Source: Candidatus Melainabacteria bacterium
Lineage (GTDB): Bacteria; Cyanobacteriota; Vampirovibrionia; Obscuribacterales; Obscuribacteraceae
Assembly: GCA_027451745.1 (NCBI GenBank)
Contig: DAIDIP010000021.1
Span: 1 to 54,643 of the forward strand
Length of the DNA stretch: 54,643 nucleotides
Direction of reading: 5' to 3'
Positions 1 to 54,643 of this stretch are shown here, in pieces. The position numbers and the translations under genes were made by a program. The notes under the pieces are model-generated. The model made no database searches. It saw nothing but the letters and a program-made list of their open reading frames with translations, and was not told the DNA's origin. Each line of letters opens with the position of its first letter. Within the stretch, counting starts at the first letter, position 1.

Positions 1-245
1 CAAAACCAAGCTAGAAGCGGTATTCTTGTCTTGTGGAACATGGTATTGGCAGTAATTGAAATTTGATGTCTACAAGACGCGCACTCAATTGCTCGTTTTT
101 TATTTAACCGATAACCGCTTCTAAAATTGCATTTTGTACACCTAAAGCCTTCCGGCCAGCGCATTTTCATTATCGCGTTTAGACAATCAGTCTCGCTTTT
201 GTATTTATTCTGAAAGTCAAACAAAGACGCCGATTTTTTCTTCAT
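1..245 (-). CDS. IS1595-family transposase, N-terminal part (cut by window edge)
   Basis: Reading leftward from the ATG at 243-245 gives 81 open codons that run off the window. A strong GGAGG Shine-Dalgarno sits at 253-257, seven bases upstream. The translation has the N-terminal layout of IS1595/ISXO2-type transposases: a DFQNKY start, RWPEGFRC, a zinc ribbon with Cys pairs C36/C39 and C55/C58, then the TANTMFHKTRIPLLAWF stretch. The DDE catalytic core lies outside the window, so I cannot say whether the element is intact. I saw no obvious terminal inverted repeat upstream. It marks the left end as a site of mobile-element activity. Family assignment is from motif recognition only. Confidence 0.75.
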   Translation of the reverse strand, partial: MKKKSASLFDFQNKYKSETDCLNAIMKMRWPEGFRCTKCNFRSGYRLNKKRAIECASCRHQISITANTMFHKTRIPLLAWF

Positions 246-802
246 GAGAATACCTCCATACGTATATATGCATGGCGTGCCACTAAATCAAAATTTTAAA
301 TCATTCCCTGCTTAGACGCGATATGCATAGAATCCCCCTAGCGCAGCTCCGCCAGACTTGATATATAGAATTAATATATTAACTTGAGATTATCCTTGCT
401 TAAACTCCTTAAGCGAAGCGCAAGGAGCACAACTAGTCTGACCTGCCGCACTTGATCATTCCTCTTGCAAACAGTTATACATATACTGTTATCTCTGATG
501 CCTTCGGAACCTAACCCCCTATTCAAACTGCTCATACAAGTTTATTCGTTCACAATGCATCGAGTTGCATTGATAGAACAATAATTTGTATGGTCTTGGA
601 GGCTGGAGTCCAGATAAAATCTGAAACAGTATGCTATCGAGCGGGCATATTTTGCTTCTCAGCAAATTGCCAGAGCTCACTAAGGATGTTCCAGGGCGCT
701 TACTAAAGTTGCTCACTCCCCCTATCGCCTGGTTTGGCTTTAGGAAGCCGTCGCTATTGAATTTTCAGCACAATAGAACATTCGCGAAAGAGGGGATCCC
801 AA
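246..802. other. Non-coding leader between transposase fragment and first deaminase
   Basis: No convincing gene. It holds a degenerate dyad at 339-354 and several inverted repeats: TTAATATATTAA near 376-387, CTCCTT/AAGGAG arms near 409-431, AACAGT/ACTGTT near 470-490, and AATGCA/TGCATT near 554-571. The sequence is AT-rich up to about 600 and becomes mixed afterwards. Short open frames here lack Shine-Dalgarno sequences. Confidence 0.5.
339..354. repeat. Intergenic dyad, copy 1 (degenerate)
   Basis: TAGCGCA GC TCCGCCA. The left half is perfect and the right half has two mismatches to TGCGCTA. It lies 448 bp upstream of the GC-rich deaminase start at 803. Confidence 0.45.
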
Positions 803-1411
803 ATGCAAGAGAACCAGATTGTCACCTCAATGAATTTCAGCCTGCCTAAATGGATTCAGGAGGAGCTGGCCTGCTGGCCGACGCATCTTCCCAGTACAAA
901 CGAGCAGATGCGATTGGCGATCGCATTGTCCCGCAAGAATGTCGAACACAAAACCGGTGGTCCTTTCGGCGCGATCGTCATTGACGAGAGCACCGGACTG
1001 GTTCTTTCGGTTGGCGTCAACCGTGTGGAGCATACTAACTGCTCCTTGCTCCACGCAGAGGCTGTCGCCCTCATGTTGGCACAGCAACGGATCAACAGCT
1101 TCGACCTCGGCGGACCTGGCATGCCTCGTCGCAAGCTGGTCACCAGCGCCCAACCCTGCGTCCAATGCTTCGGTAATATCCACTGGTCCGGCATTTGGGC
1201 GATGGCAATCGGTGCCACTAAAGGGGACGTCGAGACTCTGACGGGCTTTGACGAAGGTCCCCTCCATCCGAACTGGCGCGAGGAGCTCCGGGCACAAGGG
1301 TTGTCTCTCGAGGAGGAGGTAATGAGAAGGGAGGCCAGTGCTGTCTTGCGGTACTATCGCGAGTCTGGAGGCTTCATTTACCAGGGCAGACGATCGAAGC
1401 CCCTGGGGTAG
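803..1411 (+). CDS. Nucleoside/nucleobase deaminase of the CDA fold (guanine deaminase/TadA-like)
   Basis: A 202-residue zinc-dependent deaminase. The catalytic signatures are visible: H84-A-E86 (SLLHAEAVAL) for the zinc and proton shuttle, and P118-C119-x2-C122 (QPCVQCFGN) for the other zinc ligands. The PFGAIVID strand and the C-terminal YYRESGG tail resemble the GuaD/cytosine-deaminase branch more than tRNA deaminase, but the substrate cannot be read from sequence. Start ATG 803 has GGGG at 795-798; ATG 830 is an alternative. The gene is distinctly GC-rich against its AT-rich surroundings and is followed by a small ORF and a second deaminase in the same orientation, so a role in base salvage is a reasonable inference. 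Likely acquired by transfer, judging from composition. Confidence 0.8.
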   Translation: MQENQIVTSMNFSLPKWIQEELACWPTHLPSTNEQMRLAIALSRKNVEHKTGGPFGAIVIDESTGLVLSVGVNRVEHTNCSLLHAEAVALMLAQQRINSFDLGGPGMPRRKLVTSAQPCVQCFGNIHWSGIWAMAIGATKGDVETLTGFDEGPLHPNWREELRAQGLSLEEEVMRREASAVLRYYRESGGFIYQGRRSKPLG

Positions 1412-1465
1412 TTCGTTGACTGAGGGAGTGTCAAATTTCAAACAACTTTTAGGGAGGGAAACGTT

Positions 1466-1585
1466 ATGCCTAACGACTTGGATCTCAGAGTCCGACCAAA
1501 CACAGGGTCCCCCGGAGCACTTCGTTCAACCAAGCATCGTCCTCTCATGCGGGGAGGACTTTGTCTAGCTCATGCGCGCCTGTAG
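1466..1585 (+). CDS. Possible 39-residue protein between the two deaminases
   Basis: ATG 1466 to TAG 1585 encodes a basic peptide starting MPNDLDLRVRPNTGSPG. It is preceded by AGGGAGGGA at 1450-1458, one of the strongest Shine-Dalgarno sequences in the window, at good spacing. It has no recognised domain and no membrane segment. It may be a real small protein, a leader peptide for the downstream deaminase, or chance. The strong ribosome site is the only positive evidence. A 13-bp hairpin follows at 1603-1660. Confidence 0.4.
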   Translation: MPNDLDLRVRPNTGSPGALRSTKHRPLMRGGLCLAHARL

Positions 1586-1602
1586 CGATGCAGAACTATT
1601 TC

Positions 1603-1660
1603 CGGAAGCGGACGAGATGCAGATGCATGAGTTCAGGTGCTATCGCTTCGTCCGCTTCCG
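1603..1660 (+). terminator. Strong hairpin between the small ORF and cytidine deaminase gene
   Basis: Perfect 13-bp arms CGGAAGCGGACGA (1603-1615) and TCGTCCGCTTCCG (1648-1660) enclose a 32-nt loop. Only a short T run (AGCTTTTGG) follows, so it could be a weak terminator, an attenuator, or a processing/stability element upstream of the gene starting at 1773. Confidence 0.45.
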
Positions 1661-1772
1661 AGCTTTTGGTGCCATTCCCGCCCCCTCGGCATTATCGCCG
1701 TTACAAGTTAGCTGAGATGCTAAAATCGGTCGGGCCTCGTTTTTTCCCGAAACTCAGAGGAGGAGCTATCTC

Positions 1773-2288
1773 GTGCAATTCACCATGCCTGCCTTCGAAC
1801 CCGTTGAACCCCAAATTGTCGCCTGGAAAGAGCTGCTTCCCGATGAGCAGTCACTTGTCATGGCGGCTGTCAGAGCCTCAGACGACGCCTACTGTCCCTA
1901 TTCGAACTTTTCTGTTGGCGCGGCCATCTGTGCTCGTAACAAGAATTCCGGGCAAACCAAGATCTTCACCGGAGCGAACGTTGAGAGCGCTGCCTACCCG
2001 TTGGGTCGTTGTGCTGAGGGCAATGCAATTGGCAAGGCCGTCAACGATCACCATCGTATTTTTCTCGCCGCTGCGGTCTACTGCAAGAAAGCCCCCGGAC
2101 GCAACGGCACACCCTGCGGCGAATGTCGCGGCAACCTCCTCGAATTCAAGATCGAGGACTACCCTGTTCTCGTTGTTTACGAGACCGATGCAAACGGATT
2201 CCCTCTGATGGTGGCCCGTTACACAATCGAGCAGCTCATGCCCGACGGCTTCTGTCCGGCCTCGCTCGGCATGCTCGTGGGCAGTTGA
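1773..2288 (+). CDS. Cytidine deaminase-like protein (variant active-site motifs)
   Basis: A 171-residue member of the tetrameric cytidine/blasticidin-S deaminase group. Visible family features: YCPYSNFSVGAA, the GANVESAAYPLGRCAE zinc/proton-shuttle box, and the PCGECRG second zinc box. The usual end of the second box is PCGxCRQ; here Gln is replaced by Gly, and the Arg normally found after CAE is also changed (CAEGNAI). Zinc ligands and the catalytic Glu are kept, so catalysis is likely but the preferred substrate may differ from cytidine. Start GTG 1773 is chosen for the AGAGGAGGAG box at 1756-1765; ATG 1785 is the alternative. GC-rich, same strand as the upstream deaminase, closed by the terminator at 2313-2358. 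Confidence 0.85.
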   Translation: MQFTMPAFEPVEPQIVAWKELLPDEQSLVMAAVRASDDAYCPYSNFSVGAAICARNKNSGQTKIFTGANVESAAYPLGRCAEGNAIGKAVNDHHRIFLAAAVYCKKAPGRNGTPCGECRGNLLEFKIEDYPVLVVYETDANGFPLMVARYTIEQLMPDGFCPASLGMLVGS

Positions 2289-2312
2289 CCGAATTCTTTG
2301 CTCAATAAGATA

Positions 2313-2358
2313 AACACCTGGAAGCGCCGTAAGAGCGGACGACTTTCAGGTGTTTTTT
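2313..2358 (+). terminator. Intrinsic terminator of the deaminase unit
   Basis: Arms AACACCTG/CAGGTGTT, extended by AAG/CTT, are followed by a run of six T. The facing xpt gene stops at 2359, so the hairpin separates two convergent genes. Confidence 0.85.
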
Positions 2359-2928
2359 CTATTCAACGATGATTTTTTCGCCATCAAAATCTTTGATTGA
2401 GGCTAAACAAACAACAGGAATATCGACTGTTCCTAAGGCTTCACGACCGCCTGAATATATTTTTTCAATCACAGCGCCTATGCCCACCAAGGTAGCTCCA
2501 CTCTGCTCAACTAAACGCATCAATGTCTTTGTAGTTTTAGTACTCGCTAAAAAATCGTCAATAATTAATACTCTGTCTTTTGAATTCAAGCAGTCGGTTG
2601 AAACGATAAGATCTGTATTACCACCATGCGTAGGCGAAACCGTAGCCTCACTAAATGTTTTTTCGTTGAGTGTAAGCGGTTTATGCTTGCGAGCATAAAC
2701 CACAGGTATTTTAAGACACATACCTGTTGCTAGTGCAGGTGGTATGCCACTTGTTTCTGCAGTCAAGATTTTGGTGGGCTGTGTATGTTCTAAAAGTTTT
2801 GCAAATTCTTCGCCAATCTTTTGCATAAGGACAGAGTCTATTTGATGATTCAGAAATGAATCGACTTTTAGCATCCCACTGCCAATGTGTTTGCCATTAC
2901 GCCGAATGCATTCTTTAAGAATTTGCAC
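2359..2928 (-). CDS. xpt: Xanthine phosphoribosyltransferase
   Basis: 190 residues from GTG 2928, close to the usual 190-195 for Xpt. It converts xanthine and PRPP to XMP in purine salvage, in the cytosol. The sequence matches the Bacillus-type enzyme across its length: LKVDSFLNHQID near the N-terminus, TAETSGIPPALATG, VVYARKHKPLTL, and the PRPP-binding loop VLIIDDFLAS. GTG 2926-2928 is preferred because homology starts just after it and AGAGGT precedes it; the frame stays open to 3060 but that N-terminal part looks unlike the family. I found no purine riboswitch in the leader. A dyad lies 263 bp upstream (3192-3207). Its composition is ordinary for the backbone. Confidence 0.9.
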   Translation of the reverse strand: MQILKECIRRNGKHIGSGMLKVDSFLNHQIDSVLMQKIGEEFAKLLEHTQPTKILTAETSGIPPALATGMCLKIPVVYARKHKPLTLNEKTFSEATVSPTHGGNTDLIVSTDCLNSKDRVLIIDDFLASTKTTKTLMRLVEQSGATLVGIGAVIEKIYSGGREALGTVDIPVVCLASIKDFDGEKIIVE

Positions 2929-3191
2929 AACGTGGTACCTCTTATTGCGAGTATTTGTCCCTGGAATGAACGAAAATTTTATCACGCCACTTAAGTATGG
3001 ATTGGAGTAGAAGTGATAACGAAATCGCGTCAAAATACAATCCTTTTTTACTTTACTCATGATCGGAATCCTCTCAGCAGGCTGGGGTCATAGAATTGAC
3101 GTGGCAATGTTCGACCCTATGAGCAGCGTACAGCAATGCGCGAGCTATTATCCCGTACCGAACGTTGCATTGACTATACAATTCTTTTAGC

Positions 3192-3207
3192 TGGCACAAT
3201 TGCGCTA
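3192..3207. repeat. Intergenic dyad, copy 2
   Basis: TGGCACA AT TGCGCTA. The right half is perfect and the left half has two transitions from TAGCGCA. It lies 263 bp upstream of the xpt start and is the one copy whose nearest downstream gene is not GC-rich. Confidence 0.5.
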
Positions 3208-3228
3208 GCACTTGAAAACAAGCTTTTC

Positions 3229-3357
3229 TCAATATGGCCAAATGGCGATATTAAGCCAATTGCAAAAAAACAGAAGAACCAACGCAATCAACAAAACAAT
3301 AGCTGACCACTGCAAAAAAGTTAGTTCTTCTGGATCTAAAAAAATTTTGAATGGCAT
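3229..3357 (-). CDS. Possible 42-residue single-pass membrane protein
   Basis: ATG at 3355-3357 reads leftward to TGA at 3229-3231. The peptide starts MPFKIFLDPEELTFLQ and is followed by about 20 hydrophobic residues (WSAIVLLIALVLLFFCNWL). The start lies nine bases after the stop of the upstream protease gene on the same strand, and ATAGGT upstream overlaps that gene's end, so translation could be coupled. Function unknown. It could tether or assist the secreted protease. It is too short for automatic calling; the membrane segment and operon position are the support. Confidence 0.5.
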   Translation of the reverse strand: MPFKIFLDPEELTFLQWSAIVLLIALVLLFFCNWLNIAIWPY

Positions 3358-3366
3358 AACTTATAC

Positions 3367-5082
3367 CTATTTTGTGTTTTTTATTTTGTGACTCAAAACA
3401 ACCTTTTGTCCTTTATAGTCTAAGGTCAAACAATAGTGTCGCCATGTAGGATTACCTAATATTGCTACCGAACCATTGCCAATCATTCCTAATGATTTGG
3501 TTTTCTCAAAAGCAACAAGAAAATTAGGATGATAAATTGACTCACTGCCAAGCTTCAGAGCATAAAATTTGCCATCAGCAACTTTTACGGGCTTGCCATC
3601 TAAGCCATGGACAACATTTTCACCTAGAGTAGATTTGTCTCCGATCTGTTTTGCTAATTCATAAGGAATGACACTATAAGCCGCTCCTGTGTCAATTAAA
3701 CAATCAAGCTTTTTGCCATCCAGCCGTCCTTCTACCATAAGCCCTGCTCCGCCTAAAGATGGCTTAGCAGGTAATGTAGTAACAACATAATATCCATCTA
3801 GCTTGCTGTCTGGGTTGGCAAAAGTAATTAGTTTATTGGGAAAATCAAAGGTGGTAAGAAATTGCCGCATTATATTTGCGCCTAACATCCCGGCTACATT
3901 TTTATTTGGAGCAGCCTTTTTGAGTGGTGAAAGATCTGCTACTGCTGCGGGGATCTCATTGAAAGTTAGGACACCTACACCAAGGCTTTTAAGCCTCATA
4001 TAGCTCATAGGCACACTGCCAGCACCTGTAGTAATAGACAAATCAGACTGTTTTGTAATGCCCAATTGTGGGGCAACAGAAGTGTCAATTAGCGTTTGTG
4101 TGGCGCCAGTATCGACAACAAAAACATAGCCAGGCTTGCCATTTATTGATACATCAATAAAAATCTCACCAGACAGAAGCTCAAAAGGTATAGTTACTGA
4201 TCGATCTTTGGCTAGTAAAGGCGCATTTGCTTTTGGCACCTGAAAAAGAGAATCAGACAATAACTCTTCTTTGATCGAACCCAATGATGTTTCAGAAGCT
4301 TTTTTATCCCCGCAATATTCGCTCATTTTAAAGGGAATCATAGTCCCAGAAAAAGAACGATAATCACTATATCTAAATGACTTGGTCATAGGCAGTCCTT
4401 GTTCTTCATCTATGCCTACAAATTCTGTTTTAGCAATTAGATGAGTTTTTTTATCTGCATACAGATAGGTAGAGATACCTTCAGGAGTTGTTACTTTAAG
4501 CAGGTCGTAAATAGTACTTTTATCTGATCCTATATATTCAAGACCAGTATTTTTATCGCACAGCTTTAACAAAACCTGCAAACCGTGCTCAATTTCTTGT
4601 CTTGTTTGATCTTGTCCAGCAGGATTATCTTCAATGACTTCACCATACTGTTTGAGCCAAGAATGCTTGCCATCAAAGCCGCCCACCAAAGGCTCACCTA
4701 AAACGCTCATTTCTTCGCGTATTTTGTCTCCTTTGTTGAAAATCTCAATATTGAAAGTGTTTGCAGCTCCAGACAAAGCTGAGATTTGAGTATATTTGCC
4801 AAGGCCATGACAGCCTTTCTCATACACTTGTTTAAATTTATCCTCCCCGCCATAAGCAGCAAGAATATCTTTTGCTAAAATTTTTGCTTTGTCTGAGTTC
4901 TTTGCTTTGATTATATTTGGTCTGCTGCTTTCCGCTATTTCGGACAAATTAGCTGCTACTGAGCCTGTAGCAGTACTGATTAAAAGAAAGACATTGGCTA
5001 GTAAAGGGAAAGTGTCTCGGCGATGAGAAGCTTTCCAAGAAGGTTTTTTTGATAATTTGGAAAACTTTCGCGATATATACAT
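3367..5082 (-). CDS. Secreted protein with LolA-like domain and two retropepsin-type aspartic protease domains
   Basis: 571 residues. A basic N-terminus and a hydrophobic stretch (LLANVFLLISTATGSVAA, about 27-45) suggest export. Residues 65-260 resemble LolA/outer-membrane lipoprotein carrier folds (AAYGGEDKFKQ, GGFDGKHSWLKQYG, STYLYADKKTHLI). Two aspartyl-protease-like repeats follow, with catalytic-type motifs VVDTGATQT (D324) and LIDTGAAYS (D464), each with a later GMLGANIM or MIGNGSVAILG flap/wing-like block. Retropepsins normally dimerise; two in one chain could form an internal pair. A longer paralogue lies at 40462-42975. The start is uncertain: the initiating codon at 5082 is ATG with no strong ribosome site. 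Substrate unknown. A small membrane protein may follow in the same operon. Confidence 0.8.
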   Translation of the reverse strand: MYISRKFSKLSKKPSWKASHRRDTFPLLANVFLLISTATGSVAANLSEIAESSRPNIIKAKNSDKAKILAKDILAAYGGEDKFKQVYEKGCHGLGKYTQISALSGAANTFNIEIFNKGDKIREEMSVLGEPLVGGFDGKHSWLKQYGEVIEDNPAGQDQTRQEIEHGLQVLLKLCDKNTGLEYIGSDKSTIYDLLKVTTPEGISTYLYADKKTHLIAKTEFVGIDEEQGLPMTKSFRYSDYRSFSGTMIPFKMSEYCGDKKASETSLGSIKEELLSDSLFQVPKANAPLLAKDRSVTIPFELLSGEIFIDVSINGKPGYVFVVDTGATQTLIDTSVAPQLGITKQSDLSITTGAGSVPMSYMRLKSLGVGVLTFNEIPAAVADLSPLKKAAPNKNVAGMLGANIMRQFLTTFDFPNKLITFANPDSKLDGYYVVTTLPAKPSLGGAGLMVEGRLDGKKLDCLIDTGAAYSVIPYELAKQIGDKSTLGENVVHGLDGKPVKVADGKFYALKLGSESIYHPNFLVAFEKTKSLGMIGNGSVAILGNPTWRHYCLTLDYKGQKVVLSHKIKNTK

Positions 5083-5209
5083 CTTTCTCTTGCCTAAAGA
5101 TAGCGTCTCAGTGTAATAATACTAACTCTTAACAAGGAACAAAAGCTCAACTAGCAACAATAGCTTTAGAATTCCTTTCAAAGCCTTCTTGCATCGGGGT
5201 TTTCTAATT

Positions 5210-6082
5210 ATGCCAATAAATTGTACCGACAGTAAAATGCTTGTTTTCAAAAACGCACAGGATTTTCAGCGGTGGCACAAAGAGCAAAAAGAGTCATTGG
5301 CTCTTGTACCAACAATGGGTGCATTACATGAAGGACATTTGTCTCTTGTACGCAAAGCAAAAGAGCTTGCTGACAAAGTTGTGCTCTATATTTTTGTCAA
5401 TCCCATGCAATTCGGTCCCAAAGAAGATTTTGGTACATATCCCCGCACCCCTGAGGCGGATCTAGAAGCGTGCAAGCAAGCTGGTGTAAATGCGGTATTT
5501 ATGCCAGAAATGGCTGATATTTATCCAGAAGGCAAAGAGAATTGTACAAAAGTTCTACCACCGGCGGAATTAGGTGACATTTTAGAAGGACATTTTCGTC
5601 CAGGATTCTTTACTGGCGTAGCTACAGTGTTGGTCAAGTTTTTCAATATTGTTCAGCCCAATGTGGTGGTGTTTGGACAGAAAGACTATCAACAATTGCT
5701 TGTCGTAAAACGATTTGTTCATGATCTCAATTTGCCTGTAACCGTATATGGTGCATCAATAGTTCGCGAGCCTGATGGCTTGGCAATGAGTTCACGTAAT
5801 GCTTATTTAAACAAGGATCAGCGCGCCCTTGCCCCCCGTATTCATGCTCTTTTGCAAGAAGCGTCCAGCAAAATAAAAGATCAAAATGACAATACAGCTA
5901 TAGAAAAAAACCTTGATATCATACGGCAAAAGTTTAAAGACGCAAGTTTTGAGCTCCACTATCTGGAAGTAAGAGATGCTGATACTCTGCAGCCAATAAG
6001 TAACAACACCAAAACACGCATTTTGCTTGTTGCTGCAAAAATAGAAAATATTCGTTTAATCGACAATTTGTTAGTCAATTGA
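5210..6082 (+). CDS. panC: Pantothenate synthetase
   Basis: Joins pantoate and beta-alanine with ATP to make pantothenate, the precursor of coenzyme A, in the cytosol. Family motifs are clear: VPTMGALHEGHLSLV, IFVNPMQFGPKEDF with YPRT, RPGFFTGVATVL, NVVVFGQKDYQQL, and the MSSRNAYL box. About 290 residues, the normal stand-alone size. It lacks the cytidylate-kinase fusion found in many Cyanobacteria. Start is uncertain: ATG 5210 is given, ATG 5237 (MLVFKN) aligns better with typical N-termini, and neither has a good Shine-Dalgarno. coaX, a later enzyme of CoA synthesis, lies 6 kb away. Convergent with the ilvC-like gene. Confidence 0.92.
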   Translation: MPINCTDSKMLVFKNAQDFQRWHKEQKESLALVPTMGALHEGHLSLVRKAKELADKVVLYIFVNPMQFGPKEDFGTYPRTPEADLEACKQAGVNAVFMPEMADIYPEGKENCTKVLPPAELGDILEGHFRPGFFTGVATVLVKFFNIVQPNVVVFGQKDYQQLLVVKRFVHDLNLPVTVYGASIVREPDGLAMSSRNAYLNKDQRALAPRIHALLQEASSKIKDQNDNTAIEKNLDIIRQKFKDASFELHYLEVRDADTLQPISNNTKTRILLVAAKIENIRLIDNLLVN

Positions 6083-6127
6083 GCTGAAGAACTATAGCTA
6101 AGCTGCGACAGATTTAATATGAGTAGC

Positions 6128-7111
6128 TCAAAAATCAAGCGATTTAGCTAATTCTTTTTCTACAGCTGCTAATTTTGAGTTTTTTTCTTTTGCCATAAAA
6201 TCTTGCAATGGTTTAAGTCCATTTTTTGCCTCGGCCAAATATTCTTTGGCAAATTTGCCTGATTCAATATCTGCTAATGCTTCTGTCATTTTGGCCTTCA
6301 CATGAGAATTTATAAGCTTATTGCCAGTTTTTGCCCCGCCATATCTGGCTGTAGTTGAAATAGATTGTCGCATGCCGTTCAAGCCAATTTCAAATAACAA
6401 ATCGCCAATCAGTTTTACTTCTTTCAAGCAAAAGATATAAGCTATCTCAGGTTGATAGCCAGCTTCTACTAATGTATTGAAACTAGCACTAATAAGATGT
6501 GGCACTCCACCACATAAAACTGCCTGTTCAGAAAATAAATTAGTAACTGCTTCTTCGGTAAAACTAGTAAGCAATGCCCCAGCTTTAGTACACCCTATTG
6601 CTTTAGCATAGGCTAAGCAGCGTGGAAAGGCATGTCCTGATGCATCTTGTTCTACACCAATTAACCCAGGCACACCTTTGCCTGCTTTAAAAAATTTGCG
6701 CATTACCCGCCCAGGGCTTGTTGGTGCAACCAAAAGCACATCACTTTTAGCTGGTAACGAAATTAATTTTTCGTGCACAACAAAACCACTAGCAAAAACC
6801 AAAGATATAGGATGATCTATGTTTGGAGAAATATCGTTCTTAAATATGTCCGCTGTAATTTCGTCAGGCAAAAGAATTGAAAGCAGATCTGCAGTTGCAG
6901 CCGCCTCTTTGATACTTAATGGTTCAAAACCATCTTTAATAGCTTGTGCATAACCTTTGCCTTCTTTTCTTGCGCCAACAATAACATTGACGCCACTATC
7001 TCTCATATTTAGGGCGTGGGCACGCCCTTGATTACCGTAGCCAATAACAGCAGCGATAATACCGCTAAGTTCGTTTAAGTCTGCGTCTTTATCGTAAAAA
7101 ATTTTTGCCAT
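6128..7111 (-). CDS. Ketol-acid reductoisomerase homologue with altered catalytic site
   Basis: 328 residues, the length of class I KARI. The Rossmann NADPH site (VIGYGNQGRAHALNMRDSG) and the helical C-terminal domain (EQAVLCGG, LVEAGYQPEIAY, SISTTARYGG) are kept, so fold and origin are clear. By comparison with the known KARI active site, several residues differ: the Lys of APKxPG is Thr131 (APTSPG), the first metal-binding Asp of DLFxEQ is Asn191 (NLFSEQ), the Glu of FECLHE is Phe227 (IFCLKE), and the His of AHGF is Ser. Glu195, Glu231 and the SIS serine remain. With metal and acid-base residues lost it may not make branched-chain precursors; it could act as a simple reductase. Start ATG 7111; an in-frame TTG lies at 7117. 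No other ilv gene is nearby. Confidence 0.85.
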   Translation of the reverse strand: MAKIFYDKDADLNELSGIIAAVIGYGNQGRAHALNMRDSGVNVIVGARKEGKGYAQAIKDGFEPLSIKEAAATADLLSILLPDEITADIFKNDISPNIDHPISLVFASGFVVHEKLISLPAKSDVLLVAPTSPGRVMRKFFKAGKGVPGLIGVEQDASGHAFPRCLAYAKAIGCTKAGALLTSFTEEAVTNLFSEQAVLCGGVPHLISASFNTLVEAGYQPEIAYIFCLKEVKLIGDLLFEIGLNGMRQSISTTARYGGAKTGNKLINSHVKAKMTEALADIESGKFAKEYLAEAKNGLKPLQDFMAKEKNSKLAAVEKELAKSLDF

Positions 7112-7163
7112 AAACAATCATTTTAGACACTTTGCAAAGGGACCAGCAAAAGAAAAAATAAAA

Positions 7164-7232
7164 AAGAAACAGTCCGACAATCAATGCAACACTCTTGAGG
7201 TGAGTAAAGCATTGGTCGGACCGTCTCTTTCT
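7164..7232 (-). terminator. Intrinsic terminator of the EEP-domain gene
   Basis: Read on the minus strand, arms ACGGTCCGACCAATGC and GCATTGATTGTCGGACTGT (imperfect) enclose a loop of about 20 nt and lead into TTTCTTTTTTATTTTTTC. Confidence 0.8.
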
Positions 7233-7259
7233 TTTGGGCGCTGAATCGGCGTCACGGGC

Positions 7260-8294
7260 TTACCGGACGGAAGACAATTTCATAACGCCGGTCAACAGTC
7301 CGTGATCGGTGAGGCTCTTGCCGATCTTTTTGTCTTTCCAAAACTTCTCTCCCATCACTACTTGCAGGTTCACAACATCGACGCCGCAGGACATCATTCC
7401 ATCCAGTGTCCCGCCCATACGATGTGTTGGTTGTTGCTTCCTAAGAGGATTGAGCCTCAAACCGATATTTTCCAGAGGCTCGGTTTCGGGATGTTCGCCC
7501 TCCAGGTGACAATTGAAGTCGCCAATCACGATTTTGGCAGCAGGCCAGCCTTCATCTTGAAGATGTTTGGCCAGCAATTTATTTTGTTGGGTTCGAATAG
7601 GGCGAGTCTCAAGCTCGCCTCGCCGAAGACCCTTCTGCTTGGTGACGCCAGCACCATTTTTGGAGTTGCGTGACTGCATGGATTTCTTGTGGACCACGAC
7701 CACAAGGACTTCTTGTCCTTCTGGCAAGCGCACCACAACCGCCAGATCTGGGCGCAGTTGATCAATCCCGGCAATTTTGGCAGTGTCGAGCAGCTCCTCG
7801 TGCCTGACAATCGTGCAGTTGGGAGCCACCAAAAGCCCGAGCCCTTGCCCACGCTCATTGACTTTTCCATTAACGTGTTTGTACCCGCTTTCCTTTGCCA
7901 GGGATTCCACGAATTGGCGATCGACCTCTTCCAGCCCCAACAGCGTGTGCTCTTGCACGATCTCTTTGTAGACCGAAGCAAGTCGCGCTGCCTTGCTTGC
8001 ATTGCCGAATTCGGCATTGAGACAGCCGATGCGGGCGCTTCCGTCCGTGGGCGACAGTGTTTGCAGTTCGTCTTGAATCGCATCAAGAAGGTACTGTTGT
8101 TGCGAAGTGGATTGCTGTCCAGTCTGGGCGCGCTGAGTCTTTGTGTCCTTGAAATTGCGCGACTTCGACTGCGTGGTGGACTGTGCTCGACCGGCCTTCG
8201 ACCCGCGGGTCTGCGGCGACTGTCCGTGTCCAATTTGCGGAAGCACCAACAACAAGACGACGAGAGCCAGGCGAACTATCTTGACACAGCTCAT
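7260..8294 (-). CDS. Secreted endonuclease/exonuclease/phosphatase (EEP) family protein
   Basis: 344 residues. A signal peptide (VRLALVVLLLVLPQIGHGQ, 7-25) is followed by a Ser/Gln/Arg-rich linker to about residue 65 and then an EEP (DNase I-like) fold. The metal and catalytic motifs occur in order: LNAEF (N93), GLEEV (E122/E123), VVVHKKS (H202), GDFN (D259, N261), TLDG (D298), and LTDHGL (D330-H331). It should cut phosphodiester or phosphomonoester bonds outside the cytoplasm; the substrate (DNA, phospholipid or other) is not readable. GC-rich and unlike both neighbours. Start ATG 8294 has AAGGGG upstream. It has its own terminator at 7164-7232, and a dyad lies 344 bp upstream. Confidence 0.85.
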   Translation of the reverse strand: MSCVKIVRLALVVLLLVLPQIGHGQSPQTRGSKAGRAQSTTQSKSRNFKDTKTQRAQTGQQSTSQQQYLLDAIQDELQTLSPTDGSARIGCLNAEFGNASKAARLASVYKEIVQEHTLLGLEEVDRQFVESLAKESGYKHVNGKVNERGQGLGLLVAPNCTIVRHEELLDTAKIAGIDQLRPDLAVVVRLPEGQEVLVVVVHKKSMQSRNSKNGAGVTKQKGLRRGELETRPIRTQQNKLLAKHLQDEGWPAAKIVIGDFNCHLEGEHPETEPLENIGLRLNPLRKQQPTHRMGGTLDGMMSCGVDVVNLQVVMGEKFWKDKKIGKSLTDHGLLTGVMKLSSVR

Positions 8295-8412
8295 AATGCA
8301 CCCCTTCTTCGGTCCAATTTCAGCTCATGTCAACGAATGACACTGAACTTTGCTGAAAACGGAATTGAAGTAGCTTGGTTAGAGGGTTGGCTTGATGTGG
8401 AAATACGACATC

Positions 8413-8438
8413 TTAGCTTTGCACTTTCGCAAAGCTAA
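8413..8438. repeat. Perfect 10-bp inverted repeat in EEP gene leader
   Basis: TTAGCTTTGC (8413-8422) and GCAAAGCTAA (8429-8438) around a 6-nt loop. There is no T run after it on either strand, so it is more likely an RNA hairpin in the leader or an operator than a terminator. Confidence 0.5.
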
Positions 8439-8638
8439 TTCCAAATCGAGCATAAAAATCACTACAATAAAATCCGGCGCCACCGCCCATTTCAGAAAAT
8501 GCCTCAAACATCAAACAAAATTTATTACTCTTTGAACAGTCATCTGAAGAAAACAAGAGATTATTGCAGTCGGTACTACACATAGCTATGCTAATAGTAA
8601 AGTCAACATGCAAGTTCACAAGCGAAAAAATAAATGTC

Positions 8639-8654
8639 TAGCACAATTGAGCTA
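8639..8654. repeat. Intergenic dyad, copy 3
   Basis: TAGCACA AT TGAGCTA. The spacing is that of the consensus, with one change in each half. It sits between two divergent GC-rich units, 344 bp and 287 bp from their start codons. Confidence 0.55.
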
Positions 8655-8757
8655 ATGTGCACGCAGCAAATTAATTTGAGCATCACCATTATGCTTGCTT
8701 AAAGCACCAATTTTTTAGCTGTAGCTGCCGACTATCGACAACAACACTACTTGATTG

Positions 8758-8765
8758 TTAGCGCA
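8758..8765 (+). repeat. Dyad half-site
   Basis: TTAGCGCA, one perfect half of the dyad, without a partner. It lies 176 bp upstream of ATG 8942. Confidence 0.3.
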
Positions 8766-8941
8766 CAAATGCATAAAGATAAACTGTCATCTTATAGCTA
8801 AAATCTTTTACCTATACAAGCATAAATCAATACAAGGTCTTTCTTCCTATTTAGGCGTCAATCAGCGCTTAGGTAGAGAAGGTACTGTATTGATCTATTG
8901 TTCATATGACAAGGTTCCCATCTCAACACGGAGGCGCAACG

Positions 8942-9343
8942 ATGATCAAGTCGGTTTTCTGGCTGGTCTTGCGCGCCTTGCTGGCGCTGGCAAAAATGGC
9001 GGCAGTTCTATCTGGGGCTGCTCTGCTGCTCCTCGTCATCCTCTTCAAGCCGCTTGCCCCGGTCTGGCAAGCACACGAATTTTCCAAAGAAGTGACGAAG
9101 GTGGAAAAGACCACCAAGCTCACGCCACCTGAGCAAATGGATTTGCTCGACAAGAAGATGCAACCAATTATCGAGGCGCACAAGAAGAACCCGACTGCCC
9201 CTGCGCTCAGTGGATTCGCCCTGCCCGAAGGAGTGGGACAGGAGGCGATCGAGGACTTCATCGCCAAGCACCGTTGGTCCTACGAGATCGACAAAAAACG
9301 CACCCTGGATGGGAGGAAATATCTCATCGTTATCCCGCAGTGA
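8942..9343 (+). CDS. Small GC-rich membrane-anchored protein of unknown function
   Basis: 133 residues from ATG 8942, chosen because GGAGG at 8931-8935 is correctly spaced; an in-frame ATG 36 bases upstream has none. It has a long hydrophobic N-terminal segment (about residues 5-38, ALLALAKMAAVLSGAALLLL), then a charged soluble part rich in Lys, Glu and Pro (VEKTTKLTPPEQMDLLDKKM), ending in YLIVIPQ. No family recognised. The N-terminus could be one membrane anchor or an uncleaved signal, with the remainder outside the membrane. GC-rich, single-gene unit with its own terminator at 9371-9430 and a dyad 287 bp upstream. Confidence 0.7.
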   Translation: MIKSVFWLVLRALLALAKMAAVLSGAALLLLVILFKPLAPVWQAHEFSKEVTKVEKTTKLTPPEQMDLLDKKMQPIIEAHKKNPTAPALSGFALPEGVGQEAIEDFIAKHRWSYEIDKKRTLDGRKYLIVIPQ

Positions 9344-9370
9344 AAGATTCGCGATGACGCACATTGATGC

Positions 9371-9430
9371 AGGTCTCCCTAGTATGCAGTCTAACCAGAC
9401 TCGACTCGGGAGACCTCTTTCTTTTTTTAT
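9371..9430 (+). terminator. Intrinsic terminator of the small membrane-protein gene
   Basis: Arms AGGTCTCCC (9371-9379) and GGGAGACCT (9408-9416) are followed by CTTTCTTTTTTTATTT. Confidence 0.85.
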
Positions 9431-9557
9431 TTGTGTTTTAAATTCTGATTGTGAATATTGAAATACTGCAAAGCAGTAACTAGTCAAACCAGATCGTACT
9501 AAATAAGTATCTTCTTGTCTGCCGATACCCGCTCTGTAAGCCAAAAGTTGTCAAATG

Positions 9558-9573
9558 TAGTGCATCTGCGCTA
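9558..9573. repeat. Intergenic dyad, copy 4
   Basis: TAGTGCA TC TGCGCTA. One mismatch to the consensus, in the left half. It lies 508 bp upstream of ATG 10082. Confidence 0.55.
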
Positions 9574-9693
9574 ATCATAAAGGGCGTTTTGTGCAAGCCG
9601 TTCTCACTATATTGGTAGAACCACCCCAGGTGGCACCCATACCATTGTTTTTGGAGCCCAAAATGTTGCTAATTTCAAAAAGCAGTGCCAAGC

Positions 9694-9709
9694 TAGCGAG
9701 GCCGCGCTA
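9694..9709. repeat. Intergenic dyad, copy 5
   Basis: TAGCGAG GC CGCGCTA. Two mismatches to the consensus. It lies 372 bp upstream of ATG 10082. Confidence 0.5.
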
Positions 9710-9996
9710 AGTGCTATGCGTCAGTAAAGATTACTTTATTTTCGCGGTCCTTATATGTGATCTATATAGACAAGGATTTATATAGTTCGACAATTTTGTC
9801 ACTGCGTGGGGCTATTGGGATTTGACTGCTTTTCAAAAGAAAAACACATTGCTACGCTGCAAAGATTGCATTGCCTGGATAAAAAATGACACTGTTAATT
9901 GTTCACTCATATCCCTCTGCAGAACAAGAACACATCGCAACAAACAAGCGGCAAAACCACAAAAGACTTGGACGATAAGGACGTCTAAGATCATGC

Positions 9997-10004
9997 CGCG
10001 CTAA
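9997..10004 (-). repeat. Dyad half-site at the GC boundary
   Basis: CGCGCTAA, one half of the dyad with a single change, placed where the sequence switches from AT-rich leader to GC-rich coding DNA. Confidence 0.25.
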
Positions 10005-10081
10005 GGGAGTGGGTGAATGAGAATGGTCGACAATGGGTTGACCATCGCAGACCATGCATCAAGTTTAGTGGAGACTTGAAG

Positions 10082-10996
10082 ATGAACATCAGCATCCCGC
10101 CGGTCGCTCAGTTGCTGGACTTCCTGTCTATCGTGTTCTGGAGGGCCGCGAGCCACCCCACCGAAGCCATTGCATGGGCCTTGGGCAGCATTGCCCTCGT
10201 CAAGACCGTTCATGTCGCCGGCGTGAAGATCTTCGGACGCAATGTCGCCCGGCTCACCGCCGAACTCAACCGCACTGTGAACGCCCTCTCCGGAGAGGCG
10301 CTCACCGCCATCGGTACGACCATCCCGGAGGACAACGAAGACCGTGAACTCGTTGAACTTCACGAAGCCCTGCTCCCTGGCTACCGCGGCAGCCGGAGCA
10401 CTCTAGCGAAGTTCGGCAACCTGCTCTTTGCGGCCATCCCCGGCGGACGCAATCGCAATCAGCGTCGCCAGTTCGACGCCGAACTGCTCGAGCTGCTCGA
10501 TCAGTTCAGTAGCACCCCGTCTTCCTCGAAGGCGGAGTTGGCCCGAAATGTCGTCGAAGCGGTTGTCGGCAACATCAACGATTACATCAATGAAGGAGCC
10601 AGCCCGATTCAGATCATCAGCGCCGCCAAGAAGCGCTACGTGGCGGCTGGTCGCAAGCGACGCTCAACCAAACGCGTCGCCAATGCTATGCACGTCATCG
10701 CCGACCGGGCCGTTGCTCTGGCGGCGGAGGCCCGCGGACGCATGGGCAATCTCCACCAAGCCCTCACGGTCGTGGGCGATCCCGATCGGCTCAATAGACT
10801 CGTCGAACTCCTCAATCGCAGTGAGTCACTCGTGGCGTTGTCGGACGACGCGGACTGCGTTCTCAAGCTGGTCGAGGAGCTCGGCGGCAGGTCCGGCAGC
10901 TCTTCGCGTCCCGATGGTCGTCAACTGAACGGTGGACTCGCCGCGACGAGGACCGGCAACAGCGGCAACGGCAAGTCCGTCGCCAAGGTGGGTTGA
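10082..10996 (+). CDS. GC-rich protein of unknown function with N-terminal membrane segment
   Basis: 304 residues from ATG 10082 (GGAG at 10068-10071). The N-terminus is hydrophobic (VAQLLDFLSIVFW and AIAWALGSIALVKTVHVAGV, about 8-48) and could form one or two membrane segments. The rest is soluble, largely helical by composition, with a basic stretch (KKRYVAAGRKRRSTKR, about 182-197) and a Gly/Ser-rich tail. No family recognised. The frame is open further upstream to 10013, but without a good ribosome site. GC-rich codon use throughout; single-gene unit ending in hairpins at 11075-11096 and 11196-11240. Two dyads lie upstream. Confidence 0.75.
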   Translation: MNISIPPVAQLLDFLSIVFWRAASHPTEAIAWALGSIALVKTVHVAGVKIFGRNVARLTAELNRTVNALSGEALTAIGTTIPEDNEDRELVELHEALLPGYRGSRSTLAKFGNLLFAAIPGGRNRNQRRQFDAELLELLDQFSSTPSSSKAELARNVVEAVVGNINDYINEGASPIQIISAAKKRYVAAGRKRRSTKRVANAMHVIADRAVALAAEARGRMGNLHQALTVVGDPDRLNRLVELLNRSESLVALSDDADCVLKLVEELGGRSGSSSRPDGRQLNGGLAATRTGNSGNGKSVAKVG

Positions 10997-11074
10997 ATAG
11001 TAAGTTCGAGCGGAGGAGGAGGAGTCGAGCACGCAGAACACAGGGAGCCTTGCGCTCGTGCTCCCCCGCTCTTC

Positions 11075-11096
11075 AGGGGACTGAGTTCAGTCCCCT
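11075..11096 (+). repeat. Hairpin downstream of the unknown GC-rich gene
   Basis: AGGGGACTGA (11075-11084) and TCAGTCCCCT (11087-11096). No T run follows, so it may protect the 3' end of the mRNA. Confidence 0.5.
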
Positions 11097-11195
11097 CATG
11101 ACAAACTGCCACTATGACGAGAAGCTGGAGCGGGGAGCGCCCTCGTCCCAACTAATCAGGAGAAACTCAACTGTAGAAAACTGGTTGTAAAAACA

Positions 11196-11240
11196 AGGTT
11201 ACCGATCCCAGAGAAGGGGATCGGTAACCTTTGCTTTTTA
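11196..11240 (+). terminator. Intrinsic terminator of the unknown GC-rich gene
   Basis: Arms AAGGTTACCGATCCC and GGGATCGGTAACCTT around a short loop, followed by TGCTTTTTAC. Confidence 0.88.
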
Positions 11241-11319
11241 CTCAATCTTTTTGACCCTTTTATATTTGTATAAATCTATCTTTGGCACATAAGAGCAAAA
11301 CAACAGAAAATAAACTAAG

Positions 11320-11751
11320 ATGAGCCAACAATTAAATCTCGCAACGACTCAATATAAGGTAAAGGACTTGCCGCGCTTTGTTATTCTTGAACACGATTAC
11401 CCTCTAAGACATTGGGATTTCATGCTAGAAAACGGCGATCATCTGCGCGCTTGGAAACTTTTAGATAATCCAGAAGACCTACTCAAGCAATCAAAGCAAG
11501 GTTTTTCAATTAGAGCCAATACTGCCCAAAATCATCGTCTTATATATCTTGATTATGAAGGACCTGTTTCTAGCAATCGTGGTTTTGTCACTCAATTCGA
11601 CAAAGGTACTTTTGATTGGGTTGAGAACAATAATGAACAAGTAAAGATTCACTTAAACGGGCAACGGCTAAAAGGAATTGCCGAACTTACAAAAGACAAT
11701 ATTTTAGATGACTGGCATTTAGCCTTTATTGCGGCTGGCATTATAGATTAA
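11320..11751 (+). CDS. Stand-alone LigD-type 3'-phosphoesterase (PE) domain protein
   Basis: 143 residues. It resembles the phosphoesterase domain found at the N-terminus of the bacterial end-joining ligase LigD: FVILEHDYPLRHWDFMLENG followed by RAWKL matches the family's HDxxxxHxDFRLE...SW pattern, with His and Asp placed for metal binding. In LigD this domain trims 3' phosphates and ribonucleotides at DNA ends. As a single-domain protein it could act alone in end repair. No ligD or ku gene is in the window. Start ATG 11320, AT-rich like the backbone. Its 3' end overlaps the convergent coaX gene by 33 bp. Confidence 0.75.
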   Translation: MSQQLNLATTQYKVKDLPRFVILEHDYPLRHWDFMLENGDHLRAWKLLDNPEDLLKQSKQGFSIRANTAQNHRLIYLDYEGPVSSNRGFVTQFDKGTFDWVENNNEQVKIHLNGQRLKGIAELTKDNILDDWHLAFIAAGIID

Positions 11752-12459
11752 TCGCACACCATTAATAGTTAAATGCGGATCTAAATGATCTACTATTTTT
11801 CCCATCTTAGTGTCCAAAAGTCTATTAGCATTGCCACCAGTAGCAACTGACACAACATTGCCCATTTTTTCTTGGGTCAATTTTAACCACTGCTCCACAA
11901 TACCAATTTGGGCCAAAGCAGTGCCATTCATTATTTGATCGTTTGTGGTGTAACCATAATCAAGGTCAAATTTTTTGTAGTCTACATCTTCTACTGTAGA
12001 AGTAAGCTGAGCTGCTATTTTAAGCCCATTGATCATTGAATGATAACCTAATGTTATAAAGCCACCACCGACAATGCCCTGTGCCGATACTGTTGTCAAG
12101 ACGGTGCATGTGCCCAAAGCAAATACAGCCAAATTCTTATTCTTTGCATACAATTCACGAGCTGCTACAGCATCACAAACACGATCTGCACCATAAGATG
12201 GATGAAAATCTTGAATAAAGTTTTGTCCTTCAGGCGTAACTTTAAAAACTGATCTGCCAAAAGCTTTTTCTAAATCTGCTGTTGCTTGTGGCGCAACAGA
12301 TGACAAAGCTATTTCATCTTTGCTTACACGCTTAACAAGATCACCACCAATGCCGGCACTATCTTTGGTTCTATAGTGCCAGGTTTCTTCTAGTTCGTTA
12401 TCGATAAAACGACCGCATTTAATGAGTGTAGTACCTATATCTATTGCCACCAAACTCAT
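11719..12459 (-). CDS. coaX: Type III pantothenate kinase
   Basis: 246 residues. It phosphorylates pantothenate, the first step of coenzyme A synthesis. The phosphate-binding motif DIGTT (D7) starts the protein; SYGADRVCDAVAA, the FALGTCTVLTTV strand (family GTATT region) and GGGFITLGYHSMINGL follow, typical of CoaX (ASKHA fold). Start ATG 12459 has AAGGAGAC just upstream. The 3' end overlaps the convergent phosphoesterase gene. With panC at 5.2 kb, two steps of the pathway are encoded here in separate units. Confidence 0.88.
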   Translation of the reverse strand: MSLVAIDIGTTLIKCGRFIDNELEETWHYRTKDSAGIGGDLVKRVSKDEIALSSVAPQATADLEKAFGRSVFKVTPEGQNFIQDFHPSYGADRVCDAVAARELYAKNKNLAVFALGTCTVLTTVSAQGIVGGGFITLGYHSMINGLKIAAQLTSTVEDVDYKKFDLDYGYTTNDQIMNGTALAQIGIVEQWLKLTQEKMGNVVSVATGGNANRLLDTKMGKIVDHLDPHLTINGVRLIYNASRNKG

Positions 12460-12565
12460 TAATTGTCTCCTTAAAATTTGCTTGCACCACTTGAAATTTA
12501 ATGATATTAAATATGCTACCGCGTATGATTACATAAGCTCAATTAATATTCTAGAAGGAGCAATC

Positions 12566-13300
12566 ATGAAAAGGACACCTCTAAGAGGAATCAGAAATAC
12601 ATCAATAAGCATGGCGGCTATTATTACAATGGTAGGCGCTCAAAGTTTACCAACTATGGCAGATTCATATACTGGAGCTCAGCAACATTTGCAAGGACGG
12701 GTAACCTATGCCCCAGTTGGCACCACACTCGATGCTTCACTTACCAGTCCAATTGACAGCGCTTTGGCTAAACCAGGCGACTTATTTAGTGCCAGATTAA
12801 ATGCGCCTTTATACTTAGGAAGCGATTTAGTATTGCCAGGTGGTACTAATCTAGAGGGACAAGTGGTTTCTGCAGACAAAGCAGGATTGGCTGGCAGCAA
12901 TGGCAAAATGGGCTTACGCCTAATTGGAGCTGTTACTCCAGATGGTATTCGTTATCCATTGTCAGCCATAGTGACAACAACTAACCAAGAAAAAACCATC
13001 CACGAAGATACACAAGGTAATCTAAAAGGCCGCACCACATCTTCAAGCATTAAAAGCGGTGTAGTTCGAACAGGCTTGTGGACAGCTGGCGGTACGTTAT
13101 TGGGCATTTGTTTTGCTCCAATAGTTGGTGGTGCAGTTGGAGCTGGTGCAATTGCTGGTGTAGCAACGGGTGGAGCTGTTGGACTAGGAAGCAATTTATG
13201 GCGTAAAGGCAAAGATGTAAAAATCCCAAGCGGCACGCGCATACAATTTGCTCTTGATCAACCAATGTCTTTAATGGCAGCAGCTGGACAACAAGGCTAA
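12566..13300 (+). CDS. Secreted protein with VirB10/TrbI-like beta segments, function unknown
   Basis: 244 residues from ATG 12566, with AGAAGGAG at 12553-12560. The signal peptide runs to about residue 33 (SMAAIITMVGAQSLPTMAD). The body has PGDLFSARLNAPLYLGSDLVLPGGT, and it ends with IPSGTRIQFALDQPM; this phrasing is reminiscent of the beta-barrel domain of TrbI/VirB10 and related surface proteins. A Gly/Ala-rich hydrophobic stretch (APIVGGAVGAGAIAGVATGG, about 190-210) could be membrane-inserted. The family link is tentative. Monocistronic, ending in the terminator at 13321-13352. Confidence 0.7.
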   Translation: MKRTPLRGIRNTSISMAAIITMVGAQSLPTMADSYTGAQQHLQGRVTYAPVGTTLDASLTSPIDSALAKPGDLFSARLNAPLYLGSDLVLPGGTNLEGQVVSADKAGLAGSNGKMGLRLIGAVTPDGIRYPLSAIVTTTNQEKTIHEDTQGNLKGRTTSSSIKSGVVRTGLWTAGGTLLGICFAPIVGGAVGAGAIAGVATGGAVGLGSNLWRKGKDVKIPSGTRIQFALDQPMSLMAAAGQQG

Positions 13301-13320
13301 TCGCAAATAAAAACTTGAAC

Positions 13321-13352
13321 AAGGACGCTGCCGTACTGGCGGCGTCTTTGTT
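13321..13352 (+). terminator. Intrinsic terminator
   Basis: Imperfect stem AAGGACGCTGCC/GGCGGCGTCTTTG around GTACT, then TTTGTTTG. It lies after the secreted-protein gene and ahead of the convergent mutL. Confidence 0.75.
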
Positions 13353-13420
13353 TGTTATCAAGCGATAGTTGGAATTCTGCTAACCCATAGCTTTGTCCAA
13401 AGCGAGCAAACTGTTCTTTT

Positions 13421-15295
13421 CTATTTTGGATGAAACATTTGAAATAGCTTGTCGTATGAAAAAGCTAATTGAATTGGCCTTCCATGTGGGCATGTTTCAT
13501 TGCGCGGCGTATTATGCCACTGACTCAACAAATCAACAATTTGATCATAGGCCAAATGCATGCCATTTTTAATTGCACTTTGACAGGCAAGAGATTTTAC
13601 TATTTCAAGTTTTGGATTTGTTTGTGTACTTTCGGCCAATTCCTGCAACATGGTTTGGATAATGCCAGCATAGTCTTTGTGTGCTAATTCTACAGGTACT
13701 TGTGTGCAGGCAATTTCTTGTTTGCTTACTTCAAATTCAAAGCCTTGTTCACTCAGTTCTTTTTTATTTTCTTCCAAAGCGATTTTTTGTTCGGCAGTCA
13801 ATTGTAGAGGCAAAGAAATAACTATATTCTGACCCTCAACCTGCTTTTCGCTAGCCAATAATTTTTCATACAGCGTTCGCTCATGGGCTATATGCTGTTC
13901 AACAATTGATAATCCGTCTTTTGTTTCTAACAGAATATAAGTATGAGCAAGATAACCAACAATTTTCCAATCTACTGGTAATTGAACCAGTACTGATTTG
14001 GTTTGATCTAACGTAGGTGCTTTTGACTGTGTCCTTAAATCGAACATTAGAGTACTGCCAAATGACCTGTCAGCAAAAGCGCTATCTATAGCAACGGAAG
14101 ATGGTGTGTAGAGCATTTCACCAGTTTCTTGTAATGGCAATTGCTGACTTCGTTCAACTTCGTAGTAGGAGAAGCTGGAGCTGCCAAAGTTTATGCTCTT
14201 GTTGAGCCTGCTTTCTGGTAAAGGCTCAAAATCCATAACCTCAGATGAACGCTCAACAGTTGAATCTGTACTTAATGCTTGGGCAATTGCTAATGAACGT
14301 CCATTATCGGCAATTCTTAGAGTGTGCATAATTTGTCTTTGCAAAAACAAATAAACATCATTACCGCGAGAATAACGAATTTCTTTTTTTGTTGGATGTA
14401 TGTTTATATCTAATTCGATGGGATTCACCTTAAGATGAACAACTGCTAGAGGATACCTGCCTTTGGGAATTAGATCGGCATAAGCATAATCCAATGCTTT
14501 AAGCGCAAGTGAGCACCGCACTGGGCGGTTGTTTACTATAGTAAGGATGCCTTTGCGATCCCCACGAAAATTTTTGGGACTGATTAATCTGCCTTCTATT
14601 TCTAAACCCAAAACCCCATCTTTTGCTTTAACAGTAAGAAAAGAGGAAGACTCTGTTGTAAAGCCACTCTCATTTATAGCTTGATCTAATAGTCCTGAAC
14701 CAAGCGTTTTTAATTTTTTTGTGCCATCTAAGCTTAGTTCAAAAGAAATTTTTGGATAAGTAATAGCCAAACTTTGCATGATCTCATAAATATGAGCAAA
14801 TTCAGTTGTAGGCTTTTTTAAGAATTTAAGCCGTGCTGGCACATTATAAAAAAGGTCTTCAACTTCTATTATTGTTCCTTTGGCACAACCAGTTTCTGAA
14901 ACAGTCATACCGCCATCAGTAGAAGTTACTTTAGTACCAATATCTTTTTTATCTGTGCGTGTAAAACAAATAAGCTTGCTTACCGAGGCAATACTAGGCA
15001 AAGCCTCACCCCGAAAACCAAGTGAATTTAAATTCCATAAATCATCAGCGCTTTTTAATTTTGAAGTAGCGTGTCTTTGAAAAGCCAGCGAAGCATCGTC
15101 GGTCTCCATGCCGCAGCCATTGTCGGACACCCGAATTTTTCTACAGCCTTCGCTTATATCGACAACAATTTTGCCCGCCCCAGCATCAATTGAATTTTCA
15201 ACTAATTCTTTAACTACTGAAGCTGGACGCTCAACTACTTCGCCAGCTGCAATTTGGCTGGCTATATGTTCTGGCAAAACAAAAATTTGTGGCAT
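13421..15295 (-). CDS. mutL: DNA mismatch repair protein MutL
   Basis: 624 residues from ATG 15295 (MPQIFVLPEHIASQIAAGEVVERP, the usual start); the frame extends to a GTG at 15319. The N-terminal GHKL ATPase motifs are all present: ELVENSIDAGA, DNGCGM, TSKL, GFRGEALPSIASVSKL. A variable linker follows, then the C-terminal dimerisation domain with CPHGRPIQLAF. The endonuclease motif of most non-E. coli MutL proteins, DQHA(x)2E(x)4E, appears here as EQHIAHERTLYE, that is Asp to Glu and Ala to Ile, while ACQSAI and CPHGRP are kept. It links MutS mismatch recognition to strand removal. No mutS nearby. Confidence 0.95.
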   Translation of the reverse strand: MPQIFVLPEHIASQIAAGEVVERPASVVKELVENSIDAGAGKIVVDISEGCRKIRVSDNGCGMETDDASLAFQRHATSKLKSADDLWNLNSLGFRGEALPSIASVSKLICFTRTDKKDIGTKVTSTDGGMTVSETGCAKGTIIEVEDLFYNVPARLKFLKKPTTEFAHIYEIMQSLAITYPKISFELSLDGTKKLKTLGSGLLDQAINESGFTTESSSFLTVKAKDGVLGLEIEGRLISPKNFRGDRKGILTIVNNRPVRCSLALKALDYAYADLIPKGRYPLAVVHLKVNPIELDINIHPTKKEIRYSRGNDVYLFLQRQIMHTLRIADNGRSLAIAQALSTDSTVERSSEVMDFEPLPESRLNKSINFGSSSFSYYEVERSQQLPLQETGEMLYTPSSVAIDSAFADRSFGSTLMFDLRTQSKAPTLDQTKSVLVQLPVDWKIVGYLAHTYILLETKDGLSIVEQHIAHERTLYEKLLASEKQVEGQNIVISLPLQLTAEQKIALEENKKELSEQGFEFEVSKQEIACTQVPVELAHKDYAGIIQTMLQELAESTQTNPKLEIVKSLACQSAIKNGMHLAYDQIVDLLSQWHNTPRNETCPHGRPIQLAFSYDKLFQMFHPK

Positions 15296-15845
15296 GACTG
15301 ATGATACCTGCCTAAGCACTGTTATCTACTGATATAAACTTGTCACAATTCGCAGATTATAGAGATTAGCACGACAAGAGTTAGCGCTGGCTAGCGCGAA
15401 CATCCAGAACAAATTAATGAGCGTTTTAACATTAAATTTATTGAGCTTTTTGCCGGATAAGCCGGATGATATCAAGAAAACTGCTGGATGCAAAGCGCCG
15501 CCCGCTAAATTTTCTGATTATTGTTTGAATTAATGGCGAACCGATCTTTATTAGATTGCCATCATTTTGTGACTTGCATACTGTCTCTTATTTCGGTTAG
15601 TTAAACGGTGTTCCCTATCATTTCTCTTTTACAAAGGAGTACCTATCGAAGTACCTGGCAATCCCCATTCACGCCAAACCAGAAAGCAAATCGCTTTATC
15701 GCCCTAGCCAGGCCTGCCAGCAGAATCTTGATTCGCGCCATGGAAGTCCAAAGCTGAATGGAACGTTGTGGTGTTTCGCAACGCGGTGCTCCAAAAAGCA
15801 CTGGCAGCTAAGGACAGGCAACCAGCATACATTGGAGGAACAACC
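15296..15845. other. Intergenic region upstream of csrA
   Basis: AT-rich to about 15640, then mixed composition up to csrA. At 15366-15397 it holds three same-direction TAGC(A/G)C half-sites. No credible gene. Confidence 0.45.
15366..15397 (+). repeat. Cluster of dyad half-sites
   Basis: TAGCAC at 15366, TAGCGC at 15382 and TAGCGC at 15392, all in one direction; the last two start 10 bp apart. They lie about 450 bp upstream of the csrA start. Confidence 0.35.
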
Positions 15846-16097
15846 ATGCTGGTACTTTCGAGGAAGATCGATGAATCCATCATCATTGGTGACAACATCC
15901 GTATCACCGTGATAAGGATCAATTCCAATCAGGTCCGCATTGGCATCGAGGCGCCTCCAAAGGTCGAGATCTACCGCGAGGAGATCGCGCCCATCAAGAA
16001 TCCCGGCGCTTCGGCCGCTCGTGCTAAGACCCAGGACGTCTCGCCCCCGCCTGCGGCGGACAAGGCGGGTTCTCCCAGTGGGGGCAGTCAGTCCTGA
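15846..16097 (+). CDS. csrA: Carbon storage regulator CsrA with Pro/Ser/Ala-rich tail
   Basis: 83 residues. An RNA-binding dimer that binds GGA-containing hairpins at ribosome sites and controls translation. The first 50 residues are standard Csr[46 protein letters not shown] disordered tail rich in Ala, Pro, Ser and Gly follows (residues 54-83), longer than in most CsrA proteins. Start ATG 15846 has TTGGAGGAA upstream. It is one of the GC-rich single-gene units, not part of a flagellar cluster, and ends in the terminator at 16173-16220. Confidence 0.95.
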
Positions 16098-16172
16098 ATA
16101 GGCAAAAAAACCAAGCGGCGGCGGCTAGACAACCGATGATCCAAGGTCGCAGTTGGGCCGCTGGCCAGTTAC

Positions 16173-16220
16173 CCGGCGGGGCTTGAGCTTTACAGCTTGG
16201 GCCCCGCCGGCACATTTTTT
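16173..16220 (+). terminator. Intrinsic terminator of csrA
   Basis: Stem CCGGCGGGGC/GCCCCGCCGG, extended inside by GAGCT/AGCTT, followed by CACATTTTTTCTTTTC. It is among the most stable-looking hairpins in the window. Confidence 0.9.
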
Positions 16221-16288
16221 CTTTTCTTTGACTTTTTGAGACTTTTTTGGTGCTTTGGTATTTATATTGGCTTGCCATATTGCAAACT

Positions 16289-16305
16289 TCGCGCGAGTCG
16301 CGCTA
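16289..16305. repeat. Intergenic dyad, copy 6 (3-bp spacer)
   Basis: TCGCGCG AGT CGCGCTA. The halves pair with one mismatch, but the spacer is 3 instead of 2. It is downstream of the csrA terminator and 164 bp upstream of ATG 16470. Confidence 0.4.
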
Positions 16306-16469
16306 ACTCTAAGGTTCATAATTAAGAAAGGGGGACTTTAATGTGTCGCCTGAAATACCGACAAGCTAGCAATATCCCCGTAATATGTCCTAAGTCATGG
16401 CATTTCGGCAGGTCTTTTAGATGAAATTGCCTCTTCATACTTAGCGCCAAAGGAGCGTTTTCTTGCCGA

Positions 16470-17228
16470 ATGGACAGATTTTTTGATGCTTCCACTCATA
16501 AGAACCAGCCCTCTTTAGAAATAGACAATTCTTTATCGGACAAATTTGCTTTCCAAGAAAAGATATTTTTAGATGCTTATGGGCTGAATGGATTTTATAT
16601 AGACGCCTTTCGACAAATCGAACAAAGACTTTTATTTGAAATCATATTTTTAGACGCGCTTTATAGATATTATTGCGACTTTAACTATCCTTACTTTACT
16701 CCGCGCAACTCCAAACCACGGCCCAGTACTTCTAACAATAAAAGCCATCTATATAGATGGGTTGAGAGTGATGCACAAAAGTTTTTAAATCTCCAAGGGA
16801 AGAGTTTGGCTGCCATTGCCCAGCATAATTTAGGTAAGCCAGTTTGGGCTTTTACTAAATTCGCCCCATATTGTGAAAGAGGCAATTTAGGCTGTGCTGC
16901 GACAGTCAGTGAATTATTGCAAGCAGCCAATGTTCCTATAGCTGGCTCAGTCAGCGTAGTTGGACTAGTTGGCCAATTAAACAAACTGGGATGGCATAAG
17001 ATAAAAATCTCCCACAAGAGACAATATCGCTCTAGTGACATTGTCTTTGGCTTAAATGGCAGCCATGCGCATATAGGCATTATTAGTCAAACAGACAAAA
17101 ACAAAATTTTGGTTTGTGACAACAGTTCTAGTGCTGGTGTTTTAAAAGAAAGAACTCTTGAACAAGGAGGCTCATTCACCCCGAATGGGCGTTTTGCTGG
17201 ACACCTGTATGTTATGCGAAAAGACTAA
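16470..17228 (+). CDS. Putative papain-fold (NlpC/P60- or CHAP-like) hydrolase
   Basis: 252 residues with no signal peptide. The C-terminal half shows a Cys-His-Asn order typical of papain-like amidases: GNLGCAATVSELL (Cys about 142), SHAHIGIISQ (His about 195), and LVCDNSSS (Asn about 210). The helical packing of GCAATVSELLQAA is what NlpC/P60 and CHAP domains show. The N-terminal half (about 1-105) is unassigned, rich in Phe, Tyr and Asp. It could cut peptidoglycan peptides or act on protein amides; the lack of an export signal makes the role unclear. AT-rich backbone composition. Confidence 0.6.
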   Translation: MDRFFDASTHKNQPSLEIDNSLSDKFAFQEKIFLDAYGLNGFYIDAFRQIEQRLLFEIIFLDALYRYYCDFNYPYFTPRNSKPRPSTSNNKSHLYRWVESDAQKFLNLQGKSLAAIAQHNLGKPVWAFTKFAPYCERGNLGCAATVSELLQAANVPIAGSVSVVGLVGQLNKLGWHKIKISHKRQYRSSDIVFGLNGSHAHIGIISQTDKNKILVCDNSSSAGVLKERTLEQGGSFTPNGRFAGHLYVMRKD

Positions 17229-17263
17229 AACGTGTACCAGTGCCCAGTTGTTCAAGCCCACTC

Positions 17264-17293
17264 TTGAAAAGGGGCGAAATAGTATATACTATT
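17264..17293 (+). promoter_or_regulatory. vapBC promoter with palindromic operator
   Basis: The perfect 16-bp palindrome AATAGTATATACTATT (17278-17293) includes a TATACT -10 box (17285-17290), with TTGAAA at 17264-17269 as a possible -35 at short spacing. VapB-type antitoxins commonly autoregulate by binding such palindromes. Confidence 0.6.
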
Positions 17294-17312
17294 AATCTAT
17301 ATGGAGATTGTT

Positions 17313-17549
17313 ATGAAAACAGCAAAAATATTTCGCAATGGACAAAGTCAGGCTGTCCGATTACCAAAAGAATTTCGTTTAGAAGGCGAAGAAGTCTTTA
17401 TTAAACATATGGGAAATGCTGTGATACTTATCCCCAAAAAAAACAGTTGGGATTCTTTAATCAATAGCCTGCCGTTATTTTCTAGCGATTTTATGCAAGA
17501 GCGCGATCAGCCTAAAGAGCAACAACAAAGACCAAATATTTTCGAATGA
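17313..17549 (+). CDS. vapB: VapB-type antitoxin (SpoVT/AbrB fold)
   Basis: 78 residues from ATG 17313 with GGAG at 17303-17306. The N-terminal swapped-hairpin domain is typical: KIFRNGQSQAVRLPKEFRL, then VILIPKK. The C-terminal part, which in the family blocks the toxin, is acidic and Gln-rich. It neutralises the PIN toxin encoded directly downstream, with a 4-bp ATGA overlap that suggests translational coupling, and probably represses its own promoter through the palindrome at 17278-17293. Confidence 0.88.
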   Translation: MKTAKIFRNGQSQAVRLPKEFRLEGEEVFIKHMGNAVILIPKKNSWDSLINSLPLFSSDFMQERDQPKEQQQRPNIFE

Positions 17550-17944
17550 AATATCTTCTAGATACTAATATTTGCATATACATGATGAATCGTAAATCCA
17601 ATAGGCTCATCAAAAAGCTCACGAACTGTCAACTTGGGGATGTGGCAGTATCATCAATCACCGTTGCTGAACTAAGATCCGTGGCCGCTAAAAGCCAGTC
17701 CGTTGAACGTAACAACTCGGCTTTGGATGAATTTTTAACCCCGCTAGAAATTATAAATTTCAATAATCGTGCCGCAAATGTTTATGGATGCGTGCGGGCC
17801 GGTTTAGAAAAAATAGGGAAACCAATCGGTCCGCTCGATATGCTCATCGCCGCTCAAGCTATGGCAGAACAACTAGTTTTGATAACGAACAATAGTGGTG
17901 AATTTAGTAGAGTGAAAGGCTTAGCGATAGAAAACTGGATATGA
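17546..17944 (+). CDS. vapC: VapC-type PIN-domain toxin
   Basis: 132 residues. A PIN-domain ribonuclease with the acidic metal-binding residues in place: D6 (LLDTNI), E42 (VAELRS) and D98 (GPLDMLIAA); the fourth region is ITNNSGEF, the common Asn-containing form. VapC toxins cut specific structured RNAs such as initiator tRNA or 23S rRNA; the target of this one cannot be predicted. Forms a typical module with the antitoxin gene it overlaps. AT-rich, ends 25 bp from the convergent hisS. Confidence 0.9.
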   Translation: MKYLLDTNICIYMMNRKSNRLIKKLTNCQLGDVAVSSITVAELRSVAAKSQSVERNNSALDEFLTPLEIINFNNRAANVYGCVRAGLEKIGKPIGPLDMLIAAQAMAEQLVLITNNSGEFSRVKGLAIENWI

Positions 17945-17969
17945 ATATCGTTAAGCCTCAAATAAAAAA

Positions 17970-19280
17970 TCATTGAATTGAAAGTGTCTTAATTTCTAGA
18001 TTTTCTTTTTCTGGATGATAGGCTGCATAGCCGGCAAAACCATCTGCTACTAAACCATCTATTTGTTTACGCATATCTTTTTTACGCGGCAAAAGAGAAA
18101 CATGTCTATCTGCTTTGCGTAATGCATTAGCTTTTAAAAAGACTTCGGTTACCGGATCGCGATCTTGATCATAAATAACGGCAATTTTTTCTATGTCAGA
18201 ATGAGTCTTTATTTCTTTCTCTAGCAATATGGATATAATGCGCTCAAAGCCAATAGAGAAGCCACAAGCAGGCACATCTCTACCAGAAAGTTTGCCCACC
18301 ATTTTGTCATAACGTCCACCGCCAGCAATAGAATGAGCTGCACCAGGGGTAACTATTTCAAAAATCAAACCGGTGTAATAGCCCATGCCTCTCACCAAAG
18401 TAGGATCAAAGCTAATGCTATAGCGATCTTTAGACACGGTTTTTATAGACTTCATCACATTTTGAAGTCCAGTAATTATTTCTGGTTCGCAAATTGGCGC
18501 CCACACAGATTGGAGTGCATCAGCAGAACTAGTTTTTGTAGCGCTTTCTAATTGGCTAATTATTTTATTGACTGCTTCTTGATCAAAACTATGATTTAAC
18601 AGCTCTTTTTTTACGCCGTCTAAGCCTATTTTGTCTAGCTTATCTATTTGAATAAAAACAGTGTCAAATTGCTCCGGTTTAAAACCACAAAAACGTACTA
18701 AAGCCGTTAAAATGCGACGGTCATTTATTCGCACAGTAAATTTTTCAAAACCGAGATCGAGCAATGCTTCTGCTGTAGCCTGAATAAGCTCCATTTCAGC
18801 TATTTCAGACTTAACACCAAAAGTATCTATATCGCATTGAGTAAATTGACGGTATCTTCCGGCTTGGGGACTTTCAGCCCGCCAAACAGAGCCTATTTGA
18901 ATAGATTTAAAAGGATAAGGAAGTTGCGCCTGATTATGAGCAAAAAAACGCACTAATGGCACTGTTAAATCAAAGCGCAAACCTAAGTCACTTAATTCCT
19001 TTATCAGCTTTGTAGTGTCAGTACTATGTTCAGCAAAAGCCTTTTCCAGCTTATCACCCCGTTTTAAAATCTCAAAAATCAAATTGAGATTTTCACCACC
19101 TTCAGATCCGCGCAATTGCGTAATATTTTCTACCGCGGGTGTTTCAATTCGGGTAAAACCGAACTTTTCATATGTTTTGACTAAACGACCAATTGCCCAA
19201 TCGCGCAGCGCTGTTTCTTTAGGGAGCATGTCGCGCATACCTCGCGCAGGTGAAGTACTAATGCTAGTGCTTGTACTCAT
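17970..19280 (-). CDS. hisS: Histidyl-tRNA synthetase
   Basis: 436 residues. Class II synthetase that attaches histidine to tRNA-His. Visible motifs: RGMRDMLP at the N-terminus, motif 2 region (IGSVWRAESPQAGRYRQFTQCD), the histidine-binding LVRGMGYYTGLIFEI, AGGGRYDKM, and motif 3 (GFSIGFERI). The C-terminal anticodon domain is a little short. The N-terminus has a Ser/Thr-rich run before the conserved start; ATG 19280 has AGGAGAAAC upstream. A dyad is centred about 40 bp upstream of the start (19313-19328), the only copy near a backbone promoter. Confidence 0.95.
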   Translation of the reverse strand: MSTSTSISTSPARGMRDMLPKETALRDWAIGRLVKTYEKFGFTRIETPAVENITQLRGSEGGENLNLIFEILKRGDKLEKAFAEHSTDTTKLIKELSDLGLRFDLTVPLVRFFAHNQAQLPYPFKSIQIGSVWRAESPQAGRYRQFTQCDIDTFGVKSEIAEMELIQATAEALLDLGFEKFTVRINDRRILTALVRFCGFKPEQFDTVFIQIDKLDKIGLDGVKKELLNHSFDQEAVNKIISQLESATKTSSADALQSVWAPICEPEIITGLQNVMKSIKTVSKDRYSISFDPTLVRGMGYYTGLIFEIVTPGAAHSIAGGGRYDKMVGKLSGRDVPACGFSIGFERIISILLEKEIKTHSDIEKIAVIYDQDRDPVTEVFLKANALRKADRHVSLLPRKKDMRKQIDGLVADGFAGYAAYHPEKENLEIKTLSIQ

Positions 19281-19312
19281 TGTTTCTCCTGGAATGACTC
19301 GATAAGAGAAGT

Positions 19313-19328
19313 TAGCATAACTGCGCTA
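19313..19328. repeat. Intergenic dyad, copy 7
   Basis: TAGCATA AC TGCGCTA. Two mismatches, both in the left half. It lies 33 bp upstream of hisS (minus strand) and 296 bp upstream of the GC-rich gene at 19625. Confidence 0.5.
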
Positions 19329-19502
19329 ATAGCAATATGTCTAATTAATGTGTAAAAACAAGCTCATAAAATATAAACTTTGAGCGAAATCAAAGCCGCA
19401 ATGGCTCAATCTCTTGACTTTGCAATGTAATTTACGACTGCATTGGGAAAACCACCATGATTGACTTTGGTACCCCAGTTTTGTCAGTTTCAAAGTATCT
19501 CT

Positions 19503-19531
19503 TTGACCTATTCTTTGGATGTTTCGATTAT
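19503..19531 (+). promoter_or_regulatory. Candidate sigma70-type promoter
   Basis: TTGACC (19503-19508), 17 bp, GATTAT (19526-19531). It would give a leader of about 85 nt for the gene starting at 19625. Consensus match only. Confidence 0.4.
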
Positions 19532-19624
19532 TTAGGAGCTTTTGCTAGTTTGATATTTTCAGCTCGCATCGGCGAGGTGATGTCGACTAGCTTTTCCTAA
19601 AACCCTGACCAAGGACCTCTGACT

Positions 19625-20386
19625 GTGCGCCAGCCCCTTCTCGCCCTCGCGATTCTTGCAAGCCTCACGCAGGGCACCCAAGCCCAGGTCAGTCCGGGTG
19701 TTCGTAGCGGTGGCAAGTCCGTTGTCGCTGTGTTCTATTCCGACCCCGCTTCGAAGACCCAGTCCGATTTGCGCACCTACGCGCAAGAGGTTGCCAGGGT
19801 ACGGAATATGCGTGTCGTCGAATGCAATATCCACACCTTGGAACTTTCGAGCGACCGACTGCCCCCCGCGCTCAAGGAGGCTATCGAACGCGACGGAGGC
19901 ACCATTGCTCGATGGGGTAAACTGGACAGCAAGATGCTTGTCTTGCAGTTCTACAACCAAGTGGCGAGCTCTGGTGAGATTGTCGTGAACAATTTTGGCA
20001 AACCCATTTTCATCCTGGAGGGCGCACAGCTTCTGGTTATCAGTGACGTGGCAATGGGTAAAGAACCCAAACCTCGTGTACGCGCGGCTCCCATGACAGG
20101 TCTTCGCCTGCTGTTCGCGGGAATCGGTGTTATTTGCGGACTGCTGCTATTCGTCTGCATGCTCCTGCCGGACGAAAAGTGCGTAAGCCGCTTCTTCTGT
20201 TTCCTTGTGCCGGCAGTGGTCATGCTTCTGGCAGGACTCGCCAACCCGCAGGCGGCCGCCGACTTCGTTGTTATGACCGGGGTAATTCCCTTCTTCGCCC
20301 TCAGCGGTGTCCTCTTGCTGGGAGCCTTCATCCGCGCCTTCGGCTTGTGGATTGTGCTGTTCAGCCTCTTCCGATGGCGGCGCTAG
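19625..20386 (+). CDS. GC-rich secreted/membrane protein, C-terminal multi-pass domain
   Basis: 253 residues from GTG 19625 (AAGGACC upstream). A signal peptide (LLALAILASLTQGTQAQ, to about residue 21) is followed by an extracytoplasmic domain of about 120 residues (VVAVFYSDPASKT, then MLVLQFYNQ). Then come about four membrane helices (about 160-250: LLFAGIGVICGLLLFVCML, CFLVPAVVMLLAGLA, VMTGVIPFFALSGVLLL, FGLWIVLFSLF). No family recognised. One of the GC-rich single-gene units; terminator at 20428-20480, dyad 296 bp upstream. Confidence 0.75.
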   Translation: MRQPLLALAILASLTQGTQAQVSPGVRSGGKSVVAVFYSDPASKTQSDLRTYAQEVARVRNMRVVECNIHTLELSSDRLPPALKEAIERDGGTIARWGKLDSKMLVLQFYNQVASSGEIVVNNFGKPIFILEGAQLLVISDVAMGKEPKPRVRAAPMTGLRLLFAGIGVICGLLLFVCMLLPDEKCVSRFFCFLVPAVVMLLAGLANPQAAADFVVMTGVIPFFALSGVLLLGAFIRAFGLWIVLFSLFRWRR

Positions 20387-20427
20387 GGGTGGAAACAGAT
20401 GGGAGTATTGTGGGGAGAAGGGCTCTG

Positions 20428-20480
20428 GCAGGGGGTCGCGTCAATCGCGACTCCCTGCTATCCTTTTTCATTTTTTATTG
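20428..20480 (+). terminator. Intrinsic terminator between GC-rich gene and tadA
   Basis: Stem GGCAGGGGGTCGCG/CGCGACTCCCTGC, loop TCAAT, then TATCCTTTTTCATTTTTTATT. It overlaps the last codons of the convergent tadA. Confidence 0.85.
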
Positions 20481-20934
20481 CTCTTTTTTCGCGAAAAAAG
20501 TTCAACAATAATTGCTGACACGGTTCAAGCAATACACCACTCTTAATTTCTGGGATTGGATAGGGACGTCCAGGAATAAATAGATTGAACTTAGATCCTA
20601 CTGCACCTGATTGAATATCAAAAGCGCCAAAAACTAGCCGGGAAACTCTTGCTTGAATTATTGTTTCAGCGCACATTGGGCAGGGCTCTAAAGTTGTATA
20701 TAAAGTAATCCCATCCAGCCGCCAACTTTTGCGAGAAGCACACGCCTTGCGTATAGCAACAATCTCAGCATGCTCAGTTGGGTCTTGATTTTTTTCTTTT
20801 TGATTATAGCCACGGGCTAGTAATTGCCCGTCGCAAACAATTACACAACCCACTGGCACGTCTTCGCCAGCGGAGCGTGCTTCACTAAGGGCCATCTCCA
20901 TCCAATAAAGATCGCAAGATTCGTCGTTACTCAA
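20458..20934 (-). CDS. tadA: tRNA-specific adenosine deaminase
   Basis: 158 residues. It deaminates A34 to inosine in the anticodon of tRNA-Arg(ACG). Zinc-site motifs: TEHAEIVAI (His-Ala-Glu) and TLEPCPMCA (two Cys), with the family's YNQKEKNQDPTEH loop and the VFGAFDIQSGAVGS block. Length is normal. It follows a 61-residue conserved-looking protein by 24 bp on the same strand, probably one operon. Its 3' end runs into the terminator of the convergent GC-rich gene. Confidence 0.92.
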   Translation of the reverse strand: MSNDESCDLYWMEMALSEARSAGEDVPVGCVIVCDGQLLARGYNQKEKNQDPTEHAEIVAIRKACASRKSWRLDGITLYTTLEPCPMCAETIIQARVSRLVFGAFDIQSGAVGSKFNLFIPGRPYPIPEIKSGVLLEPCQQLLLNFFREKRAIKNEKG

Positions 20935-20958
20935 AATACTACCTGTGGAAATAATGTA

Positions 20959-21144
20959 CTAATCGCCAAAGAAGGCTGGTTTACCTGAGGATCCAGGACG
21001 ATAAGAAGAAAATGCTTCTTCAACAATAAGAGAGGCTATTTTAGGAACAAGCTTGCTCAAAGCTTGTATTTGTTCTTCAGTAAACTTAGCCCCGCTTTCT
21101 TCCATAGCCCGGCGAATTATCCGTTCTGCTTCAGATTTAAACAT
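20959..21144 (-). CDS. Small helical protein upstream of tadA, unknown function
   Basis: 61 residues from ATG 21144 with GGGGGA upstream. Starts MFKSEAERIIRRAMEESG, then FTEEQIQALSKLVPKIASLIVEEAF: two amphipathic helices and a Gly/Ser/Pro tail. No family recognised. Same strand and tight spacing with tadA point to co-transcription from the -10 like TATAAT at 21176-21181 (minus strand). Confidence 0.7.
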   Translation of the reverse strand: MFKSEAERIIRRAMEESGAKFTEEQIQALSKLVPKIASLIVEEAFSSYRPGSSGKPAFFGD

Positions 21145-21175
21145 TTTCGTCCCCCTTTTTCTTTGCAAAATCCAA

Positions 21176-21213
21176 ATTATACATTTAGTTTATCGAGCCT
21201 AAGCTCGATAAAC
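21176..21213 (-). promoter_or_regulatory. tadA-operon promoter with 11-bp inverted repeat
   Basis: On the minus strand TATAAT lies at 21176-21181. The -35 zone is covered by a perfect inverted repeat, GTTTATCGAGC (21188-21198) and GCTCGATAAAC (21203-21213). No T run follows it, so an operator is at least as likely as a terminator for the kinase gene ending at 21224. Confidence 0.45.
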
Positions 21214-21223
21214 ATTACCATCA

Positions 21224-22183
21224 TTACAACCGACAAAGATCTTGCACCACTTGTAGTATCAGATCGTTAACCGGTCCTACGGTTGTACCTTCAATACCTC
21301 TAGATTTTCTTTCTGCTAACCAATCTAAAAACAACAATTGTCCTAGGCTTTGAGCATACGGCAATAATTTAATTACATCAGAGATAGAGCGAGCGGATTC
21401 ATCGCAATAAGCATCAATGACATGATCTTTAAAACGAACGAAATCGCCATTCTTTTTATGGGGCATCGTAATTGTAGCCAAGTCAAGAAGTGGTACGCCG
21501 ATAAAAGTAAACCATGACCAATCTATGACAAACAAACGGTCATTATGCAAAATTATATTTTCGGCATAATAATCCCCATGCACAAGAGATATAGGTTCTC
21601 CGGCAAGAGCAATAGCCAATGTTTGTGCTGTTTTTAAAAGCCGATTTTCATCTTTGTTTTCTATTAAAGACCAGTTTTTGAGATCTTCAACTAATTTTTG
21701 ACTCAAACTAGAATAATCTATAGGCGTAATTGCTCTCAAAATACCTGTTTGCATCAATTCATCAACGCGATATATATAGGCCCGATGCATTTTTGCCAGG
21801 TCTTTTCCCAGGCTGTCAGCAATTTTTACATCTGCTGTTTGTAATAAAGATTGGCTTCCTAGATCTTCTAAAAATAATGCTGTTAACTGTCCATGATGCG
21901 CAGATAAATAAAGCTGAGCAGAATTAGAGACTGAAGGGATTAATATATGCTCGACAATTTCTTGTTCAATGTCCCATGGAGGCAAAACGAGCTTATAGAT
22001 CAAAGTAGCCGGAAGGCTGTCGGCTAGCCATAAACGTTCAACATAAGAAAGATCGCGGTGCCTCAGGAGTTCACGCTTAACAATATTGACTGGTCGTCCA
22101 TAAAATTCGGTCAACCAGCCCCTCAATTTTTTTTCAGGAGCTGGGACAAGAAGTTTAAGATGGGGCTCGGCGCTTTCTCTCAC
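21224..22183 (-). CDS. Aminoglycoside phosphotransferase/choline kinase-fold protein
   Basis: 319 residues. A small-molecule kinase of the APH fold: the catalytic loop VHGDYYAENII (D204, N209) and the metal-binding VIDWSW (D221) are present, along with the AKMHRAY helix preceding them. Members phosphorylate antibiotics, choline, homoserine, fructosamine or sugars; this substrate is not predictable from sequence. The first residues up to about 20 are unassigned. Start GTG 22183 is uncertain, with no clear ribosome site. Upstream of the tadA operon on the same strand, separated by an inverted repeat. Confidence 0.8.
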   Translation of the reverse strand: MRESAEPHLKLLVPAPEKKLRGWLTEFYGRPVNIVKRELLRHRDLSYVERLWLADSLPATLIYKLVLPPWDIEQEIVEHILIPSVSNSAQLYLSAHHGQLTALFLEDLGSQSLLQTADVKIADSLGKDLAKMHRAYIYRVDELMQTGILRAITPIDYSSLSQKLVEDLKNWSLIENKDENRLLKTAQTLAIALAGEPISLVHGDYYAENIILHNDRLFVIDWSWFTFIGVPLLDLATITMPHKKNGDFVRFKDHVIDAYCDESARSISDVIKLLPYAQSLGQLLFLDWLAERKSRGIEGTTVGPVNDLILQVVQDLCRL

Positions 22184-22477
22184 AATGTTTTCATGATCGA
22201 CTTATATGCTAACTGAGTAAATTGTACTTTAGAGCACTATTCTTTCTACCAATATAGCTTTCTTGAATAAAAGGGCAAACGTGAGATGTAAGCGGGGCAA
22301 CAGATTTGTTATCGTTATAGATATATCTTTATAGATGAATGCGGTAGACTTTCTGATTACGAGCAAAATTTACTGCAAAATTTGAACAAATCTTTCTCTC
22401 CTTACTAATCAATTGAATAAAGAACAAACGTCTTCTTTACTAACAGGCGGTCTTCACTTAGCAGAGGTTACTATATT

Positions 22478-25400
22478 ATGAAAATCCATAAAAATGTTCG
22501 CAACCAAGTAGGCGCGACTTTTGCATTGGTAGTTTCAGTCATATTTATTTTAGTGGCTATTGGTATCGGGGTGTTTTTTATGGGTGCCTTTTTTAGTGGT
22601 ACTCATCAATTAAATGAAGTGGCCGATGCCGGTGTTAAAAACGCTGCTAAACAAGCCCTGGTGGAACCAGCTATTGCTTTAAATGATAGTCTGTTAGCTA
22701 ATCAAGACACTTTGCCATATAAGGACTTTTCTGGTTATGCCGATCAAACAGACAGTAACGGCGTGGCTAAAATTGACCTTAAAACATTCAATCAAATCGT
22801 AGCTGATGCTGAATTATGTTGCCAAAATGCGGCCCAGATTGGAACTGATCAAGCTTATCAAGATGCTTCGCAATTGGTTGCTGCTGTAAATTCTATCGGT
22901 GCAGCATTACAAACAAAATTTGCTCAAACCCCACCCAATAAAGCTTTTGATGACTTTGCCGACATCAATAGTTTAAACATGCTTGGTAAAACTGCCTCGG
23001 TAAGCCGTATTGGCGATGTGCAGGCTGCTTGGATAGGTGCAGACCAATCTTTAACTCAAGCCGCTGTTTCCAATTGGTCGAATAGTAAGGTTATGCCATC
23101 TAATGTATGGATTGACCCTAGCGTAAGTCCAAATTATGACCCAAGCAATCCAAGTACTGCTTACAATAATCCTTCTAGAGGAGGTTGGGTAGACTCTATT
23201 GCTCTATACTCTGGAGCAGTTGTTCCTGATGTTATAAAAGTGGATCAAAACTTTCCTAATAGCTCTATAAACAAGAACTTTACCCCTCCAAATGCTAATG
23301 CAAATGCTGCACCAGTTTACTATGGTGGCTATATTCCAGTTAAAGTATTAACTGGTACAAATTATGAAAGTACGCTTTGCTATGTTCCTTTGAATCCATC
23401 AGGTTTAAGAGGCGGCAATGAAGTGAAGGGTACTGTTCACTTGATCGACCAAACTCGTTTTAAAGCTTCGACCACACCACCTAAAGACGCTAAAGGTAAC
23501 GTAGTCAACGTTCCACCAAATGCATTTTTGGCTACTGTTAGCTCAGATTCGCAAGCTAGTGGAACAGGCTATGCTACCTCTAATAGTGGTAGAAAAGTCA
23601 CCAATGCTGGCAGCAGTGGAAGCAGCAGTGGAAGCAGCAGTGGAAGCAGCAGTGGAAGCAGCAGCAGCGGACCTTCTCGCGGAGCTGGTGGCAGCAGCAC
23701 AGCCAAATTAACTACAATGGCAATATCGGCTGCTATTACAAGTTCAGGTTCAGGTACAATTACAGGCGATATAACTAATACTTTTACCGCCCATATCCAA
23801 GATGGTTTTATTAGAATATACAATTTGCCTTCTGCTGGATCTGTACCGGTTGCTGATATTGATGGCTCAAATGATTTGTTCAACAACGAGGCCGCTACCT
23901 CAACCGGTCAGCTCAATTCCTGGGTAAGTCCACCATTTAATATACCTAGCTTGAGTTCCTTTATTCCTGCTAGCACTACTGCTCAACAAAATGCACTTAG
24001 CGCTGCTCAGAACAAGCTCAATAGTGATGCGGCAGCTGTTGCTGCCGCCAGGAACCAGTTAAAAGCTGATGAAAAGGCTTACACCGGGCTTACAGAACCA
24101 AATGGTAGATATGATCAAAATCTAAGAAGCCTGGCTGCTGCTAGAAAATCAAAAAAAGCCGACGCTATAGCTACTTGGGAACAAATCGTAGCAGTAGATC
24201 AAGCTGTTATGGCATCTCTTCCGGGGAAAATCGCGAATGAGAAAAACCTGGTAAACAATGGAGCTAACATTATAGCCGCCGACCAAAATGCTGTTAATAG
24301 TGATAGTGCTGCTCTAGCTGCTGCCCAAAAGAGTGGTACAGAAGTACAAGTTGCGGCTTCTCTTGCAGGTCCTCTCGTTTCTTTGCAAGAGTGGTATGAC
24401 TTTGCTAATAGCAATGGAAATGAAGTAATAGATAAAATAGGTTATTTGGGTACTAAAGACCCATTGGTTCCTTATGGAACCACCTCAGCGGACTTCATTG
24501 CCAAAAACGGTTTGAATGGAGTGCCATCTCCTCGTATAAAAATACAACATGGAGACGGCACGCAAAGCGCCACCATTAAAGACCTACTCGCTATGCGCAG
24601 TATAGGCGGTTCAACTCTGCGTACATTCAATCCTGCGATGCTCAGCTTAACGACCAGACAAGATGTACGTAATTTTCTTGGACTAAACAATAGTGAGATG
24701 AAGGTTATTTCTGCTGATATCAAAAGAATGATAGATGATTTTGGTAATATCACAACTGTTATGTATCCAATTGCTGATATGGCTTTTGATGGCACAGAAC
24801 CACAATATGTCATAGATGCAGCTAATTTCTTAGCTAAAAAATTAGGACGTAGCACGAAGATTTCAAATGTGCGTAACGAAGAAGTATCTATAGTTAGATG
24901 GTTAAAAGAAAAAGTTAGAATGGCAAGAGCCGCAAATCCAGGTGGCTTGCGTGTTCAGTTACCCTATGGCACAGTTGGTTTTGCCTCATCCGGTATGATG
25001 CACTATCAACGTGCCCACATAGGTAAAGGACAATCAAAAGACCATGCAGTTCTTATACACTATGCTGAGTACTCAAATTCAGATTCAAGTAGCTTACTCA
25101 ATGTGAAAAACTATGAGTTTGCAGGCACTCCAGCACAACTACTGACAGATCTAGTAATGTGTAAAAATGGACCCTTGCCAGTAAGCCCAGACTTGAACCA
25201 GATGAATAATGGCAACAATAATGTTAGCGGCGACCACGGCTGGAATCCAAACGATAGTGACTTTGTCAAAATGATTGCAGCTATCACTCAACGTGCGCGT
25301 GAAATTGATCCAAACTTTACGCGACAAGATGTGCTAAGTGCTTTGGGATTCAATAATATCAATAGCAATCCCTCAAGTAGTGATTTCTATAATCCCAACA

Positions 25401-25882
25401 CACCACCACTTCCTATGGGTAAAATGACTTATCTATATAAAGATAAAAATACTGGAAAACTCACGCTTGGTGATATCAACTACGATAGTGGTTTGCAGGC
25501 AGAAAGTGCTAACAGCAAAAACAACCCAACAATGACCACGGGTTGGTACATCAATGCTGGAGGTGACTTGCGTAATTCAACCAATACAATGTACTTTAAC
25601 GCTCAAATTGATGTGTCTAGAGATGCTTCACCAACCGCTCTTCGCGGTGATGATGGGTATCACAACGATCCATATATCATTGTTGGTGAGTTCTATGACA
25701 ACAGCAATACGGTACGGGTACTCGAATACACAAGGACCTTGGATATGACCGAATTTTATCCTGCAGTAGGTAAGACTCGTCTGCTTGGACAACTAAACTT
25801 CTTAACCGCTTTACAGGCTCTTAAATTCGACAACAATAACCCAACGGTTATTCAATTTGTACGATTTGATGGAGACAACTAA
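22478..25882 (+). CDS. Large surface protein with TadE/TadG-like N-terminus
   Basis: 1134 residues. The N-terminus (QVGATFALVVSVIFILVAIGIGVFFMGAFF, about 10-40) has the basic-hydrophobic form of TadG-like pilus-assembly proteins, followed by ELVADAG-like wording (NEVADAGVKNAAKQA). Most of the chain is Asn/Ser/Thr/Gly-rich and presumably outside the cell. A Ser-Gly run at about 378-398 is encoded by 12-bp repeats (23609-23670), and an Ala-rich coiled coil spans about 505-625 (ALSAAQNKLNSDAAAVAAAR). No other tad genes are near. Start ATG 22478 has AGAGGT upstream. It could be a pseudopilin-linked or adhesive surface protein; function unproven. Convergent with dnaK. Confidence 0.75.
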   Translation: MKIHKNVRNQVGATFALVVSVIFILVAIGIGVFFMGAFFSGTHQLNEVADAGVKNAAKQALVEPAIALNDSLLANQDTLPYKDFSGYADQTDSNGVAKIDLKTFNQIVADAELCCQNAAQIGTDQAYQDASQLVAAVNSIGAALQTKFAQTPPNKAFDDFADINSLNMLGKTASVSRIGDVQAAWIGADQSLTQAAVSNWSNSKVMPSNVWIDPSVSPNYDPSNPSTAYNNPSRGGWVDSIALYSGAVVPDVIKVDQNFPNSSINKNFTPPNANANAAPVYYGGYIPVKVLTGTNYESTLCYVPLNPSGLRGGNEVKGTVHLIDQTRFKASTTPPKDAKGNVVNVPPNAFLATVSSDSQASGTGYATSNSGRKVTNAGSSGSSSGSSSGSSSGSSSSGPSRGAGGSSTAKLTTMAISAAITSSGSGTITGDITNTFTAHIQDGFIRIYNLPSAGSVPVADIDGSNDLFNNEAATSTGQLNSWVSPPFNIPSLSSFIPASTTAQQNALSAAQNKLNSDAAAVAAARNQLKADEKAYTGLTEPNGRYDQNLRSLAAARKSKKADAIATWEQIVAVDQAVMASLPGKIANEKNLVNNGANIIAADQNAVNSDSAALAAAQKSGTEVQVAASLAGPLVSLQEWYDFANSNGNEVIDKIGYLGTKDPLVPYGTTSADFIAKNGLNGVPSPRIKIQHGDGTQSATIKDLLAMRSIGGSTLRTFNPAMLSLTTRQDVRNFLGLNNSEMKVISADIKRMIDDFGNITTVMYPIADMAFDGTEPQYVIDAANFLAKKLGRSTKISNVRNEEVSIVRWLKEKVRMARAANPGGLRVQLPYGTVGFASSGMMHYQRAHIGKGQSKDHAVLIHYAEYSNSDSSSLLNVKNYEFAGTPAQLLTDLVMCKNGPLPVSPDLNQMNNGNNNVSGDHGWNPNDSDFVKMIAAITQRAREIDPNFTRQDVLSALGFNNINSNPSSSDFYNPNTPPLPMGKMTYLYKDKNTGKLTLGDINYDSGLQAESANSKNNPTMTTGWYINAGGDLRNSTNTMYFNAQIDVSRDASPTALRGDDGYHNDPYIIVGEFYDNSNTVRVLEYTRTLDMTEFYPAVGKTRLLGQLNFLTALQALKFDNNNPTVIQFVRFDGDN
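23609..23670 (+). repeat. Tandem 12-bp repeat coding for Ser-Gly
   Basis: GGAAGCAGCAGT is repeated about four times with partial units at both ends, in frame within the 1134-residue protein. It encodes a flexible SSGS linker. Copy number could change by slippage. Confidence 0.85.
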
Positions 25883-25906
25883 TCATAAAATAGAAATCCA
25901 AGACCA

Positions 25907-25946
25907 AACACAAAAGCCCACTCGATATCGAGTGGGCTTTTGTGTT
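25907..25946. terminator. Bidirectional terminator, 40-bp perfect palindrome
   Basis: Perfect palindrome centred at 25926/25927 with stem core AGCCCACTCGAT/ATCGAGTGGGCT, flanked by AAAA and TTTT so that it ends transcripts from both sides. It separates the convergent TadG-like gene and dnaK. Confidence 0.9.
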
Positions 25947-25975
25947 CATAGGACTTTGATGATGACTAACTGAAC

Positions 25976-27892
<1,917 letters not shown>

Positions 27893-28421
27893 TTAAAATT
27901 CCTCTACTAAAAAAATTAGAAAAACAAATCTATTTTTAGCTTGAAAAAAGATCTACTGGAACCAATCTACAAAAAAGAAAGGCTTAGTGTCCAAAACATA
28001 AGGAAAGGATCACAACTTTAGCCTGAAAGTGTTCCCAAGACCGTCTACTATCTAAAAATCTGTACAAAAAATGAAGAAGAAAAGGGACAAGAATATAACC
28101 TTAGCGCAGTTGCGCTAATTGCACAAAGTTCTATTAATGCTCCTAATTAAATAAATGCTGCTTAAGATCAAACCGCGACCTCTTATTCATGGGCGGTTAC
28201 CAGGCCTAATTCTATATTGACTAAGCTTGCTGCAAAGTGACAACATAGGCTGTTTCTTGCCAATTCTCTTAAGAAAAACCCGGACGCCATTCTAACTACT
28301 ACTGCACCCATTAACAGACTGCGAGGAATTCGGTTCTGTGTAGTGTGATGATCGAGTGTAGCTGGTTCAGAATCGGTTGTTTCAGGTCCAGAATTCAAAA
28401 AGAGAGAAAGCGAGGAAAACC
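27893..28421. other. Divergent leader between dnaK and a receiver-domain gene
   Basis: 529 bp, AT-rich up to about 28390, with the best dyad of the window at 28102-28117. No ORF with a ribosome site. TTGACT at about 28219 could be a -35, but I see no matching -10. Confidence 0.5.
28102..28117. repeat. Intergenic dyad, copy 8 (perfect)
   Basis: TAGCGCA GT TGCGCTA, perfect in both halves; with flanking T and A it reads TTAGCGCAGTTGCGCTAA. It lies 304 bp upstream of ATG 28422. Confidence 0.7.
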
Positions 28422-28964
28422 ATGACAGGCGAACCTCTCACGCCCCAGATCCTCGTGGTCGAGAATGACCCGTACATCGGGCAATCGACTTGTCGTCTCC
28501 TCATCGAACTTCTTTCCCCTCTTGGGATTGGATTCGAGAAAATCACATGGGTTATTGGCACCTACCCGAAAAATCAGACGGAAGATTTTTTCCGGGTGGA
28601 ACGGGTCGTTGACATTGACAATCCCAGCCATGTGCAGCGGCTGCATCTCTATCCCGGGCAAGGCTTCATGCTTGCCCTTCTTGATGGCAACCTGGGTGAG
28701 CCGGATGAGCAGCCAGGGGCTACTCATGGCTGGCATCTTGCCCGCCCCATTAAAGAGAGTGGTGCGTCCATTTTCTACATGAGCGGCTTGCCGCAGAGCA
28801 ATACGCGCATGGCGGAGGCTGCCGGTGAAGATCCTTCTCAGAAAGGTCTTGACTGGGCAACTACAACGCACAAAGGCACTCCGCTCATGTTCGAGGAGGA
28901 CTTGCGCTGCTTCCTCAGCGCCCTGGGCTGGTTGCAAGAAGCACCTGCCAGCCTTGCTTCCTGA
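28422..28964 (+). CDS. Stand-alone response-regulator receiver-like protein
   Basis: 180 residues from ATG 28422 (GCGAGGA upstream). It follows the receiver pattern: acidic pocket E14-N-D16 (ILVVENDPYIGQ), phosphoacceptor-type D88 (LALLDGNLGEP), S121 (FYMSGLP) in place of the switch Thr/Ser, and K151 (THKGTP). Spacing between the first two motifs is longer than usual, with an insertion at about 35-75. No DNA-binding or enzymatic output domain, so it would act through protein contacts. No histidine kinase nearby. GC-rich single-gene unit; terminator at 28984-29028. Confidence 0.7.
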   Translation: MTGEPLTPQILVVENDPYIGQSTCRLLIELLSPLGIGFEKITWVIGTYPKNQTEDFFRVERVVDIDNPSHVQRLHLYPGQGFMLALLDGNLGEPDEQPGATHGWHLARPIKESGASIFYMSGLPQSNTRMAEAAGEDPSQKGLDWATTTHKGTPLMFEEDLRCFLSALGWLQEAPASLAS

Positions 28965-28983
28965 AAAGTAGACTGCCGAGATA

Positions 28984-29028
28984 CAAAAGGGCCAAGGAAG
29001 GCCCTTTTCACCTTCTTTTTTCGCTTTT
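28984..29028 (+). terminator. Intrinsic terminator of receiver gene
   Basis: AAAAGGGCC/GGCCCTTTT around AAGGAA, then CACCTTCTTTTTTCGCTTTTTA. Confidence 0.88.
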
Positions 29029-29077
29029 TATTTTTGAAGAACAAATAAAGATTGCCTGCGATGCATACTTAATCTTA

Positions 29078-29086
29078 TGGTATAAT
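29078..29086 (+). promoter_or_regulatory. Extended -10 promoter of the phd/PIN pair
   Basis: TGGTATAAT, a good extended -10, about 40 bp upstream of the antitoxin start at 29125. No clear -35. Confidence 0.5.
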
Positions 29087-29124
29087 GACCATGGGCATAT
29101 GACCGGTTCTCGAGGTTGCTGTTT

Positions 29125-29367
29125 ATGAGTCAGACACCACAAGAAATCTCTGCTGCTGAGTTTAAGGCTAAATGTCTTAAGCTTATGGATAGTGTTGAGC
29201 ACGATCGCACGCATCTAATCATTACCAAACGAGGTCGTCCGGTTGCAAAACTTATTCCTTACGAAGAAACCTTGCCTTCTCTCTTTGGCTTTATGTCTGG
29301 TACAGCCACCATAAAGGGTGACATCATTTCTCCTTTGGATGTGAAATGGAATGCTGAAAGTGACTAA
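29125..29367 (+). CDS. Phd/YefM-type antitoxin
   Basis: 80 residues from ATG 29125 (GAGG upstream). The N-terminal Phd/YefM DNA-binding fold is readable: EISAAEFKAKCLKLMDSV, LIITKRGRPVAKLIP. The C-terminal segment would bind the toxin. It overlaps the PIN toxin gene by 17 bp, giving a translationally coupled pair. Family members repress their own promoter, here probably the one at 29078-29086. Confidence 0.88.
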   Translation: MSQTPQEISAAEFKAKCLKLMDSVEHDRTHLIITKRGRPVAKLIPYEETLPSLFGFMSGTATIKGDIISPLDVKWNAESD

Positions 29368-29776
29368 GCAAAACAAATATTTGCTTGATACGCATGTTTT
29401 TCTTTGGTTGATGCTTGCTAATAAGCAATTAAAAGAAAGACGTACTCTAGAAACAGCAGCACTAACAGGCAGTCTTTTACTTTGCCCAATTAGCTGCTGG
29501 GAGATTGGCATGCTTAGTGTCCGCAGTAGAATTCATTTGGGCATGCCTTGCCAGGAATGGACTGAGCAGGCGCTTAAAGCCCCAGGCCTAAGTATCATAG
29601 ATCTTTCTGCTCGTATGGCTATTGAAGCAAGTTATTTGCCTGGCAAATTCCACGGCGATCCAATAGATAGAATGCTAGTAGCAACTGCGCGAGTAAAAAA
29701 TTTAACTCTTGCCACGCGGGACGAAAAAATCCTTGCCTATAGTGAGCAGGGCTATTTAAACGCACTCGCTTGTTAG
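29351..29776 (+). CDS. PIN-domain toxin partnered with a Phd-type antitoxin
   Basis: 141 residues with the PIN acidic set: D13 (LLDTHVFLWL), E51 (CWEIGML), D103 and D106 (HGDPIDRMLVATA), D124 (TRDEKIL). A metal-dependent RNase by family, blocked by the preceding antitoxin. The DTHVFLW form belongs to the group usually paired with Phd rather than VapB, as seen here. It is the second PIN toxin in the window and not closely similar to the one at 17546. RNA target unknown. Confidence 0.9.
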   Translation: MLKVTKQNKYLLDTHVFLWLMLANKQLKERRTLETAALTGSLLLCPISCWEIGMLSVRSRIHLGMPCQEWTEQALKAPGLSIIDLSARMAIEASYLPGKFHGDPIDRMLVATARVKNLTLATRDEKILAYSEQGYLNALAC

Positions 29777-29809
29777 TGATTCGGCTCAATTTACAGACAC
29801 TAAAAGCTA

Positions 29810-29871
29810 GAAAAAGATAAAAAGAGCGAGCAAATTTCTCCGGTCGCTAAGACCGGAGAAATTGCTCGCCC
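29810..29871 (-). terminator. Intrinsic terminator of the unknown minus-strand GC-rich gene
   Basis: Arms GAGCAATTTCTCCGGTC and GACCGGAGAAATTTGCTC (minus strand) around TTAGC, followed by GCTCTTTTTATCTTTTT. Very long stem. Confidence 0.88.
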
Positions 29872-29941
29872 GATCTTGACGATAGTCAGCGATGTCTTTC
29901 ATCAACCGGTTTTCACCACCAGGTTCTCGAACGACGCGGAG

Positions 29942-30373
29942 TTAGTGGTGGAGTCCGTTGTTATTGCTCGAGAAGAACATCACTGCCGCGCTGTCGACTG
30001 GCGCAGGATTGATGGTGGAGCTGAAATCATGACTGTAGGTGTCGGTGGTATTGAAATGCATCACCCTGAGTTCATCCGGCTGGGCGATCGTGTCCGGCTG
30101 CAATTCGGCGCTGTACCAAAGGTACGTGTCGCCGACTTCAACTGGCTGCGTGCCAGAGAATTCCTTCTCCACCCATCTTCGGAAGGCGATGGTGGGGAAT
30201 TTGTCGCCCAGGTCGACTTTGAACCTGGTCTTTCCCGACTTGAAGGCATCGATGAGAAGTGGGAGGAATTTAGCCTGCACATCCCTGACGGTGGGTCCCC
30301 GCCCGGCCTCTGCAATTGCTCTTTCTCGTTGGGAATGCACCGCCAAAAGCTCTGCGCGAATCTTCGGGTCCAC
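29942..30373 (-). CDS. GC-rich protein of unknown function
   Basis: 143 residues from GTG 30371-30373, with AAGGAG well placed upstream. Starts MDPKIRAELLAVHSQRERAIAEAG, a charged helix, then a mixed alpha/beta part (TRFKVDLGDKFPTIAFRRWVEKEF, YLWYSAELQ) and an Asn/His tail. No export signal, membrane segment or known motif. Open frames exist on the other strand over the same DNA, but the terminator at 29810-29871 points leftward and the good ribosome site is on this strand. GC-rich single-gene unit with a dyad half-site 353 bp upstream. Confidence 0.7.
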   Translation of the reverse strand: MDPKIRAELLAVHSQRERAIAEAGRGPTVRDVQAKFLPLLIDAFKSGKTRFKVDLGDKFPTIAFRRWVEKEFSGTQPVEVGDTYLWYSAELQPDTIAQPDELRVMHFNTTDTYSHDFSSTINPAPVDSAAVMFFSSNNNGLHH

Positions 30374-30805
30374 GATGCAGCTCCTTGTTGCAAGTGTCGT
30401 TTTCGATTCTCTCCAGTGCTGCTCACCCCCAAGGTGTTCTGCCCAACGTGTTTGACGACGTTGTTTGCATGGTGAATGCAGGTAGAAGTGCAGCTTTGTC
30501 TTGTTTACCAGAGGAAAATCAAAGAACGATAATTCAGACTGCCATTTTCACAAAAGGAAAAGCAAATATTTTCTTTAATAAGCTGCAATAGCAGTCTCAA
30601 AAGACTCTCTCCAAAAGCCGCTACTCATGGGACTTATCGATGAACTAGAATTTTTCACTGAAGCAAATGAGATTTCATTTCTCTTTTTACGGCAAAAATT
30701 TTCAAATTAAAATATATGTAAAGACTTAGCGCAGCTATCAGAACATCTTCTGGATATCTAATCGCGCCAGATATATCTAATCGTTGGATCAATAGAAAAA
30801 TCTTC
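30374..30805. other. Leader of the GC-rich unknown gene and permease 3' flank
   Basis: GC-rich only to about 30440, then AT-rich. It holds a dyad half-site at 30726-30733. No gene seen. Confidence 0.45.
30726..30733 (+). repeat. Dyad half-site
   Basis: TTAGCGCA, perfect left half followed by GC, but the right half (TATCAGA) is lost. It lies 353 bp upstream of GTG 30373. Confidence 0.35.
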
Positions 30806-31963
30806 TCAATGACAACAATGCTCGCCTGCTTCTTTTGTCGGATTATCCATTGCTTTTAGCATTGCTATTCCCCCCGTTTGATAAAAGCGTTTGAAGAACA
30901 AAGTAGTGAGAATTAGAGCAATTACATTTAGGAAATTCGTATACATAGGTATTTGACCATGATGCATTGTCATTTGTGGAGCAGCTTGTGGGATAAGTCC
31001 AGACCAAGTAAAAAGCCATTGGCAGCAATAAGCAGCAATAACCATCGAAATATAAAAACTAATCGCAATAAAACTCGCCGTTTTTGCTCCATAATATTTT
31101 CTATAAATATTGAGCAAAGGCAAAACTAACAAATCAGCAAACAAAAAAGAAAGCACCCCGCCAAAGCTCATACCTTGTTGCCAAAGTACTGCTGCCATAG
31201 GCACATTGCCTATGGAACAAACAAATGAAAGGACAGCAATAAATGGTCCTATAAGAGGGCTTACCCACTGGGCTAAATGAGGATTATTTTTGCAAAGCAA
31301 AAAAGTCCAAAATGTTTCTGGTAAACATGTTGATAAAATGCTAGCGATGATTACACCAAAACAAATGTCTGTCCATAAAGACGACCAGTCCATAAAATAG
31401 TAATGACTAATAGCAGTTTTGCCGGCCGGCGAAACTATGCGCTTAAACAAAGAGCCTTTACTTTCTACAGCCATATCCATTGCTGCATGCCCTTCCATTT
31501 TTCCTGCTTTATCAATTTTTGCTTGGGCTATTGCTTCAGCCATTAAATTGGCCGGCAGAAATAAACGAAACAGCAAAGACATATTAACAATCATAATTAT
31601 GCCACCAACAAATTGAGCAAGAGTAAATTGCCAGCCCAGCAATAGTGCTAACAAAATACCTAATTCTAAAACTAAATTAGTTGAGGCAAATTGAAAAGCC
31701 ATTGCCGCTGTAAAATCGGCCCCTTGTTTTACCAAAGAACGTGCGATGGCTGCGGCTGCATATGAGCAAGAGGATGAAACCGCTCCACCTAAAGTAGCTA
31801 TGGCAAGGGACTTTAAATCATGCCCCCCTAACCACTTGCTTAACTGCGATCGGCTTACTACAGTTTGAATAATTGCTGATAGAGTAAATCCTAAAACAAG
31901 GGCCCAAAGCATTTCCCAACCCATGGAAAATGACATCAAAAGAATTTCTTTAATTTTTAGCAT
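30806..31963 (-). CDS. ArsP/DUF318-type permease with Cys/His tail
   Basis: 385 residues, about 8-10 membrane helices. The two signature stretches of the PF03773 permease family are visible: GGAVSSSCSYAAAAIARSL near residue 60, with its functional Cys, and SFVCSIGNVPMAAVLW near 245. Members include ArsP, which exports trivalent organoarsenicals; others have unknown cargo. The protein ends in GEHCCH, a possible metal-binding tail, and the last loop has MTMHHGQIPM. The start overlaps the upstream GAF/HD-GYP gene by 14 bp, so both are made from one mRNA. Cargo unproven. Confidence 0.82.
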   Translation of the reverse strand: MLKIKEILLMSFSMGWEMLWALVLGFTLSAIIQTVVSRSQLSKWLGGHDLKSLAIATLGGAVSSSCSYAAAAIARSLVKQGADFTAAMAFQFASTNLVLELGILLALLLGWQFTLAQFVGGIIMIVNMSLLFRLFLPANLMAEAIAQAKIDKAGKMEGHAAMDMAVESKGSLFKRIVSPAGKTAISHYYFMDWSSLWTDICFGVIIASILSTCLPETFWTFLLCKNNPHLAQWVSPLIGPFIAVLSFVCSIGNVPMAAVLWQQGMSFGGVLSFLFADLLVLPLLNIYRKYYGAKTASFIAISFYISMVIAAYCCQWLFTWSGLIPQAAPQMTMHHGQIPMYTNFLNVIALILTTLFFKRFYQTGGIAMLKAMDNPTKEAGEHCCH

Positions 31964-34148
31964 CTTTTAGATATTTTAGAAAAGCATCTACTAATTGTGG
32001 ATCGTATTGTACGCCTGATTCACTTTTTATTTGTTCTTGTGCTTCTTTAGCACTCATGCCTTTACCATAGCGAGTGTCGCTAATCATGCCATGGTAGCTA
32101 TTAGCAAGATAAATAATGCGCGCTGCCAATGGAATTTCTTCACCCTTTAGTCCTTTAGGATAGCCGTTGCCGCCATATTCTTCATGATGAGCAATAACAA
32201 TATTTGCTAAATGCCCTAAATCAGATGAAGCGCTCAGTAATTCGGCACCATCAATAGGATGTCTCATTGTTGTTAGGAGTTCAGAATCATCCAGCTCTTC
32301 ATCGGGCTTCTGTAAGAGATCGCCTGAAATACCGAGTTTACCAACGTCATGAACTAATGCCGCTAATTTTATGTCTTCAATTTCCTTTGGCGATAAATCT
32401 ATCGCTTTAGCAATGGCCCCAGCATATTCGGCTACAGCTACAGCATGCGGAGTCAAATACCTGTCTTTTTGTTCAATAGCTAAAACCCAGCCATTGATAC
32501 GTCCTAAAGTACGCAAGTCTACGTTTGGAACAGCAAAAATATACTCGCTCGTAGATTTTTCTTCTTTTTTGGCTGAAAGTACTTTTTCTACCTTCTCACG
32601 TGCTTGCGATTCTGTTTCCGCTAATTCTTCTGTCTTGGCTTTTGCTGTGGGAGCAAGGTTTTTACTTTCTTCCTCAGGCGCTTGCTGGGCTTGTAAGTCT
32701 GTTGCTGAAGTGGTTAAAACTTTGCTCTTGTGCAAAGAGGCGCTCAGTTTTGAACCGGAGGTTAGCGTTTGTTGAACCTTAGTTTTAGGAATCATAGATG
32801 CTCCTAAGCCTGATACGCTTGGACCAGGAGTCGGTGTTGGTATAGCATCCAAATTTCCCCAGTCGGAAGCAGGCTGCTTAACCTCTTCTGGTGCGGGCTT
32901 TTTTAAGGCCGGCATCTTTGATCTGCTTTTGCTTTGTACCGGCACTATTGATGGTGCTGGAGATGCCGAACCCTGCACTGCAAGCCACGCCCCCTTTTTA
33001 CTTGCGTTCTTTTTAAGTTGAGACGTGGGTTCGGTAGCAACTGAGCTAGTATGTTCTGCGGCTGCTTGCGCCGCTGTTTTTAGAGTAACTGAAGTGGTAG
33101 CGGCAACATCTTGGGCTGGCAGCTGGGTAAGGGTATCGCGAGCACTTGGTATAGACTGTTGACCGAAAGCCCCTTTTAACGATTGTGCTAGTGATGTAGA
33201 TGCATTCTCGCCCGACTTTGCAGCTGCCACAATACGCTGGTGCAACTGCATTATTGGTTTGTGGATTCGCTTTTCTTCTGGAAGTCTAGCCAAAGCCTCA
33301 GCTACTCTATCAGCAACACTTTGCACAGTATCTATTTCATTTACTGTCCAGTCTCTTCTATAGTCGCATTGTTGAATAATCACACAGCCATAAACATTGG
33401 ACTCGTTGAGCAAAGGCAAAGCAAGCAAAGATCTTGTATTTGAGAATTGTAATTCGGCTTGTGCTGGCGTTAAATAAGAATTTGCTTGTCCCTCGTAAAA
33501 CCTTAACGGCATGCGCGAAGATAAAGTTTGAGCAATCAACGAAGAATCATTAGTAGGCCAATGACATTCCTGGCAGCTTTTTACTTTATCTTGCTGCCAA
33601 TACTCGTAACACTTCCAGCCAACACTTTTGTCATCTGTGCAAACAAAAATACAGCGGCTGCATCGCAAAGCTTTGCCTAAAATGTTTACCACCATAAAGA
33701 GAGCATCACCTACTCCTAAGGAGTAAGTCATAAGATTATTGATTTCTACTAAAAATGTGTTTCTAAAAGTATCGCGCTGAGCAATATCATTTAGTTGGGC
33801 TTGACGGATAATCTCGCCAATTTTTCCAGCCAATATCCTGCTTGAATCAATTTCTTCTTCTAGCCAAGGTTTTTCTCTGGTTAAGCACAAAGTGCCAAAA
33901 CCTCGGCCGTTAATATCTAGAGGCAAAGTCAAACGAGGAAATTTGTCTATGTTTTTTGACTTTGAATCGATTACAGGACCACCGGAAGAATAGCTTTCAA
34001 AAATCAAAGCACTATTTGGATCAAGCGGATTAGCAAGTAATATTTGACTGCAATTGGCATTTAGCGATTGTCCCAGTTCATTAACTGTTGTTTCTACAAT
34101 GCCTTTGAGGTCTTTGATTTCACTTAGTTTTTGAACTAGTGCTGACAA
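31950..34148 (-). CDS. GAF-GAF-HD-GYP signalling protein
   Basis: 732 residues. Two GAF-like domains (about 1-125 and 130-300), the second with clustered Cys/His (CSRCIF, SCQECHW) that may bind a metal or cofactor. A low-complexity Ala/Pro/Ser/Lys linker spans about 300-545. The C-terminal HD-GYP domain (about 545-732) has HDVGK (near 600), the IAHHEEYGGNGYPKGLKG block and IPLAARII. HD-GYP proteins break down cyclic di-GMP. The usual Asp of the DAYDAMTSDRPYR box is Asn here (ANSYHGMISDTRYG), so the third metal site may be altered. No signal peptide. Overlaps the permease gene, suggesting a sensor-transporter operon. Confidence 0.85.
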   Translation of the reverse strand: MSALVQKLSEIKDLKGIVETTVNELGQSLNANCSQILLANPLDPNSALIFESYSSGGPVIDSKSKNIDKFPRLTLPLDINGRGFGTLCLTREKPWLEEEIDSSRILAGKIGEIIRQAQLNDIAQRDTFRNTFLVEINNLMTYSLGVGDALFMVVNILGKALRCSRCIFVCTDDKSVGWKCYEYWQQDKVKSCQECHWPTNDSSLIAQTLSSRMPLRFYEGQANSYLTPAQAELQFSNTRSLLALPLLNESNVYGCVIIQQCDYRRDWTVNEIDTVQSVADRVAEALARLPEEKRIHKPIMQLHQRIVAAAKSGENASTSLAQSLKGAFGQQSIPSARDTLTQLPAQDVAATTSVTLKTAAQAAAEHTSSVATEPTSQLKKNASKKGAWLAVQGSASPAPSIVPVQSKSRSKMPALKKPAPEEVKQPASDWGNLDAIPTPTPGPSVSGLGASMIPKTKVQQTLTSGSKLSASLHKSKVLTTSATDLQAQQAPEEESKNLAPTAKAKTEELAETESQAREKVEKVLSAKKEEKSTSEYIFAVPNVDLRTLGRINGWVLAIEQKDRYLTPHAVAVAEYAGAIAKAIDLSPKEIEDIKLAALVHDVGKLGISGDLLQKPDEELDDSELLTTMRHPIDGAELLSASSDLGHLANIVIAHHEEYGGNGYPKGLKGEEIPLAARIIYLANSYHGMISDTRYGKGMSAKEAQEQIKSESGVQYDPQLVDAFLKYLKDAKN

Positions 34149-34198
34149 TTAAAATCTTTCCTTTCTTATTGCCTTTTCTTATGCTTAGGATAGCAAAC

Positions 34199-34723
34199 TT
34201 AGTTTACTAACTTTAGTTTTGATTTTGCCATATCAATGATTTCAATTACATTATTTGCTAAAACGATTTTTTTCAGGTCAGCTAATTGTACCCACCTAAC
34301 ATTATGAACCTCATTATTGGACACAACTTCTGGCAGCTGTTGACTATTTGAAAGCTTATCTAATTTGCATAGATACGATACGTCTATATGATAGAAGGTC
34401 CCCTTTGCTTCTGTTGCTTTAACAGCATGTGTACACAAAGGATTTGGTAAAAAGAATGCTTCATCGTTAGGTGTTTGAGGCAAATCACTACTGACAATGG
34501 TAAGACAAAGTCCTGTTTCTTCTTTTGCTTCCCTTATTGCTGTTTGATGAGGCAATTCGTTTTCTTCAATATGTCCACCCGGAGGCAGCCAGGCGCCAAT
34601 TCTTTTATGATGCACTAACAAAACATGCGATTGCTCAATTATCACAGCGCTGGCTGTGAAATGCTTTTTGTATGCCGAAACAGATTGACTAAAAACAGCA
34701 AGAGTATTTAAAGATGAATTCAA
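34199..34723 (-). CDS. Nudix hydrolase
   Basis: 174 residues. The Nudix box Gx5Ex7REUxEExGU is perfect (G50 to L72, with REAKEETGL). It cuts nucleoside diphosphates linked to another group; HHKRIGAWLPPGGH preceding the box is common in housecleaning and mRNA-decapping types. Substrate not assignable. Start ATG at 34723 is provisional, and MNSSLNTLAVFSQSVSAYKKHF before the core is weakly conserved-looking. It shares an upstream region with the divergent metallopeptidase gene where repeated AAGTGATTT boxes lie. Confidence 0.88.
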   Translation of the reverse strand: MNSSLNTLAVFSQSVSAYKKHFTASAVIIEQSHVLLVHHKRIGAWLPPGGHIEENELPHQTAIREAKEETGLCLTIVSSDLPQTPNDEAFFLPNPLCTHAVKATEAKGTFYHIDVSYLCKLDKLSNSQQLPEVVSNNEVHNVRWVQLADLKKIVLANNVIEIIDMAKSKLKLVN

Positions 34724-34743
34724 AGCGATAACTTATTTCTAGT

Positions 34744-34797
34744 AAGTGATTTAATGCTTGTCCTGTCACTTATTAATTGCAATTGATAAGTGATTTG
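34744..34797. promoter_or_regulatory. Palindrome and AAGTGATTT boxes, likely operator
   Basis: CACTTATTAATTG and CAATTGATAAGTG (34767-34792) form an inverted repeat with one mismatch pair. Direct copies of AAGTGATTT stand at 34744-34752 and 34788-34796, and a third at 34961-34969 adjoins the peptidase promoter. Confidence 0.5.
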
Positions 34798-34960
34798 TCT
34801 TTTGTAATCTTATATTGAAAAGACATTCTTTGCACAAAATGCCACAGGTTGCCATTATCTATTCAAATAAGCGAAATCTAATATTATTCTATAGTCCTTC
34901 ATAAAGCCATTCGTTGGCAAAAGCCGCTGCCATTCCTGCTTTTTACCCCCTTTTGTTGCC

Positions 34961-34979
34961 AAGTGATTTGTGCTAAAAT
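34961..34979 (+). promoter_or_regulatory. Metallopeptidase promoter with operator box
   Basis: Extended -10 TGCTAAAAT at 34971-34979 immediately follows the box AAGTGATTTG (34961-34970), which occupies the spacer. A factor bound there would block the promoter. Confidence 0.4.
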
Positions 34980-35045
34980 TAACATAACTTCACATAGTAA
35001 CCAGTAATTATATGCCCCTGACTCTCTATTGAGGACAACTGAGCC

Positions 35046-35582
35046 ATGATGCGCAATTTAAGGCGACAATTCGGTAAACGACTAGTTGAAGCCGCCTGTA
35101 AATCGCCAACTTTGATTGATGACCTTGAGCGCATCAAAGCTCAGGGTGTGCGTATCCGCTTGGTGGATGGACCTTGTCGTGCTTATTACGATCGAAAAAA
35201 GCGCACAATTTATATAGGACGCTATTGTCCTCGCAATTACAAACTCATAAGTATTGCCCATGAATTTGTTCATGCTCTGGTAAAGCCCACATTTGATCCA
35301 GTGCCAGGAAAAACTGGGCGTCAAGAATTCGTTGATCGCTGCTTAGGCGAAGAAGCAGAAGCCATTGTGCATGAAATTCGTATTGTCAAAGAACTTATGC
35401 AGGCAGGAGTGCCTGTAGATCCAATTGAACTTGAATGGCTGCGTCGTTATCAAAGAGGCGGCAAACGAGCTGTCAAAAAGGCATTACAAAAAACAGTTAC
35501 TTCTACTACTGGTGAAGAATATCCAGAATATTACGGTAGCTGGTATGACGAAATTGTGCCTGAGCACAAAAGGCTGCCATAA
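35046..35582 (+). CDS. Putative zinc metallopeptidase (HExxH)
   Basis: 178 residues from ATG 35046 (GAGGACAACTGAGCC upstream). Contains SIAHEFVHALV with H72-E73-x2-H76, the zincin signature, and a possible third ligand in LGEEAEAIVHE (E102-E110). YYDRKKRTIYIGRYCP just before it is the beta strand that precedes the helix in minigluzincins such as ImmA/IrrE. No signal peptide, so cytoplasmic. The C-terminus is Tyr/Glu-rich (YPEYYGSWYDE). ImmA/IrrE-type peptidases often cut a repressor; none is adjacent. Family placement is tentative. Confidence 0.65.
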   Translation: MMRNLRRQFGKRLVEAACKSPTLIDDLERIKAQGVRIRLVDGPCRAYYDRKKRTIYIGRYCPRNYKLISIAHEFVHALVKPTFDPVPGKTGRQEFVDRCLGEEAEAIVHEIRIVKELMQAGVPVDPIELEWLRRYQRGGKRAVKKALQKTVTSTTGEEYPEYYGSWYDEIVPEHKRLP

Positions 35583-35617
35583 AATAAAAATTGCCATAAA
35601 TAAAGAATATACAAAAA

Positions 35618-35666
35618 GTAGCGGCTAAACAGAGTGCCGAATGATCAGCAATCTGCTTAGCCGCTA
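35618..35666 (-). terminator. Intrinsic terminator of the LRR gene pair
   Basis: Arms GTAGCGGCTAAGCAGA and TCTGTTTAGCCGCTAC (minus strand) with one mismatch, then TTTTTGTATATTC. Confidence 0.88.
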
Positions 35667-35693
35667 CAGCAAGGTCTTCGCTTATTTCCAAAA

Positions 35694-36458
35694 CTATGAG
35701 GCTGCCCGCTCAGTCGACTCTAAGTCCTCAAGGGCGGCAGCAAAGCAGATCTTGATACCCAGCTCTTCTTCGAAGCGATTGGCGAAATCATCTGTTACCC
35801 GGGCAGGGTCCATCCAGATCTCTTCCAGTTTGGGCGCAAGCCCGTACCAGTTGATCGAATAGAGATCCCTGGGGCTGAGAGCCCCTGCCGTCCCTAGGCA
35901 GGTGAGTTCCGGAAATCGGCAGCCGGCAAAGCACCCTACTTTAAGCGGTGCCTCATCGAGCCAGAGTGAATCTAGATGAGCCAAGGTGCTCAAAGCACGC
36001 AAACCCGTGCCGGTCACTGAACTGCGTAGAACCTGAATCGTCTCCAGGTTGGGGAAGTCTGCCAGCCGCTCCAGCGCTGGGTCGCCGAATTCGGCAATGC
36101 CCTCAAACCTGACTCGCTTAAGGCGAGTCAACCCTTCGAGATCTCGCATTTGTGGTTTGAAAGAATGGGTGACGGGGTTCATGAGCAGAAGACGGCTGAT
36201 GCTCGTCATCTCTCCAATCCGCGTGAGCAGTTTGCTGTTGAGGCTGGAGGATGAAATGGCTAGCCTATAAAACGGACTGTCCCCTGCCTGACTGATTTGG
36301 ACAAGAAAGTCCAACACAGGCTTGCTGATTGTACAACTAACGAATGCCACCCTCTCAGCAGAGGAAAGACATTCCTTGAGCTCGTCATTCAGATGGATAG
36401 GCTCCGCGGCATTACTGCCGCGAAGCAGAACGTACCCATCTTCGGCTTCAAGCCGCAT
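35694..36458 (-). CDS. Leucine-rich-repeat protein, second of a GC-rich pair
   Basis: 254 residues from ATG 36458 (TGAGGCAAT upstream). Several LRR units can be read, such as LTRLKRVRFEGIAEFGDPAL, FPNLETIQVLRSSVTGTGL and LAHLDSLWLDEAPLKVG, with the GTGLRAL-type spacing of cysteine-containing/bacterial LRRs. No export signal; a cytoplasmic protein-binding scaffold is the likely form. It is a diverged paralogue of the preceding gene (36520-37293), with the same layout, the (S)INWYGL-type segment and similar length, so the pair arose by tandem duplication. Partner unknown. GC-rich. Confidence 0.7.
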   Translation of the reverse strand: MRLEAEDGYVLLRGSNAAEPIHLNDELKECLSSAERVAFVSCTISKPVLDFLVQISQAGDSPFYRLAISSSSLNSKLLTRIGEMTSISRLLLMNPVTHSFKPQMRDLEGLTRLKRVRFEGIAEFGDPALERLADFPNLETIQVLRSSVTGTGLRALSTLAHLDSLWLDEAPLKVGCFAGCRFPELTCLGTAGALSPRDLYSINWYGLAPKLEEIWMDPARVTDDFANRFEEELGIKICFAAALEDLESTERAAS

Positions 36459-36477
36459 TGTATTGCCTCATTGGTTG

Positions 36478-36505
36478 TGGTGTCCCATCGAGCACCGATG
36501 GGTAC
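36478..36505 (-). repeat. Intercistronic hairpin between LRR genes
   Basis: CCCATCG and CGATGGG pair around a 5-nt loop (minus strand), extended imperfectly by GTGT/ACAC. No T tract on the minus strand. It may tune expression of the second gene or stabilise the first message. Confidence 0.5.
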
Positions 36506-36519
36506 ACACGTTTTTGCGG

Positions 36520-37293
36520 TTAAGACCAGTCGACCTCCATGACCGGACGGTTGTGGATGCTCTGAAAGCGCTGTATTTCTGATCGCGGTGTGGTATAGCT
36601 CACCCAGAGCCCGCGCAGATTGGGAAGAGTCGTCCAGTCGAGGCTAATGAGACCTGACACAGTAACCTTTGTGCCGACGACCGAGAGCGACTGCAATGTG
36701 GCTGAGCGTAGCTCAGCCAGGCTTTGATCGCTGGCTGGCGTATTATCGAGGTTGAGCGACTCAAGAGAGCGCAGTATCCCCAGACCACGTCCTGTGCAGC
36801 CAGTCGCCTTCAGGCACATGGTCTTCAGTTGGGTCAAGTTGGCGACAACCGACAACAAATCGTCGTCGGTAAAGTTGGGCATACTCTCAAAGGAGACTGT
36901 CTCCAGATTTATGAGCGCAGCCAGCGGAGCAAAGTCGAGCCCATCGGGGTTTTTGGGCTCAAGATGAAGGGCGCGCAAATTAGTCATTTGCGCGATGATT
37001 GCAATTGCCTCGTTATACACCTCCATTAAGCGTAAAGACAGATTCTCGATCACCCCGGGCTTGAGAATCTGCCTGTACACCCCAAGCTCAACCACACAAC
37101 TGTCTAAGACTATGGTGCTAGCCCGCTTGACTTGCGAACTGATGCGACCACCCGCCACAATCGTTTCTCCAGCAATCGAAAGCCGTCCGTCAACGAAGCC
37201 GAAGAACATTCGTCGGTATCCCTTTTCGAGGGTTTGCAACACAATCACACGCTGCACACAGGCTCTCCACTTCTTTAAAATCGAGCAGCACAA
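36520..37293 (-). CDS. Leucine-rich-repeat protein, first of a GC-rich pair
   Basis: Up to 257 residues. ATG at 37209 (MFFGFVDGRLSIAG), preceded by AAAAGGGAT, is a likely true start, giving 229 residues; the outer limit is 37293. LRR units include LINLETVSFESMPNFTDDDL, LTQLKTMCLKATGCTGRGL and LESLNLDNTPASDQSL. No signal peptide or transmembrane helix. Similar to the adjacent LRR gene 61 bp downstream, with which it should be co-transcribed. GC-rich; a dyad lies 307-391 bp upstream depending on the start. Confidence 0.7.
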   Translation of the reverse strand: MCCSILKKWRACVQRVIVLQTLEKGYRRMFFGFVDGRLSIAGETIVAGGRISSQVKRASTIVLDSCVVELGVYRQILKPGVIENLSLRLMEVYNEAIAIIAQMTNLRALHLEPKNPDGLDFAPLAALINLETVSFESMPNFTDDDLLSVVANLTQLKTMCLKATGCTGRGLGILRSLESLNLDNTPASDQSLAELRSATLQSLSVVGTKVTVSGLISLDWTTLPNLRGLWVSYTTPRSEIQRFQSIHNRPVMEVDWS

Positions 37294-37658
37294 GCCCTGT
37301 AAAAGATGTTCCTAATCATCAGTATGCCTGAATTCGCATATTTTTATCTGATACTTAGGGGAAATCGTCTACTGGGTTATTGGCTGCCCGAAAAGAAATG
37401 GAGAAAACGCATAACTAGCCTTGCATTACCAATAGCTAAAGATCAAGAGAACTTTATCTGTACGAGAGCAGCAGAACCATCCTTTGAAAAGACTGCCCCC
37501 ACTAGCTTTAGAAGCGCATCTCTCTTATCAACAATAGTCTTCGGCACAGTAATTTGGCAATTTTAAGCTATTTGAACATATTAAATTCAGGAATTCGCAC
37601 TTGCGCAGCTGCGCTAACTACGCAAACTTAAACAATCCTAAAAAATAAAAGAACAATT
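37294..37658. other. Leader of the LRR pair and pxpA 3' flank
   Basis: AT-rich. It holds the near-perfect dyad at 37601-37616. An 86-codon open frame at 37306-37566 has no convincing ribosome site or protein character. Confidence 0.45.
37601..37616. repeat. Intergenic dyad, copy 9
   Basis: TTGCGCA GC TGCGCTA, one mismatch from perfect symmetry. It is upstream of the LRR pair. Confidence 0.65.
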
Positions 37659-38564
37659 TTAGCCGCCATAGGCTAATTGTGCTTCTTCTTGTGGACCAAC
37701 GCTAAAAGGCTCGCTTCGCAAGCGACTTACAACCGGAACCATTGAGCGAATGGCTTGAGCGGTAGCTACTGCATTTGGCAGTCCGGAGTGCAAATGGATA
37801 GTTCGGAAATCAATTTTTACTATTGATCCATCAGACGCTACTACTTCGCCACTATCTATCAATGATTGAGCTTGAGCAAGGATATCATGTTGATTTTTGA
37901 TTTTTGCCTTGGTGTGATTATGCGGTAGCAAATTGCCATTACCATCATACATTCTATCCACCCAGGCTTCCCCAGCCACTTTTAGTCCAGCGCGCTCCCC
38001 AGCTGTATGTAAAACGCTGCAAGCTGGACCAATCAAAATAAGCCAAGGATCAAATTCGGCTAATGCTTTTGTTACTATAGTTGCTACGCGCAAATCATGA
38101 AACATTTGTCTGTAAAGAAAACCATGTGGTCTCACTTGTGTCACTTCTAGCCCAGAAGCCTTGGCTAAACCAGACAAAGCACCAAGTTGATACAAAATAG
38201 ATGCCCGTAATTCATTTGCCGCTAAGTGAATCTCGCGGCGGCCAAAGCCTGCTAGATCAGGATAACCAATATGGGCACCTATGGACAAACCATGACGATG
38301 AGCATCATCAAGAGCTGCTTCCATTAATACTGGATCGCCAGCATGAGCCCCGCAAGCAATATTGGCCGAAGTCACATAAGGCAATAAATTTGCCTCTCCT
38401 TCTATTCGATAATGACCAAAACCTTCTCCCAAATTGGTATTTAGATCAATGCCATAATGAGAACTGCTAAATCCTGTAGTTTCATCAAGATTTTTATTGA
38501 AAGTATTACCGCCAGGACCAGATCTAGATCTACTAGAACGTGAGCGTTGTCTAGAACGTCGCAT
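37659..38564 (-). CDS. pxpA: 5-oxoprolinase subunit A (LamB/YcsF family), with Arg/Ser-rich N-terminus
   Basis: 301 residues. PxpA works with PxpB and PxpC to open 5-oxoproline to glutamate with ATP. Family signatures: IDLNTNLGEGFGHYR, SANIACGAHAGDP, GAHIGYPDLAGFGRREI, RPHGFLYRQ and RTIHLHSG. An extra basic segment of about 35 residues (MRRSRQRSRSSRSRSGPGG) precedes the domain; ATG 38564 has GAGG upstream, so it is probably translated. Subunits B and C are not in the window, so they must be elsewhere or this protein acts differently. AT-rich backbone. Confidence 0.9.
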   Translation of the reverse strand: MRRSRQRSRSSRSRSGPGGNTFNKNLDETTGFSSSHYGIDLNTNLGEGFGHYRIEGEANLLPYVTSANIACGAHAGDPVLMEAALDDAHRHGLSIGAHIGYPDLAGFGRREIHLAANELRASILYQLGALSGLAKASGLEVTQVRPHGFLYRQMFHDLRVATIVTKALAEFDPWLILIGPACSVLHTAGERAGLKVAGEAWVDRMYDGNGNLLPHNHTKAKIKNQHDILAQAQSLIDSGEVVASDGSIVKIDFRTIHLHSGLPNAVATAQAIRSMVPVVSRLRSEPFSVGPQEEAQLAYGG

Positions 38565-38582
38565 AATGTTTTTGCCTCAACT

Positions 38583-38588
38583 TATAAT
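38583..38588 (+). promoter_or_regulatory. Candidate -10 box for TPR-protein gene
   Basis: TATAAT, 55 bp upstream of ATG 38643. No -35 at standard spacing was found. Confidence 0.3.
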
Positions 38589-38642
38589 TAATCGTTTATC
38601 CTGCTCGAAAGCAGAGTATTGCCCTTAAAATTAGAAATAACT

Positions 38643-39722
38643 ATGAAAATATTTGTCTTTATATTGCTCTTTTTGATAATTCAAACAGCTTTTGCTCAAA
38701 AATTAAACAGCTTGAGCTTAGATAATGCTGCTAGTTTATCTTCACTTGCCGCCAAACAATATTTATCGGGTAAGGAAGAAGAATCCCTTGCATTGTACCA
38801 GAAGGCTATTGCCAAGTCCGAAGCCGAATATGGAAAAAATTCTCGAATTGTAGCGGCATTAAACTATGAATTGGGCGTCCGGGCTTTATATCTGTCCAAA
38901 TTCAATCTGGCTGAACATAGTTTTAAGAAAGCTGTTGAAATCAATCCTAATTGTGAAGCTACCCAATTGATGTTAGTGCAATTATTGAGATTTAGAAATA
39001 AAGATGCAGACGCTTATTACCATACTCAGCAAGGTTTAAAAAAACATCCCGACTCTACAGTCTTGCATAGCGACTTAGTACTGTGCTTACAAGACAAAAA
39101 TCCAGCTAGTGCGACGCAACAAGCTTTTTATGTTAGCTGTTTGCAAAATGGACTAGCAGATAAAATTCCTGCCCTTCGACCAAAGTCTGTTGAAAAGCCG
39201 GTCGAAAAAGCTGTTGAAAAGCCAGCTACCGTTGATCAATCAGAAAATCCGGCAGTGAAAGGCAAAAAAGAGCTGACAGCAAAAAATGCCACCAAAGAAA
39301 AAACAAAATCTGAAAATCATAAAGAACTTGCTACTAGCAATAAAGCTATTTATCAACCCATAAAACCTAGTACGCCTGCCAAATCAATTGCGGTTAAGGC
39401 TAGCAAAAGGGTAAAAAAAGTAGCAGTACATAAATCAAGCTCAATGCCTATTGGGCTTGTACCCCCACCACCCCCACCTTCGGCTCTTGGTTTTCCGATG
39501 CCTCCGCAATTTCACCATGCAGAAAATGCTGCTTCAAGTGGTATGAAAGCAAAAGCTGAAAGTATAAAAGCCAACAAAACGAGGCTCAAAGAAAGTAAAG
39601 CCCAAACCGAGGCACCAATTGAAGAAAGCAAACGCCCAGCAGCTGAACATCCAAGTGGAGATAGCGATCCAGACTTTCTTATTGAATGGGCATCAGTTAA
39701 AAAGAAACAAGCTAAACAATAA
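38643..39722 (+). CDS. Exported TPR protein with Lys/Pro-rich C-terminus
   Basis: 359 residues from ATG 38643. Signal peptide MKIFVFILLFLIIQTAFA. Three to four TPR-like helical repeats (about 30-165: AAKQYLSGKEEESLALYQKAI, VAALNYELGVRALYLSKFNLAEHSFKKAVEINPN) are followed by a long low-complexity region with repeated EKPVEKAVEKP and a PPPPPP run. Probably a periplasmic scaffold that binds other proteins or the cell wall. The TPR units resemble those of the protease-TPR protein at 40462-42975, with which it may share a pathway. Convergent with the sigma factor gene, 2 bp apart. Confidence 0.75.
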   Translation: MKIFVFILLFLIIQTAFAQKLNSLSLDNAASLSSLAAKQYLSGKEEESLALYQKAIAKSEAEYGKNSRIVAALNYELGVRALYLSKFNLAEHSFKKAVEINPNCEATQLMLVQLLRFRNKDADAYYHTQQGLKKHPDSTVLHSDLVLCLQDKNPASATQQAFYVSCLQNGLADKIPALRPKSVEKPVEKAVEKPATVDQSENPAVKGKKELTAKNATKEKTKSENHKELATSNKAIYQPIKPSTPAKSIAVKASKRVKKVAVHKSSSMPIGLVPPPPPPSALGFPMPPQFHHAENAASSGMKAKAESIKANKTRLKESKAQTEAPIEESKRPAAEHPSGDSDPDFLIEWASVKKKQAKQ

Positions 39723-39724
39723 GA

Positions 39725-40348
39725 TTAGTCTTTTAGTTTCGTTTTCAGTTTTTCGCGCCCATAAAATAAACGCGAACGAACAGTACCTATAGCACTGCCA
39801 GTCAAAGTAGCGATTTGTTTATAAGATAATCCTTGAATGTCTCGCAGAATTATTACTCGTTTTTGACTAGCTGGTAATTGTGAAAGAGACCGCAATATAG
39901 AAATTCTTCTTTCGGCATTTTCTAATTGTTGTGCCGGACCGGGCATTTTATCGGCAATTTGTTTTAATGTTTTTCGATATTCTTTGGCTGAATCTTCGTG
40001 CAAAGATAATGCCGGACAAATGATATTCTCATAAACGATACTGCGCTGTCGTAAACGCCATAAGTCCTTGCAGAGATTATGGGTTATAGTAAATAACCAA
40101 GCTGCAAAAGGTGTATTGGAATGGTATTTGTCGTAATTGATAAATAGCCGAATAAAGGTTTCTTGCACTACTTCTTCTGCATCATAGGTATTGCCCAATA
40201 TTTTAAGAGCGATATTGTAAAGCTTGCTTTGATAGCGCATCACCAATTGTTCAAAACAATAATTCTTATGTGTGCTTCGAAAGCGCGACATCAACGCTTC
40301 ATCACTCAATTGCTTTATTTCTTTAATAGACACAGCCAATACCCGCAC
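39725..40348 (-). CDS. ECF-type sigma-70 factor
   Basis: About 207 residues. Region 2 is clear (FEQLVMRYQSKLYNIALKILGN, AEEVVQETFIRLF, FAAWLFTITHNLCKDLWR), and so is region 4 (QLPASQKRVIILRDIQGLSYKQIATLTGSAIGTVRSRLFYGREKLK). It directs RNA polymerase to a special promoter set. No anti-sigma gene follows; the next gene upstream on the same strand is the secreted protease-TPR protein. Start is uncertain: GTG 40348 or the GTG five codons later (SIKEIKQLSDEALMSRF). Confidence 0.9.
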   Translation of the reverse strand: MRVLAVSIKEIKQLSDEALMSRFRSTHKNYCFEQLVMRYQSKLYNIALKILGNTYDAEEVVQETFIRLFINYDKYHSNTPFAAWLFTITHNLCKDLWRLRQRSIVYENIICPALSLHEDSAKEYRKTLKQIADKMPGPAQQLENAERRISILRSLSQLPASQKRVIILRDIQGLSYKQIATLTGSAIGTVRSRLFYGREKLKTKLKD

Positions 40349-40461
40349 AAGCAGCGGTGCTGCCTGGACACTAAAAATTGAATTGAAATCTTATAAAACT
40401 AATTCTACAGAACAAGCGTGACAAAGTTGTGGCAAAACAACTAAGCAAGATGATTGTTTAA

Positions 40462-42975
40462 TTAGGGCTTAGCCTTGGAAGAGGCGGAATTTGCTTCTAG
40501 TGATTTCAGCTTAGACTCGGCAACTTTTGAAGACGGATAACGCTCCACAATTTCTTTAAGTGTTGCTTTTTCTTTAGCAAAGTCTTGGAACATTTCACTC
40601 AATTTCACTTGATACCACAAAGCCTGCCAATTAGCCGGATCGTAAAATAGCGCTTTTTCTATATATTTTTGTGCTTCTGAATAAAGTCGATCGCGAAACA
40701 TATGGACAGCGTAGTCTACATTCACCACCGCATCTTTTGGTGCTAACATAATGGCTTTTTGCATTGTTTTCTGAGCTTCAGGCAATTGACCATTTTCGCT
40801 ATAGAGCAAACTCCAATCAGCCAGAATGCGTCCTTGTACATCTTTAAAATTACCTTGCGTCGCTAATTCATTTGCCTTTTTGAAATATTGATATGACATT
40901 TGTGCATGCTCTGGTCTTTTTAGATCATGAGACATCATGCGGCGTAAATTACCCATTCTGCCTTGCGCCAAAGCCTGGTAGCGTAAATCATGAGCGCTAT
41001 CAGAAAGTACAAGCGCTTTCTGATAAGCAAATTCAGCTTGTCTAAAATCCCGCTTGGTGTATAAAGCAAGATCCCCAGCTGAAAGTGATTGTTCTAATTC
41101 ATAACTTACTTCAAATTGCGGATTAGGTTTGAGCATCAAACGATGAAATGAACAGTCTATGGTCACTAAAAAATGTTCAAAAAACGGATTGCCTAAAATA
41201 CCGGCAATATCCAGATCTTTACTTAAAATATCTGAGCCCAGGACGCGAGGAAGTGGCTTACTTCCTCCAGAACTAGAACTTTGATCAATAGGATATGTAA
41301 ACCGCACTTTGTGTACTTTATAAGATCCAACAATAACTGGATCAAGTGTAATTAAGCCTAAGCGTACCGGGCATCCGTCAAGTCCTGTCGCCTCAATTGT
41401 GTGTGCAGTTTTATCTATATTTTCGGATAAATGTTTATAAGCTATAGCAGAAGAAAGATGATTAAACGCTGCTCCAGTATCCATAAGTAAAATAGTTGCA
41501 TCTCCACCAGGCAAAGTAGCTTTTATTCTTGGAGCTGGCGGCCCATTTGTCAAAACCGAAGTACCGCTAATTTGAGCAAAAGGAACATTGCATGTGTCCT
41601 CAGGACGCGCACCGCTAATCGTATCGGCAAATGTAAGACATGGTTTGGCATAATCAATTGTTGTTAGATAATTGCCTAAAATATTCATGCCGATAATGCC
41701 AGCTATTGATCGCCCAACCTGTTTTGATTGAGAAGATAAATCGGCTATTTGAGCAGGAATATCATTAACAATCAAAGAGCCTAACTCAAGGCTTTCTATC
41801 TGAGTATTTTGAGATTGAATATTTCCTCTAAAAGATGAAATTTGAAAATTGCCCCCTCTATTTAATAAGCATTGGGCAGCAAATGAACGATCAATTATGG
41901 TGTCACTAGTGCCTGTGTCAATAAGAAACCACAATGGTCCCATATTTTCTATTTTGCCTCGACAAATAATTTCTCTTTGACAATACTCAAAAGGCACAAT
42001 AACAGGCTCGGTCAATCGCGCATAATTGGCGTATCTACTTGGTTGTGGTTTTGGACTAGGAGGTTTTAAATAATCAGAAGCAATATCATCAGCTGACGTA
42101 ATAGTAGAAAATTCAAAGATCGAAACAGGCTCTTTATTTATCAACAAAGTTTCTTTAAATGGCCAAATGCTTCCCAATGCCGGGCGATTTTCTGCATATT
42201 CTTTTGTTATGTTGACTTTCTTTGGCTCAGTACCCGAATTAATCATAGGGTAAGATTGAAAAGTCATCGCTAAAACTAAATAATTACTGCAATCTATATA
42301 AACCATAGTGACTCGATTTTTATCGTCTTTTATTTCGATTGCATAAGCTGGAATTTGCTTATAGTTTGAACGACCAATTAACTTAAATTGATAACTTGGA
42401 TTTTGCCAATTGGCTAATATAAAAGGTTCTCGATCAGCTTCATCGCCCAGCCAGCGTGCCTGATCGCCTGTAACTATTCTGCACGCAGTATTAGTATCGT
42501 TTTTTATGGACGGAGCAATAGGAGGCATTTTTTCTTCTGTTCGATTATTAGCACTTTTTTGTCCATTTACAGAAAAAGCATTTACCAGTTGCCAATAAAG
42601 AGTGCCATCGAATATGGTGCTCTCAGACTTGTCTGACTCTCCTGCTGTCCCATGATCCATATCTTTACGCCAGCTTGGCGCTTTGCGGGTGTATTTAAAT
42701 TCATGACTTTGCCAATTGTCACTTTGTGAGGAAATTGTGCCTATGTATTGGCAGTCATTGCCAAATGCTGATAAACGTTCTTTGTCCCCATAGGCTTGTA
42801 GCGCCTTTTCAACAATAGAATTAATGTCCAAACTATTGACTGATACTAAGTCATCAGCACTTTCGCACGGGCGAACTAAAAGCATGCTAAGCAAGCAAGA
42901 AAGAATAAGACTGACTCCAATACCCAGCGCCTTATATTTAAAATCTAATGGCTGTAGAACACTAAAATTAGTCAA
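40462..42975 (-). CDS. Large exported protein: LolA-like, two retropepsin-like domains, TPRs
   Basis: 837 residues. Hydrophobic export segment at about 15-40 (LGIGVSLILSCLLSMLLV). LolA-like region at about 50-310, as in the 571-residue protein at 3367-5082. Then two aspartyl-protease-like domains with LIDTGTSDT (D353) and LMDTGAAFN (D499), with GIIGMNILG and GILGNPFFEHF blocks. At least four TPRs from about 655 to the end (AGDLALYTKRDFRQAEFAYQKAL, PEAQKTMQKAIMLAPKDAVV). The TTG start is the only upstream initiator compatible with the signal sequence (AGG nine bases before); still provisional. Likely periplasmic or outer-membrane associated. Substrate unknown. Confidence 0.78.
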   Translation of the reverse strand: MTNFSVLQPLDFKYKALGIGVSLILSCLLSMLLVRPCESADDLVSVNSLDINSIVEKALQAYGDKERLSAFGNDCQYIGTISSQSDNWQSHEFKYTRKAPSWRKDMDHGTAGESDKSESTIFDGTLYWQLVNAFSVNGQKSANNRTEEKMPPIAPSIKNDTNTACRIVTGDQARWLGDEADREPFILANWQNPSYQFKLIGRSNYKQIPAYAIEIKDDKNRVTMVYIDCSNYLVLAMTFQSYPMINSGTEPKKVNITKEYAENRPALGSIWPFKETLLINKEPVSIFEFSTITSADDIASDYLKPPSPKPQPSRYANYARLTEPVIVPFEYCQREIICRGKIENMGPLWFLIDTGTSDTIIDRSFAAQCLLNRGGNFQISSFRGNIQSQNTQIESLELGSLIVNDIPAQIADLSSQSKQVGRSIAGIIGMNILGNYLTTIDYAKPCLTFADTISGARPEDTCNVPFAQISGTSVLTNGPPAPRIKATLPGGDATILLMDTGAAFNHLSSAIAYKHLSENIDKTAHTIEATGLDGCPVRLGLITLDPVIVGSYKVHKVRFTYPIDQSSSSGGSKPLPRVLGSDILSKDLDIAGILGNPFFEHFLVTIDCSFHRLMLKPNPQFEVSYELEQSLSAGDLALYTKRDFRQAEFAYQKALVLSDSAHDLRYQALAQGRMGNLRRMMSHDLKRPEHAQMSYQYFKKANELATQGNFKDVQGRILADWSLLYSENGQLPEAQKTMQKAIMLAPKDAVVNVDYAVHMFRDRLYSEAQKYIEKALFYDPANWQALWYQVKLSEMFQDFAKEKATLKEIVERYPSSKVAESKLKSLEANSASSKAKP

Positions 42976-42998
42976 GGATAATACCTGATTTATCCAAA

Positions 42999-43871
42999 TT
43001 ATCGTGTTGATATTGTTTCTCTACATTGACCGACTGCTGGCAATTTGATCTGGGCAAAAGTATTGTTCAATTCATGAATTTTCAAACACTGACTGATCAA
43101 TTCTTTCACATAATTGAGTGGAACCTGATTTGGTCCATCACTTTTTGCTTCGTCTGGATTAGGATGTACTTCCATAAATATGCCATCGCACCCGGCAGCT
43201 ACAGCTGCCTTTGCTAAGGTAGGCACATATTGACGCTCACCACTTGAAGATTGACCAGCTGCACCAGGTAACTGCACGCTATGAGTAGCATCAAATATAA
43301 CCGGTACGCCGAAACTTCTCATAATAGGCAAGCTGCGAAAATCAACTACCAAATTATTGTAGCCAAATGTTGTGCCGCGCTCCGTCACAAGCACATTTTT
43401 ATTACCGCTATCTTGTACTTTGCGGATACTTTTTTCCATTTCTTTTGGAGACAAAAATTGTCCCTTCTTTATATTGACTGCTTTGCCTGTTTTGGCTGCC
43501 GCCACAATTAAATCTGTTTGCCGACATAAAAAAGCTGGAATTTGCAGGACATCTAAAACTTTGCCCGCTGTCTCACATTGAGATGTTTCATGAACATCGC
43601 TAAGTAAGGGCACTCCCAATTTAGACTTAATCTCAGCTAATAAGGACAGACCATCAGTGAGCCCAACGCCGCGAAAAGAGTCTATGGATGTGCGATTCGC
43701 CTTATCAAAAGAAGATTTAAACACCAAAGAAAAGCTCAACTCTTTGGCCAAATCTTTCATAAAAACGGCAGTATTGTATGTGATTTCCCAAGATTCAATT
43801 ACACATGGTCCAGCAATAATTAAAAATGGCTGTTTAGGACCAATTTCTAATTTGTCGATATTTATGGTCAT
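42999..43871 (-). CDS. kdsA: 3-deoxy-8-phosphooctulonate synthase (Kdo-8-P synthase)
   Basis: 290 residues. Condenses phosphoenolpyruvate with arabinose 5-phosphate, committing carbon to Kdo for lipopolysaccharide. Motifs: IAGPCVIES, FKSSFDKANRTS, LSDVHET, VNIKKGQFLSP, FGYNNLVVDFRS, FDATHSVQLPG, EVHPNPDEAKSDGPN. It is good evidence for a diderm envelope. On the same strand, a 69-residue protein starts 28 bp upstream, so the two may form an operon. No other kds or lpx genes nearby. Confidence 0.95.
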   Translation of the reverse strand: MTINIDKLEIGPKQPFLIIAGPCVIESWEITYNTAVFMKDLAKELSFSLVFKSSFDKANRTSIDSFRGVGLTDGLSLLAEIKSKLGVPLLSDVHETSQCETAGKVLDVLQIPAFLCRQTDLIVAAAKTGKAVNIKKGQFLSPKEMEKSIRKVQDSGNKNVLVTERGTTFGYNNLVVDFRSLPIMRSFGVPVIFDATHSVQLPGAAGQSSSGERQYVPTLAKAAVAAGCDGIFMEVHPNPDEAKSDGPNQVPLNYVKELISQCLKIHELNNTFAQIKLPAVGQCRETISTR

Positions 43872-43898
43872 TAAGCCTCCTAGACGAAGCCCGCTTTA

Positions 43899-44108
43899 TT
43901 AACGGTTCGCCAAATATTTTACCAGCCTATAAACAGTGTGCCCGGACCTTTGGCTAACTGGCATAATAAGCCCTTCGCGAACAGCTTGAGCTAATTGCGG
44001 TCTTAACATACGCATTTTTTTAATTTGTCTTGTACCGCCAGCCATTTCAGGCAAAGTCATTCCAAGAGGATTTTTTTCCAAAAATTTGATCACCTTGTTA
44101 ACTTCCAT
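43899..44108 (-). CDS. Small winged-helix-like protein upstream of kdsA
   Basis: 69 residues starting MEVNKVIKFLEKNPLGMTLPEM, followed by RMLRPQLAQAVREGLIMPVSQRSGHTVYRLVKYL. The order helix, helix-turn-helix, then a VYRLVKY strand fits a winged-helix DNA-binding or adaptor fold, but no family was recognised. ATG 44108; 27 bp gap to kdsA on the same strand. It may be a local regulator. Confidence 0.55.
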   Translation of the reverse strand: MEVNKVIKFLEKNPLGMTLPEMAGGTRQIKKMRMLRPQLAQAVREGLIMPVSQRSGHTVYRLVKYLANR

Positions 44109-44355
44109 AGCCTTAAAATGTTCAGAGATATTTTTTGTCGGATGATTTTATTATTTCAAACAATGTGTCTTATTGTCCTGAAGAATAATTACGTTTACCA
44201 TAAGAAGCTGGCGAAAAAGATAAGCAATTGCTATATTCGACAGATACAGTGAGCTCAGCGCCAGATTCGTTGGCAGCGTTGGCCCACAATTGCCGAGCCA
44301 AGATACCGTTTCATCAAGACCTTCAATTGTTTGTAATAGGCCGAGGTAATAAAAA

Positions 44356-46005
44356 GTGAGTGTTGGTTCTTTCATCTTGATGTTACACAGCCACTTGCCT
44401 TACTACCGCAAGGCCGGAATGTGGCCTTTTGGCGAAGAAAGCGTTTATGAATGTATAGCTGAAACATACATTCCTTTGCTAAACATCATCGATGAGCTCA
44501 ATTCAGAAGGTATCAAAGCCAATATTACCTTAGGCATTACCCCAGTTTTAGCCGAGCAATTAGCAGATGAGCATTTAAACAAAGGTTTCGTCAAATTCTT
44601 GGACGATCGAATAGAGGCAGCTCGCTTGGATGAAAAACGATTTGCTACGCGCACAGACGATAAAAGCGCAAGATATTTGCAATTAGCTCGATTTTACAAA
44701 CAATGGTTCTCCGGCATCAAAAGCGATTATTTAGAACGTTGGCAAAGCGACATTATTGGCACCCTTCGTCGTTTTCAAGACCAGGGATTGATTGAAATTA
44801 CTACATCTGCGGCTACACATTGTTTTTCACCTTTGTTAGAAACTGATAGTTCGCTGCATGCCCAATTTAAAACTGGCGTAGAAGCATATAAGCGTCATTT
44901 TGGCCGAGCGCCACAAGGTGCCTGGTTGCCAGAATGTGCTTATAGACCAGGAGACAATTCGCGCTCAGGCATTGAGCGCTGGTTATATGAAGCAGGCATC
45001 AAATACTTTTTTACTGAATCATTTGTTATTGAAGGTGGACAAAAAACAGAATTAAGGCGCGCTTTTGGTCCTTATGGCAGCATTGAATATTTGCCAGTGT
45101 CCAATATGAAAGAAACCGGACTTGATACATATGAAGCTTACTGGCTAAAAGACTATCCTGTCAGTGTTCTTGCTAGACACGAACAAGCTGGTTTTCAAGT
45201 CTGGTCGGCAGATCATGGTTACCCAGGTGATGGCAATTATAGAGAATTCCACAAAAAAGACGATGTTTCCGGTTTGCACTTTTGGAAATTGACTTCCAAA
45301 AAAACAGATTTGGGTGACAAAGAAATTTATAGTCCCGAAGCCGCCTTGCAAAGAGTGCACGAAAATTCTGATCACTATGCCGCTTTCATTCAACAGCAAT
45401 TGACTGACTACTTAAAAGCTCATGGACAGCCTGGACTCATTATGGTGAGCTTTGACACCGAACTTTTTGGCCATTGGTGGTTTGAAGGAATTATTTGGAT
45501 AAAAGAAGTAATTCGCAAATTAAAAACCTATACAGCAGTGAAAATGCAAACAGCAAGTGAATACTTAGCTGAAAATCCACCCAGGCAAGCTATTTCATTA
45601 CCAGAATCTTCTTGGGGCTCTGGTGGACACTGGCAAGTTTGGCTTAATAACGAAACCGAATGGATGTGGCCCATTATTCATGATGCTGAAAAAACTATGG
45701 AATCCCTGGTTAATACTCACTCAGGCAACGGCAACAGTAAGAACGGCAACAATTTATCCAAACGCGCTCTCGATCAAGCAGCGCGTGAATTGCTCCTGCT
45801 AGAGTCGAGCGATTGGCCATTTCTTGTCACAACAGGGCAAGCAAAAGATTATGCTATTGAACGCTTCAATGCACACAAAGACCGATTTAAAACGCTCACT
45901 GATATGCTTAAATCAGGCCGCTATGAAGAGTCAGCAATAGCAGAAATTGAAAACACAGATAATTGTTTTCCAGATATAAAACCAGAATATTTTTCACTAA
46001 ACTAG
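44356..46005 (+). CDS. GH57 family 1,4-alpha-glucan branching enzyme
   Basis: 549 residues. Makes alpha-1,6 branches in glycogen. GH57 features: LMLHSHLPYYRKAGMWPFGEESVYE at the start, the nucleophile-type Glu in GAWLPECAYRPG (E193), and the acid/base-type Asp in VSFDTELFGHWWFEG (D367). The YECIAETYIPLL helix and WSADHGYPGD segment are typical of the branching rather than amylase subgroup. GTG 44356 is preceded by CGAGG. Thirteen bp from pyk, so glycogen structure and glycolysis are linked in one transcript. No glgA or glgC in view. Confidence 0.88.
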   Translation: MSVGSFILMLHSHLPYYRKAGMWPFGEESVYECIAETYIPLLNIIDELNSEGIKANITLGITPVLAEQLADEHLNKGFVKFLDDRIEAARLDEKRFATRTDDKSARYLQLARFYKQWFSGIKSDYLERWQSDIIGTLRRFQDQGLIEITTSAATHCFSPLLETDSSLHAQFKTGVEAYKRHFGRAPQGAWLPECAYRPGDNSRSGIERWLYEAGIKYFFTESFVIEGGQKTELRRAFGPYGSIEYLPVSNMKETGLDTYEAYWLKDYPVSVLARHEQAGFQVWSADHGYPGDGNYREFHKKDDVSGLHFWKLTSKKTDLGDKEIYSPEAALQRVHENSDHYAAFIQQQLTDYLKAHGQPGLIMVSFDTELFGHWWFEGIIWIKEVIRKLKTYTAVKMQTASEYLAENPPRQAISLPESSWGSGGHWQVWLNNETEWMWPIIHDAEKTMESLVNTHSGNGNSKNGNNLSKRALDQAARELLLLESSDWPFLVTTGQAKDYAIERFNAHKDRFKTLTDMLKSGRYEESAIAEIENTDNCFPDIKPEYFSLN

Positions 46006-46018
46006 GCGGTGTTTCATC

Positions 46019-47548
46019 TTGTCCAATATATCTTTTACTAACGTTGCAACTAATATAAATAAAAAAACTTTGCAAAATCCCTCAACTACAAATGAAGACG
46101 AAATCAATATAGATTATTGTCCCAATCCCAGCTTTACACGCGCCAAAATTATTGCCACCATAGGACCATCTTGTTCCAGCGTGGAAATGATTGAACAATT
46201 AGTCAATGCCGGTATGGACGTAGCACGCATCAATTGTTCTCATGCCGACCATGCTTTTATAGAAACGATAATTGATCGCGTCAGACAAGTTAGTGAAAAA
46301 CTTGACCACTCAGTAGGTATTTTATTAGATCTCTCTGGTCCCAAATTGCGTACTGGCAAAATTTCCAAAGGACCAGTATCTTTAAAGGCCGGCGAAAAAT
46401 TCACTATCACTACGCGCAAAATAGATGGCTCAGATAAAATTGTTAGCACCAACTATACAGATATGGCAAAGGATGTAAGTCCTGGCGACAGAATTCTTTT
46501 AGATGATGGACTAATCGAATTGTCCGTAGAGCATAATGATGGCTCAGAAATTGAATGTTCAATACTAAATGATGGCATATTGAAAGACCATCAAGGTATA
46601 AATCTTCCCGGTGTGCGCTTATCTATTCCCGCTTTAACAGATAAAGATAAAAGTGATTTAGCTTTCGGGCTAAAAAAGGGCGTGGACTATGTTGCCCTAT
46701 CTTTTGTGCGTGATGCTGAAGACATTGAACAATTGCGCCAAATCATAAATGATTTATCTGGTAGTGAGCCACCTGTTTTAATAGTGGCAAAACTAGAAAA
46801 GCCAGAAGCCATCGAAAAGCTTGATGAGATTATGGCAGTTACAGACAGTGTCATGGTTGCTCGCGGAGACCTCGGTGTTGAATTGGCGCCAGAAATGGTA
46901 CCGCCAGTGCAAAAGCTTATTATCAAAAAAGCAAATGCTTTAGGTAAGCCGGTTATAACCGCCACCCAAATGCTTGATTCAATGGTAAATAATCCCCGTC
47001 CTACTCGTGCGGAAGCATCAGATGTGGCCAATGCAATATACGATGGCACAGATGCTGTAATGCTTTCAGAAGAAACGGCCACCGGTGCTTATCCTGTTGA
47101 AGCTGTGCGTATGATGGACCGCATTGCTTGCCGCGCAGAAACAAGTGTTGATTTCAGTCAATTACATAAGCATGCACTGCCTACATCAGCGCATGCTATC
47201 GCCCATGCTGCTTGCAGTATGGCTGTAGATATGAAAGCAACTGCAATAGCCGCTTTCACTAAAACCGGAGCCACTGCTAGACACATCGCTCAGTTTAGAC
47301 CACCTACAGCAATCATTGCCCTGACCCAGGATTTGCATGTGTATAGACAATTGTCTTTACTCTGGGGTACAACGCCATTAATGCTTACAGAAGCAAGTGA
47401 CTCAGAATCAACATTAGCAATGGTAGAAGATGTCCTTTTCCAGAAGCATTATGTTGAGCCAGGCGATAATGTGATAATTACGGGCGGACTTCCAATTGCA
47501 GCTCGTGGTCCAGCCAATTTCGTCAAACTTTCTACAATTAAAAAGTAG
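46019..47548 (+). CDS. pyk: Pyruvate kinase
   Basis: 509 residues. Converts phosphoenolpyruvate and ADP to pyruvate and ATP. Motifs: TRAKIIATIGPSC, AGMDVARINCSHA, LDLSGPKLRTGKI, DKDKSDLAFGLKKGVDYVALSFVR, AKLEKPEAIE with VARGDLGVEL, TATQMLDSMVNNPRPTRAEASDVANA, LSEETATGAYP, and the C-terminal regulatory domain. The N-terminal 40 residues before TRAKI are extra and weakly conserved-looking. TTG 46019 is the apparent start, since no ATG occurs before the core. Thirteen bp after the branching-enzyme gene. Confidence 0.95.
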   Translation: MSNISFTNVATNINKKTLQNPSTTNEDEINIDYCPNPSFTRAKIIATIGPSCSSVEMIEQLVNAGMDVARINCSHADHAFIETIIDRVRQVSEKLDHSVGILLDLSGPKLRTGKISKGPVSLKAGEKFTITTRKIDGSDKIVSTNYTDMAKDVSPGDRILLDDGLIELSVEHNDGSEIECSILNDGILKDHQGINLPGVRLSIPALTDKDKSDLAFGLKKGVDYVALSFVRDAEDIEQLRQIINDLSGSEPPVLIVAKLEKPEAIEKLDEIMAVTDSVMVARGDLGVELAPEMVPPVQKLIIKKANALGKPVITATQMLDSMVNNPRPTRAEASDVANAIYDGTDAVMLSEETATGAYPVEAVRMMDRIACRAETSVDFSQLHKHALPTSAHAIAHAACSMAVDMKATAIAAFTKTGATARHIAQFRPPTAIIALTQDLHVYRQLSLLWGTTPLMLTEASDSESTLAMVEDVLFQKHYVEPGDNVIITGGLPIAARGPANFVKLSTIKK

Positions 47549-47639
47549 AAAAAGCTGATAAAAGTGAGACCTGCCCTATTGACTATCCGCTTGAAATGAG
47601 AGACTTCTGACACAGTCCCTTGGCATCTGCAAAATGAGG

Positions 47640-48284
47640 CTATGTTTCGCTGCCGACCAAATAACCACACACTGGATCATTATTGAGTATGTGTTGTTTA
47701 CGCATTACTTTTGTGCCCAACAATTCTTCAATCAGCTTTGGTTCCATTGCACAAATTTGTCTATATTCAGAGGCTAAATCGTGCAAAGCACAATTGCGTT
47801 GATAAATAATAAAACTGCCATCAGCTAATTTTTCCCAGTCAGTCATATAACCTTCACCAGAGAAGAATTTTGCTACTTCTACTACGCGCTCAGCCAAATC
47901 TTTGCCAGCCAGACGGTCTTGCAGCTTTTTTACTACCAATTCATTACGTTTTTTCAGTAAATTAGTTACACCTTGGGGTCCAACTTCTTCTTGCACTAAT
48001 TGCAGCAAGTCTTTTGCCAGATTGTCCGAGCCAGAGGGGAAAAGCGATTTTGCTTCTTTGCCTAAACGATAAAAATAATTTGGTCGGCCACGTAATTGCT
48101 TAACTAGACGAGATTCAACTAAATGCTCGCTCTGCAAATGAGACAAGTGGCGTCTGACAGCCATTTCGGTAATGCCCAATACATTGCTCAGTTGAGCCAC
48201 AGTCATTTCCCCCCGCCTTTTTAAATGCAAAAGCAAAGCTTCTTGGGTGTTATGAGGCTCAGTTTCTAAATGGGTACTTAACAT
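47640..48284 (-). CDS. sufR: SufR, iron-sulfur-dependent repressor of the suf operon
   Basis: 214 residues. N-terminal winged helix (MTVAQLSNVLGITEMAVRRHLSHLQSEHLV). C-terminal Cys residues C165 (QRNCALHDLA), C178 (YRQICAMEP) and C206 (DPVCGYLV) are the cluster ligands visible; cyanobacterial SufR has four conserved Cys, and a fourth is not apparent here. When loaded with a cluster it represses the divergent suf genes. Divergent from sufC with 242 bp between starts, where the nested repeats at 48361-48399 lie. ATG 48284 (TTAAGTACCC...) has no strong ribosome site. Confidence 0.9.
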   Translation of the reverse strand: MLSTHLETEPHNTQEALLLHLKRRGEMTVAQLSNVLGITEMAVRRHLSHLQSEHLVESRLVKQLRGRPNYFYRLGKEAKSLFPSGSDNLAKDLLQLVQEEVGPQGVTNLLKKRNELVVKKLQDRLAGKDLAERVVEVAKFFSGEGYMTDWEKLADGSFIIYQRNCALHDLASEYRQICAMEPKLIEELLGTKVMRKQHILNNDPVCGYLVGSET

Positions 48285-48360
48285 AAAAACGCTCGTAAAT
48301 TGCGCTCAGCCTGAAATTTATAAGACCTTTGCAAAGTCTAATGAGACGATAACTTTACTT

Positions 48361-48399
48361 TATAAGGAAAGGATTGTTAAAGTCATGACTTACCTTATA
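48361..48399. promoter_or_regulatory. Nested inverted repeats in the sufR-sufC intergenic region
   Basis: Outer arms TATAAGG (48361-48367) and CCTTATA (48393-48399) enclose an inner 12-bp palindrome AAGTCATGACTT (48380-48391). A likely SufR operator; the known cyanobacterial CAAC-N6-GTTG type site was not seen. Confidence 0.45.
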
Positions 48400-48526
48400 T
48401 ATTTTTGATACTATTATATCTGTAAAGTCCACCAAATGGGAATATTTCACATTTTTTAAGAGGGCTTTAAGGGTTTTTAAACCTTTCCTTTTACCGGACT
48501 TTCTCTTGCACAGGAAAACTCTACAT

Positions 48527-49303
48527 ATGTCAGCTAGTACGCCTATTTTGAAAATTGAAGATTTGCACGTCAAAGTGGAAGACAAAGAAATTCTACGTGG
48601 CGTTAACCTCACTATTAACCCAGGCGAAGCCCATGCTTTGATGGGGCGCAATGGTTCGGGTAAATCCACTTTGTCTTACACTCTTATGGGGCACCCCCGC
48701 TATCACGTCACAAAAGGTAGCATTATTTTTAAGGGCAAAAACATAAATGAAATGGGTCCAGATGAAAGAGCTAAACTTGGCCTAGCTCTTGCTTTTCAAT
48801 ACCCAATGGCTATCCCAGGCGTGTCGGTAGTAAATTTCCTTAAAGCTGCATTACGTGCTGTGCGGGGCAAAGATACACCAATCAAAGAATTTCGCCAAGA
48901 ATTGAAAACAAAGATGACAGAACTTGGTGTAAAAGACGAATTTCTCTCACGCTATGTCAATGATGGCTTTTCTGGTGGAGAAAAGAAACGCCTTGAAATT
49001 TTGCAATTGCTTTTGCTCAATCCAACCCTGGCTGTTTTAGATGAAACAGATTCTGGACTAGATATTGACGCTCTTAAAACAGTTGCTCATGGCATAAACA
49101 CTTTGCTTAAACCAGATACAGCAATTTTACTCATCACCCATTATCAAAGAATTTTGGACTATGTAAAACCACAATTTGTCCATATTTTCCAAGACGGACA
49201 AATTATTACTTCTGGTGGCGGCGATTTAGCCAAAGAACTTGAGGCCAAAGGTTATGACATAGTAACTAAAGACTTTAATCCAGTGGTGAGCGGCACACGG
49301 TAG
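48527..49303 (+). CDS. sufC: SufC, ATPase of the SufBCD cluster scaffold
   Basis: 258 residues from ATG 48527 (CAGGAAAAC upstream; the frame extends to 48506). ABC-type ATPase with Walker [10 protein letters not shown] (40-48), the Q-loop in [13 protein letters not shown], signature [12 protein letters not shown], and Walker [12 protein letters not shown]. It powers assembly on SufB-SufD. First gene of the suf operon; ten bp before sufB. Confidence 0.96.
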
Positions 49304-49312
49304 GTATTAACA

Positions 49313-50782
49313 ATGGTAGTCGAAATGACTGAGGGCACAATGTCAACCGAATTAGCAAAATCTCCGGCCAATAATAATGAACTAGATGTTCATCAAATTG
49401 GTACTGACTATAAATACGGTTTTAGTGATAAAGAAGACTATATTTTTAAATCCGGTCGTGGACTAACCAAAGAAATTGTTGAATACATTTCTCGTATCAA
49501 AAAAGAACCACAATGGATGCTCGACTTTCGTTTGAAAGCTCTAGACATTTTCTTGAAAAAGCCTATGCCTAATTGGGGCAATACTGAGTTGCTTAATGAC
49601 ATAGACTTTCAAAACATTTTTTATTACATTAGACCTTCAGAAAAACAAGGTACCAATTGGAATGATGTACCAGAAGGCATTAAACAAACATTTGATCGCT
49701 TAGGTATTCCAGAAGCCGAACGCAAATTTTTAGCTGGTGTTACTGCTCAATACGAATCAGAAGTTGTTTATCACTCTATTCGTGAAGACTTAACCAAGCA
49801 AGGTGTTATTTTCTTAGATATGGACTCTGGCTTGCGTGAGCATGAAGATATTGTTCGTGAGCATTTTGCCACAGTAATTCCAGCTGCGGACAATAAATTT
49901 TCTGCTTTAAACTCTGCTGTTTGGTCTGGCGGTAGTTTCATTTGGATTCCTGCCGGTGTAAAAGTAGAAATTCCATTGCAGGCATATTTCCGCATCAATG
50001 CTGAAAATATGGGTCAATTTGAACGCACTTTGATTATTGCTGAGCCTGGTAGCTTTGTTCACTATATTGAAGGCTGCACAGCCCCTGTTTATACGACAGA
50101 TTCTTTGCACTCAGCAGTGGTTGAATTAATTGCCAAAAAAGGAGCTCATATTCGCTATACCACTATTCAAAACTGGTCTAAAAATGTCTATAACCTGGTC
50201 ACCAAACGAGCAGTGGCTAATGAAGATGCCAAAGTAGAATGGATTGATGGCAATTTAGGCTCCAAATTGACCATGAAATATCCAGCCATTTATTTAATGG
50301 GACCAAGAGCTCACGGCGAAGTATTGTCTATTGCTTTTGCTGGTGATGATCAACACCAAGATGCCGGTGCCAAGATGGTGCATGCTGCACCAGACACTAC
50401 GTCAATAATTGTTTCTAAGTCAATTTCAAAAAATGGCGGACGCACATCTTATCGTGGTCTAGTTAAAGTTTATCCTGAAGCCAAAAATGTCAAATCAAAT
50501 GTACGTTGTGATGCTTTACTGCTAGATGAAAAATCACGTTCGGATACTTACCCAACAATGGAAATTGATGAAAAAGAAGCAACTATCGAGCATGAAGCCA
50601 CCGTTTCTAAAGTTGGTGAAGAGCAATTGTTCTATTTGATGAGCAGAGGACTTAGCCAAGACGAAGCCACCGCTATGATAGTTAACGGTTTCTTTGAACC
50701 ATTCACCAAAGAATTGCCTTTAGAATATGCTGTCGAGCTCAATCGCTTAATTCAGTTAGAGATGGAAGGCTCTGTAGGATAG
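49313..50782 (+). CDS. sufB: SufB, Fe-S cluster scaffold subunit
   Basis: 489 residues. Beta-helix scaffold that builds clusters with SufC and SufD. Motifs: [89 protein letters not shown] (cluster-related Cys), [17 protein letters not shown], and [17 protein letters not shown] at the C-terminus. Several Met codons lie near the N-terminus; ATG 49313 is the outermost and MSTELAKS nine codons later is possible. Followed by an unusual GC-rich 38-codon ORF before sufD. Confidence 0.96.
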
Positions 50783-50790
50783 CGTAGCTT

Positions 50791-50907
50791 ATGATGAAGG
50801 ATGACAAGAAATACAGCGAAGTGCAGGGCGCCCAAGTCGGCGGCCGGAATGAAGCGTGGATACGCGCGGAGAAGCTGAAGTGTGAAAGCGACGGAGCGCC
50901 TATATAA
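50791..50907 (+). CDS. GC-rich 38-codon ORF filling the sufB-sufD gap
   Basis: ATG 50791 to TAA 50905-50907. It starts eight bases after sufB, and its stop overlaps the sufD ATG (TAATG). The peptide starts MMKDDKKYSEVQGAQVGG; it is hydrophilic and has one Cys. By hand count 64 of 117 bases are G or C, against clearly AT-rich flanks. The sufD ribosome site GGAG (50893-50896) lies inside it. It may be a coupled microprotein, or an inserted repeat that happens to stay open. Ribosome site for the ORF itself is weak (GGAT). Confidence 0.5.
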   Translation: MMKDDKKYSEVQGAQVGGRNEAWIRAEKLKCESDGAPI

Positions 50908-52331
50908 TGTTTTACTTCGAAAATTATCTGGCAAAATTAAACAAAGAACCAAAATGGCTCCAAGACAAACGCAATTTGGCCTGGCAAGAATATTCCAAAT
51001 TGCCTATGCCCAATCCTAGTGAAGAAGGTTGGCGTGTATTAGATCTTGATATTATTAATCTCGATAATTTGCTCGATAATTTAAAAACGCTGCCTTGCTC
51101 AGGTACTAAAGCCCATGATTTAAGTATGCTCGACAAGCATCTTGCCGGCTATGAACAAATGCTTGATTCAATCAAAGAAAGAGCAGGCATCATCATAGAA
51201 TCTTCTGAAGGTGTCTGGTTTTATTTGGATGAAGAAACAGCAAAGAAGGGAGTAGTAATTTCTACTTTGGCTGACGCTGTACAAAATGACAAAACCAATG
51301 AACATATTCAAAGTTATTATTGTCGCCATTTGGATAATCTAGACAAGCCACTGTTGCGCGCTAATAAATTCGCTCTTTTAAATGATTCTATTTGTCAAAA
51401 TGGTGTTTTTGTATATATCCCAGAAAATGTTGAACTCAAAAAACCACTCATTTATTTAAATCTTCATAGCAAAGATACGCAATCGCTCACAATGTCTCGT
51501 CTTCTTTTAGTGGCAGACAAAAATGCCCACCTTTCTTTTGTCAGTGTACTTGCTACAGAAGGCAATATTGGCAAAGGTGTTATTCCCACAAGCAATAAAT
51601 TATCTTTGGCCAATTGCTTACTCGAAGTTTATTTAGAAGCCGGCGCTCATCTAAATTATGTTGAAGTACAAAACTTCTCTCAAGACACTTTTTCTATTGG
51701 ACACAGCTACTATACTCTTGAGCGTGATAGCAATCTAAATTCATTAGTTACAGCTTTTGGTGGCGAACAATTGAAGAGCGAAATGCAAGTGATTATGCAA
51801 GATCGTGGTGCCCAAAGCAGCCTCAATGGTGTGATTTTAGGTAATGAAACAGAACACTTTAATTTCAATACAATTGAAGATCATCTTGCTCCAGACACTA
51901 AATCTAACATAGATTTTCGAATTGCCTTGCAAGACGAAGCGCAGTCAATTTATCATGGCACAATCCAAGTTGCCAAAGCGGCCCAAAAAACAGAGGCTTT
52001 TCAAAGCAATAAAAATCTTCTTTTAGGTAAACATTCTCATGCCGATTCAATTCCAAAATTAGAAATTTTGGCTGATGACGTTAAATGTTCACACGGTGCA
52101 ACCGTTGGACCAGTTGATAAAAAACAAATCTTTTATTTGATGAGTCGTGGTTTGACCGAGCCTCAAGCAGAAGAATTGATTGTCAATGGATTTTTCCATC
52201 AATTATTGAACAATTGCCCAATAGCAGGCGTGAGCGACTGGCTAGACTTAATTGTGGCAGAAAAAATTGCTTCTTGCGAAGTAAAGCCTAAGCAAGCAAA
52301 AACAAACAGAGAACCAGCCTTAACCAGATAA
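50907..52331 (+). CDS. sufD: SufD, Fe-S scaffold subunit
   Basis: 474 residues. Beta-helix partner of SufB that helps iron entry. Motifs: NKEPKWLQDKRNLAWQEYSKLPMPNPSEEGWR (the usual N-terminal helix), [74 protein letters not shown]. His and Cys in the DVKCSHGA block are in place. ATG 50907 overlaps the preceding small ORF's stop, with GGAG ten bases before. Same order as in cyanobacterial suf operons, apart from that insert. Confidence 0.95.
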   Translation: MFYFENYLAKLNKEPKWLQDKRNLAWQEYSKLPMPNPSEEGWRVLDLDIINLDNLLDNLKTLPCSGTKAHDLSMLDKHLAGYEQMLDSIKERAGIIIESSEGVWFYLDEETAKKGVVISTLADAVQNDKTNEHIQSYYCRHLDNLDKPLLRANKFALLNDSICQNGVFVYIPENVELKKPLIYLNLHSKDTQSLTMSRLLLVADKNAHLSFVSVLATEGNIGKGVIPTSNKLSLANCLLEVYLEAGAHLNYVEVQNFSQDTFSIGHSYYTLERDSNLNSLVTAFGGEQLKSEMQVIMQDRGAQSSLNGVILGNETEHFNFNTIEDHLAPDTKSNIDFRIALQDEAQSIYHGTIQVAKAAQKTEAFQSNKNLLLGKHSHADSIPKLEILADDVKCSHGATVGPVDKKQIFYLMSRGLTEPQAEELIVNGFFHQLLNNCPIAGVSDWLDLIVAEKIASCEVKPKQAKTNREPALTR

Positions 52332-52355
52332 TTTATATACAATAGGTAAATTGCC

Positions 52356-52673
52356 GTGACAGATAATTTTGTTAAAGTAGCTTTAAAATCTGACGTCTCA
52401 AAGGATACAATAAAAGCGGTTGAGATTGCGGGCAAGCATATAGCCATTTGTCAAAGTGGTGAAAATTACTATGCTATTAGCGATATTTGTTCCCACGCTA
52501 AAGTAGCTTTGCACAATGGCCAAATTGTTGGTGAAGAAATCGAATGTCCTAAGCATGGAGCACGTTTTGATTTAAAAACTGGCAAAGCCATGTGTTTACC
52601 AGCAGTACAACCAATTGCAACTTATCCATTGGAAGTAAGAGGCGATGAGATTTGGATCGCAGTTGCTGAATAA
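52356..52673 (+). CDS. Rieske-type [2Fe-2S] ferredoxin
   Basis: 105 residues from GTG 52356. The cluster motifs are C-x-H (ICSHAKVALHNG) and C-x2-H (ECPKHGARFDLKTG), as in the NirD/dioxygenase ferredoxin group. It is placed between sufD and sufS, an arrangement also known in some other bacterial suf operons. It could supply electrons for cluster assembly or be a first client of the machinery; neither is shown. Cytoplasmic, no signal peptide. Confidence 0.9.
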   Translation: MTDNFVKVALKSDVSKDTIKAVEIAGKHIAICQSGENYYAISDICSHAKVALHNGQIVGEEIECPKHGARFDLKTGKAMCLPAVQPIATYPLEVRGDEIWIAVAE

Positions 52674-52744
52674 AATACCAAAAGACAGATAAGTGCAAAA
52701 AAGATACAGCACAAACAAAGATAGAAAAAGGCAGATAAAGATAG

Positions 52745-54001
52745 ATGTTAAATACAAATGAAATTAGAAAAGACTTTCCAATACTAAGCCGCGAAGTAAA
52801 CGGCAAAAAACTCATTTATCTTGATAATGCTGCTACTTCACAAAAGCCTATCCAAGTCATTGATGCTATTTCTGATTACTATAAAAGATATAATGCCAAT
52901 GTTCATCGCGGTATTCACACTCTAAGTGAAGAAGCAACAACTGCTTATGAAGAAACTCGCGAACTAATTACAGACTTTATCAAAGCAGACGACAGTAAAG
53001 AAATTATTTTTACTGCTAATGCTACCGCCGCCATCAATTTAGTAGCCTTCAGCTGGGGCAAAGCCAATATCAAGAAGGGTGATGAAATAGTTTTATCTCC
53101 TATGGAACATCACTCCAACTTAGTTCCGTGGCAAATGTTAGCCAAAGAGACTGGCGCTAAGCTTTTATTTCTTGAATTGACCGAAGATGGTCAAATAGAC
53201 ATGGAATCTGCCAAAGAATGGATTGGACCGCATACCAAGCTAGTTGCAATTACCCAGATGTCTAATGTTTTTGGCACCATTAATCCAATAGCTGAAATAG
53301 CTAAATTAGCTCATGCTCGTGGCGCTTTGCTCTTAGTTGATGGCGCACAAGGTGTTCCTCATATACCTACATCAGTCCATGAATTGCAATGCGATTTTCT
53401 TGCCTTTTCAATGCACAAGATGCTTGGACCAACTGGCGTTGGTGTGCTTTGGGCAAAGCGTGAAATTCTAGAAGCCATGCCGCCTTTTATGGGTGGTGGC
53501 GACATGATTAGCTCAGTTAAGCTGACATCTTTTACTGCCAATGAATTGCCTTGGAAATTTGAAGCTGGCACACCAAATATTGCTGATGTCATAGCCAGCG
53601 GCGCAGCAATAACATATCTAAACAAAATTGGTATGCAAGCTGTACGTGAACATGAAATTGAATTGAGCAAATATGCTCTTAGCCTTTTTGCTGAAACAAG
53701 CAAAAATGGCATGGGCGATGACTTAGTGCTTTATGGACCCTTAGATGCCAGCAAACGCGGTGGTGTATTTTCTTTCAACCTTGGTGACATTCACCCACAT
53801 GATATTGGCCAGATACTAAGTGATCAAGGCGTGGCTATTCGTGCTGGACATCACTGTTGTCAGCCGCTTATGAATGAACTTGGTGTACCAGGAACTGCTA
53901 GAGCTAGTTTTTATATCTATAACACTAAAGAAGAAGTAGACATGTTATTCACAGCTCTTAAAGAAGCAAAGAAGGTCTTAGGGCATGTCTCTATCCGATG
54001 A
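52745..54001 (+). CDS. sufS: SufS cysteine desulfurase
   Basis: 418 residues. PLP enzyme that takes sulfur from cysteine for SufU. Motifs: YLDNAATSQKP, NVHRGIHTLSEEAT, PMEHHSNLVPWQ, the PLP lysine K225 (FSMHKMLGPTGVGVLW), and the catalytic Cys C371 in RAGHHCCQP (a Cys instead of the usual Ala follows it). ATG 52745. Overlaps sufU by 17 bp. Confidence 0.96.
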   Translation: MLNTNEIRKDFPILSREVNGKKLIYLDNAATSQKPIQVIDAISDYYKRYNANVHRGIHTLSEEATTAYEETRELITDFIKADDSKEIIFTANATAAINLVAFSWGKANIKKGDEIVLSPMEHHSNLVPWQMLAKETGAKLLFLELTEDGQIDMESAKEWIGPHTKLVAITQMSNVFGTINPIAEIAKLAHARGALLLVDGAQGVPHIPTSVHELQCDFLAFSMHKMLGPTGVGVLWAKREILEAMPPFMGGGDMISSVKLTSFTANELPWKFEAGTPNIADVIASGAAITYLNKIGMQAVREHEIELSKYALSLFAETSKNGMGDDLVLYGPLDASKRGGVFSFNLGDIHPHDIGQILSDQGVAIRAGHHCCQPLMNELGVPGTARASFYIYNTKEEVDMLFTALKEAKKVLGHVSIR

Positions 54002-54461
54002 ACTTTATCGAGAAACAATTCTCGATCATTATCATCATCCCCGTAATCGTGGTGTAATTGAAAAGCCTTCTACTTTAGTAGAAGGCGTCAACCCCTTATG
54101 TGGAGACGAGCTTACCCTTTATTTACAAGTGGAAGATAGCAAAATAAAAGACATCAAGCTAACTGCTAAAGGTTGTTCTATAAATACAGCTTCTGGCTCA
54201 ATGATGACAGACGCTGTGCTTGGACAGTCTATAGCAGAAGCGCAAAAAATTATTGACTCATTCAAACACATGATGCTTGAAAGCAGAGAAAAAGATGTTT
54301 CTTTGCCAGAAAATATGGAAGAACTAGAAGCGCTGCAAGGTGTAAAAAAATATCCTGTACGCATAAAATGTGCCATTTTACCCTGGAATACATTGACCCA
54401 AGCAATAAAAAATGTCAGCGCTAACAATAGCGAAAAAAGTACAAAAGTTGAAATGAGCTGA
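53985..54461 (+). CDS. sufU: SufU, zinc-dependent sulfurtransferase/scaffold
   Basis: 158 residues. Accepts sulfur from SufS by exchange at a zinc site. Ligands: C39 and D41 (NPLCGDEL), C64 (KGCSIN), C129 (IKCAILPW). The insertion between the second and third ligand typical of SufU (about 95-120) is present, which separates it from IscU. Cyanobacteria usually pair SufS with SufE, so SufU here resembles the Firmicutes/Actinobacteria set-up. Last recognised gene of the operon; overlaps sufS. Confidence 0.94.
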   Translation: MSLSDELYRETILDHYHHPRNRGVIEKPSTLVEGVNPLCGDELTLYLQVEDSKIKDIKLTAKGCSINTASGSMMTDAVLGQSIAEAQKIIDSFKHMMLESREKDVSLPENMEELEALQGVKKYPVRIKCAILPWNTLTQAIKNVSANNSEKSTKVEMS

Positions 54462-54596
54462 TAGTTCTGAAAAAATAAATATTTTGACTGCCGCTTCGGA
54501 TAGAGCGGAGCAAAATGTTCTTATTTTAAACTGAACTTTGGCAGATCTAGACCTATCCAATTGTCCTGATGGCCATTTTTAAACGCCTGTGCTATT

Positions 54597-54643
54597 CTCC
54601 AGTGATCTTTTTACTGGAGAGTGGTTGTGCTGCCGATTTCAGA
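54597..54643 (+). CDS. Possible start of next gene, with Shine-Dalgarno in a hairpin (partial)
   Basis: CTCCAGT (54597-54603) and ACTGGAG (54613-54619) form a hairpin, and the GGAG in its 3' arm is well spaced for GTG 54627. Only about five codons are visible before the window ends, so coding status is unproven. Confidence 0.25.

Follow-up and report, generated by a model that had tools for sequence, protein, structure and literature searches.

The insert between sufB and sufD in this Candidatus Melainabacteria genome is, with a probability of about 0.85, a copy of a non-coding, structured, dispersed repeat that now supplies the ribosome-binding site of sufD and of which the GGAG class has been preferentially retained in that capacity in the genus. 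The window analyzed here comprises 54,643 nucleotides (assembly GCA_027451745.1, contig DAIDIP010000021.1, positions 1 to 54,643), and the genome it belongs to (G000) was compared mainly with a relative of the same genus (G001, genus g1) and a member of another genus in the same family (G008).

Both flanking genes lie on the forward strand and matched their NCBIfam models above cut-off, sufB at 49313..50782 (TIGR01980, 727 bits) and sufD at 50907..52331 (TIGR01981, 248 bits); judged by SufB, the nearest named relatives are MAGs of Candidatus Obscuribacterales and Melainabacteria. Between them, the ORF listing contains a 38-codon frame (50791..50907, + strand) that begins 8 nt past the sufB stop codon (50780-50782) and whose TAA overlaps the sufD ATG to give TAATG. 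With 64 of its 117 bases G or C (55%), the ORF stands out from sufB (39% GC) and sufD (37% GC), and the earlier note on this DNA had described the frame, its base composition and its overlapping stop correctly. GC content alone is not rare, as 5355 of the 54527 segments of 117 bp on the contig are equally GC-rich. The same note had held that suf operons normally leave only a few bases at this junction, which does not apply to this clade: among relatives in which the end of sufB was found, the distance to the first in-frame sufD ATG ranged from about 14 to 117 nt.

The sequence filling the junction proved to be present at many other places, and it is this repetition, more than the base composition, that goes beyond chance. 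A covariance model (R1; 107 positions, built from 18 copies, match threshold E <= 0.01) aligned over its full length (positions 1-107) with 50802..50909 (+ strand), and the resulting 110.6 bits make this the best-scoring copy in its own genome, although it is also among the 18 sequences used for training. The search for further copies suggested in the earlier note was borne out by BLAST, where 128 bp matched 8 places in the own genome (E down to 1e-13) and gave matches in 7 of 40 relatives. Model searches, which scored no more than 150 candidates per genome and whose counts are therefore lower bounds, identified at least 65 copies in G000, 102 in G001, 103 in G008, 41 in G003 and 39 in G011, with fewer or none in other family members. 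At least 24 of 146 genomes of the class were positive, all of them in one Obscuribacterales-like family (14 of 65 genera). No relevant match was obtained when the window and ten copies were compared with the Rfam 15 covariance models, nor was the repeat matched in one exact-pattern scan of viral contigs or in a plasmid search, and the open-access literature yielded no account of repeats in Melainabacteria. As its copies are dispersed and mostly intergenic, lack coding capacity, share a base-paired structure and are missing from some orthologous sites, the repeat is a previously uncatalogued family of small interspersed bacterial repeats (MITE/BOX/ERIC-like class).

Each unit of ~107 nt (~110) consists of hairpin A and hairpin B in succession, followed by an AT-rich tail (TTATATAATG). 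Across the family, hairpin A is formed by GCGAAGCG...AGCGNAGCGT enclosing a variable stem, and hairpin B by GCGC-GGAG...CGGA-GCGC enclosing another. In the suf copy, the family model and covariation place hairpin A (GCGAAGTGCAGGGCGCC...GGCGGCC...GAAGCGT) at 50816..50857 (+ strand), with an apical stem less perfect than in relatives, and hairpin B at 50864..50899 (+ strand), with an outer stem of GCGC (50864-50867) and GCGC (50896-50899), an internal loop containing GGA(G) and a variable apical stem. Alignments of 60 (G000), 72 (G001) and 47 (G008) distinct copies were used to assess covariation, and 17, 15 and 16 of the 18 pairs, respectively, had changed on both sides. Standard pairs filled 93-98% of cells compared with about 75-80% in shuffled controls, and the signal was lost when pairing partners were slid. 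Fitting of these alignments to the model favors the structure, but so large an effect, together with the outcome for slid partners, is hard to explain otherwise. On the sense strand, G-U outnumbered A-C by 92:40, which suggests selection as RNA, although the model's own G-U preference may contribute to this count and the copies are non-independent. When folded as a single sequence, the suf copy had no stability excess over shuffled sequences, so that the structure would be missed from this copy alone; a G008-type copy was strongly structured (z -4.5).

Two tail types were distinguished, GACGGAGCG (GGAG) and GAGGCAGCG (GGCAG), and the latter was not seen among 40 G008 loci examined. In G000 and G001, each tail type has its own 5' partner in hairpin B (CGCGGAGGAGC versus CGCGTTGAGC), so that the two appear to be structural subfamilies and not the product of single mutations. 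Some G001 arrays (L255:331-590, L254:9289-9495 and L271:7863-8238) carry an additional hairpin module (GGCGTATGAGTTACGCC, for example) that lies outside model R1, showing that the repeat is modular.

The repeat ends in ...GACGGAGCGCTTATATAATG, and since the sufD start codon falls within its last bases, the suf copy reads GGAG-N10-ATG. The earlier note had stated that the ORF carries the ribosome site of sufD, and this GGAG (50893..50896, + strand) is the candidate. The motif is located 10 nt ahead of the ATG, and the 16S rRNA of the organism ends in ...GGATCACCTCCTTT with the anti-Shine-Dalgarno CCTCC present; its position, its recurrence at other genes and the comparison between genomes make it likely that it functions as the sufD Shine-Dalgarno. 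GGAG-tailed copies faced the next gene in a ratio of 15:2 in G000 and 12:2 in G001 (pooled 27:4, p = 3e-5), and GGCAG-tailed copies in a ratio of 37:21. Gene starts throughout are predictions of a codon-usage script. Counted by array in G000, a same-strand gene start lay no more than 45 nt from the 3' end in 28 of 55 cases, and an antisense start was equally near the 5' end in only 5. A start was found 5-13 nt past the tail motif in 11 of 20 GGAG arrays versus 6 of 29 GGCAG arrays (p = 0.017). In genus g1, GGAG tails occupy the expected Shine-Dalgarno position at sufD, clpC, glmS, sucD, asnB, rplC, rpsE and rplR; the motif precedes the start by exactly 10 nt at sufD, clpC, sucD, asnB and further genes, and by 11 nt at glmS and rplC. 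Copies with a GGCAG tail often have a purine-rich site of native appearance between tail and start, with spacings of 17-26. The clearest pair is rpmD, which is preceded by AAAAGGAAATTTGTACTATG in G000 and by the repeat-derived GGAGCGTTTATTGAAATG in G001. At rplC and rpsE in G001, only the repeat tail has been retained before the start, which would be expected if the tail alone were required.

This use of the tail appears confined in scope. In G008, orientation toward the next gene was unbiased (17:20 for the GGAG class, 18:23 overall), which shows that donation of ribosome-binding sites is not a general property of the repeat. It looks like an exaptation, a way in which some copies were kept in genus g1, and not the purpose of the repeat. 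An asparagine-synthase-like gene (MCGI..) is preceded by a repeat with GGAG-N10-ATG in two genera (L229 in G000, L297 in G008), an arrangement that may go back to a common ancestor or may have arisen by convergence. In the modeled structure, GGAG is placed in an internal loop beside the 4-bp GCGC stem of hairpin B and could be partially masked.

Comparison of the two congeners, which share long colinear stretches at about 65-84% DNA identity, revealed many sites that are filled in one and short in the other, the following among them. The sucD and rplI leaders contain a copy in G000 and are plain in G001, and conversely the rpmD, rpsC, rplB and rplP leaders contain a copy in G001 and none in G000 (gene names other than sucD, rplI, rplC, rpsE and rplR were read from N-terminal sequence and gene order). 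At glmS, copies are present upstream in both genomes and differ in sequence and number. At the suf site, this genome is the only one of those tested to have a copy: no repeat was found at the sufB-sufD junction of 42 other suf loci (15 reached via SufB and 27 via SufD, with organisms partly overlapping), and the junction in G008 is 32 nt long and free of the repeat despite more than 100 copies elsewhere in that genome. Tandem arrays are common, with 81 model matches in G001 forming 41 arrays of up to 5 units. Together, the filled and empty orthologous sites and the common arrays indicate a rapid turnover of the repeat, with copies both gained and lost. In perfect or near-perfect G001 arrays of 4-5 units (G001:C16:21467-22026, G001:C9:29971-30418 and G001:C3:91591-92030), linkers are alike inside one array and unlike between arrays.

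Array expansion and contraction clearly contribute to this turnover, and from the sequences we infer that the repeat also transposes. Left and right flanks, compared for the target-site duplications that a MITE in the strict sense should have, reached a similarity of 13.4, only slightly above the permuted value of 12.8 +/- 0.38, and at single sites the flanks hint at a duplicated sequence resembling a ribosome-binding site. The repeat ends share only weak similarity (TATAGCG...CGCTTATA), and an unsystematic search found no related IS. Several copies lie a few to tens of bases from tRNA-like sequences in either orientation (L295, L301, L319 and L322 in G008; L197:1268-1382, L211 and L207:2302-2407 in G000), and the tRNA beside the L090 copy was confirmed by Rfam.

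The open frame across the suf copy can also be read as a translated leader, in which the product is useless and ribosomes leaving sufB re-initiate on the micro-ORF, open the hairpins and pass to sufD via TAATG. The frame begins 8 nt past the sufB stop and stays open until sufD starts, the clpC copy is likewise open across the repeat, and GGAG is enclosed by hairpin B, all of which would suit such coupling. However, other copies placed directly ahead of a gene in this way (e.g., sucD, rpsE) share no common open frame. More broadly, the frame of the suf ORF was stop-free in 10 of 47 tail-anchored copies in G000, where shuffling predicts a fraction of 0.19 (p = 0.7), and in G000 copies with both anchors found the core length between anchors was evenly spread over the three reading frames (16/14/14 modulo 3). 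The frame is not common to the repeat copies, and its openness is at chance level. A translated leader is quite unlikely on this evidence, and the suggestion in the earlier note of an in-frame mobile repeat adapted to keep coupling is upheld for the mobile repeat, which is multicopy, intergenic and present or absent at orthologous sites, and is not supported for reading frame and coupling as properties of the repeat.

Alternatively, the repeat could be a genuine cis-regulatory RNA, such as a thermometer-like or protein-binding leader, through which the suf, ribosomal-protein, clpC, glmS and sucD genes are controlled together; this would fit the strong covariation, the sense-strand excess of G-U, the Shine-Dalgarno within the structure and the housekeeping nature of the downstream genes in G000. 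Against this, many copies are antisense to, or distant from, the next gene; the lack of orientation bias in G008, the private nature of the suf site and the difference in gene sets between the two congeners, where sites occupied in one are empty in the other, also argue against a shared regulon, and we consider this reading decidedly improbable. A new Suf microprotein, produced from the ORF between SufB and SufD and offered as one possibility in the earlier note, is very improbable: a 38-codon frame exactly fills the junction, is preceded by a possible AGGAT ribosome site and overlaps the sufD start with its stop, but its peptide has no match in Pfam, no comparable insert or conserved peptide was found at the 42 other suf loci, and the same DNA recurs at tens of unrelated loci where the frame is not kept. 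The ORF is judged to be a by-product of a copy of the non-coding repeat and not a conserved gene.

Several known systems of small repeats resemble the one described here. REP/BIME elements, which are associated with RAYT, are short imperfect hairpins of high copy number with a GGAG-like motif at the foot. Mobilization of a REP-type element by a Y1 (RAYT) transposase would account for short hairpins, GGAG at the stem foot and many intergenic copies, but it is highly improbable here and this mover was rejected, as the Y1_Tnp domain (PF01797) had no match in G000, G001 or G008, the genomes richest in copies. Rickettsia palindromic elements (RPE) are hairpin repeats of ~100-150 nt inserted inside genes and translated in frame; the Melainabacteria repeat is likewise a hairpin repeat open to in-frame readthrough, but most of its copies are intergenic and no frame is preserved among them. 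In kind, it is comparable to BOX, ERIC and Correia elements, with membership assigned in none of them and with BOX compared by description. The pneumococcal BOX element, as far as it is described in PMC3049150, is a small modular intergenic repeat with RNA hairpins and a variable number of tandem modules that creates chance start codons and ORFs near genes, the latter without good Shine-Dalgarno candidates in that account. The present repeat is similarly small, intergenic, modular and hairpin-forming with variable tandem number. It differs from BOX in host phylum, apparently in sequence, as judged from the BOX description in PMC3049150, in that the whole two-hairpin unit of ~110 nt is repeated, and in that its 3' end recurrently places GGAG 10 nt from a start. 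A length of roughly 100-150 nt, palindromic sequence, intergenic position, co-transcription with neighbors and effects on expression are features of ERIC and Correia (NEMIS) elements according to the summary in PMC3049150 and general knowledge, and on the same basis their ends are better defined than the weakly similar ends of this repeat. Among small interspersed repeats, the repeated donation of putative ribosome-binding sites is an unusual trait.

A history consistent with a repeat-borne sufD ribosome-binding site can be outlined from the junction itself. The bases that separate the sufB stop from the modeled repeat (50783..50801, + strand; CGTAGCTTATGATGAAGGA) resemble the tail of an eroded adjoining copy (GGAGCGCTTAT...), and the old sufD Shine-Dalgarno (AAGGA) may be located here; a tail-like motif was found directly upstream of 19 of 64 copies in G000. 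A repeat copy would have inserted, or an array would have grown and shrunk, between this old site and the ATG, after which the repeat's GGAG, lying 10 nt ahead of the ATG, may have taken over. Inside operons, insertions would survive only where a usable start is left, and GGAG-tailed copies would thus be preferentially kept as ribosome-binding sites in the genus. A further-reaching interpretation, that the mobile structured RNA repeat is a portable translation-initiation module replacing native sites at ribosomal-protein, Fe-S, chaperone and central-metabolism genes and subjecting them to a shared, RNA-structure-dependent control of translation that is rewired in each species, is unlikely.

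Overall, the apparent micro-gene at the suf junction is a false positive of a type to be expected at every operon junction filled by this repeat, and the analysis describes an abundant structured repeat family with no entry in Rfam. Provided that Shine-Dalgarno donation is real, the two congeners offer natural before-and-after pairs (e.g., rpmD, sucD), and essential genes would have exchanged a native ribosome-binding site for a repeat-borne one, making the tolerance of operons to such replacement directly testable.
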